DNA from: Nitrospiraceae bacterium
Lineage (GTDB): Bacteria; Nitrospirota; Thermodesulfovibrionia; Thermodesulfovibrionales; UBA6898
Length of the DNA stretch: 37,245 nucleotides
Reading direction: 5' to 3'
NCBI GenBank assembly: GCA_020347665.1
Contig: CP070737.1
Location: 1,961,254-1,998,498 of the forward strand
In this document: piece by piece, positions 1 to 37,245 of the stretch
Layout of the letters: every line of letters begins with the position of its first letter
How positions within the stretch are numbered: position 1 is the first letter of the stretch
Notes under the pieces: generated by a model
What the model was told of the DNA's origin: nothing
Seen by the model: only the letters and a program-made list of their open reading frames with translations
Databases searched by the model: none
Translations under genes and position numbers: made by a program

Positions 1-173
1 AGCCTTTTGTTCTGGCTGCCAAACGATAGCTAGCTACGTGCCGCTACGTGATTCCATTCCTGCCTGTGCTCTTTTTCTTACGTTTCGCGGCACTCTCACT
101 GAATACACATGCTCAGAAATTAGCATTGAATAATGGACTATTATATAATTTTTGTGGTATCCACATGAAGGCT

Positions 174-203
174 TTGATGAGTAAAAAAGTTACATGATAT
201 AAT
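174..203 (+). promoter_or_regulatory. Candidate sigma70 promoter for the M48 protease gene
   Basis: TTGATG at 174-179 and a perfect TATAAT at 198-203 are separated by 18 bases, and the -10 is preceded by TG (TGATATAAT, extended -10). The predicted start of transcription near 210 leaves a short leader before the ATG at 227. Seen by eye only. Confidence 0.5.
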
Positions 204-226
204 ACCTGGGCAATTTCATAGAACAG

Positions 227-1486
227 ATGAATGTCTTCACGATTATACTGCTCACTGCCTATCTTGTTATCCAGGCCTTTGAATACTGGCTTCAGTTCCA
301 GAACCTCAAACATATGAAAAGGCAGGGAATGATTGTACCGAAGGGTTTCGAGGAACATGTCGATGCACCGTTACTAAAAAAAACCAATGCCTATACCATA
401 GAACAAAACACACTGGGATTTATAGAATCCTTGTTCGGTAACATACTATTGCTTCTATTTCTTTTTGGTGGTCTTTTGAACTGGTATAATTCCTGGGTTT
501 TGTCGCTTGATCTTTCGTTTGTGTTAACGGGCACGGTTTTTTTTCTGCTTCTCATGTATGCAGGCACAGCTCTCTCGATTCCCTTTAGCCTCTACAGTAC
601 GTTTAAGATTGAAAACAAATACGGATTCAATACCATGACAATAAAACTATGGATAAAAGACCTTATTAAATCCACGCTTCTGTCGACCGTACTTGTCAGC
701 ATCATACTTGGAGGTGCGTTCTGGCTGATTACAGCAAGCCCAAGCTTCTGGTGGCTCTATGTCTGGATATTTTTCTTTCTGTTCAGTATCTTCATGATGT
801 ACCTCTCGCCATATGTTATTGAGCCGCTTTTTAACAAATTTTCGCCCATAGAGGAAAGCGAGCTGGAAGAAGCAATAAGAAACCTGATGAAAAAAGTGGA
901 TATTACCGTTAAAAGGATTTTCAAGATAGACGCCTCAAAGCGAAGCAGACACACAAACGCATATTTTACCGGAATTGGAAAAACAAAAAGGATTGTTCTC
1001 TACGATACACTTATGGAACGGATGAGTAAAAACGAAATACTCGCTGTCCTTGCGCACGAGGTGGGCCACTGGAAAAGAAAGCATATATTCAAACGGATTA
1101 TCCTCTTCGAACTTCTTTCTCTTATGGCTGCTTTCATTGCGTTTAACATTCTCCAATCGGATTTTCTTGCGGATATCTTTTTAATTAAAGAGACAACCTT
1201 GTTTTCAAAACTGGTCATTCTCAGCTTTATTTTCAGCATCATTGCCGCTCCCTTTTCACCGCTGTTCAGTTATCTGTCGCGCAGACACGAAAATGAAGCA
1301 GACCAATATGCTGTCGACCTGACTGAAGACCCTGAAAGCCTTGCTGCATCTCTTATCAAGCTTTCACGAGACAACCTCTCGAATCTCCACCCGTATCCCC
1401 TTTATGCTGTGTTCCATTATTCGCATCCGCCGGTCGTAGAGCGGGTACGGAAGATAAGAGGTATCTCCAAAGACAGGCAGAGGTAA
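227..1486 (+). CDS. M48 family (Ste24/CAAX prenyl protease 1-like) membrane metalloprotease
   Basis: This is an integral membrane zinc metallopeptidase of the M48A/Ste24 type. The 419-residue length fits the family. The catalytic HExxH motif is HEVGH near residue 278, inside AVLAHEVGHWKRKH, and the third zinc ligand is in ENEAD near residue 355. Several hydrophobic segments lie before the active site (roughly residues 4-20, 65-85, 100-120, 150-200) and two after it (about 290-345), as in Ste24. In bacteria the substrate is usually unknown, and these enzymes are thought to take part in membrane protein quality control; that role is inference here. The gene stands alone behind its own promoter. 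The ribosome binding site before the ATG is weak. Confidence 0.9.
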   Translation: MNVFTIILLTAYLVIQAFEYWLQFQNLKHMKRQGMIVPKGFEEHVDAPLLKKTNAYTIEQNTLGFIESLFGNILLLLFLFGGLLNWYNSWVLSLDLSFVLTGTVFFLLLMYAGTALSIPFSLYSTFKIENKYGFNTMTIKLWIKDLIKSTLLSTVLVSIILGGAFWLITASPSFWWLYVWIFFFLFSIFMMYLSPYVIEPLFNKFSPIEESELEEAIRNLMKKVDITVKRIFKIDASKRSRHTNAYFTGIGKTKRIVLYDTLMERMSKNEILAVLAHEVGHWKRKHIFKRIILFELLSLMAAFIAFNILQSDFLADIFLIKETTLFSKLVILSFIFSIIAAPFSPLFSYLSRRHENEADQYAVDLTEDPESLAASLIKLSRDNLSNLHPYPLYAVFHYSHPPVVERVRKIRGISKDRQR

Positions 1487-1598
1487 AGGTAAAGAAGCAT
1501 GCAGTAAGAAGTAGGCACTCAGCAGGCCGAAAAAAGACAGAGGAAGTAAGCTCAAAATCGCTAAGCGGCAACGGGACAAAGGGGTGAGGCGTGCTCTA

Positions 1599-1937
1599 CT
1601 ACCTGCGGCGCGACCTTGAACGTTGTCTGTTCTTGGTAAGTTTCAATTCTGTCGTTGTTCCATCATCCTCGATCTCAAAAGAGATTAATTCTTCTTCTAC
1701 AGAGTCTGCTGGGCGTTTCCGCTGTGTTCCCGCAAGGACCTTGGCACGATGCTCGGCTTTTCTCCTTCTTGATCCATCATGCTTTCCCCCCATTCCCCTG
1801 AGACGAGTTCTTCCAACCACAGCCCATCCGTCCATGCGCAGAAATTTCTTGATCTTATCTTGATGTATCAGCGCCTCGAGGTGTGAATCCTCTACTGCGC
1901 CGGATTTTCCGTTTTTATAAATTACAGGGATTAACAT
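1599..1937 (-). CDS. GSU3473-like small basic protein of unknown function
   Basis: The 112-residue product begins MLIPVIYKNGKSGAVEDSHL and contains KIKKFLRMDGWAVVG and RGMGGKHDGSRRR. This layout (hydrophobic strand, YxNGK, KIKKFLR..GW, then RGMGG..DG.RR) matches what I remember of the GSU3473 family of Geobacter and related anaerobes, whose function is unknown. The C-terminal 60 residues are highly charged, first basic, then acidic (EEEL, EIEDD), then Arg/Ser-rich (RSRSRRR), and look disordered. The ATG at 1937 has only a weak AGAAAG upstream. A 90-codon ORF on the other strand is judged a shadow. Family membership is from memory. Confidence 0.6.
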   Translation of the reverse strand: MLIPVIYKNGKSGAVEDSHLEALIHQDKIKKFLRMDGWAVVGRTRLRGMGGKHDGSRRRKAEHRAKVLAGTQRKRPADSVEEELISFEIEDDGTTTELKLTKNRQRSRSRRR

Positions 1938-2232
1938 GATTCTTTCTAGGTATTCTGATCACTATAATGATAAAACGCCATGGACAGGATTACAACAGAA
2001 AAATAAGGCCAAAAAGACAAGAATTGGGACAGGACAAAAAAGGGACCGGGTCCTTCGACAGGGGCTTCAAGTGAGTAGCCAGACCTCAGCCGAACTCCCC
2101 ATGACCGTACGGAGGAGGGGCAATGAAAAAAAACACATCTGGGCAGACTCATGGTTCTCCATATGGATACGGCTAGAACAGTCATGTGCAGCGTCAAGAA
2201 CTTGTTGTTTTATTGCGCTTTTATTAATATAA
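1938..2232. other. Intergenic region with palindromes and a possible micro-ORF
   Basis: No long gene is supported here. It contains a short palindrome at about 2042-2052 (GGACCGGGTCC), G/C-rich blocks around 2060-2100 that could form RNA structure, and a strong Shine-Dalgarno-like GGAGGAGGGG at 2111-2120 just before a 17-codon ORF. From about 2200 on it turns AT-rich. Confidence 0.4.
2123..2176 (+). CDS. Candidate 17-residue peptide ending in HGSPYGYG
   Basis: An ATG at 2123 lies 2 bases after GGAGGAGGGG (2111-2120), giving a usable Shine-Dalgarno within that block. The ORF reads MKKNTSGQTHGSPYGYG and stops with TAG at 2174-2176. The Gly/Tyr/Pro-rich tail is unusual for a random ORF, and the SD is among the strongest in the window. 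No function is assigned. It lies just upstream of the deacetylase gene and could instead be a leader peptide for it. Evidence is limited to the SD and peptide composition. Confidence 0.3.
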   Translation: MKKNTSGQTHGSPYGYG

Positions 2233-3288
2233 ATGTATATGTCTCCCCAAAAAAAGAAGAAAAGGAAAGGGAAAATAAGAATTAACATGCGGTATTTCAT
2301 CCTTTTCCTTGCACTGTTATTCCTAGCATCCGCATACTTTTCCTTTCAGGCATTCAGTAAGGATGCTTTCCAGCTCGAGACGTCTCTTGTGCAGACAAAC
2401 GACAGCCGTCGGAACGGCACGAGTAAAAAAATGTCATTATCAGCTGAAGACGAAGGAGCAGAATGTATGTCTTCTAAAAAAGAGCTTCGGGAAAGTACCT
2501 GTACCGATAATAGTGGTGATACAACGCAATCATTAACCAATAGGTCCGGGGGTCTTCGGGAAGCTGAGTCTCTTCTGGATATCGTCAAGAAAGAAATTCC
2601 CGATGTGTCTCATATATCTGAAACAAAACAGCCTCTTCCAAAGATTGCAGTTGTAGTCGATGACCTCGGGCCGAATAAAAGACCTGTACAATCGCTGCTT
2701 AACAGTGATGCCCCGCTGGTTTTTTCCATTTTGCCTCATGAGGCCCATTCAAAGTGGATTGCTGATACAGCATATGAGCGTGGTCATGAAATTATTGCCC
2801 ATATCCCCATGGAGGCAGAGACAGAAAAAAAATTAGGTGCAGGAGGGCTTTATACGTGGATGAAGGCGGATGAGATCCAGGAGGTGCTGGAAAAAGATGT
2901 CGAAACGATTCCGCATATTATTGGAATAAGCAACCACATGGGATCTGCGTTTACCGCTGATGAAAAGGCTATGGATGTTCTGATGGCCGCTTTAAAGAAG
3001 AGAAAATTTGTTTTCCTTGACAGCATGACAACACAGACTTCAGCCGGAACGATTGCAGCACGAAAGCACGGCGTACATCTTTATAAAAGAAATATATTTC
3101 TTGATAACAAGGACGATCCCGCGTACATTGAACAACAATGGGAAAAAGCTGTTATGATCGCCAAAGAGAGAGGATATGCTATAGTACTCGCGCATCCGAG
3201 AAAGAATACAATAACATTTCTGGAAAAAACACTCAGGAAGAATGACGTTGAATTTGTGACACTCTCTGAACTTTCAGTAGTGCAATAG
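2233..3288 (+). CDS. Divergent polysaccharide deacetylase family protein (YibQ-like)
   Basis: The 351-residue protein has a basic N terminus (PQKKKKRKGK), one membrane anchor at about residues 19-40, a low-complexity charged linker to about residue 130, and then a divergent polysaccharide deacetylase domain (the YibQ family). Family hallmarks are PKIAVVVDDLGPNK near residues 135-150, PLVFSILPHEAHS, HEIIAHIPMEAE, GISNHMGSAFT, FLDSMTT and a terminal AIVLAHPRKNT. The Asp-Asp and His residues in these motifs match the metal-binding positions of NodB-like deacetylases. It is expected in the periplasm, probably acting on envelope glycans; the substrate is unknown. Starts at 2233, 2239 or 2287 are possible, and none has a clear ribosome binding site. 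The gene converges on the thioredoxin-reductase-like gene 15 bases away. Confidence 0.85.
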   Translation: MYMSPQKKKKRKGKIRINMRYFILFLALLFLASAYFSFQAFSKDAFQLETSLVQTNDSRRNGTSKKMSLSAEDEGAECMSSKKELRESTCTDNSGDTTQSLTNRSGGLREAESLLDIVKKEIPDVSHISETKQPLPKIAVVVDDLGPNKRPVQSLLNSDAPLVFSILPHEAHSKWIADTAYERGHEIIAHIPMEAETEKKLGAGGLYTWMKADEIQEVLEKDVETIPHIIGISNHMGSAFTADEKAMDVLMAALKKRKFVFLDSMTTQTSAGTIAARKHGVHLYKRNIFLDNKDDPAYIEQQWEKAVMIAKERGYAIVLAHPRKNTITFLEKTLRKNDVEFVTLSELSVVQ

Positions 3289-3303
3289 CCTCCATAAGGA
3301 TTA

Positions 3304-4914
3304 TTATTCTTTCCAATAGGGATGCTTTAGATCTTCGAATATCGTCATTGCAGCGACCGCAGCTTGACCAACTGCTGTAACGATTTGTTTAACCCCGCCT
3401 GTGATATCTCCTGCTGCGTAAATACCTTTCATCGTAGTACGATAGTCTTTGTCTACGGTTATATATCCCTCTTCACTGTCAACGACGACTCCTAGCTGTA
3501 TTGCGAGTTTGTTGCTTGGCACGTACCCGATCGCAATGAACACGCCGTCGACAGGAACGGTCTTTGAAGAACTGTCTTTCATATTTTCTGCGACGATTCC
3601 GGTTACGAATTTTTCACCAACAATTTCCTTGACAACGGTATCCCATAGAATAGGAATCTTCTGCTGCATCAGATTCTTTTGGAGGAATTCTTCAGCCCGC
3701 AACTGATTTCTCCGGTGAACGAGAGTTACATCAACGCCGATATTTTTTAAATAGAGTGCCTCTGTCGCAGCCGTGTTTCCGCCTCCGACTACGACAACTT
3801 TTTTTCCATCTTTAAAGAAATAGCCGTCGCAGGCGGCACAATAGCTTACCCCTTTTCCCTGAAATTGCAGTTCACCGGGAATATCTAGTTTCTTACTCTG
3901 AGCACCGGTAGTAATCAAGACAGCTTTTGCCGTATAGGCAGCTTTATTTGTCTTCAGGTGAAAGAGGTGATCTTTTTTTTCTATACTCAGGACCTCTTCT
4001 CCTTCATGAATGTCAGTATACTGAATAGCCTGCTGAGCCATCATATCCATAAGTGTTTTCCCGGCGATTTTGGTGAATCCGGGATAATTTTCAACGACCG
4101 GGGTAATGGCAACCTGCCCGCCGATATTTGCTTTATCAAGCACAACAGTGTCAAGACCACTTCGTTCAGTATAAATTGCAGCAGTAAGACCGGCCGGTCC
4201 AGCACCAATGACAACCACATCTTTTTCAGTAAGATCTGATTGTTCAACCGGCTTAATCTTGACTGACGCGGCGGAAATAACTTCCTCAACAAAGACTTCT
4301 TCCGGCTGCAGGCCCTGACCGACGAGATTATCGTCAATAAACAGTTGAGGTACAGAAGTTGCGTTATATTTGGATGCAAGATCCTTGTTTTCATAAATCT
4401 CTATAATTTCCAGATGGATTAAATCCTTTTTCTCAATTGCGACTGCAACCGCAAGGGTAGATTGTAGAGGGCAATAAGGACACGTTGGACTCACAAAGAC
4501 TTTCACATTACGTTTATCGATAAGATCATCAAGCCTCTTTCGTGAATCATCGGTGAGAATCGACCGTCCTGTAGAGGCCATAAGGAGAGCAGCCATCAGG
4601 GCCTGGACTTCTTCACCGGCTGGTGCGCCGACAAAGCGAATATGATATTTTTCAGGCTGTATAATGAGTGTGGGAGATCTTGTAGCATTAAATTTTTTTG
4701 AAAGCTCACTGCCGATATTTTCGAACTGCGGTGCAATTTTTTCTGAAATCTGCGAAAGCTCAGAGAGTAACTTCCGGGAATATTCATTAAAGGTCTGATT
4801 TTCATCTTTTGATGTAAACACGAGTATCCTTACAGGATCTTTCATTTCAGCAAGGTCCCGCTGGAGAATTTTTTTGGTATCGTCGTCGATTAATACGGGG
4901 CCTGATTTGTTCAT
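3304..4914 (-). CDS. Thioredoxin reductase-like flavoprotein with N-terminal double thioredoxin-fold (glutaredoxin-like) domain
   Basis: The 536-residue protein has an AhpF-like order. Residues 1-125 form a thioredoxin fold that has lost its CxxC (FTSKDENQTF). Residues 130-215 form a second fold with an active CPYC near residue 146. Residues 228-536 form a low-molecular-weight thioredoxin reductase module. That module has the FAD Rossmann motif VVVIGAGPAGLTAA, the redox pair CAAC near residue 358, the NAD(P)H site VVVGGGNTA and the FAD-ribityl motif GIYAAGDITGG. It probably passes electrons from NAD(P)H through FAD and CAAC to CPYC and then to a peroxiredoxin or disulfide partner; no ahpC is in the window. 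Last gene of the minus-strand run, 51 bases after the YkgJ-like gene. Confidence 0.88.
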   Translation of the reverse strand: MNKSGPVLIDDDTKKILQRDLAEMKDPVRILVFTSKDENQTFNEYSRKLLSELSQISEKIAPQFENIGSELSKKFNATRSPTLIIQPEKYHIRFVGAPAGEEVQALMAALLMASTGRSILTDDSRKRLDDLIDKRNVKVFVSPTCPYCPLQSTLAVAVAIEKKDLIHLEIIEIYENKDLASKYNATSVPQLFIDDNLVGQGLQPEEVFVEEVISAASVKIKPVEQSDLTEKDVVVIGAGPAGLTAAIYTERSGLDTVVLDKANIGGQVAITPVVENYPGFTKIAGKTLMDMMAQQAIQYTDIHEGEEVLSIEKKDHLFHLKTNKAAYTAKAVLITTGAQSKKLDIPGELQFQGKGVSYCAACDGYFFKDGKKVVVVGGGNTAATEALYLKNIGVDVTLVHRRNQLRAEEFLQKNLMQQKIPILWDTVVKEIVGEKFVTGIVAENMKDSSSKTVPVDGVFIAIGYVPSNKLAIQLGVVVDSEEGYITVDKDYRTTMKGIYAAGDITGGVKQIVTAVGQAAVAAMTIFEDLKHPYWKE

Positions 4915-4965
4915 ATGTAGCTCTCGGGTCTTATATCAGTCAATTGTACAATAATTTAAGAAACC

Positions 4966-5505
4966 TTATGTCGGTTGTTTGTTTTTCTGGACAAGTTCAA
5001 TAAATGCGTTCAACATATCTTTCCTTTTCCGTGTCATTTCTTCCAGAGAGCCTATGAATTTTCTGTAAACAACAGCAGAATCATTGTGCATGCTTGCAAG
5101 GAGTGGAGTGCAAAAAAACCAGGTGCACCGGTAAGGGCGAAGAGGTCTGGATACCGTACAACCATGACTTCCCATGAACTGGCAGGGATCTGAATCGACT
5201 CCGCTATTCCCAAATACAGGCGTTTCCAAACCGAGCGACAGTATATAAATAATATCCTCGTGCTCATAATATGCATGCTTGTTCATGCAACATACCCCAG
5301 TGCAGACGGCACATACAGCTTCTGTATGTTTCTGGATGAAAGGATCAGCCATCTTGATAAACTGAAATAGTTCGCGTGCACGTTTTCTAATTCTATAAAG
5401 ATCATTAGAGTTACTGTTACATACAGCTTCTGTATATGAGCGGAAATTCCCCAGATCCATATCCTTCAGATAATCTATTTTCAGAGCTTTCTTACTGTTT
5501 TTCAT
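4966..5505 (-). CDS. YkgJ-family-like cysteine cluster protein
   Basis: The 179-residue soluble protein carries CAVCTGVCC near residues 66-74 and further cysteines in DPCQFMGSHGCTVSRPLRPYRCTWFFC split over residues 107-135. This spacing resembles the CxxCxxxCC cluster of the YkgJ family, thought to bind a metal or Fe-S cluster. The N-terminal 60 residues are helical and charged. The start overlaps the end of the MBL hydrolase gene by 14 bases, so the two are probably translationally coupled. No enzymatic role is known. Confidence 0.65.
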   Translation of the reverse strand: MKNSKKALKIDYLKDMDLGNFRSYTEAVCNSNSNDLYRIRKRARELFQFIKMADPFIQKHTEAVCAVCTGVCCMNKHAYYEHEDIIYILSLGLETPVFGNSGVDSDPCQFMGSHGCTVSRPLRPYRCTWFFCTPLLASMHNDSAVVYRKFIGSLEEMTRKRKDMLNAFIELVQKNKQPT

Positions 5506-6130
5506 GCAATTGTTCCATCATAAACGGATTATGGCCCATTTCGTAGGCAACGGTAGTTTCTTTCCCATGGCCGCAGAATATTTTGGTGTCGACTGGCAGC
5601 GCCATAATCCTTTTCAAAGAAGTGCGTAGTCTCTCCTGATCTCCGCCTTCAAGATCCGTTCTGCCGATTGATCCGGAAAACAACGTATCTCCGGTAAATA
5701 ATGTGTTACCGCTGTACAGACAAATACTGCCGGGGGAATGTCCCGGGGTATGCATGATCCGAAATGAAGTATTGCCAATGCTAATTATGTCTCCTTCTCC
5801 TACGGTTCTGTCAGGGGATGGAAAATCATTCTGTTCATATCCCCATGATATGCATTGCGTTTTTGTTTTTTCATATATTGCCTGTTCATCCAGATGCATA
5901 ACAAGAAGTGCCCCATATGCGTCTTTCAGTTCCCTGATTGCGCACACATGATCGAAATGAGCATGAGTCAAGACGATATATATAGGATGTAATCCATGGT
6001 CTTCTATTGTCGCACTGATCTTTTCGGGTTCGTCTCCGGGGTCGATAATAAGAGTATCTACATCTGTGTCATCAGTTACGATATAACAATTTACATCAAG
6101 CTGACCAGTAATAATGTTTCGTATGATCAT
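5492..6130 (-). CDS. MBL-fold metallo-hydrolase (glyoxalase II-like)
   Basis: The 212-residue protein is a metallo-beta-lactamase-fold hydrolase of the GloB-like group. The metal motif THAHFDHV lies near residues 75-82, followed by HTPGHSPGSICLY near 130 with the next His ligand, FTGDTLFSGSIGRTD near 150 with the bridging Asp, and FCGHGKETTV near 187 with the last His. The length fits the short bacterial glyoxalase II-like clade, which lacks the C-terminal substrate domain of true GloB. It likely hydrolyses a thioester or related small molecule; the exact substrate cannot be read from sequence. It lies 19 bases after the Mur ligase gene and overlaps the next gene. Confidence 0.85.
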   Translation of the reverse strand: MIIRNIITGQLDVNCYIVTDDTDVDTLIIDPGDEPEKISATIEDHGLHPIYIVLTHAHFDHVCAIRELKDAYGALLVMHLDEQAIYEKTKTQCISWGYEQNDFPSPDRTVGEGDIISIGNTSFRIMHTPGHSPGSICLYSGNTLFTGDTLFSGSIGRTDLEGGDQERLRTSLKRIMALPVDTKIFCGHGKETTVAYEMGHNPFMMEQLHEKQ

Positions 6131-6149
6131 ATGATTACTTTTAAATATT

Positions 6150-7496
6150 TTAAACCAATTTCAGTTTATCGGCTATATTTCTTGCTACATCAGCAAGGGA
6201 GTCGTCTCGTGCACCAAACACGACATAATCAGACCAGCGATAAAGCTTATGAAAGATGATTTTTCGGTCTTCAATTACCTCAACTGACCTGCCAGACGCT
6301 CGGATACCGTCTGCAAGCATGGCGCTTGTAACATCTTCTGTAACAGTACCACCGGTATAATATATCGGCAGGAGTATGAGATGGTCTGAATCTCTCAGGT
6401 TTTCGGCGAAGACCCTAATGAACTCATCTTTTAACAGGCGGACCGGACTGTATCCGTGCGGCTGAAATATAAAACAGATGCCGGCTGAGAGCCGTTGTGT
6501 TGTTGTCATAAGGTTCATTATCTTGTGAGGATTATGTGCATAGTCGTCTATCACCAGATTTTTTCCATTGTTCAGATAAATGTCAAACCTTCGATCAAGT
6601 CCGGTAAATGCAGACAAGACATCAGCAATTCCGCTGGCAGCTATACCGTATTCCAGGAGAAAAGCAATGCAGGCAATTGCATTATACAGATTATATATTC
6701 CGGGCAAAGATAGCTCGAAAGGCTGATTTTTGACAGTAAATATTGTTTTAAGAGGAAAGTAGCGTATATTTTCTGCTGTATACAGTGATTTGTTCAATAT
6801 GGAAAAATATACCGGATTGCTGACAGCGCAGGCGGCAAGGTGTTTATCATCCTTGTTCAGAAAAACAAATCCTTTCGTATTATCCGAAAGTTTTTCAAAC
6901 ATATGCGCCGTTTTATCGATAGAATGGTGATCGAGTCTCAGGTTTGTAATTATCGAATGCTCTGGGTTGAAATGTACTATAGTTCCGTCAGATTCACAGG
7001 CCTCAATAATTAGGACAGGTGAGTCACCAATCATATAATTGCCGGCTCTCCGTGATGATGCGAACTGCTTCACCCGTCCGCCGCCTATGAAATTCGGTTT
7101 CAGCCCCAGCTTTTCCATGAGAAACGCCAGCATGCCGGCAACGGTTGACTTGCCGCTCGTTCCGGCAACAGCTATGGTCCGATATGTTGAAACCAGGTCT
7201 GCGAGAAATTCCGGGCGTGTCTTCCGGGTGATGGCTAGGTGACGCGCCCTGATCAAATCGGGGTTGTGCGATTCAACTGCTGTACTGTAGACAACCAGGT
7301 CGTAAGAAGGTGATAACGCTTTTCCATCCTGGGGCACAATAGTGATTCCGGCTCTCTGTAACTGTGAACGAAGGGGATGGTCAAGGTTACTGTCAAAGAG
7401 ACGGTCTGAACCGGAGACAGAATGGCCTTTGTCAGCAGAGAAGCCTGCAAGAGCAGATACACCACTGCCGCCGATGCCTGAAAAAAAGATATTCAA
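6150..7496 (-). CDS. Mur ligase family protein (MurC/Mpl-like)
   Basis: The 448-residue protein has all three Mur ligase domains. The N-terminal UDP-binding fold begins MNIFFSGIGGSGVSALA, the ATP site is AVAGTSGKSTVAGML near residue 115, ITNLRLDHHSID lies in the central domain, and DDYAHNPHK near residue 317 marks the C-terminal domain. The start and length match MurC (UDP-N-acetylmuramate-alanine ligase) and Mpl. The central ACESDGTIVHF block differs from the usual MurC EADESD and Mpl EADEYD forms. The gene is not in a division/cell-wall cluster here, so it may be a second, MurC-like recycling ligase rather than the main MurC. It starts 9 bases after the SPOR protein gene. Confidence 0.8.
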   Translation of the reverse strand: MNIFFSGIGGSGVSALAGFSADKGHSVSGSDRLFDSNLDHPLRSQLQRAGITIVPQDGKALSPSYDLVVYSTAVESHNPDLIRARHLAITRKTRPEFLADLVSTYRTIAVAGTSGKSTVAGMLAFLMEKLGLKPNFIGGGRVKQFASSRRAGNYMIGDSPVLIIEACESDGTIVHFNPEHSIITNLRLDHHSIDKTAHMFEKLSDNTKGFVFLNKDDKHLAACAVSNPVYFSILNKSLYTAENIRYFPLKTIFTVKNQPFELSLPGIYNLYNAIACIAFLLEYGIAASGIADVLSAFTGLDRRFDIYLNNGKNLVIDDYAHNPHKIMNLMTTTQRLSAGICFIFQPHGYSPVRLLKDEFIRVFAENLRDSDHLILLPIYYTGGTVTEDVTSAMLADGIRASGRSVEVIEDRKIIFHKLYRWSDYVVFGARDDSLADVARNIADKLKLV

Positions 7497-7505
7497 TGGT
7501 CAGCT

Positions 7506-9089
7506 TCAGTTGTGAAGAACAAATGACTTGATGCCTTCCTTCTCAAGTATGGTTCTGGACAGCTCGAGGGCCTTTTTATTATCATTAAACGTTCCTGCAA
7601 AAACTCTGTGAATTGTTTTTTTATCTGCACTGATATGTTTTTCCATAAAAGCATCATATCCCTTATTCTTTAGTTTGCTGACCAGGGCAGAAGCATTTTT
7701 CTCGACGCCAAAAGCACCAACCTGAACAGAATATCTGCCTTTTTTTGCAATTGACTTCTTGCGGGGCTTCTGAACAGGAGGGGTGACAGCGGGTTTCGAC
7801 ACAGTTGCGGGAGGTTCAATCTTCTTTTTACCTGCATCTGCATCCGGGACCGTTTCCGGTGTGATCTTCTGAACAGGCTTTTCATCAAGGGAAAGGACGT
7901 CTTTTATTGTTTCATCCTGAACACCTTCCTCTGCTGTACGAGCCTCCTCAACAGGAGCGGTCGGCTGGACCTCTGAATCGCCAAAAAATATTTTCTTCGT
8001 CAGGAAGGCACCCCCTGCAAGTCCCACAATTACGATTAATGCGGCCCCGATGAGAAGAGGAAGTCTTTTCCTGTCTGCGTCTTCAGCACTGTCCTCAAAA
8101 TCAAACTGATCGATATCCAGCGGTCCGGTATCGTCGTCAGCCGTAAAATGATCAATAGTATCCTTTGCAGACTCTGTTTCTTCATCTATGCTGATAGGCT
8201 CTTCTGCTTCGGATTCAAGATCTTTTTCAAAGGGAGGTTCAGAAAAGTCTGTTTCTTCATCTATGCTGAATTCATCCATGCTGCTGTCATCAGGCAATGG
8301 TTCTTCTGTATCATGCGCTCCAAAATCTTCATCCGCAATTTCGTGTTCGTCAGTCTGTTTAAGATCAGCAGGTGCTTCGAACTGCACGGAAGACTCTGCA
8401 GCATCAGCAGCAAATTCTGTTATACCGGGATAATCCTGTCCCTCATCAAGTTCCAGAACATCATCCTGTGATTGTTCTGTGTCAGGTTTTAACAGACCGC
8501 CTGCTGTCATTTCATCATGTTCAGAAAAACCGGGCATTGTTGCTTCAGCCTCAATGGGCATCTCCTCTTCGAAGGACAAAATGTCATCCTTCACTGCTTC
8601 AGCCTGCACTGCAGCCTCTTCATGATACGATTCAGTGTCTTCATCGATTGGTAACGCTTCAGCTTCTTCAAATTCAGTTTCGGACAGTGTTTCTTCTTCC
8701 AATGATGAAACACCTGCTCCACCAAGTATCTTCTCGGCCTGAGCTGATAAAATTCCCGGGTCAGGAGGTTTTACAATTACGTCGACAATTCCTATGGTAA
8801 CGGTATATCGAGGATCAAGTTCACCTTCATACGATATCATCATGATGACAGGTGTTTTTTCCAGACCTTCTATGGAATGAATTGCCTTGCTTGCTTTCAA
8901 TCCATTCGATCCCTGTAAAAGGAGGCTTAAATATATGAGTTCCGGCATCGCCTGCTGCGCCTTGTCTATCCCCTCCTGAAAACCAGTGGCAGGGATCACT
9001 TCATACCCCTTTTCCTGAAGTGTCTGTGCAATCGTGTTTATAACTTCCCGGTCATCGTCAACAACAAGTATTTTCTTTTTGCCTGTCAT
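7506..9089 (-). CDS. Pseudo-receiver domain protein with transmembrane segment and C-terminal SPOR domain
   Basis: The 527-residue protein joins three parts. Residues 4-122 are a CheY-like receiver domain (KKILVVDDDREVINTI with the acidic pocket Asp11-13, and conserved Lys in VDVIVKPPDP). The phospho-acceptor Asp is replaced by Ser55 in IYLSLLLQGSNG. Residues 125-340 are a very acidic, probably disordered linker with a repeated SIDEET motif. Residues 343-363 are one membrane helix, and residues 448-527 are a SPOR domain (YSVQVGAFGVEKNASALVSK) that in other proteins binds denuded peptidoglycan at division sites. The predicted topology is receiver in the cytoplasm and SPOR in the periplasm. It has its own candidate promoter and leads into the Mur ligase gene. 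Confidence 0.88.
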   Translation of the reverse strand: MTGKKKILVVDDDREVINTIAQTLQEKGYEVIPATGFQEGIDKAQQAMPELIYLSLLLQGSNGLKASKAIHSIEGLEKTPVIMMISYEGELDPRYTVTIGIVDVIVKPPDPGILSAQAEKILGGAGVSSLEEETLSETEFEEAEALPIDEDTESYHEEAAVQAEAVKDDILSFEEEMPIEAEATMPGFSEHDEMTAGGLLKPDTEQSQDDVLELDEGQDYPGITEFAADAAESSVQFEAPADLKQTDEHEIADEDFGAHDTEEPLPDDSSMDEFSIDEETDFSEPPFEKDLESEAEEPISIDEETESAKDTIDHFTADDDTGPLDIDQFDFEDSAEDADRKRLPLLIGAALIVIVGLAGGAFLTKKIFFGDSEVQPTAPVEEARTAEEGVQDETIKDVLSLDEKPVQKITPETVPDADAGKKKIEPPATVSKPAVTPPVQKPRKKSIAKKGRYSVQVGAFGVEKNASALVSKLKNKGYDAFMEKHISADKKTIHRVFAGTFNDNKKALELSRTILEKEGIKSFVLHN

Positions 9090-9140
9090 AATCGTTGATA
9101 TCCAACCCCTCTCTCAAGCTCTATAGGCAACGTTCCAGAT

Positions 9141-9169
9141 ATTATACAATTTTTTTCTTTGATTATACA
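9141..9169 (-). promoter_or_regulatory. Candidate promoter for the pseudo-receiver/SPOR gene
   Basis: On the minus strand TATAAT (complement of 9141-9146) follows a weak -35 TGTATA (complement of 9164-9169) with a 17-base spacer, about 50 bases before the start codon at 9089. The -35 is poor, so the call rests mainly on the perfect -10. Confidence 0.4.
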
Positions 9170-9217
9170 CAATAAGATCATATATGGGATATCACAAAAT
9201 TATTACTCACGTTCTGC

Positions 9218-10444
9218 CTATCCTGGCACAGACATCTTCTCTTTTCTTCGGCGCAGCAGATCGTTTGTCCTGACTTTTGAAGGAACCGGAATGAAAATGA
9301 AATCCTGATTCCGTGCCGTGCGGATGTTTTCCCCCTTTTCGTTTTTCATAGAGGAGATGATGAACTCTCTCTCTTCATACCCCGGGGTAAGATATTCCAC
9401 CGTATCACCGCAATCCAGTCTGTTTCTCAATCCTACTTTTGCGGTATCGCCATATGTTTCATAGATTACACCAACCAGATCATGAGTCATCCGGTAGCTT
9501 TCCCCGTCGAAATTATAATCGTTGTCAGGCTGGTTACCGAAAAACATACCAGTGGTATAGCCTCTACTGCTGAACATGGAAAGCTCTGTCAACCACCGAT
9601 TCTTTACCACATAGTCACTATCAACTGCCATAGCATCTATTGCTTCCCGATATGTCTTAACAACACCGGCAACGTAGTTTATTCCTTTCATTCTTCCTTC
9701 GATCTTAAAACTGTTTATCCCTGCACGAACGAGCATCGGCAGATGCTGAATCATGCAGAGATCTTTTGAGCTTAAAATATAAGTCCCCCGGTCATCTTCA
9801 AAAACCGGGAAATAATCCCCTTTTCTCTTCTCTTCCATGAGAGCAAATGACCATCTGCATGCATTCGTGCATTCACCAACATTTGCGCTTCGAGAAGCAA
9901 GCAGACTGCTGATATAACATCTTCCGGAGTATGATATGCAGATTGAACCATGAACGAATACCTCGAGTTCAAGAGATGTTTTGTCACGTATTCTCCGTAT
10001 TTCGTCAATCGACAATTCCCTTGAAAGAACAAGCCTCGATGCACCGAGACTCTCCCAGAATTTTGCAGATTCACTGTTTGTAATATTTGCCTGAGTGCTG
10101 ACATGAAGATTTATCTGCGGAGCTTTTTCCCTGAACAGCATGAATATCCCCGGGTCTGAAACCAAAACTCCATCCGGCTTGACATCACGAAGCAGGGCAA
10201 TATGCTCCTTAATGTCAGACAGGTCTCTATTGTGCGGGAAAATATTAACAGTGACATAAACATTAACACCATTGTTGTGAGCATAATCGATAGCTCTTTT
10301 CAATTCATCATCATGAAAATTTCCTGCTTTTCCCCTCAGGCTGAACTGAGAAGTGCCCAAATAAACCGAATCAGCTCCATAATGGATTGCTGTCTTTAGT
10401 TTCTCGAAATCTCCGGCAGGGGCAAGGAGTTCAGGCCTATTCAT
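9218..10444 (-). CDS. trhP: Peptidase U32-family protein, TrhP/YegQ-like (tRNA hydroxylation)
   Basis: The 408-residue protein begins MNRPELLAPAGDFEKLKTAI and carries the U32 signature around SFKIEGRMKGINYVAGVVK near residues 255-275. It also has Cys residues (GSICISYSGRC, GECTNACRW near 165-200) typical of the YegQ/TrhP and RlhA branch. Members of this branch act in prephenate-dependent 5-hydroxyuridine formation on tRNA (TrhP) or 23S rRNA C hydroxylation (RlhA), and the cysteines probably hold an Fe-S cluster. The length near 400 and absence of a long C-terminal extension favour the TrhP type. The start overlaps the end of rnhA by 8 bases, indicating coupled translation. Assignment between TrhP and other U32 members is not certain. 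Confidence 0.75.
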   Translation of the reverse strand: MNRPELLAPAGDFEKLKTAIHYGADSVYLGTSQFSLRGKAGNFHDDELKRAIDYAHNNGVNVYVTVNIFPHNRDLSDIKEHIALLRDVKPDGVLVSDPGIFMLFREKAPQINLHVSTQANITNSESAKFWESLGASRLVLSRELSIDEIRRIRDKTSLELEVFVHGSICISYSGRCYISSLLASRSANVGECTNACRWSFALMEEKRKGDYFPVFEDDRGTYILSSKDLCMIQHLPMLVRAGINSFKIEGRMKGINYVAGVVKTYREAIDAMAVDSDYVVKNRWLTELSMFSSRGYTTGMFFGNQPDNDYNFDGESYRMTHDLVGVIYETYGDTAKVGLRNRLDCGDTVEYLTPGYEEREFIISSMKNEKGENIRTARNQDFIFIPVPSKVRTNDLLRRRKEKMSVPG

Positions 10445-10904
10445 CGCGGATCTTTTGCCTTAGCTTGCTGATTTCTCCCCGCGCAAGCATGTCGCATCTT
10501 TCGTTTTCAGGATGACCATTATGTCCCTTAACCCAGTGCCATTCTATTTCATGCTGTTCAGAAGCCGTAATAAGTCTTTCCCATAGATCTCTGTTCAGGA
10601 CTGCCTTGTTTTGTGCATTTAGCCAGTTTCTCTGCGTCCAACCAGTTATCCACTCGGTCATTCCTTTTACGACATAATTTGAATCAGTTGTAATTATGAC
10701 TCTGCAGGGTTTTCTTAGTTTCTCAAGAGCTGAAATAACACTCATCAGCTCCATTCGGTTATTTGTTGTTGTCCGTTCAGAACCGGTTATTTCTCTGGTC
10801 TTTCTGTCAGTTTTCAGGATGGCGCAAAATCCACCAATGCCGGGATTGCCGCTACAAGCCCCGTCAGTATAGATATGCACAAAAGGTTTGCTCGTTTTTC
10901 CCAT
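10437..10904 (-). CDS. rnhA: Ribonuclease HI
   Basis: The 155-residue protein has the four catalytic acids of RNase HI: Asp14 in IYTDGACSGNPG, Glu52 in NNRMELMS, Asp74 in TTDSNYV and Asp138 in NERCDMLA, plus the basic handle region GWTQRNWLNAQNK. It cleaves RNA in RNA-DNA hybrids in the cytoplasm. Length and motif spacing match E. coli RnhA with a 4-residue N-terminal offset. A weak promoter (GTGACA, 18 bases, TAATAT) can be seen on the minus strand just upstream of the ATG. It is first in the run with trhP. Confidence 0.95.
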   Translation of the reverse strand: MGKTSKPFVHIYTDGACSGNPGIGGFCAILKTDRKTREITGSERTTTNNRMELMSVISALEKLRKPCRVIITTDSNYVVKGMTEWITGWTQRNWLNAQNKAVLNRDLWERLITASEQHEIEWHWVKGHNGHPENERCDMLARGEISKLRQKIRDE

Positions 10905-11013
10905 GTTTTATTATATTACTATTTTCGCATTTCTCCTGTCACATATGGCTGTAGATTCTGGCGGGGAAAAAGCCGGTTATTTTTTATCCCTGCAGGCATG
11001 AGAAAAATAAGTT

Positions 11014-11043
11014 TTGACAAGCTCTTTTATATCGGTTTATGCT
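11014..11043 (+). promoter_or_regulatory. Candidate promoter for the DUF2007-sspB-gatAB genes
   Basis: A perfect -35 TTGACA at 11014-11019 and TATGCT at 11038-11043 are 18 bases apart. Transcription would then begin close to the ATG at 11051, which would make the first gene leaderless or nearly so. The first in-frame ATG at 11039 lies inside the -10. Confidence 0.4.
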
Positions 11044-11050
11044 TAAGTGT

Positions 11051-11287
11051 ATGCCGACCACTTGGGTTGAACTTTTGGTTACGTATGATTCCCTGGAGGC
11101 TGAAATTATTAAAGACCTGCTGGAGAGTGGGGGAATTCCTGTGGTGCTGCGATCTGCAAAAGTGACACCATATCCGGTCAATTTGGGAAAGATGGGGGAA
11201 GTCAAGATTATCGTCAAAGAGAACGACAGAGAAAGGGCAGAACAGGTAATTGCAAAGATCAAAGATAAGAAAGACAATCGGGAATAA
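11051..11287 (+). CDS. DUF2007-like small protein
   Basis: The 78-residue protein reads MPTTWVELLVTYDSLEAEII and continues with KDLLESGGIPVVLRSA, then GEVKIIVKENDRERAEQVIA. This matches DUF2007 (putative signal-transducing protein), a ferredoxin-like fold of one helix-strand repeat in which the LEAEII..LLES.GIPVVLR stretch is typical. The function is unknown. The upstream ATG at 11039 is possible but overlaps the candidate -10, and no ribosome binding site is visible for either start. It is 17 bases before the SspB-like gene. Confidence 0.75.
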   Translation: MPTTWVELLVTYDSLEAEIIKDLLESGGIPVVLRSAKVTPYPVNLGKMGEVKIIVKENDRERAEQVIAKIKDKKDNRE

Positions 11288-11304
11288 CCAATAGGTGGGA
11301 TAGT

Positions 11305-11727
11305 ATGGTGTCAAACCTACAGGACCTTAAGAAGAAGCTTTTTTATGACATGCTGGATCTTGCTGGACGAGTCTTTATTCATGTTAAATTCGATGAAAAT
11401 GTTATTATCGGCGAAAGGGGTTTCCTGCCGGAAGAACAGAAGAGAGGAATTATACTTGTTTTAAATAAAAATATGCATTTTAATTGGGACGATAAAGGGA
11501 TTTCCGCTGACCTTATATTCGGTTCGACCGTGCAAAAATGTTTCATACCCTCTCCGGCTATAGTTTCCCTGGTATCACCCGAGCTGAACGCTCAGTTCTC
11601 AGTAATGCCGCAAGAAAAGGGCACTGAAACGACACGAACGACACAACAGAAAAAAACAGCGAGAAAAGTTAGGCCACATAGAGGGGAAAAGGTTATAAAG
11701 GTTAATTTTAACAGAAAGAATTCCTGA
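11305..11727 (+). CDS. SspB-like ClpXP adaptor (stringent starvation protein B family)
   Basis: The 140-residue protein resembles SspB, which tethers ssrA-tagged proteins to ClpXP. The folded part (residues 5-100) shows the family pattern: an N-terminal helix (LKKKLFYDMLDLAGRVFIHV), a strand series RGIILVLN, and ADLIFGSTVQKCFIPSPAI matching the region that holds the Sm-like core. A flexible basic linker (about 102-127) leads to a short C-terminal tail, GEKVIKVNFNRK. It resembles the ClpX-binding tail of E. coli SspB (RPALRVVK). This assignment is by eye and the family is divergent. It lies between a DUF2007 gene and gatA. Confidence 0.6.
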   Translation: MVSNLQDLKKKLFYDMLDLAGRVFIHVKFDENVIIGERGFLPEEQKRGIILVLNKNMHFNWDDKGISADLIFGSTVQKCFIPSPAIVSLVSPELNAQFSVMPQEKGTETTRTTQQKKTARKVRPHRGEKVIKVNFNRKNS

Positions 11728-11780
11728 CATTACCTTCCATTTTTCATTCTGTTTGATACGAAAAAAAATGGAGGACTGAC

Positions 11781-11828
11781 GTGAAAACTTCAAAATGCAG
11801 TGATAAACTTTTTAGCCTTTCTTGGTAA
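11781..11828 (+). CDS. Possible 15-codon leader ORF before gatA
   Basis: GGAGGA at 11770-11775 precedes a GTG at 11781 by 5 bases. The ORF reads [15 protein letters not shown] and stops with TAA at 11826-11828, just before a second GGAGGA (11830-11835) and the GTG start of gatA at 11839. The arrangement would allow translational coupling. There is no codon evidence, and chance is a real alternative. Confidence 0.2.
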
Positions 11829-11838
11829 TGGAGGACGT

Positions 11839-13293
11839 GTGGACCTTTTTGAATTGGGCATTTCTGAACTGAGAGCACTGCTAGAAAAACGCGAAATTTC
11901 GTCTGTAAATATCGTTGAATCAATCTGCAAAAGAATTGATCGCGTTGAAAATAATATCAAAGCTTATATTACCGTAACGAAAGAACATGCACTCCATATG
12001 GCTGAGCATGCAGACAAAGAAATGAAAAACGATATTACAAAACCGCTTCTGGGGATTCCTGTAGCCGTAAAAGACAATATATGCACGAAGGATATCCTTA
12101 CCACATGTGCATCTAAAATACTGAGCAATTACATTCCGCCGTATGAAAGTACGGTTACTGCAAGGATGTTAAAAGATGGATATATTCTGATTGGTAAAGC
12201 GAACCTTGACGAGTTTGCGATGGGTTCGTCAACAGAGCATTCGTCTTTCTTCGCTACCCGTAATCCTTGGAATACAGACAGAATCCCCGGTGGATCGAGT
12301 GGGGGGGCTGCGGCTGCGGTTGCTGCCAATGAATGTATAGCGGCACTCGGATCTGATACCGGGGGGTCAATTCGCCTACCGGCTGCCTTATGCGGTGTTG
12401 TAGGGATGAAGCCTACGTATGGTAGGGTTTCGCGATACGGATTAGTTGCTTTTGCATCATCGCTTGATCAGATAGGTCCGATAACAAAGAACGTTAATGA
12501 TGCAGCTATTCTTTTAAACAGTATTGCAGGAAAGGATACTATGGATGCGACATCTGCCCCCATGGACGTCCCGGATTTCACTGCGGTTATAGGCGAGGAC
12601 ATCAAAGGAATCAAGGTGGGTATTCCGAAAGAATATTTTATTAAAGGAATGGACCCTGAAATTACCGTTGCTGTTCAGCAGGCGATTAAGCAGTTAGAAA
12701 CACTCGGTGCGGTGCCTGTTGATGTCTCCCTGCCACATACCGAGTATGCTATTGCTGCCTATTATGTGCTTGCTCTATCCGAGGCAAGTTCGAATTTGGC
12801 CAGATATGATGGCGTGAAATATGGCTTCAGAGCTGAAGCTGAAGAACTTATGGATATGTACCTCAAATCACGCTCTGAGGGATTTGGGCAGGAGGTCAAG
12901 CGAAGGATAATGATCGGGACGTATGCATTGTCTTCAGGATACTATGATGCATACTATAAAAAAGCACAACAGGTCAGAACATTGATAAAGGATGACTTTG
13001 AAAATGTTTTCAAGACCGTGGATATTATAGCGACACCAACAGCACCTACACCTGCTTTTCGCTTGGGAGAGAAGATTGCTGATCCGTTACAGATGTACCT
13101 TACGGACATATTTACGCTTTCCGTCAACCTCGCAGGGGTCCCGGGGATTTCAGTGCCGTGCGGATTTACCTCAGACAAGCTACCGATAGGATTGCAGCTC
13201 ATCGGAAGGCATTTCGATGAAGAGACGATTCTGAAGGTGGCTCATGCGTTCGAACAGTCAACTGAGTGGCACCGAAGGAACCCAAACCTGTGA
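11839..13293 (+). CDS. gatA: Asp-tRNA(Asn)/Glu-tRNA(Gln) amidotransferase subunit A
   Basis: This is an amidase-signature protein with the Ser-cisSer-Lys triad: Lys in [11 protein letters not shown] (about residue 77), the cis-Ser region [16 protein letters not shown] (about 172-188) and [14 protein letters not shown] (about 150). It hydrolyses glutamine and passes ammonia to GatB. The GTG at 11839 gives [15 protein letters not shown], which matches usual GatA N termini (MDLFEL), and is preceded by GGAGGA. An earlier in-frame GTG at 11800 would add 13 residues with no family match. The stop overlaps the gatB start by 4 bases. gatC is not seen nearby and must be elsewhere. Confidence 0.95.
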
Positions 13294-14726
13294 AGTTCGA
13301 AACCATTATAGGTCTTGAAGTTCACGCACAGATGCTTACCAATACGAAGATTTTTTGTGGCTGCTCAAGCTTATTTGGCGCAGAGCCGAATACTCAGACG
13401 TGTCAAGTGTGTACGGGTATGCCCGGGGTACTGCCGGTTCTGAATAAGAAGGCTCTTGAATATGCGATTATGACCGGACTTGCGATGGGCTGTACCATAT
13501 CGTCGCATAGCCGCTTTGCGCGAAAAAATTATTTTTACCCTGATCTCCCGAAAGGCTATCAGATAAGCCAGTATGAGCTCCCGATTTGTGAACAGGGACA
13601 TATAGAGATTAGTGTTGACGGCGAAGTTCGGAAGATCGGGATTACCCGGATACATATGGAGGAAGACGCCGGGAAAAACATTCATGAAGGAACAGGTAAA
13701 TATAGTCTTGTTGATCTCAATCGAACTGGTGTTCCCCTGATGGAAATAGTATCAGAGCCTGATATGCGAAGTCCGAAAGAGGCTGCTGAATATATGAAAA
13801 AACTGAGGGCCATTCTCAGGTATCTGGATGTCTGCGACGGCAATATGGAGCAGGGATCGCTCAGGTGTGATGCGAATGTTTCAGTCAGACCGGCAGGTCA
13901 GAAGGCATTGGGCATTCGTACGGAGGTCAAGAATATTAATTCATTTAAATTTGTTGAAAAAGCAATTGATTATGAAAGAAAGAGGCAGATTGACGTGATA
14001 AAAACAGGAGGACAGGTTCAGCAGGAGACGAGGCTCTGGAATTCAGCGAAAGCAGTAACCGAGTCTATGCGCTCAAAGGAAGAGGCTCACGACTATCGTT
14101 ATTTCCCGGAGCCTGATCTCGGACCGATCATGGTTGGCAGGGAATGGATCGAAGAAATTCGAACACGGCTTCCTGAATTGCCTGACGCCAAAAGAGAACG
14201 GTTTGTATCAGCATATGGACTCCCCGAACAGGATGCGGACATCCTTATTGGTGATCGGCCGGTAGCAGCGTGGTTTGAACGGTCAGTAGCAGCCGGCGGT
14301 CAGCCAAAGGCTGTATCGAACTGGATGATGGTTGAGTTGATGAGGCTCTTGAATGAAGAGAATAGATCTATTGAAACATGTCTCCTGAGGCCCGAGCAGT
14401 TAGCCGGAATGCTTACCCTGATTGATAATGGGACGATAAGCGGCAAGATTGCAAAAAAGGTCTTTGCAGAAATGTATAAAACAGGGAAGGATGCCGAAGC
14501 AATTGTTAAGGATAAGGGGCTTGTCCAGATCAGTGATCAGTCTGCCATTGAGAAGGCTGTAGAAGATGTCATAGCGCATAATCCGAATGAGGTTGAACGG
14601 TTCAGGGCAGGCGAAGAGAAACTCATAGGATTTTTTGTAGGCCAGGTAATGAAGAAGACAAAAGGCAAGGCAAATCCAACGATAGTAAATGAATTACTAA
14701 AGAAAAAGCTAATTGATGTTATTTGA
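13290..14726 (+). CDS. gatB: Asp-tRNA(Asn)/Glu-tRNA(Gln) amidotransferase subunit B
   Basis: The 478-residue protein is GatB, which phosphorylates and amidates Glu-tRNA(Gln) or Asp-tRNA(Asn). Conserved blocks include [13 protein letters not shown] at the N terminus, KIFCGCSS with the zinc cysteines and a second pair in [10 protein letters not shown], the [16 protein letters not shown] signature and [17 protein letters not shown]. The C-terminal tRNA-binding GatB/YqeY domain ends with [13 protein letters not shown]. The start is GTG 13290 ([11 protein letters not shown]), giving a GTGA overlap with gatA; an upstream GTG at 13266 would add 8 unmatched residues. Presence of GatAB implies indirect Gln- or Asn-tRNA synthesis. 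Confidence 0.95.
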
Positions 14727-14778
14727 TTTCATATCTTTTTATCAGTTAATATCTTCAAATCTTTTTTAAATCAACAGG

Positions 14779-14868
14779 GGAGAGATGACCGAGCGGCTGA
14801 AGGTGCACGACTGGAAATCGTGTGTGGGGTAAAACTCACCGAGGGTTCAAATCCCTCTCTCTCCGCCA
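14779..14868 (+). tRNA. tRNA-Ser (anticodon GGA)
   Basis: A full class II tRNA can be folded by eye: acceptor stem GGAGAGA (14779-14785) with TCTCTCC (14858-14864), anticodon loop CTGGAAA giving anticodon GGA, a long variable arm typical of serine tRNAs, T arm GAGGG/TTCAAAT/CCCTC (14841-14857), discriminator G and an encoded CCA at 14866-14868. Confidence 0.95.
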
Positions 14869-15079
14869 TTACACTACGCTAAAGCTTCGTGTAATATATC
14901 AACTTTGCCCAGGCTATGCGTAATAGGCTTAATGAAAAGAGAGTAGAAGTAAGGCCTAAATCTTGCCGTTCGTTCATCATATCCGGGCTGACTGTACGGT
15001 TATTTCGCAGCCGATATAGTCGGCGATATATCACTTTGGTATAATACAAAGCAAACGTACATTCTGGGGATTCAATACA
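14868..15079. other. Intergenic region after tRNA-Ser, with a hairpin and a promoter/operator
   Basis: Just after the tRNA, ATTACAC and GTGTAAT (about 14867-14894) form an imperfect hairpin without a T-run, so it may be a weak transcript end. The rest is unassigned until the promoter of the ABC export operon. Confidence 0.35.
15010..15045 (+). promoter_or_regulatory. Candidate promoter and palindromic operator of the MacAB-like export operon
   Basis: TATAAT at 15040-15045 lies 35 bases before the ATG at 15080. A perfect inverted repeat, GCCGA with TCGGC separated by five bases (15010-15024), covers the expected -35, for which no TTGACA-like sequence is seen. A repressor or activator site is the natural reading, but no regulator gene is adjacent. 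Confidence 0.4.
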
Positions 15080-16297
15080 ATGTCTGATGAGACACTTTCA
15101 AAATTAAGAATAGACAAAGGGGCAATTTCTGAACGGGGAACCAGCAGAAAAAAGAGGATTGTTATCACAGGAGTCCTCATCCTTCTTGTGCTGTTCAGCA
15201 TTCTTTACATTTCAGGCATAATCGTCAGGAGGACAGCGGTTCGGGTGACCGTTGTCAGGAAGATCTATCCTTCACAGTCTATAACCGTATTGAATGCAAG
15301 TGGTTATGTCGTTGCACAGCGTAAGGCTGCGGTTGCATCAAAGATAACCGGCCGTATCATTTCCATATCTGTTGAAGAGGGGAATGAGGTAAGAAAGGGA
15401 GATGTTTTAGCTAGGCTTGAAAATGAGGATGCTGTGGCCGCAGCACGGCAGGCGACTGCCAACCTTGAGCTGGCACGGGCTGAACGTGAGAAAGCGAAAG
15501 CCGAGCTCCATGATGCGTTATTGAGCCGTAACAGGAAGAAAGAGTTATTACAGAATGAACTGGTATCACAAGGTGATTATGATGCTGCAGATGCACGATA
15601 CAAGAAGGCTGTTGCAGGTCTCGCGTCAGCAGATGCAGCGATTAAAGCTGCTGAGGCTGCACTTCGCAGTGCGGAAGTAACCGTTGAATATGCCAATATC
15701 CGTGCTCCGTTTGATGCGGTGGTGCTTACAAAGAATGCTGATATTGGTGATATTGTTACGCCGATCGGTGCTGCTGCTGAAGCAAAGGCGGCAGTTGTTA
15801 CGATTGCTGCAATGAACTCATTGCAGGCTGAAGTTGATGTTTCCGAATCAAGTCTAACGTATGTAAAAGTGGGCCAACCGTGTGAGATATATCTTGATGC
15901 GCTTCCTGACACACGTTTTCAGGGTGTAGTTCATATGATTGTTCCGACTGCTGATCGTACCCGTGCGAGTGTTCTGGTAAAGGTTAAATTTTTGGAAGAA
16001 GACAGCAGAATTCTGCCGGAGATGAGTGCCAAGGTAGCATTTCTCGAGAGACCCCTGAATCCAAAAGAATTTATGTCACGAATTGCAGTTCATGAAAAGT
16101 CAGTAGTAAAGCGAAATGGTAAAACAATCGTTTTTCTCGTCACTGAAAATTATGCGGAAGAACGACCGATTAAAACGGGCGATGTATTTGATGAAATGGT
16201 CGAAATTCTTGATGGATTATCAGTAGGTGACAAGATTGTTCTGCAACCACCGGAGAGCTTAAAAGACGGCACGAAGATTGCCATTATCGAAGAATAA
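15080..16297 (+). CDS. Efflux periplasmic adaptor subunit (MacA/HlyD-like)
   Basis: The 405-residue membrane fusion protein has one N-terminal anchor (about residues 25-47). The biotinyl-lipoyl half motif AAVASKITGRIISISVEEGNEVRKGD lies near residues 98-125 with AQRKAA before it, followed by an alpha-helical hairpin (about 130-215, Ala/Lys/Glu-rich) and the second lipoyl half ANIRAPFDAVVLTKNADIGD near 212. Beta-barrel and membrane-proximal domains end at residue 405. It should bridge the ABC permeases to an outer membrane channel, which is not encoded here. It starts a tight operon, with the next ATG directly after its stop codon. Confidence 0.9.
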   Translation: MSDETLSKLRIDKGAISERGTSRKKRIVITGVLILLVLFSILYISGIIVRRTAVRVTVVRKIYPSQSITVLNASGYVVAQRKAAVASKITGRIISISVEEGNEVRKGDVLARLENEDAVAAARQATANLELARAEREKAKAELHDALLSRNRKKELLQNELVSQGDYDAADARYKKAVAGLASADAAIKAAEAALRSAEVTVEYANIRAPFDAVVLTKNADIGDIVTPIGAAAEAKAAVVTIAAMNSLQAEVDVSESSLTYVKVGQPCEIYLDALPDTRFQGVVHMIVPTADRTRASVLVKVKFLEEDSRILPEMSAKVAFLERPLNPKEFMSRIAVHEKSVVKRNGKTIVFLVTENYAEERPIKTGDVFDEMVEILDGLSVGDKIVLQPPESLKDGTKIAIIEE

Positions 16298-16999
16298 ATG
16301 GAACAGCAGGAAATCATCGTTGAGATTAAGAATCTCTTTAAATCCTATAAACGCGGCAGCCAGATTATCCCAGTACTCCAGGACATCAGTCTTTCTATTC
16401 AGAAAGGTGAATTTCTGGCCTTAATGGGACCGTCCGGTTCTGGCAAAAGCACTCTTCTTAATTTAATTGCCGGTATTGATAAAGCGGACAGCGGCATGAT
16501 TCATGTTGCGGGCATAGATATTGAGAGCCTCTCAGAAACCGAGCTTGCTGAGTGGCGGAGCAGGAATATCGGGTTTATTTTCCAGTTTTATAATTTAATC
16601 CCTGTTTTGACGGCGTTTGAAAATGTTGAATTACCATTATTGCTTACCGGGCTGTCGAGGAAGGAAAAAAAAATGCATGCCAGAACAGCACTTGAAGTCG
16701 TAAATCTTTTAGACCGGATGGACCATTACCCCGGACAATTGTCAGGTGGACAGCAGCAGCGTGTTGCCATAGCTCGCGCTGTTGTCACGGATCCTCTCAT
16801 TCTCGTTGCTGACGAGCCCACGGGCGACCTCGATCGAAAATCAGCGAAAGAAGTGCTGGATCTCATGGCACGCCTGAACAGCGATCTGGGAAAAACGATT
16901 ATCATCGTAACCCATGATCCCCGTGCTGCTGAAATGGCTCATGTCATCAAACATCTCGATAAAGGTGTTCTCAATGAACATTCTCAAACTCCTTTATAG
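16298..16999 (+). CDS. ABC transporter ATP-binding protein (MacB/LolD-like)
   Basis: The 233-residue nucleotide-binding subunit has Walker A GPSGSGKST near residues 41-49, the Q-loop IGFIFQFYNLIP, the ABC signature LSGGQQQRVAIARA near 145, Walker B ILVADEPTGDLD near 168 and the switch His in IIIVTHDPRAA. The EFLALMGPSGSGKSTLLNL core and SETELAEWRSRNIGF region match the MacB/LolD (type VII) exporter group rather than importers. It supplies ATP to the two FtsX-like permeases that follow, and its end overlaps the first permease start by 26 bases. Confidence 0.93.
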   Translation: MEQQEIIVEIKNLFKSYKRGSQIIPVLQDISLSIQKGEFLALMGPSGSGKSTLLNLIAGIDKADSGMIHVAGIDIESLSETELAEWRSRNIGFIFQFYNLIPVLTAFENVELPLLLTGLSRKEKKMHARTALEVVNLLDRMDHYPGQLSGGQQQRVAIARAVVTDPLILVADEPTGDLDRKSAKEVLDLMARLNSDLGKTIIIVTHDPRAAEMAHVIKHLDKGVLNEHSQTPL

Positions 17000-18131
17000 A
17001 AATACATTCAGAAAAAAACTTCGCACGTCCCTGACCATTCTCGGCATAACTATTGCCATCCTTTCTTTCGGTCTGTTGAGAACAGTCGTGAGCGCATGGT
17101 ACGCCGGTGTCGAAGCTTCTTCAGCAACACGTTTGGTAACCAGAAACGCGATTTCTCTGGTGTTTTTGATGCCGCTGTCCTATAAAGAAAAAATCCGACA
17201 TATTGACAGTGTCACCAAACTATCATACGGCAACTGGTTTGGCGGTGTATATATTGAAGAAAAGAATTTTTTTCCGAATTTTGCTGTTGATCACGAAACA
17301 TACTTTGATCTTTATCCGGAATTCTTGATTTCTGCTGATCATCTTGCTGCTTTCAAAAAAGATAGAAAAGGGGTTATTGCCGGGGAGAAGATAGTCAAAA
17401 AATTCGGGTGGAAACTTGGTGATCCCATTGTTTTAAAAGGAACTATTATGCCGGGCAACTGGGAGTTTATTTTGCGGGGTATATACCGGGGAAGAGACAA
17501 GGGTACTGACGAAACGCAGTTTTTTTTCCACTGGGATTATATGAATGAAACAGTAAAAAAAACCTCTCACGGGCGCGCTGACAAGGTTGGCTTTTATGTT
17601 ATCGGTATAGCAGATCCGGACCGTGCCGCAGCGGTTTCTCTTTCGGTCGATAATACGTTTAGAAATACACTCGCTGAAACCCTTACTGAAACTGAAAAGG
17701 CATTCCAGCTGGGTTTTGTTTCTATGAGTGAAGCGATTGTCATCGTGATACAGCTCGTATCAATGGTGATTATCATTATCATATTGGCGGTTGTTGCCAA
17801 TACGATGGCAATGACGGCACGGGAACGGACAGGGGAATACGCGGTTTTCAAGACATTAGGATTTGGCAAATGGCGTATTGCCGGACTCATTTTCGGTGAA
17901 TCGCTATTTATCACAATAATTGGTTGCGGACTGGGAATTATACTCACTTTTCCCGTTGTTGAGAAATTTGGCAAGGCAATGAGCACCTATTTTCCGGTTT
18001 TTCATGTCGCACCTGAAACAATCATTCTGGATATTATTGCGACCCTCTTTGTCGGAAGCTTAGCAGCGGTTGTCCCAACCTATCAGACATTACGGAATAC
18101 TATAGCTGAGGGTTTGCGGGGAATAGGCTGA
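16974..18131 (+). CDS. ABC exporter permease, FtsX/MacB-like (first subunit)
   Basis: The 385-residue permease starts MNILKLLYRNTFRKKLRTSL, a typical MacB/FtsX-type N terminus, with a first membrane helix (about residues 20-40), a large periplasmic domain (about 45-265), then three C-terminal helices (about 265-295, 320-345, 355-375) with the FtsX-domain pattern TARERTGEYAVFKTLGFGKWRI. The ATG at 16974 is preceded by AAAGGTG and gives the family N terminus; an in-frame start at 16914 would add 20 residues inside the preceding gene. The GTG of the next permease directly follows its stop codon. Confidence 0.88.
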   Translation: MNILKLLYRNTFRKKLRTSLTILGITIAILSFGLLRTVVSAWYAGVEASSATRLVTRNAISLVFLMPLSYKEKIRHIDSVTKLSYGNWFGGVYIEEKNFFPNFAVDHETYFDLYPEFLISADHLAAFKKDRKGVIAGEKIVKKFGWKLGDPIVLKGTIMPGNWEFILRGIYRGRDKGTDETQFFFHWDYMNETVKKTSHGRADKVGFYVIGIADPDRAAAVSLSVDNTFRNTLAETLTETEKAFQLGFVSMSEAIVIVIQLVSMVIIIIILAVVANTMAMTARERTGEYAVFKTLGFGKWRIAGLIFGESLFITIIGCGLGIILTFPVVEKFGKAMSTYFPVFHVAPETIILDIIATLFVGSLAAVVPTYQTLRNTIAEGLRGIG

Positions 18132-19298
18132 GTGAACATTCCGATTTCATATAGTGTCCGGAATTTATTAACACGGAAGCTCACAACAGTGCTGACTGCA
18201 TCTGGCATGGCCCTTGTTGTCTTTGTTTTCGCGTCAATTTTGATGCTGGCAGAAGGACTGGAAAAAACACTCGTCGAAACAGGATCAGACCGCAACGCCC
18301 TCGTACTTCGTAAAGGATCCGTATCTGAAGTACAGAGTGGAATTATACATCGCGACGCGTCTGTTGTTGAATCACAACCCGAGATCGCGGGTGGTCCTGA
18401 AGGACGACCGTTACTTGCACGAGAAATAGTCGTGCTCATAAGCCTCCCCAAAAGGCATACTGACAAGCCTTCCAATGTTGTTATCAGGGGGATCGGTTCT
18501 CATTCCATGCTATTGCGTCCGCAGGTTAAGCTTATACGGGGGAGAATGCCGCGCCAGGGAAGCTCGGAAATTATTGCCGGATCAAGCATAGCAAAAAGAT
18601 TTGAAGGAGGTAATATCGGAGAAACCCTGCATTTTGGGATGCGTGACTGGAACGTTGTTGGTATATTTGATGCGGGTACTACCGGCTTTGGATCCGAAAT
18701 ATGGGCAGATGCTGATCAACTGATGCAAGCCTTCAGACGACATGTGTATTCGTCGCTGCTATTCAGGCTTGCGCCTGCTTCGGATTTCAAGAACTTTAAG
18801 GAGCGCATTGAAAGTGATCCACGGCTTACCCTCGAAACCAAAAGAGAAACTGTCTATTATGCTGAACAGTCTGAAATGATGTCGAAATTTCTCCGGATCC
18901 TGGGTTCGTCGCTGACGGTCATTTTTTCTATCGGTGCTATCATCGGCGCCATGATAACTATGTATGCTTCAGTTGCAAATCGCACAATAGAGATCGGCAC
19001 GTTACGTTCCATGGGGTTCAAACGGAAAAACATTCTTGTCGCGTTTCTTCTGGAATCGTTATGTATCAGTCTCATTGGTGGCACCGTCGGACTGTTTTTT
19101 GCCTCATTTCTTCAGTGGTTTACCATATCAACGATGAACTTTCAGACATTTTCTGAACTGGCCTTTCGTTTTACACTGACTTTTGACATTATCTATAAAG
19201 CGCTCTCTTTTTCACTCATTATGGGATTCGTTGGTGGTGTATTGCCTGCAGTGCGTGCAGCACGAATGAATATCGTTGACGCATTACGGGCCGGCTAA
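18132..19298 (+). CDS. ABC exporter permease, FtsX/MacB-like (second subunit)
   Basis: The 388-residue permease has the same design: one N-terminal helix (about 20-40), a periplasmic MacB-like core domain (about 45-260) and three C-terminal helices with an FtsX-type stretch NRTIEIGTLRSMGFKRKNIL near residues 290-310. The GTG start at 18132 immediately follows the previous TGA, and NIPISYSVRNLLTRKLTT resembles the family N terminus. With two different permeases, the complex is probably a heterodimer, unlike E. coli MacB. Cargo is unknown. It is the last gene of the operon. Confidence 0.88.
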   Translation: MNIPISYSVRNLLTRKLTTVLTASGMALVVFVFASILMLAEGLEKTLVETGSDRNALVLRKGSVSEVQSGIIHRDASVVESQPEIAGGPEGRPLLAREIVVLISLPKRHTDKPSNVVIRGIGSHSMLLRPQVKLIRGRMPRQGSSEIIAGSSIAKRFEGGNIGETLHFGMRDWNVVGIFDAGTTGFGSEIWADADQLMQAFRRHVYSSLLFRLAPASDFKNFKERIESDPRLTLETKRETVYYAEQSEMMSKFLRILGSSLTVIFSIGAIIGAMITMYASVANRTIEIGTLRSMGFKRKNILVAFLLESLCISLIGGTVGLFFASFLQWFTISTMNFQTFSELAFRFTLTFDIIYKALSFSLIMGFVGGVLPAVRAARMNIVDALRAG

Positions 19299-19516
19299 GC
19301 CCTCAGCTACTAAAGATTTGATGTGGCGTGAAGGCATTTAACCTCTTAAAAGAAGAGTTAAGTATGCTCCTGCTGCGCTGTGGAGCAGAACAGGGGCCAG
19401 CAGAATGCACAATCTTTGAATAGTTATGCTAAAATATTTCTTTACATTATGCACGGTGAATACTGTGCTGCAAGAAATGCGTACTAATATGGCATATGCG
19501 TATTCACTTTTTTTTT
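19299..19516. other. Intergenic region upstream of the SRP RNA
   Basis: No gene is supported. AT-rich stretches include a possible -10 TAATAT at 19485-19490 placed for transcription of the SRP RNA, but no good -35 is visible. Confidence 0.3.
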
Positions 19517-19627
19517 GCAGTCGGGGAGCGGCCCTGCGCAACATGCGGGTGTCAATCTCGTCAGGTCCGGAAGGAAGCAGCGATAATCATTTTGCATGTG
19601 TGCCGCAGTTAGTCGTTCCCGGACTGC
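19517..19627 (+). ncRNA. ffs: Bacterial (4.5S-type) signal recognition particle RNA
   Basis: The conserved apical domain is clear: GGTGTCAATCTCGTCAGGTC is followed at once by CGGAAGGAAGCAGCGATAA, with the GGAA tetraloop and the Ffh-binding internal loops. The closing stem pairs GCAGTC (19517-19522) with GACTGC (19622-19627), extended by T-run/A-run pairing outside. It binds Ffh to target membrane proteins. Location just upstream of dnaX is a common bacterial arrangement. Confidence 0.93.
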
Positions 19628-19740
19628 AAAAAGAGAATAGTGAGTTAATAATAATGGGTAAAGGTTGTCAGCTATAAGATAGATAAGCCTGTCGCTCACT
19701 TCCCGTTATACATAGAGAGTCACTTTTTTCGTAAAAGATT

Positions 19741-21459
19741 ATGAGCTATCTCGTCTTAGCACGCAAGTGGAGGCCGCAGAACTTCGATGATCTATCAGGT
19801 CAGGGGCCGATTGCCAACATCTTCAAAAATGCTATTTCTCAGGGCAGAATAGCCCATGCCTATCTTTTTTCCGGGCCGAGAGGAGTAGGGAAGACATCGA
19901 CGGCCCGCATTCTTTCGAAGGCCATGAACTGCAGCGAAGGGCCGACGCCAGCGCCATGTGGTGTGTGCGACTCATGCAGTGCGATTGCAGAAGGGTCTTC
20001 AGTTGATGTAATAGAAATTGATGGTGCTTCAAATAACAGTGTCGATGATATAAGGGACCTCAGGGAACGGGTTAAATACGCCCCCTCCATCGGGAAATAT
20101 AAACTCTATATCATCGATGAAGCACACATGCTTTCAAGCTCGGCATTCAATGCTCTTTTGAAGACACTGGAAGAACCGCCGTCTCATGTTATTTTTGTTC
20201 TGGCAACCACGGCACTGAAGAAAATACCGGCTACTATCCTGTCCCGTTGCCAACATATGCCTTTCAGACGAATATCGAGTAGTCTAATCAGAACCAGACT
20301 GCAGGAGATAGCGACGAAAGAGGACATACCGGTCTCTGCTTCAGCTTTATCGCTAATCGCTCGCGCATCTGAAGGGAGTATGCGAGATGCACTGACGATT
20401 CTTGATCAGCTGTCATCTTTTGCTCACGAGGTGACGGAAGAGCATCTGAAAAACCTGCTGGGTCTTGCTGATCTTGAAATACTATCACGGGCTGCCAAGG
20501 CGATTATAGAGGGAAACCGGCAGGAAATCCTTGAGTCTATCGAATTGCTTGTTGACCAGGGAGCTGATTTAAAAATATTTGCGAAAGAGCTCGTTCAATT
20601 TTTTAGAGACGTACTCGTTGCGAGCGTTGTAAAAAATCCAGAGCTTATTCTGGATCTGAGCACCGAGGAAATGGTTACGATACAGCATATGGTGTCATCA
20701 ACATCGGAGGATCAACTTACCCTCATGCTTTCGGAAATAATGAAGGCTGAAACGGCAGTGAGAAATGCCTCATCACCACGACTGGCACTTGAGATGTCTC
20801 TCATAAGGACAAGTTTTATGAGTAATATGAAATCAATAAAAGACGTTATTGAAAACATAGACAAATTAAGCAAAATAGTTACTCCGCCTGGAGACAAGAT
20901 ATCCCCGAAGCGAAACAGCACGGCAGTGCGGTCTGAGAAGGAATTACCTGATGCTGTTGAAACGGTCAGGAAGACTGAAGCGGTACGCCGTTATCAGCAA
21001 CCGTTACAGGAAAAGAAAATCGAACCAGTAATTGAAACAACTCAAAAGGATACGTCAGCGGAAAGGCCTGAATCCGCTGACGATGATATTTCATCTGTAT
21101 GGGAAAAGGTGCTCAAGAGAATAGATCCGCCGCTTGCTTCAAAGATCGCACAGGCTGATATCTCATTACAGGGTGGAGAACTGTTTATGGTGTTGAACGG
21201 AGGACAGGCGGTTTTTGAAGATGCTATAAGGAAGAACCTCACCGTGCTTGAAAAGGAGCTGTCTCAAGAAGTAGGGTCTCCTATTACCATTATTCTTCAG
21301 TTATTACACAAGAAAAAGATGAGAAAGAAAGATTTGAAAAATAAGATTTCAAAGAAACCGGTGATCCAGGAGGCTTTGAAACTTTTTGAGGGAAGAATTA
21401 TTGATATAATACCGTTAGATCAATCAAGAAAAATAAAGAATGGAGGAGATCATGTCTAA
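19741..21459 (+). CDS. dnaX: DNA polymerase III subunit gamma/tau
   Basis: The 572-residue clamp-loader subunit starts [20 protein letters not shown]. It has Walker [14 protein letters not shown] near residues 44-56, zinc cysteines CGVCDSC with an earlier Cys (about 63-79), Walker [11 protein letters not shown] (about 121-130) and sensor 1 [19 protein letters not shown]. The SRC motif and AAA+ lid follow, and the variable tau-type tail begins near residue 365. It loads the sliding clamp at the replication fork. No obvious slippery A-run suggesting a programmed frameshift was seen after domain III, so a single tau-like product is likely. The stop overlaps ybaB by 8 bases. Confidence 0.96.
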
Positions 21460-21793
21460 GAAAATGCTCGGCGATATGATGCGGCAGGCTCAGAAAATGC
21501 AGCAGGAGGTACTGAGAGCACAGGAAGAGGCAAAGAAGAAAACCGCTGAAGCAACAGCGGGGGGCGGTATGGTTACTGTTGTTGCCAGCGGCGCAGGAGA
21601 AATTGTCTCAATCAATATTGAAAAGGATGTCGTCAATCCTGATGACGTGGAAATGCTTCAGGACCTTATTATCGCTGCAACCAATGAAGCTATTAAGAGG
21701 GCACAAGAACTCGTTAATGAAGAGATGTCGAAATTGACTGGGGGACTCAATTTACCGGGGCTCGGAGATCTCGGTAATCTGCTCGGTAAATAA
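21452..21793 (+). CDS. ybaB: YbaB/EbfC family nucleoid-associated protein
   Basis: The 113-residue protein ([20 protein letters not shown]) has the coiled N-terminal helix, central strand [20 protein letters not shown] and C-terminal [17 protein letters not shown] region of YbaB/EbfC. These DNA-binding dimers sit between dnaX and recR in many bacteria. The ATG at 21452 has GGAGGA four bases upstream (21442-21447), so it is preferred over the ATG at 21440. Confidence 0.93.
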
Positions 21794-21813
21794 GAACTGA
21801 AACTGGATATTCT

Positions 21814-22404
21814 ATGCACGGAATTATTGAAAATCTCATACATGAACTGACGCGGCTCCCTGGGATAGGAAGAAAAACCGCACAACGGCTTGCCTTTTTT
21901 ATCCTTTCAATGCCGGAACAGGAGGCGCTGGCATTAGCGCGGGCCATAGAGGGAGTCATCCAAAAGGCACGGTTCTGCGGACAATGCTTTAACATAACGG
22001 AAAATGAGGTATGTGAAATCTGCAGCGATGATTTGCGGGATCGAAGCAGGATTTGTGTTGTTGAAGAACCGAGTAACATACTTGTGATAGAACGGGTGAA
22101 AAATTTTAATTGCCTCTATCATGTGCTTTTGGGATCCCTGTCACCCATAGACGGCATTACTCCGGACCGGTTAAAGATCAAGGAGCTTATCGCGAGAGTG
22201 AGAAGCGGATCTGTTCAGGAGGTGATCGTTGCTACCAATCCGAATACAAAAGGTGAAATGACCGCACAGTATATCAAGGAGGTGCTGGCTCCGCTAAATG
22301 TCAGGATAAGCCGTATTGCGTATGGACTCCCCATGGGAAGTGATATAGAGTTTGCAGATGAAGTAACCCTGGGCAAGGCTCTCGAAGGAAGAAGGGAAAT
22401 TTAG
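21814..22404 (+). CDS. recR: Recombination protein RecR
   Basis: The 196-residue protein starts MHGIIENLIHELTRLPGIGR with the helix-hairpin-helix motif, then a four-cysteine zinc finger (CGQCFNITENEVCEIC, residues 54-69). A Toprim domain (ICVVEEPSNILVIER, then VIVATNPNTKGEMTA) and a C-terminal GLPMGSDIEFADEVTLGKAL stretch follow. With RecF/RecO it loads RecA at gaps. It is 20 bases after ybaB, completing the ffs-dnaX-ybaB-recR block. Confidence 0.96.
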   Translation: MHGIIENLIHELTRLPGIGRKTAQRLAFFILSMPEQEALALARAIEGVIQKARFCGQCFNITENEVCEICSDDLRDRSRICVVEEPSNILVIERVKNFNCLYHVLLGSLSPIDGITPDRLKIKELIARVRSGSVQEVIVATNPNTKGEMTAQYIKEVLAPLNVRISRIAYGLPMGSDIEFADEVTLGKALEGRREI

Positions 22405-22474
22405 TATGTCCCTTCATAATGTCTTCATATAATTAGCTTAAGTTATACAAAAATTTAAAGAAAAGAGGTGAATA

Positions 22475-23260
22475 ATGTTTAGAGGCATAATAAAAATAGG
22501 GTTGATGGCCTTTATGGTGATATCCATCGTTATTCAACTGACTCCAGACTATGCCCGGGCAGAGAATACGTCTGTTCTTACCGCTGATGATGCCGACAGG
22601 GCCCTGAAATCTCTGGATCCGGATATCAGGATACTGTCTGTCAATCCCGCTCCGGTAGCGGGGCTTTGGGAGGTTGTTGTTGAATCCAAGGGGCAAAAAA
22701 GCATTGTATACCTTGACTCAGCACAGAAGAAGGTATTTATTGGTTCTATCGTGGATGTTGTCTCACGGACCAATCTGACAAAAAAACGGTTTGATGAAAT
22801 TAATAAAATTGATATTTCGCTGATACCGCTTGAAGATGCCCTTATTATGGGCGATCCAAAAGCAAAGCATAGGGTCATCGTATTTGATGATCCTGATTGA
22901 CCGTATTGTGAAAAACTTCATCAGGAGATGAAGAAAGTTCTGAGTCAGCGAAATGATATTGCTTTTTACTTAAAAATGATGCCGTTGGTTTCGCTGCATC
23001 CGGAGGCCTATGATAAGTCAAAGGCGATTGTTTGTGAAGAGTCGAATGAAAAGGCAATTAAAATGCTCGAAGATGTATATGCAAAGAAATCGATTCCACC
23101 TGCAACCTGCGAAACAAAAGTAGTCGAGGAGACTTTGCGTCTTGCTCAGACACTGGGAATCAGCGGCACGCCGACAATCGTCTTCAGTGATGGATCACGT
23201 GCCAGCGGTGCTGTTAAGGCTGAACAACTGATCCAGCTGATTGACCAGAAAGCGCAGTAA
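22475..23260 (+). CDS. DsbC-like periplasmic disulfide isomerase, predicted selenoprotein (UPYC active site)
   Basis: Read through the TGA at 22898-22900 the frame is open for 261 residues. A signal peptide (residues 1-29, cut after ARA) precedes a DsbC dimerisation-like domain (about 33-115), then a thioredoxin fold with VIVFDDPD, U142, PYCEKLHQE, the cis-Pro loop GISGTPTIVF (about 225-234) and a second Cys pair (about 192, 213) as in DsbC. The DsbC-family active site is CPYC; here the TGA replaces exactly the first, nucleophilic Cys. The frame is kept on both sides (a multiple of three), homology is continuous, and a hairpin follows in SECIS position. The start has AAAGAGGTG upstream. A nonsense mutation is possible but less likely. 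It should act in thiol-disulfide exchange outside the inner membrane, probably reduced by the neighbouring TlpA-type protein or a DsbD. Confidence 0.85.
22898..22933 (+). promoter_or_regulatory. UGA selenocysteine codon and candidate bacterial SECIS hairpin
   Basis: TGA (22898-22900) is followed by a perfect 7-bp stem, CTTCATC (22916-22922) with GATGAAG (22927-22933), and loop AGGA (22923-22926). The loop begins 23 bases after the TGA, inside the 16-37 base range known for bacterial SECIS elements, and contains Gs as in the fdhF loop. The hairpin is inside the coding frame, as required. Confidence 0.65.
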
Positions 23261-23294
23261 CAGCTTTTTTGGATATGACAGTGTTGGAAATTCG

Positions 23295-23825
23295 ATGAGA
23301 AAAATCGTTATATTATTTATTCTTATAATGGCTGTAGTAGTAATTATCTCTCTGCCGAAAAATGGCGACAGACAGAAAACAGTTGTTGCCGTAGGCCTCA
23401 AAGGGCCGGCATTCAGTCTGTCAGAACTGGATATCGGAGGGACGGGCGCTCAGAAGACATGGACATTTTCTGATTTGCAGGGGACCGTTGTGTTCATAAA
23501 CTACTGGGCTACCTGGTGTAAGGAATGCAGGGAGGAAATGCCGTCCATGCAGCGGCTCTATGACCGTATGCAGGGAAAGCCTTTTCAGATGCTGACAATA
23601 TTGTATAGAGATGATCCGAAACGAGCCGTTACATACATGAAGGAAAACGGTTATACGATGCCGGTGCTTCTGGATCCTGACACTGACCTCGCTTTTTCCT
23701 ATGGAGTTACTGGAGTGCCTGAGACATATGTGGCTGACAAGGAGGGTGTTATACGGGAAAAGATTATCGGTCCGAGGCACTGGGATGATCCCGGCAGTAC
23801 GGTAGTAATCGAAAGCTTGCTGTAA
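23295..23825 (+). CDS. TlpA/ResA-like membrane-anchored thioredoxin
   Basis: The 176-residue protein starts MRKIVILFILIMAVVVIISL, an uncleaved anchor or signal, followed by a TlpA-type thioredoxin fold with active site WATWCKECREEMPSM near residues 70-84 and cis-Pro in GVTGVPETYV near 142. Proteins of this kind reduce periplasmic disulfides, such as apocytochrome c haem sites (ResA/CcmG) or copper-site thiols. Both active-site cysteines are normal codons here. The ATG at 23295 fits the signal region; an in-frame TTG at 23241 would overlap the end of the DsbC-like gene. Forms a run with the DsbC-like, copC and copD genes. Confidence 0.85.
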   Translation: MRKIVILFILIMAVVVIISLPKNGDRQKTVVAVGLKGPAFSLSELDIGGTGAQKTWTFSDLQGTVVFINYWATWCKECREEMPSMQRLYDRMQGKPFQMLTILYRDDPKRAVTYMKENGYTMPVLLDPDTDLAFSYGVTGVPETYVADKEGVIREKIIGPRHWDDPGSTVVIESLL

Positions 23826-23865
23826 AACGATAATAATGATAATATGTGGAGGGAAAAGAGGTAAT

Positions 23866-24219
23866 ATGAGATACTATGTCGCATGGTGCTTTGTGCTATT
23901 GCTCATTCCGCTACCGGTTTTTGGACACGTGTATATCTTGGAATGTAATCCTGAGCAGGATGCCATTCTTGATGCCCCTCCTGAAAAAATCACGATCACC
24001 TTTGTCGGGACTGTTGAACCCGTTTTCTCGAAGATCGAGGTGTTTGACAGCGAGGGGAACAAGGTCTCCGGGAAGAAGACAGAGTTTTCAGAAGACGATA
24101 CCGTCATGGAAGTTACTTTGAAAGAAAACTTGAATCCCGGGAAGTACACGGTAAAATGGGCCTGTATGAGTTTAGACGGACATAAACAGACCGGGGAGTA
24201 TTCCTTTACCCTTAATTAG
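23866..24219 (+). CDS. CopC-domain copper-binding periplasmic protein
   Basis: The 117-residue protein has a signal peptide (MRYYVAWCFVLLLIPLPVFG) and a mature start at HVYILECNP. The N-terminal His at the cleavage site and the His in MSLDGHKQTGEYSFTL are the CopC Cu(II) ligands. The beta-sandwich pattern (DAPPEKITITFVGTVEP, SKIEVFDSEGNKV, GKYTVKWACMSLDGH) fits CopC/YcnJ N-terminal domains. The ATG at 23866 has AAAGAGGT upstream. Copper delivery to CopD and the copper-thiol chemistry of the upstream genes make a functional set likely (inference). Confidence 0.85.
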   Translation: MRYYVAWCFVLLLIPLPVFGHVYILECNPEQDAILDAPPEKITITFVGTVEPVFSKIEVFDSEGNKVSGKKTEFSEDDTVMEVTLKENLNPGKYTVKWACMSLDGHKQTGEYSFTLN

Positions 24220-25170
24220 ATGGATTTTTCCTATGTCTTGATGATTCTTTTCTACTGGTTTTTTCTTACCGGTGCTGTGTTTCTTACCGGAGCCTTTTCA
24301 AAAAGATTTTTTGTCACCGGCCCTTCAAACGCAGATATCTGCATGATCGAAGGCAGGAAACGCAGTTTTGGAGAATCAGCGGTTCGCTCAATATTTCTGA
24401 TTGCAGTCATTACCTTTTTTGCAAATATTGTTCACCTGATTTTTCATGCCTCGATTATGACCGAAACCCCCCTGAAAGAGGTTTTTTCAATACTCTCTCC
24501 TTTCCTTACAAAGACAAAGTACGGAAGATTTACTGTTTTACGAATGATATTCGTTGGAATAATCATTATTCTGTCTCTCATGAGTATAATGAGAGACACA
24601 AAAGGTTTAACCATTTTCGGTATTCTTGTATCCTGCTGTTTGCTTATTGTCATTGCCATGTCAGGCCATCAGGGAACCAAAGGATATTTCACCGTACCGT
24701 TTTATCTCGATGTGCTTCACCTTATGGCTGTTTCTTTATGGATTGGAGGGTTATTCTTTATTCGTTTCTGTTATACATTTTTTCTTGAGGGTGCCGGTGC
24801 TGAATTATGGGAACAGTTTTGTTATCTGATCAACCGTTATTCCCAAATTGCGACCTATTCTGTTTTTCTGGTAGGTGTAACAGGGCTTTTACTGGCGTAT
24901 TCCAATATTAATGATATTGCCGGTCTCATCGGGACACGTTACGGGCAGGTTCTTCTGTTGAAATTTCTCCTTGTAGGCATTCTGTTCCTTCTCGGAGGAA
25001 TTAATAAATTCTTTATCGTGCCGGCTTTTAATCAGCATGATGCAAATAGAAGGGCAGACTTGTTGCCTCAGAGAAAACGACTGTTTCGCCTGGTGACAGC
25101 TGAAGTCTATATCGGGAGTGTCGTTCTCCTGCTGACGAGCATTCTTACGCACCTTCATCCGGAAGGATAG
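24220..25170 (+). CDS. CopD family copper transport membrane protein
   Basis: The 316-residue protein has about eight membrane helices and starts at the ATG directly after the copC stop codon. CopD-domain features are SGHQGTKGYFTVPFYLDVLHL followed by MAVSLWIGGLFFI (residues 147-180) with the conserved His in LHLMAVSLW, and ATYSVFLVGVTGLLLAY (about 211-227). It probably imports copper handed over by CopC, perhaps for cuproenzyme or cytochrome oxidase assembly. It converges on a YtkA-like lipoprotein gene 25 bases away. Confidence 0.85.
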   Translation: MDFSYVLMILFYWFFLTGAVFLTGAFSKRFFVTGPSNADICMIEGRKRSFGESAVRSIFLIAVITFFANIVHLIFHASIMTETPLKEVFSILSPFLTKTKYGRFTVLRMIFVGIIIILSLMSIMRDTKGLTIFGILVSCCLLIVIAMSGHQGTKGYFTVPFYLDVLHLMAVSLWIGGLFFIRFCYTFFLEGAGAELWEQFCYLINRYSQIATYSVFLVGVTGLLLAYSNINDIAGLIGTRYGQVLLLKFLLVGILFLLGGINKFFIVPAFNQHDANRRADLLPQRKRLFRLVTAEVYIGSVVLLLTSILTHLHPEG

Positions 25171-25195
25171 ATGCGGATTATTCTGCTGTTGCCCC

Positions 25196-25621
25196 TTAGT
25201 TCATTACCTCTGGGATTGGTAATTCAACTGAGTCATTCTTAAACTCGCCTTTTATGTAGAGCTGCATCTCCCACATGCCCGGTTCTGGCAAACTGATATT
25301 TTCAATAATATATAAACCGCGTCCAGCATCTTTTACCGTTGGAGTTGTGTTAGATATAGTCCCTTTTTGCGTATGAACCGGCACAGCCTTGATGGTCAGG
25401 CCGGGGATGTCCGTTGCTTCATAATCATGAATGATCAAATGGGCCTTGTTTATGCCGACCTTCGGTTGTTTCGGTTTCATGACGAGTTCAGCAGTGTAAT
25501 ATCCTGTGTGCGTAGCCTTGAAGGAACTGCCCTTAATGTGCTGTACCATTTCCGGCGTGTAGGTCGATGCACACCCAGAAAAAATCAGTGAAAAAATGCA
25601 AAAAACAACTACTTTTGTCAT
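25196..25621 (-). CDS. YtkA/FixH-like lipoprotein
   Basis: The 141-residue protein has a lipoprotein signal (MTKVVVFCIFSLIFSGCAST, lipobox FSGC) and a beta-sandwich of the YtkA/FixH type: HTGYYTAELVMKPKQPKVG, LIIHDYEATDIPGLTI and the C-terminal GMWEMQLYIKGEFKNDSV block that ends most YtkA-like domains. It is expected to sit in the envelope next to copper/redox functions. AATGGAGGTAATCG lies just before the ATG, a good ribosome binding site. It converges with copD. Confidence 0.75.
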   Translation of the reverse strand: MTKVVVFCIFSLIFSGCASTYTPEMVQHIKGSSFKATHTGYYTAELVMKPKQPKVGINKAHLIIHDYEATDIPGLTIKAVPVHTQKGTISNTTPTVKDAGRGLYIIENISLPEPGMWEMQLYIKGEFKNDSVELPIPEVMN

Positions 25622-25761
25622 ACGATTACCTCCATTTGGGCTGGTTATGCATTTATTTTACCACAGGAAAAACCAATACGCTATGGCATAACGGTTCTTT
25701 TCAAAAAAGTAAAGGGTGTGCATACCCGGTACAAGGCGGTCACATATCAGACTTCGGATGA

Positions 25762-26331
25762 CTATCCGGACTGGTTCAGAATACCGAGTATTCTCCCAGC
25801 TTCTGCAGCAACATCTGTTTGTGAGTCAAGCTGGATGGCTTTTTTCAGGGGTGCTCGTGCTTCGTCAGCTCTATTGTTTGCTGCGAGCACAAAGCCCAGA
25901 CTCAGCCAGATTCGCTGAAAATCAGGAGCAACTTCAGAGCCCTGCCGCAGCGTTTCTATGGCACGTTCAGGCCTGCCAGTATAGTGATATGAAAGACCCA
26001 GATCATTGTAGGTATCTCCATCGGTCTGATCAAGCTCCAGGAGTTCTTCGTATGCGGTAACAGCCTTTTCGAACATACTGCTTTCAAAATACAGGTCGGC
26101 GAGCTGGGCCCGTATCCGAAGATTTTCAGGATCATTCCGGATGATTTCCAGATATTGTTGTTCTTTCGCATTAAATTCAATGAGTGATCCAGAGAATGGC
26201 GGAGATTGATAATCCCGGCTTTGGGATTCTTCAGTCGTGGTAGGTGAACGCTTCAGACTAAAAACAACTGCGATCACGATTACCGCGAACAGTACTGCAA
26301 TGGTCCATTGTTTGTATGACTGCTGGCTCAT
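25762..26331 (-). CDS. Membrane-anchored TPR protein
   Basis: The 189-residue protein has one N-terminal anchor (about residues 7-25 of MSQQSYKQWTIAVLFAVIVI) and three to four TPR motifs (NPEN-type starts at DPENLRIRAQLADLYFESS, TDGDTYNDLGLSYHYTGRPE, APDFQRIWLSLGFVLAANNR). Such proteins act as scaffolds, for example in cytochrome c maturation (CcmH/NrfG-like). The ATG at 26331 is chosen because the upstream in-frame start at 26361 is a TTG without a visible ribosome binding site. Its role is inferred only from the repeats. Confidence 0.75.
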   Translation of the reverse strand: MSQQSYKQWTIAVLFAVIVIAVVFSLKRSPTTTEESQSRDYQSPPFSGSLIEFNAKEQQYLEIIRNDPENLRIRAQLADLYFESSMFEKAVTAYEELLELDQTDGDTYNDLGLSYHYTGRPERAIETLRQGSEVAPDFQRIWLSLGFVLAANNRADEARAPLKKAIQLDSQTDVAAEAGRILGILNQSG

Positions 26332-26407
26332 ATGGTCTTCATCGGGTTTCTGAGATTTCAAAGCAAAACTGACATTTTATACTATCAAATAAGACAAAAA
26401 AAAAGCA

Positions 26408-26737
26408 CTAATAAATGGAACGTATCCTGCCGGTATGTCTGTCAAAAATGATTATATCAATAATTGAATCCTTTTGCTTTATGTGGGCTTTTATGAACCT
26501 CCCGACGGGGCTTACAACCTCAACAGTGAATCCCTTTGAGGAATAATAATCCTTCAAGGCCTCCTCGGCCTGCTTTTGGGTGTGAAAGGCCTTGTTTTTC
26601 CCATATTTGCTGAAGCGGGGGCAGTAATCCCCGTACGGGGTAACTGGCTTTTTTTCGTGGAATCCCTGCACATCGGATAACACTGCCATCTGTACTACCG
26701 GTATAACAATCAGGATCAAGATCAGTTTCTTCCTCAT
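26408..26737 (-). CDS. Small secreted protein of unknown function
   Basis: The 109-residue protein has a signal peptide (MRKKLILILIVIPVVQMAVL with a likely cut near VQG) and a 75-90-residue domain. It holds YGDYCPRFSKYGKNK followed by a helix (TQKQAEEALKDYYSSKG) and strands (FTVEVVSP, GRFIKAHIKQKDSIIDIII). The strand-rich C terminus recalls PepSY-like modules, but I do not recognise a family. A single Cys is present. Start codon ATG at 26737. Confidence 0.6.
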   Translation of the reverse strand: MRKKLILILIVIPVVQMAVLSDVQGFHEKKPVTPYGDYCPRFSKYGKNKAFHTQKQAEEALKDYYSSKGFTVEVVSPVGRFIKAHIKQKDSIIDIIIFDRHTGRIRSIY

Positions 26738-26910
26738 AGCGCACTCATTTTAATGTCCTATTTTTACACAAGAAAATGAAGGTTTTATGAAGAAATGTCT
26801 TTATGCACTACTATGCGGTATTTTTAAACAGTATTTTCCAATGGGGATGAAAATACACGTCAGGACAAGGGGATTGATGAATCGAAAAGAAAGAAGCTGT
26901 TACAGGATGA
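26738..26910. other. Spacer between the small secreted gene and the deaminase gene
   Basis: No convincing gene. A 48-codon plus-strand ORF from about 26786 that runs into the deaminase gene end is not credible. No terminator hairpin with a T-run was seen. Confidence 0.3.
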
Positions 26911-28239
26911 TTATGTCTGATCTGAGTTGGTAGCCTTGATTTTTCTGGACCACACGACCGCCTTCTGGATAATGTCTGACTCATCAGCTTGTGTGATTTT
27001 GCCCTTTTCGACAACAACAGTGCCATTCACAATGACGTCTGTAATATCAGCGGCATGCATGGAATAGATCACATGTGAATAGATATCATAGAGAGGAGTA
27101 AGATGGGGTTTTTTCAGATCCGCAATAACAATATCTGCTGCCTTTCCTTTTTCAAGACTTCCGGTAACATGTCCGAGCCCGAGTGCCTCTGCTCCCCAAC
27201 GGGTTGCCATGAGCATCGCCTGCCTGGCATTCAGCACGGTAGGGTCTCCTGATTGTGCCTTATGGACTTTTGCCGCAGTTGACATTTCGCTCAAGATGTT
27301 GAGGTCATTATTGCTGGCAGCTCCGTCAGTGCCGAAGGTGACCCTGACACCAGCATCGAGCAGTTTTGGCACCGGTGCTATCCCGGAGGCGAGTTTGAGG
27401 TTGCTCTCAATGCAGTGAGCAACACCAACCTTTGCATGTGAAAGCATCTCTATTTCATCATCGGTCGGCCAGACACAATGGGCAGCGAGGACTCGTTCAT
27501 CAAGGAAGCCGATGCTTTCAAGCAGAGCTATAGGGGTTTTCCCGTAACGGGTTTTTATCTCCTGCACCTCCCATTCAGTCTCTGCGAGATGAACATGCAG
27601 CGGAACATCATAGTGTTCGGCAATCAGCTTTGCGCGCATCATGTTTTCAGGCGCGCAGGTATAGATAGCATGCGGAGCTATACTTGGATGGATAAGTTCA
27701 TCACCCACCCATTCTTTTATAAAGTTTTCAGCATTCGCAAAATACTCTTCAGACGTTGCTGCTGAGCTGGAAGGAAAGTCAAGTATGCCGACACCTACGA
27801 CAGCCCTCATTCCCAGTTTTTTTGTTGCCGTGCCGATTGCATTACCAAAAAAATACATGTCATTATAAACGGTAATACCGGCCTTCAGCATCTCGAGACA
27901 GGCAAGTTCCACAGCATCACCCACAAACGTCGGACTCATCCACCTGCCCTCAGCAGGCCATATATGCTGTTCAAGCCAGTCTTTTAATGGGAGATCGTCA
28001 GCAAGACCTCTGAACAGTACCATTGCAGCATGTGTGTGGGTATTAATAAGACCGGGAAACGCAACTTTCCCGGTCCCCCCTATTTCTTTTACAGCAGAAC
28101 AGGTGCCAGAGATTTCCCCTGCAGTGCCAATAGAAACTATTTTTTTATCCTTAACAGCAATAGCTCCGTCTTGTATAACGGAGAGATCGTTGTCCATTTT
28201 CAGGATAAAATCAGCTTTTACAATGAGGTCAACGTTCAC
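26911..28239 (-). CDS. mtaD: Amidohydrolase, MTA/SAH deaminase-like
   Basis: The 442-residue metal-dependent amidohydrolase has INTHTHAAMVLFRGLADDLP near residue 65, with the HxH metal site, then HVHLAETEWEVQ, HCVWPTDDE and TFGTDGAASNNDLN carrying the remaining metal ligands and catalytic Asp. The LVNTHTHAAM..FRG start and length resemble 5-methylthioadenosine/S-adenosylhomocysteine deaminase (MtaD) and related Trz-type enzymes; substrate cannot be settled from sequence. The start codon is the GTG at 28239, overlapping the asd stop codon (GTGA), so it is coupled to asd. Confidence 0.8.
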   Translation of the reverse strand: MNVDLIVKADFILKMDNDLSVIQDGAIAVKDKKIVSIGTAGEISGTCSAVKEIGGTGKVAFPGLINTHTHAAMVLFRGLADDLPLKDWLEQHIWPAEGRWMSPTFVGDAVELACLEMLKAGITVYNDMYFFGNAIGTATKKLGMRAVVGVGILDFPSSSAATSEEYFANAENFIKEWVGDELIHPSIAPHAIYTCAPENMMRAKLIAEHYDVPLHVHLAETEWEVQEIKTRYGKTPIALLESIGFLDERVLAAHCVWPTDDEIEMLSHAKVGVAHCIESNLKLASGIAPVPKLLDAGVRVTFGTDGAASNNDLNILSEMSTAAKVHKAQSGDPTVLNARQAMLMATRWGAEALGLGHVTGSLEKGKAADIVIADLKKPHLTPLYDIYSHVIYSMHAADITDVIVNGTVVVEKGKITQADESDIIQKAVVWSRKIKATNSDQT

Positions 28240-29261
28240 TGCCCTGCTGACTCAACGAGTTTTTCAGCTATCTGGATTGCGTTCAGAGCAGCGCCTTTTC
28301 TGAGATTGTCAGAAACAATCCACATATTGATGCCGTTTTCAACAGAATCGTCTTCCCGAACCCTGCCAATATAGGTTTCGTCTTTGTCAGCAACATCGAT
28401 CGCAAGTGGATAAATGTTCTTCTCAGGAGCGTCATATACGATAATTCCCGGAGCGGCCGAAAGCACAGCCCTCACTTCATTAGCTGTAATTTTCTTTATG
28501 GTTTCGATATTCAGGCTTTCTGAATGACACCTGAAGACCGGAACCCGCACCGTAGTAGCAGTGACCGCAACAGAATCATCCCCCAGAATCTTTTTCGTCT
28601 CATTTACCATCTTCATTTCTTCCTTTGTATAGCCGTTTTCAAGAAATGAATCTATGTGCGGCAGACAATTGAAAGCGATCTGGTGCGGATACACGTTCTT
28701 TATTACCGGTCTGAAATTCAGTACATCTGCCGTCTGCTGCATAAGCTCGTCCATTGCTTTTTTCCCGGTGCCTGATACCGACTGGAACGTTGTTACCACA
28801 ACGCGTTTTATCTGTGCGGCATCATGTATCGGCTTTAATACGACAACCATCTGTATGGTCGAACAATTGGGATTCGCGATGATTCCTTTATGCCACGTCA
28901 GATCATGCTCGTTCACTTCAGGAACAACCAAAGGAACTTCAGGGTCCATGCGCCACTGGCTTGAATTATCGATTACAACGCAGCCGGACGCAGCTGCAAC
29001 CGGAGCCCATATTTTTGACCGCTCACCTCCGGCGGAAAAGAGAGCTATGTCAATTCCCGTGAAACTGTTTTTATCAAGCGCTTCAACCGGGAGATCCGTA
29101 TCCCTGAAACGGAGACTTTTACCCACAGAGCGCTCTGACGCAAAAAGCCGAAGTGATGCGACCGGAAACTGTCTCTGTGTGAGCGTGGCAATCATCTCAT
29201 TGCCAACAGCACCGGTCGCACCGACAACCGCAACAATATATTTTTCTTTTTTCTTTAACAT
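28236..29261 (-). CDS. asd: Aspartate-semialdehyde dehydrogenase
   Basis: The 341-residue enzyme reduces aspartyl phosphate on the way to Lys, Met, Thr and diaminopimelate. NADP-binding VAVVGATGAVGNEMIATL is at residues 10-28, the catalytic Cys is in ANPNCSTIQMVVVLKP near residue 133, ALFSAGGERSKIW and VIDNSSQWRMDPEVPLVVPE follow the family, and the substrate-binding His lies in RVPVFRCHSESLNIE near residue 245. AAGGGA precedes the ATG at 29261. It is 38 bases after leuB and overlaps mtaD by 4. Confidence 0.95.
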   Translation of the reverse strand: MLKKKEKYIVAVVGATGAVGNEMIATLTQRQFPVASLRLFASERSVGKSLRFRDTDLPVEALDKNSFTGIDIALFSAGGERSKIWAPVAAASGCVVIDNSSQWRMDPEVPLVVPEVNEHDLTWHKGIIANPNCSTIQMVVVLKPIHDAAQIKRVVVTTFQSVSGTGKKAMDELMQQTADVLNFRPVIKNVYPHQIAFNCLPHIDSFLENGYTKEEMKMVNETKKILGDDSVAVTATTVRVPVFRCHSESLNIETIKKITANEVRAVLSAAPGIIVYDAPEKNIYPLAIDVADKDETYIGRVREDDSVENGINMWIVSDNLRKGAALNAIQIAEKLVESAGQ

Positions 29262-29299
29262 CTGTTTATCCCTTAGTGTAAGCGTATAAGACGATTCTT

Positions 29300-30367
29300 T
29301 TATATTTCAGTCGAGATCTTTGCTGTCAGGTCCCCGACTTCTGTAGTGCTCAGGCCCATTGTGCCTGCGGCAAGGCCCTTGATATGCTTGCCAGTTACTT
29401 CCATAACCGCGGTCTCTACAGTTTTTGCAGCGGCATCTTCACCGAGGTGTTCGAGCATCATGCTACCGGCACAGATCGAAGCGAGTGGGTTAATGGTGTT
29501 TTTCCCCGTATATTTCGGTGCAGATCCTCCTATGGGCTCGAACATCGAAACACCTTCCGGGTTTATATTTCCGCCTGCTGCGATGCCCATGCCCCCCTGA
29601 ATCATGGCCCCGAGGTCTGTAATGATATCGCCGAACATGTTGTCTGTGACAATGACATCAAACCATTCGGGGTTTTTTACGAACCACATGGTAATAGCAT
29701 CCACGTGCGCATAGTCAGCGTTGATATCAGGATATTCCTTAGCCACTTCATAAAAGGTCCTCTCCCAGAGGTTAAAGGCGAATGTAAGCACATTGGTCTT
29801 GCCACAGAGCGTCAACTTGTTTGCCCTGTTTCTTTTTTTACAGTACTCAAACGCATATCGTATGCATCGCTCAACGCCTTTTCTTGTGTTTACGGATTCC
29901 TGCACTGCGATTTCGTCAGGCGTGCCTTTCTTGAAAAAACCTCCGGAGCCGACATAGAGCCCTTCGGTGTTTTCACGCACAACAACAAAATCAATGTGAT
30001 CGGGTGTCTTATTCTTGAGCGGACAATCTATACCGGGATACAGCTTAACCGGTCTGAGGTTGATGTACTGATCGAGTTCAAACCTCAGCTTGAGCAGTAT
30101 GCCCTTTTCGAGAATACCCGGTTTGACATCAGGGTGACCGATTGCTCCGAGATACATTGCGTCAAATTCACGAAGTTCCTTAAGCGCTGAATCCGGAAGA
30201 ATTTCTTCTGTCTTCAGAAATCGTTCACCGCCGAAGTCAAACATCTGAAAATCCAGTTCAAACCCGAACCGCTGAGATACGGCATGCAAAACCTTCATGC
30301 CCTCAGCGACCACCTCAGGACCGGTTCCATCACCGGGGATAACCGCTATGTGGTATGTTTTCGACAT
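29300..30367 (-). CDS. leuB: Isopropylmalate/isocitrate dehydrogenase family protein (likely 3-isopropylmalate dehydrogenase)
   Basis: The 355-residue beta-decarboxylating dehydrogenase has [18 protein letters not shown] at the N terminus, the substrate arginines in [33 protein letters not shown], and the metal/NAD segment [20 protein letters not shown]. The C-terminal [17 protein letters not shown] closes the family pattern. The NMFGDI form is shared by 3-isopropylmalate dehydrogenase and by tartrate/isocitrate-type members; context with asd favours amino acid biosynthesis. GGAGG precedes the ATG. It heads the leuB-asd-mtaD operon. Confidence 0.78.
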
Positions 30368-30796
30368 CTCTGCCTCCTAACTACCCTTAAGTCCGATATA
30401 TTATCATATTTTCTATTTTACTTTATAGCGGGCATGGATTGACCTCGGACCATTTCTGTTTCGGAAAGTTTACATGAACACTATTTTTTCAGCATTTTGA
30501 AAAAGTTATAATACTTCTTTTCGTGTCCTTCAGCAACAGACCATCTCTGTACAGCATTAAAATTCACTTTTTGCGCCCTCATCTTGCAATGTTAGAAGGT
30601 GAAATCAATTCTTAATATTCTTTATTTCCATGTAACATTCAGTCTTAGGTGAGTTTTTAAAGTTGAGGAGTATAGGAAGTGAGCCTGTGAGATTGCGATC
30701 GAGTCAGGAGACGCGATCCCACCATAACCAGGTAGCAACCGGTCTCCCGAAATTGAGTCATACCAATCCGAGCGGCAGGGACTCTGTCATTCTATT
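30368..30796. other. Intergenic region with repeat copy and an unexplained GC-rich block
   Basis: The left part is AT-rich. A 44-bp-family repeat copy lies at 30624-30665, followed by a GC-richer block (30668-30796) with patterns such as GAGTCAGGAGACGCGATC and CCGGTCTCCC that no gene explains. A 70-codon plus-strand ORF through it has no recognisable protein features. The minus-strand PhoU-like gene ends at 30797. Confidence 0.4.
30624..30665 (-). repeat. Dispersed 44-bp repeat, copy 3 (diverged)
   Basis: On the minus strand it reads CAACTTTAAAAACTCACCTA, then AGACTGAATGTTACATGGAA, similar to copies at 32631-32674 and 34047-34090 with about two small deletions. The bases just upstream also look related (CACTTCCTATACTCCT against CACTTTCTTCCTCCTACG in copy 1). 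Confidence 0.65.
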
Positions 30797-31441
30797 TCAC
30801 AGCCCAGCTAGACCGATAGCTATTTCCTTTGAATGCCAGGATATGCTCTTGATCGCGTCAAGCATGGTTATATAAAGTGATGATGCGGCGGGAAGGCACA
30901 CACCCTTAATCAGGCGTTCCTCATGCAGCGTAGCATATTCTGTTGCCATTTTCCCCACACCTACCTGAGACTCCTCGACATACATGCTCAGGAACGTGTT
31001 TCTCGCAAGCACGATATCTGCAGTGGGTGTCAGGATTTCATTGAGCCGTTGCAGAAGGAATATCGTCTCCTTTACTGCCTTGTCAGAGAAAAGTATGTTC
31101 TCGCTGATTTTTCTGTCTATACACTCTGAAAGTTTCTCTATGTGATTTCCAATTCCCGATAGATGAGCGGGGATTGGAACATAGGGCTTCATATCAGGAT
31201 TATCGCGAACAGTCTGTTCCATGTCTCCTGCCAGTGAAGCGCCTGATTTTTTTATCGCTGCGATCTTTACCTTACATTCTGCAAGAAATTTTGCATTGTG
31301 ATAGATGAACGCATTCTGCAATAATAATATGCACTCTTCAGCATCTATTATCATATCATGCAATATTACTAATTCATTTCCGAGGCCTTGTTTCGCATGG
31401 GTATCGCTTTTTTTTATCTTTTGTTTCACATTATTCATCAT
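30797..31441 (-). CDS. PhoU-like helical protein
   Basis: The 214-residue all-helical protein starts MMNNVKQKIKKSDTHAKQGL. Two half-repeats can be seen, each ending in a conserved-looking helix (AHLSGIGNHIEKLSECIDRK near residue 95 and LDAIKSISWHSKEIAIGLAG at the C terminus). The family match is to PhoU or the PhoU-like tail of Na/Pi cotransporters, by pattern only. AAAGAGGTAAGAC before the ATG is a good ribosome binding site. No phosphate-transport or regulator genes are adjacent. Confidence 0.5.
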   Translation of the reverse strand: MMNNVKQKIKKSDTHAKQGLGNELVILHDMIIDAEECILLLQNAFIYHNAKFLAECKVKIAAIKKSGASLAGDMEQTVRDNPDMKPYVPIPAHLSGIGNHIEKLSECIDRKISENILFSDKAVKETIFLLQRLNEILTPTADIVLARNTFLSMYVEESQVGVGKMATEYATLHEERLIKGVCLPAASSLYITMLDAIKSISWHSKEIAIGLAGL

Positions 31442-31915
31442 GTCTTACCTCTTTCTTCCGATAATTTATTTTTAGATAGGAGCATTAATCAAGGTGTTTC
31501 TCTTTCTCTTCTCCCCTGGCAACATTTTCTGCTCTTCAACTTTTCTCCAAATCCCTTCGATCTAATCAACAAAGAGCAAATTAAGTGCCATTGCAACGGA
31601 CCGCTTAGTATGTCCCTGATATTAAAAAGAAAACAGCAATCTGTAAAATGCGTGTTCATTTCAATCAGACCTTATGGGGATCAAATCGTCACGTTTTTGT
31701 AACAAATGAATTTTCAGACTATTAGATTGGATTTATTAAGCAAAGAGAAGGTCTATTCTTTGTAAAATATAATTTTTATATCAGGATTGGCTGTTACTTG
31801 CCGGTAGCATCAAGCTCTTTCGCACGTGCGTTCCCTAATTTCTATAATTTCTTCTTGTCCAGTAATCATCACTTTTTCCTCTGTCTCAGAATTGAGCAGT
31901 AGCAAGGAGAACTCC

Positions 31916-32032
31916 AAAATGTTAACTCACAAGCCTGCTCCGTTATGTAGTTAAACGGGGGCGTGACCCCATATGCCTTTAGTTGTTACTGAAAGAAAAA
32001 GAAAGGGGCCAGGTCTTGTAACTTAACATTTT
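31916..32032. mobile_element. Candidate non-autonomous inverted-repeat element
   Basis: AAAATGTTAACTCACAAG (31916-31933) and CTTGTAACTTAACATTTT (32015-32032) are inverted repeats with 16 of 18 matches. The interior holds GGGGGCGTGACCCC and GGGGCCAGG. The right end resembles GGGGTCAGGTCTTG-type sequences I recall next to REP-associated transposases (from memory). No transposase is present. Confidence 0.45.
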
Positions 32033-32092
32033 ACTCAGGGTAGTATTGGGTGCAGGCTTATCACATAACAGACGTATAAGGGGTAACCTCCT

Positions 32093-32109
32093 GTCTGCCT
32101 GAGGCGGAC
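32093..32109. repeat. REP-like palindrome
   Basis: GTCTGCC (32093-32099), TGA, GGCGGAC (32103-32109) pairs over 7 positions with one G-T pair. A larger GC-rich block with GCCCGCCTCTGGCGTGGG follows at about 32165-32185. Similar small palindromes act as REP/BIME sequences. Confidence 0.4.
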
Positions 32110-32630
32110 GATTCTTGCCTAAGTGTTTGACCAAACGATGTTAATTCTTTAAAATCAACCAGGGGAGTGCAGCGGCCTGCCCGCCTCTGGCGTGGGTTCT
32201 GATGGCTGCCCCGCGTGCCCCGAGGCCTTATCTTTATGGGATGGTTGAACTATACGGTGTCCCTCCTGGACTTCAAAGACAAAAAAAGCAAATAAGCTCA
32301 GCAGGCTAAAAACCTGGCTTTTCCCTTAACCATCTGCAATAAAAAGCTTATCAAGCCTTACATTGTTTCCATTATTTCTATCTCTTCACTCCTTTCAGGA
32401 TTATTTTTATGACAGTCTTTTTAAAGATAGCGGAACAGGCAGGCATGCCGGACTTAATAATTTATTTAGTTGATTTTTGGAAATCGGCATCTTGTTGAAG
32501 TTTCTAGATGCGAGCAGATTCGTTGTGCTGAGAAAAAAAGCTGTTGATAAATAATATTCTAACTGTAACTTGCATCTAAAAAGATACAATTTTACTACAA
32601 TCGAGAACATCACTTTCTTCCTCCTACGCA

Positions 32631-32674
32631 CAACTTTAAAAACCCACCTAATACTGAAGAATACAAACGGAAAT
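32631..32674 (+). repeat. Dispersed 44-bp repeat, copy 1
   Basis: Begins CAACTTTAAAAACCCACCTA and ends ACAAACGGAAAT. It differs from copy 2 (34047-34090) at 3 of 44 positions, and those changes are conservative if read as protein (NFKNPP, N/D, E/D, E/D, YKRK). This hints at an old coding origin. Copy 3 is at 30624-30665 on the other strand. Confidence 0.7.
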
Positions 32675-32829
32675 ACGCAATTCATAGAATTGATTTCACA
32701 GACTACGATTCACTATTCAGAAATGCAAAAAGATGAATATTAAATATTGAAATATTTAGCAGTAGGAGTATACTGAAAATTAGATAGACAAAACATTTGC
32801 AAAGATATTAATAAGTGTAGAAAAACAAT

Positions 32830-33141
32830 ATGAAGCAGAACTGCTGGGAATTTAAGAAATGTGGCAGAGAGCTTGGTGGAGATAAAGCTTTAGACTTAGG
32901 TTTATGTCTTGCTGTTATTGAAATCTCTTTAGACGGTATTCATGATGGAGAATTTGGCGGTAGGGCATGTTGGGTATTAGCTGGAACCAAGTGTAACGGG
33001 GATATTCAAGGAACATTCGCCCAGAAATATAAAGATTGTGAGAAGTGCGATTTCTATGAATATGTTAAGAAACAGGAGGGAGATGACTTCTTGCCGACTG
33101 CAACTCTTCTTAAAAGAATTGAGGCTTACAATAATCTATAA
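32830..33141 (+). CDS. Two-CW domain-containing small protein
   Basis: The 103-residue protein opens MKQNCWEFKKCGRELGGDKA and has CW pairs at CWEFKKC (residues 5-11) and RACWVLAGTKC (about 46-56), with more cysteines in DLGLCLAV and KDCEKCDFYEYVKK. This is the two-CW family arrangement, usually found in anaerobes, of unknown function and possibly metal binding. No clear ribosome binding site is visible before the ATG; upstream is AT-rich and holds a 44-bp repeat. Confidence 0.75.
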   Translation: MKQNCWEFKKCGRELGGDKALDLGLCLAVIEISLDGIHDGEFGGRACWVLAGTKCNGDIQGTFAQKYKDCEKCDFYEYVKKQEGDDFLPTATLLKRIEAYNNL

Positions 33142-33249
33142 TTATAAGAACATTTAACTCTTCCTTCCTAAACTCTTGTTTTTAAATAATGCCTTTGGAT
33201 ACAACACTTCAAGTAGAAATCAACAAATATTTTACTCCTTGTTTTAGAA

Positions 33250-33277
33250 GGGGGAGATTGAATTAATCAATTCCCCC
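33250..33277 (-). terminator. Hairpin between the two-CW and Cys-rich genes
   Basis: GGGGGA (33250-33255) and ATTGA pair with TCAAT and TCCCCC (33267-33277) around a five-base loop, with one bulged G. It lies between two convergent genes (ends 33141 and 33298). It lacks a clear T-run in either direction, so it may be only a partial terminator. Confidence 0.4.
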
Positions 33278-33297
33278 CCATGCTGCTAAGGAGCTGT

Positions 33298-33417
33298 TCA
33301 TTTTGATTTTACAGGTGGCGGTATGCAACCACAGTCACAGCAGCTTTTTGTTCCGCTCTTGACCTGAGGTTTCTTTTTTTCAGTCTGCTTTTTAATTTCT
33401 TTGTCGCCCTTAGTCAT
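33298..33417 (-). CDS. 39-residue Cys-rich basic protein, partner of ArsR
   Basis: The ORF reads MTKGDKEIKKQTEKKKPQVK, then SGTKSCCDCGCIPPPVKSK, a Lys-rich basic half followed by a CCDCGC cluster. AGGAGGTGAT lies 4 bases before the ATG at 33417, the strongest Shine-Dalgarno in the neighbourhood, so it is very likely translated. It is 72 bases after arsR on the same strand, probably cotranscribed. The Cys cluster suggests a thiophilic-metal-binding peptide. I know no named family. Confidence 0.7.
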   Translation of the reverse strand: MTKGDKEIKKQTEKKKPQVKSGTKSCCDCGCIPPPVKSK

Positions 33418-33489
33418 TGATATCACCTCCTCTCTAATTAAGCATCTGTGCAGATACTTATATAATTAAGTAAAAAATATAATTCTTTT

Positions 33490-33801
33490 TTAAATTTTCT
33501 TTTTTTTGTTCTTACTCACTTGTCCTCCTAAACAACCACATGTGCATATTCGATTAAGACGTTGTCTGCACTTTTCAAGTGCATGCTTATTCAAAGAATA
33601 ATATATCCAGTACCCTTGCCTGTTATCTATCACAAGTCCGGCAGCTTTTAACACCCGCAAGTGCTGGGACACTGCCGATTGTGTGATTCCCAGCTTATCA
33701 GCGAGGCTATTGACGCTCATTGGCTCTTTTTTGAGTAATTCGATAATTTCTATTCGTTTGTCTACTGAAAGTATTTTAAATAGGTCTGCTGATTCCTTCA
33801 T
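33490..33801 (-). CDS. ArsR/SmtB-family metalloregulatory repressor
   Basis: The 103-residue winged-helix regulator has MKESADLFKILSVDKRIEII at the N terminus, the recognition helix LGITQSAVSQHLRVLKAAGL (about residues 38-57) and the wing LVIDNRQGYWIYYSL. It lacks the usual CxC in the recognition helix region but has Cys near residue 77 and a C-terminal CTCGC, so a C-terminal metal or metalloid site is likely. It is expected to repress its own promoter (palindrome at 33816-33833) and release it on metal binding. Confidence 0.88.
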   Translation of the reverse strand: MKESADLFKILSVDKRIEIIELLKKEPMSVNSLADKLGITQSAVSQHLRVLKAAGLVIDNRQGYWIYYSLNKHALEKCRQRLNRICTCGCLGGQVSKNKKKKI

Positions 33802-33815
33802 AAGCCGCGATTCCT

Positions 33816-33833
33816 TATAAGCTATTGCTTATA
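33816..33833 (-). promoter_or_regulatory. Palindromic operator of arsR
   Basis: TATAAGC (33816-33822), four bases, GCTTATA (33827-33833) is a perfect 7-bp inverted repeat just downstream of the -10 of the arsR promoter and upstream of the start codon, the usual place for ArsR/SmtB binding. Confidence 0.6.
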
Positions 33834-33837
33834 TACT

Positions 33838-33866
33838 AATATAATAAAACCGAAAAAGATTGTCAA
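33838..33866 (-). promoter_or_regulatory. Near-consensus promoter of arsR
   Basis: On the minus strand TTGACA (complement of 33861-33866), 17 bases, then TATATT (complement of 33838-33843). A strong sigma70-type promoter with the palindromic operator directly after it. Confidence 0.7.
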
Positions 33867-34046
33867 GTATTTTTTCATTTTTTACGTGTAACGCTAAGAT
33901 TTAGGCCATCAATTCGGCGTTCGTGCCGCTATAGATTTTGCTGTATTGAAATGTGTTTGCTAGCAGCAACAAATAACTTTAACGTCTTAAACGGCTTGTT
34001 AACCTGAGAATGAAATAATTAATAGCGCTTCTTTTCTAAAAGCAGC

Positions 34047-34090
34047 AACTTTAAAAACCCACCTGATACTGATGATTACAAACGGAAATT
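34047..34090 (+). repeat. Dispersed 44-bp repeat, copy 2
   Basis: Begins CAACTTTAAAAACCCACCTG and ends ACAAACGGAAAT; 41 of 44 positions match copy 1 at 32631-32674. Confidence 0.7.
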
Positions 34091-34091
34091 G

Positions 34092-34217
34092 ATAACGATT
34101 TGGTCATGGGAGCAAACCTGAATGATGAAAACAAGCAAAACAGCAGATTGAATAATGAAGTCTGTTTAAAAGCAAATTGATGTTGCTGGTTTGCTTCCCA
34201 TGAACCTACTTGTTATC
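34092..34217. mobile_element. Candidate MITE-like inverted-repeat element
   Basis: GATAAC, then GGTCATGGGAGCAAACC at 34092-34119 is answered by GGTTTGCTTCCCATGAACC and GTTATC at 34188-34217 in reverse complement, with a few mismatches and a small length difference. The ~70-base interior is AT-rich. It begins one base after the 44-bp repeat copy 2. Confidence 0.45.
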
Positions 34218-34232
34218 TTTTGATTCTTTTAG

Positions 34233-34376
34233 TTTTTGTTTATGCCTATATTTAAATGAGGGTTGAACGTGTAGCGTGTTTCCCATGCCCCTCATGATGT
34301 TAACTGACTTATTGTAGTTGATATCGGCTTTTTTCTCTATGCCTTTTTTATTCCCTGTTATTTACTCAGCCCTAAA
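34233..34376 (+). repeat. Left imperfect direct repeat flanking the flavoprotein gene
   Basis: Shares blocks with the copy at 36315-36458: GTTGAACG, GTAGCGTGTTT, CTCATGATGTTAACTG, TTTTTCTCTATGCCTTTTT and TATTCCCTGTTATT, in the same order and spacing. Confidence 0.7.
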
Positions 34377-34589
34377 AACATTCAAGAAAATCTGAAGAAT
34401 GGAGATCTGACACCACCCTCTATGGATGTCTGTTGACATTTATGCACTTGAGGTGAAAACTATTACTATTCCACTATTTTCAGAGATATATTCCCGAAGG
34501 TATGAATGGTCATTACAAGTCAGGGGTTACAGTATGCAGGCGGAATTAAACAATAGTGAGAATACGTTATCAAAGGGGAGGAGAGATAA

Positions 34590-36236
34590 ATGATGCTAAA
34601 ACCCCAAGAGATGCTTAAATGTGATGTGTTGGTTATCGGTAGTGGCGGTGCAGGCCTGAGGGCAGCCATTGTAGCAGGATTGAAGAACGCTAATACACTT
34701 TTGGTCTCTAAATCCAGAATTGGCCATCCCACAAATACATATATGTCAAAGGCAATCATTGCCGCTTCGGGGTGGGGTATGCCTGAGGATAATAAAAACG
34801 TTCATATGGTCGACACCATCAAGGGGGGGCGTTATTTAAACGATCAAGCAAAAGTTGCCATGCTTGCAGAGCGGGCGGGGAGTGAGGTCGCATTTTTAAA
34901 AGAATGTGGCGTAAATTTCGAATTGGAAGAGGGAAAGCCTGTGGTAGTGAAAATACCGGGGCATCATTATCCTCGTCATGTTCACGGGGAAAATTGGACG
35001 GGGAGTGATCTCATCAAACCACTCAGGAGCCGAGCCGAAGCAGCGGGTGTTCGTTTTGAAGAGCATGTGTTTATTACCCGGCTATTGACATCAGATGGCA
35101 AAATTTCCGGCGCAACGGGTGTGACTGCAGACGGCAATTTTATCGTGATACAGGCAAAAGCTGTTGTTTTGGCAACCGGCGGTTATGCCCAGATTTATTT
35201 AAATACCAATAATGCGGCCGGCATCACCGGAGATGGCCTGGTGCTGGCCTTTGATGTAGGCGTCGCATTGAAAGACATGGAATTCGTCCAGTTCTATCCT
35301 ACAGCAATGGGAAAACGGGGGAGCCGGCTTCTTCTTTATGAGAGGATGTTAGTGCAAAAAGGGGTTGTTTTAAAGAATAGTGACGGCGAAGACATTCTTA
35401 AGAAAAATGATTCGGATCCGACCACTATAACCCGGGATCAGTTGGCGCAGCTTATCATAAAAGAGATAAAAGATAGCCCCGAGGGGAAACAGAGAATAAT
35501 CATGGATCTTGAGTCTCTCTCAGAACATACCGCGAAAGAACTGACTCAACTGTTACCACCAGTGTGGTGGAAGGGACAAAAAACTTATGACGTTGTTCCC
35601 ACGACTCATTTTTGTATGGGTGGTATCGAAACTGATAAATGGGGTGCATCGTCCGTAGGTGGTCTTTTCGCTGCTGGAGAAGCAACCGCTGGCGCTCATG
35701 GGGCGAATCGCTTAGGGGGTAATGCGTTGGCTGAGGTTTTTTCCCTGGGGTCATTGGTGGGAGAGAAAGCAGCTGATTTGGCAATGAATATCGGCTCTCC
35801 TTTCCCGATCAAAGAAGCAGCAGATGATGAAAAAAATCGGCTGGAAAGACAAATGTCCGAGGTCGGAGAGAGTCCCAGGCAATTGATTCAGGAATTAAAG
35901 GCGCAGATGTGGAACAACGTCGGGATTTCCCGCGAGAAAAATGAACTTGAAAAAGCCCTGGAGTACATTCAAGGGCCTTGGCCGCGTGCTGCCGTTGAAA
36001 ACCCTGCGGAATTGATACGGCTACTAGAGCTCCAGAATATGAGAATTGTGGCCGAGATGGTATGCAAGGCCGCGCTTAAACGGACGGAAAGCCGTGGAGC
36101 ACATTTCCGTGTTGATTATCCCGATGAAGACAATAGCCGATGGCTAAAAAACATAGTATTTCGGAAGGGAGAGGTGGGCATGGAAGTCGAAACAACGACG
36201 GTGTGTCAGGATCTGGTAAAACCACAAAGGGAATAA
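34590..36236 (+). CDS. FAD-dependent oxidoreductase, fumarate reductase/succinate dehydrogenase flavoprotein-like
   Basis: The 548-residue protein has the FAD motif DVLVIGSGGAGLRAAIVAG at residues 10-30 and ATGGYAQIYLNTNNAAGITG near 200. MEFVQFYPTAMG near residue 230, THFCMGGIETDKWGASSVGG near 342 and GANRLGGNALAEVFSLG near 370 are the substrate and FAD sites shared by SdhA, FrdA and NadB. A C-terminal helical domain with WNNVGISREKNELEKAL ends at 548. The usual His-Thr for covalent FAD (SHTVAAQGG in SdhA) is not present (NTYMSKAIIAASG), so FAD is likely non-covalent. GGGGAGGAG precedes the start. There are no Fe-S or membrane-anchor subunits beside it. Substrate unknown. Confidence 0.85.
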   Translation: MMLKPQEMLKCDVLVIGSGGAGLRAAIVAGLKNANTLLVSKSRIGHPTNTYMSKAIIAASGWGMPEDNKNVHMVDTIKGGRYLNDQAKVAMLAERAGSEVAFLKECGVNFELEEGKPVVVKIPGHHYPRHVHGENWTGSDLIKPLRSRAEAAGVRFEEHVFITRLLTSDGKISGATGVTADGNFIVIQAKAVVLATGGYAQIYLNTNNAAGITGDGLVLAFDVGVALKDMEFVQFYPTAMGKRGSRLLLYERMLVQKGVVLKNSDGEDILKKNDSDPTTITRDQLAQLIIKEIKDSPEGKQRIIMDLESLSEHTAKELTQLLPPVWWKGQKTYDVVPTTHFCMGGIETDKWGASSVGGLFAAGEATAGAHGANRLGGNALAEVFSLGSLVGEKAADLAMNIGSPFPIKEAADDEKNRLERQMSEVGESPRQLIQELKAQMWNNVGISREKNELEKALEYIQGPWPRAAVENPAELIRLLELQNMRIVAEMVCKAALKRTESRGAHFRVDYPDEDNSRWLKNIVFRKGEVGMEVETTTVCQDLVKPQRE

Positions 36237-36816
36237 TATGACATTGTATTTAATAATTAAGCGGTTACCGGAATTGCTTTTCCGTACAAGAGAGTAGGTA
36301 GTGTCCCATTATCTTCTGTTTCTTTATGTCTTTATTCAAAGAGAGTTGAACGGGTAGCGTGTTTGTCCATGTAACTCATGATGTTAACTGGTTTTTTGCA
36401 GTGAATTCTGTCTTTTTCTCTATGCCTTTTTATTCCCTGTTATTGGCCCGACTCAAATGACAATCAATAAATCTCAGCTAATTATCTTCCGTTATTTTTG
36501 TAGATAACGTCTGGCTCATCGATGCACACCATGAAGCACGATCACGTGCATTAAAGCTGATTTACAGACTATAAAATAATCACAGTCAAAAAAGTTGCCG
36601 TTGAAACTGTATCGGGCGCATTTAAATAACGGGTATGCAGGCATATTTATGATTGCTCTACTGGATAAGAAATATAAAAATGCTGCTAAGGAACTGATCT
36701 GACAGTGGTTTTTCCCAGCCAAGACATTGACGTTTGTACCGAAAGCTGAGTGGAATTCCCCCGGTTTGGTAGACAGTTTTGCTAGGCATCTGCTAAAGAT
36801 GATTATTCCTCATTGT
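36237..36816. other. Intergenic region with right direct repeat
   Basis: No gene. The right direct repeat is at 36315-36458. A short block near 36680 (ATGCTGCTAAGGAACTGATC) resembles one at about 33279 (ATGCTGCTAAGGAGCTGTTC). A stretch near 36751-36780 (ATTCCCCCGGTTTGGTAGAC) looks like the end of an insertion sequence, from memory only. Confidence 0.4.
36315..36458 (+). repeat. Right imperfect direct repeat flanking the flavoprotein gene
   Basis: Same order of blocks as the copy at 34233-34376 (GTTGAACG, GTAGCGTGTTT, CTCATGATGTTAACTG, TCTATGCCTTTTTATTCCCT). Between the copies lies only the flavoprotein gene and its leader. Confidence 0.7.
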
Positions 36817-37245
36817 TCAATCTTTAATGCCTGCGGCTTTTTTCATATGCTTTTTTCCATACGGGCAGACAGGAATACACTGGCCACAGAATGTGTAGCC
36901 TACACCAGGCACGTCTATAAACTTAAGTGTATTGTTGTGGCATTTATCCAGATCAATAGCTTCATTTCTGTCTGAGTAATGAAATTCGGTTTTAACGTTC
37001 TTGATTGCACTCACAGGGCATGCTTCGGCGCATGCATTACAGCGTCCACAGCGGTTTTTTATCGGGCGATCAAATGTAAACGGCATATCTGTAAGCACAG
37101 AAGAGAGCCTTACTCGTGGGCCGTACTGAGGCGTTACCACCAGAAGGTTTTTGCCTTGCCATCCAAGCCCCGCCATTATCGCTATTGCCTTGTGAGACAC
37201 ACTCCCTTCGGTGCCACCTTCGACGAGTTTTCTTGATGCAGGCAC
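36817..37245 (-). CDS. Double 4Fe-4S cluster protein, epoxyqueuosine reductase (QueG)-like, 5' end cut
   Basis: The visible 142 residues are the C-terminal part of a protein that runs past the window edge. AIAIMAGLGWQGKNLLVVTP and PRVRLSSVLTDMPF match the QueG region around GWxGKN and the LxxxLTD strand, and CGRCNACAEACPVSAI plus CGQCIPVCPYGKKHMK form two 4Fe-4S motifs. QueG reduces epoxyqueuosine in tRNA with cobalamin; its N-terminal cobalamin domain would lie outside. Related short double-cluster proteins lack that activity, so the name is tentative. The true start cannot be seen. Confidence 0.8.
   Translation of the reverse strand: MPASRKLVEGGTEGSVSHKAIAIMAGLGWQGKNLLVVTPQYGPRVRLSSVLTDMPFTFDRPIKNRCGRCNACAEACPVSAIKNVKTEFHYSDRNEAIDLDKCHNNTLKFIDVPGVGYTFCGQCIPVCPYGKKHMKKAAGIKD

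Follow-up and report, generated by a model that had tools for sequence, protein, structure and literature searches.

A DsbC-type disulfide isomerase gene with a predicted selenocysteine codon in a Nitrospiraceae bacterium and its homologues

Described relatives and layout of the gene

COG1651 includes both DsbC and DsbG. Proteins of this DsbC/DsbG type that contain selenocysteine (Sec) are a kind already known since 2005. According to the accessible portion of the Sargasso Sea report, one DsbG-like Sec protein with a UxxC motif was found there and assigned to COG1651 (PMC1088965), and the GOS report of 2008 held five, as its table row reads in the text available (PMC2398784). In the portion at hand of an inventory from 2026, which counts 119 families and subfamilies, the DsbG-like selenoproteins correspond to NF041057 (PMC13188914). 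As far as these portions go, what such proteins share with the one described here is Sec at position 1 of UxxC in a DsbC/DsbG-type isomerase (PMC1088965, PMC2398784, PMC13188914). The inventory also has DsbA-like and thiol-disulfide isomerase-like selenoproteins, similar in carrying UxxC in a thioredoxin fold; their domains are PF01323 and cd02966, and they are set apart here by the table description only (PMC13188914).

The gene studied here lies in a window of 37,245 nucleotides, the whole stretch of DNA that was analysed, which covers C1:1961254-1998498 of a genome assembled as a single contig of 2.25 Mb, with a listed completeness of 91%. Its predicted product belongs with DsbC in that the DsbC_N and thioredoxin domains are both present. 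It resembles E. coli DsbC (1eej) in this pair of domains, in a CxxC-type motif and in a TP loop, and differs from it in having a predicted Sec in place of the first Cys and in scoring 94.3 bits with the NCBIfam DsbC model, below the equivalog cut-off of 215. The DsbG model came second with 55.1 bits. The window protein thus differs from the DsbG-like selenoproteins in being nearer to the DsbC model, and it was not listed under NF041057: that model was not among the 14 listed for it at E values up to 1 or 10, in searches where few matches above about 0.1 survive the HMMER filters. Of the 48 families matched by the 27 other rows of our 28-row alignment, 25 were listed. The numbers differ as well, with one (Sargasso Sea) and five (GOS) sequences in the accessible text of the earlier reports, as compared to 90 distinct TGA copies from one lineage here. 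Sec-containing DsbC in Nitrospirota was not treated in the literature searched, PMC9402790 included, as judged by titles or passages. What is new, as far as that search reaches, is the extent within one order, the near-invariant SECIS element and the many Sec/Cys switches.

The features of the gene are as follows.

22475..23260, + strand: predicted Sec-containing DsbC-type disulfide isomerase gene (Pfam DsbC_N, E 5.6e-12; Thioredoxin_2, E 2.4e-22; best sequence match among solved structures, E. coli DsbC 1eej, E 3.1e-21)
22464..22471, + strand: likely ribosome-binding site, AGAGGTGA (by eye)
22475..22561, + strand: likely signal peptide, residues 1-29, ending ARA|EN (by eye)
22580..22780, + strand: DsbC_N domain, residues 36-102 (Pfam)
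22859..23239, + strand: thioredoxin-fold catalytic domain, residues 129-255 (Pfam; Foldseek match to disulfide interchange protein 3gv1, rmsd 2.4)
22898..22900, + strand: TGA read as selenocysteine, residue 142, position 1 of UPYC (reading frame and codons of homologues)
22907..22909, + strand: predicted resolving Cys145 of UPYC (translation and alignment)
22916..22933, + strand: SECIS-type hairpin with a 7-bp stem and an AGGA loop at 22923-22926 (conservation in homologues and shuffle count)
23168..23173, + strand: Thr-cisPro loop, T232 and P233 (invariant across the 28-row alignment)

The cis geometry of the TP loop is a property of the thioredoxin fold, and DsbC_N is the dimerisation domain in DsbC. 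An AlphaFold model built with four sequences was of moderate confidence (pLDDT 77.7, pTM 0.67) and had a low-confidence N-terminal helix at residues 2-22. Its best Foldseek match was E. coli DsbC (E 9.4e-14), although the two structures as a whole superpose poorly (rmsd 8.8).

An earlier note on this DNA, made from the letters alone, had described a single in-frame TGA in an otherwise open 261-codon frame, placed at the first Cys of a CPYC motif with the second Cys and the GISGTPTI loop intact, and a perfect 7-bp hairpin whose loop begins 23 bases past the TGA. The sequence bore out each of these points. From ATG to TAA, the TGA at 22898-22900 is the lone interruption, and when it is read as a residue the frame gives 261 amino acids and a stop; GISGTPTI lies 3' of the TGA in the same frame, and the hairpin, CTTCATC-AGGA-GATGAAG, is found at 22916-22933. 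The note was also right that ORF calling would split the gene, since the standard ORF list cuts it into 22475-22900 and 22928-23260. From the comparisons reported below, we consider it highly likely that this DsbC-type gene encodes a functional selenoprotein in which TGA is decoded as Sec.

Selenium machinery and tRNA set

We searched the source genome for the genes of Sec synthesis and insertion, and the outcome was mixed with respect to the earlier note, which had named selA, selB, selC and selD: selA, selB and selD were found, and selC was not, with tRNA-Glu and other tRNAs missing too. The selA match scored 605.8 bits and the selB match 373.5 bits, with cut-offs that were passed in 1 and 2 of 14 control genomes, respectively; the two genes adjoin at 2.235-2.239 Mb. 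Two selD genes were above the cut-off (passed in 2 of the 14 controls), each with one in-frame TGA. In both selD loci (C1:1050450-1051373 and C1:1382656-1383582) the TGA is near the N-terminus, and the first has, by eye, a 7-bp hairpin with a GTTC loop at nearly the same spacing after the TGA as in DsbC. SelD is a known selenoprotein family in the accessible part of the 2026 inventory (PMC13188914).

No tRNASec was detected in the source genome by Rfam above its cut-off, and two pattern searches gave no credible match. With a covariance model built from 21 relatives, the best match was a tRNA-Ser. One pattern hit (C1:1606620-1606663) was rejected as tRNASec: it has its 3' end in common with tRNA-Leu(CAG), and ARAGORN does not call it a tRNA. 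It looks like a stray tRNA-Leu-like 3' end, possibly an integration remnant. In a groundwater Nitrospirae lineage, selC was described as adjoining or overlapping selB, in the part of that report available (PMC8124441). In the source genome, the 14-kb selA-selB region held no Rfam match for selC at E up to 1. The neighbours of selC gave no guide to its place, as they differed between genera among seven loci in relatives.

Across the source genome and 60 relatives, tRNASec was above the Rfam cut-off in 53 of 61 genomes, and in 51 of these it scored at least 65 bits (hand count, stricter filters); this is a cut-off that is not fully specific, since it was passed in 5 of the 14 control genomes. 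Among the matches listed, 39 of the 61 genomes had a TGA-bearing DsbC, and in 35 of these 39 tRNASec was above the cut-off (hand count). The source genome (G000) is one of the four in which it was not, together with G004, G007 and G016; the match in G058, one of the 39, was marginal at 47.7 bits.

These results bear on the reading that the assembly is complete and selC has been lost, such that in this genome the TGA is a stop or depends for its decoding on a tRNASec that is non-canonical or highly divergent. The single contig and the failure of Rfam, the patterns and the lineage covariance model to find tRNASec speak for it. However, a general tRNA search gave 32 matches, of which ARAGORN assigned 31 as genes, and tRNA-Glu, Ile(GAT), Lys(TTT) and Arg(ACG) were not among these 31. 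We know of no bacterium that lives without tRNA-Glu. Because this tRNA is indispensable and still was not found, tRNA genes must be absent from the assembly or have been missed by the search, and the absence of selC therefore says little. The listed completeness of 91% and the presence of selA, selB and two selD genes of selenoprotein type also argue against this reading, and we regard it as very unlikely. Probably, selC is in the real genome and the assembly lacks it.

Codon, hairpin and selection in homologues

A protein search of 199 genomes (the source genome and relatives) gave matches in 162. The codon was read at 133 loci and four duplicates were dropped, leaving 129 distinct sequences, chiefly from the same bacterial order. 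(Three pairs of copies, L025 and L077, L026 and L089, and L024 and L069, are the same over their last 180 residues.) The earlier note had proposed looking for Cys at this column in homologues. Cys was indeed found in 39 of the 129 (TGT 23, TGC 16), and TGA in the other 90; no other codon occurred. The 90:39 ratio is not a prevalence, since the set was largely chosen by the stop column: 20 and 40 loci were taken as TGA-type and 20 as Cys-type, in a further set of 19 relatives' loci most were picked because their row showed a stop, and the 199-genome search had some TGA-type rows that were left out. The hairpin played no part in the choice.

When the 28-row alignment was searched against the phylum, 162 of 395 genomes gave matches, and among the 150 matches listed, 84 had one TGA, 66 had no stop and none had TAA or TAG (hand count). 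We rejected TAA and TAG as additional recoded codons. Some rows of the protein search showed such stops; five that had TAA or TAG alone were read (L082, L106, L107, L109 and L111), and all have Cys at the column; with this result, and with none among the 150 matches, we take these stops to be the genes' own ends. One TGA-bearing DsbC (L099, G031:C1:2087400-2088700) has Ser (TCA) for the second Cys, giving UPFS, with the hairpin intact.

In the window, counting both strands, a TGA followed at the exact spacing by a perfect 7-bp stem and 4-base loop occurs at one site only, as compared to a mean of 0.12 in 200 dinucleotide-preserving shuffles. With the spacing relaxed to 8-24 bases there were 5 sites against 2.2 expected, and 2 of the 5 are the DsbC hairpin itself, reached from two TGAs. 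The hairpin by itself is thus weak evidence, and the case for it rests on conservation in relatives.

There, all 90 TGA copies had a 4-base loop on a perfect 7-bp stem at bases 16-33 after the codon, versus 3 of the 39 Cys copies. In the first 89 homologues the counts were 50/50 and 3/39 (Fisher p 9e-22, uncorrected for relatedness). The rule used by bSECISearch for bacterial SECIS loops is a G among the first loop bases, and the second loop base was G in 90/90 TGA copies. An identical stem was found in 87 of the 90; the other three carry a compensatory T-A to C-G change (CTTCACC/GGTGAAG), and their protein has Val for Met. Synonymous codon use within the stem is uniform in TGA copies and variable in Cys copies. 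The Leu codon was CTT in all of the first 50 TGA copies versus 12 of 36 Cys copies with Leu, and the Lys codon was AAG in 50/50 versus 21/39.

We next considered relatedness, using an unrooted tree of 89 rows made by a quick method with the Sec site and the hairpin codons excluded, in which 29 of 86 inner branches were starred as well supported. At least nine Sec/Cys changes are forced by the starred branches, and the best tree has 19; gain and loss of Sec are indistinguishable, as the root was not inferred. Among nine phylogenetically independent pairs, an average of 7.5 had the hairpin going with Sec and none had it going against Sec; p had a median of 0.008 and ran from 0.008 to 0.031. On the tree, the rows nearest to the three Cys copies with the hairpin (L076, L084 and L141) are TGA copies, and these three look like recent Sec-to-Cys changes that have retained the old hairpin. 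L141 forms a close Sec/Cys pair with L126 (90% identical over 221 columns). In the accessible portion of a 2006 study of bacteria, Cys-to-Sec events outnumbered Sec-to-Cys events, and SECIS-like remnants were reported in some Cys forms (PMC1794560).

Selection was estimated as dN/dS separately 5' and 3' of the site in 12 pairs, of which 11 are close and one joins the window gene to L066. This last pair yielded no ratio because synonymous sites are saturated. Finite dS was obtained in 11 of the 12 pairs, which include one Sec/Cys pair, three with dS above 1.5 and non-independent pairs among L118, L121, L126 and L141; in these 11 the ratio 3' of the site was 0.023-0.167, and a dead 3' half should give a value near 1. 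Judged by these ratios, purifying selection acts on the part 3' of the TGA as it does on the part 5' of it.

The selenoprotein reading of the earlier note is therefore supported by the alternation of TGA and Cys (90/39), by the hairpin in 90/90 versus 3/39 copies, by purifying selection on the 3' half and by selA, selB and selD, in a gene homologous to DsbC. The decayed gene in relatives for which that note had allowed is contradicted by the comparative data. It is extremely improbable that the gene is a pseudogene or a sequencing error, with the TGA a nonsense mutation or a misread TGT or TGC, from either of which it is one base away, and with a decaying 3' half: the failure to find selC in this assembly would fit, but an identical TGA stands in 90 distinct homologues, none with TAA or TAG, the hairpin accompanies every one, dN/dS is low 3' of the TGA, and a second copy in the source genome is arranged alike. 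We give as little credence to general suppression, or to insertion of another residue such as Trp or Cys, in either case with no selenium; the frame is open whatever sense meaning the TGA has, but the TGA/Cys exchange falls on the redox Cys, a hairpin of fixed spacing goes with the TGA, and the genome has selA, selB and selD.

Proposed role, paralogue and neighbouring genes

If the TGA is decoded as Sec, SelB carrying Sec-tRNASec would bind the hairpin 16-33 bases past the UGA and Sec would be placed at residue 142. The protein would then be exported and act as a DsbC-type isomerase, probably dimerising through its N-terminal domain. The selenolate of UPYC may attack non-native disulfides, with Cys145 as the resolving residue, and a CcdA/DsbD-type membrane protein may keep the isomerase reduced. 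The source genome has two DsbD_TM proteins (open frames of 251 and 260 amino acids), which are candidate reductants of DsbC.

The second DsbC gene of the source genome (C1:1622637-1623446, minus strand; L094:3638-4447) has the same TGA and hairpin, and the product of C1:1622637-1623302 within it is 52% identical to the window protein over the matched stretch. By eye, the N-terminus of this paralogue, MSSRRFFSIAVMLLVLMGC, has the look of a lipoprotein signal with a lipobox, and on this ground the cell may have both a soluble and a membrane-anchored Sec-DsbC. It is possible, though somewhat short of probable, that the order has a selenium-based periplasmic disulfide-isomerisation system, in which a soluble and a lipid-anchored Sec-DsbC occur together in one cell, Sec and Cys having been exchanged at the catalytic position at least nine times. 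If so, the order would be a natural replicate experiment on keeping versus dropping selenium. As Sec and Cys have been exchanged repeatedly and the hairpin retained or lost to match, close pairs such as L126 and L141 are available for testing the benefit of selenium to a disulfide isomerase. Annotation pipelines may split the Sec-DsbC gene as the standard ORF list does, and since the same arrangement occurs in dozens of genomes, a selenoenzyme that is probably exported may go unnoticed throughout the order.

There was no sign of a conserved gene neighbourhood within the loci checked, most of which had at most 1.5 kb of flank. In the window, the DsbC gene is followed on the + strand (23295-25170) by a gene for a TlpA/ResA-like thioredoxin and, after it, those for CopC and CopD. 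Neither recR, ebfC, copC nor copD was found beside DsbC in the other loci checked, again mostly with flanks of 1.5 kb or less, and among the relatives' loci checked L024 and its duplicate L069 were the sole ones with a TlpA-like gene next to DsbC. Downstream of the second DsbC gene is a tRNA-Leu(CAG), preceded, by eye, by an apparent truncated copy of its 5' part. Elsewhere in the window (3304-4914, minus strand) is a gene for a flavoprotein with a thioredoxin domain followed by a pyridine-nucleotide-disulphide oxidoreductase domain, which we take to be AhpF-like.
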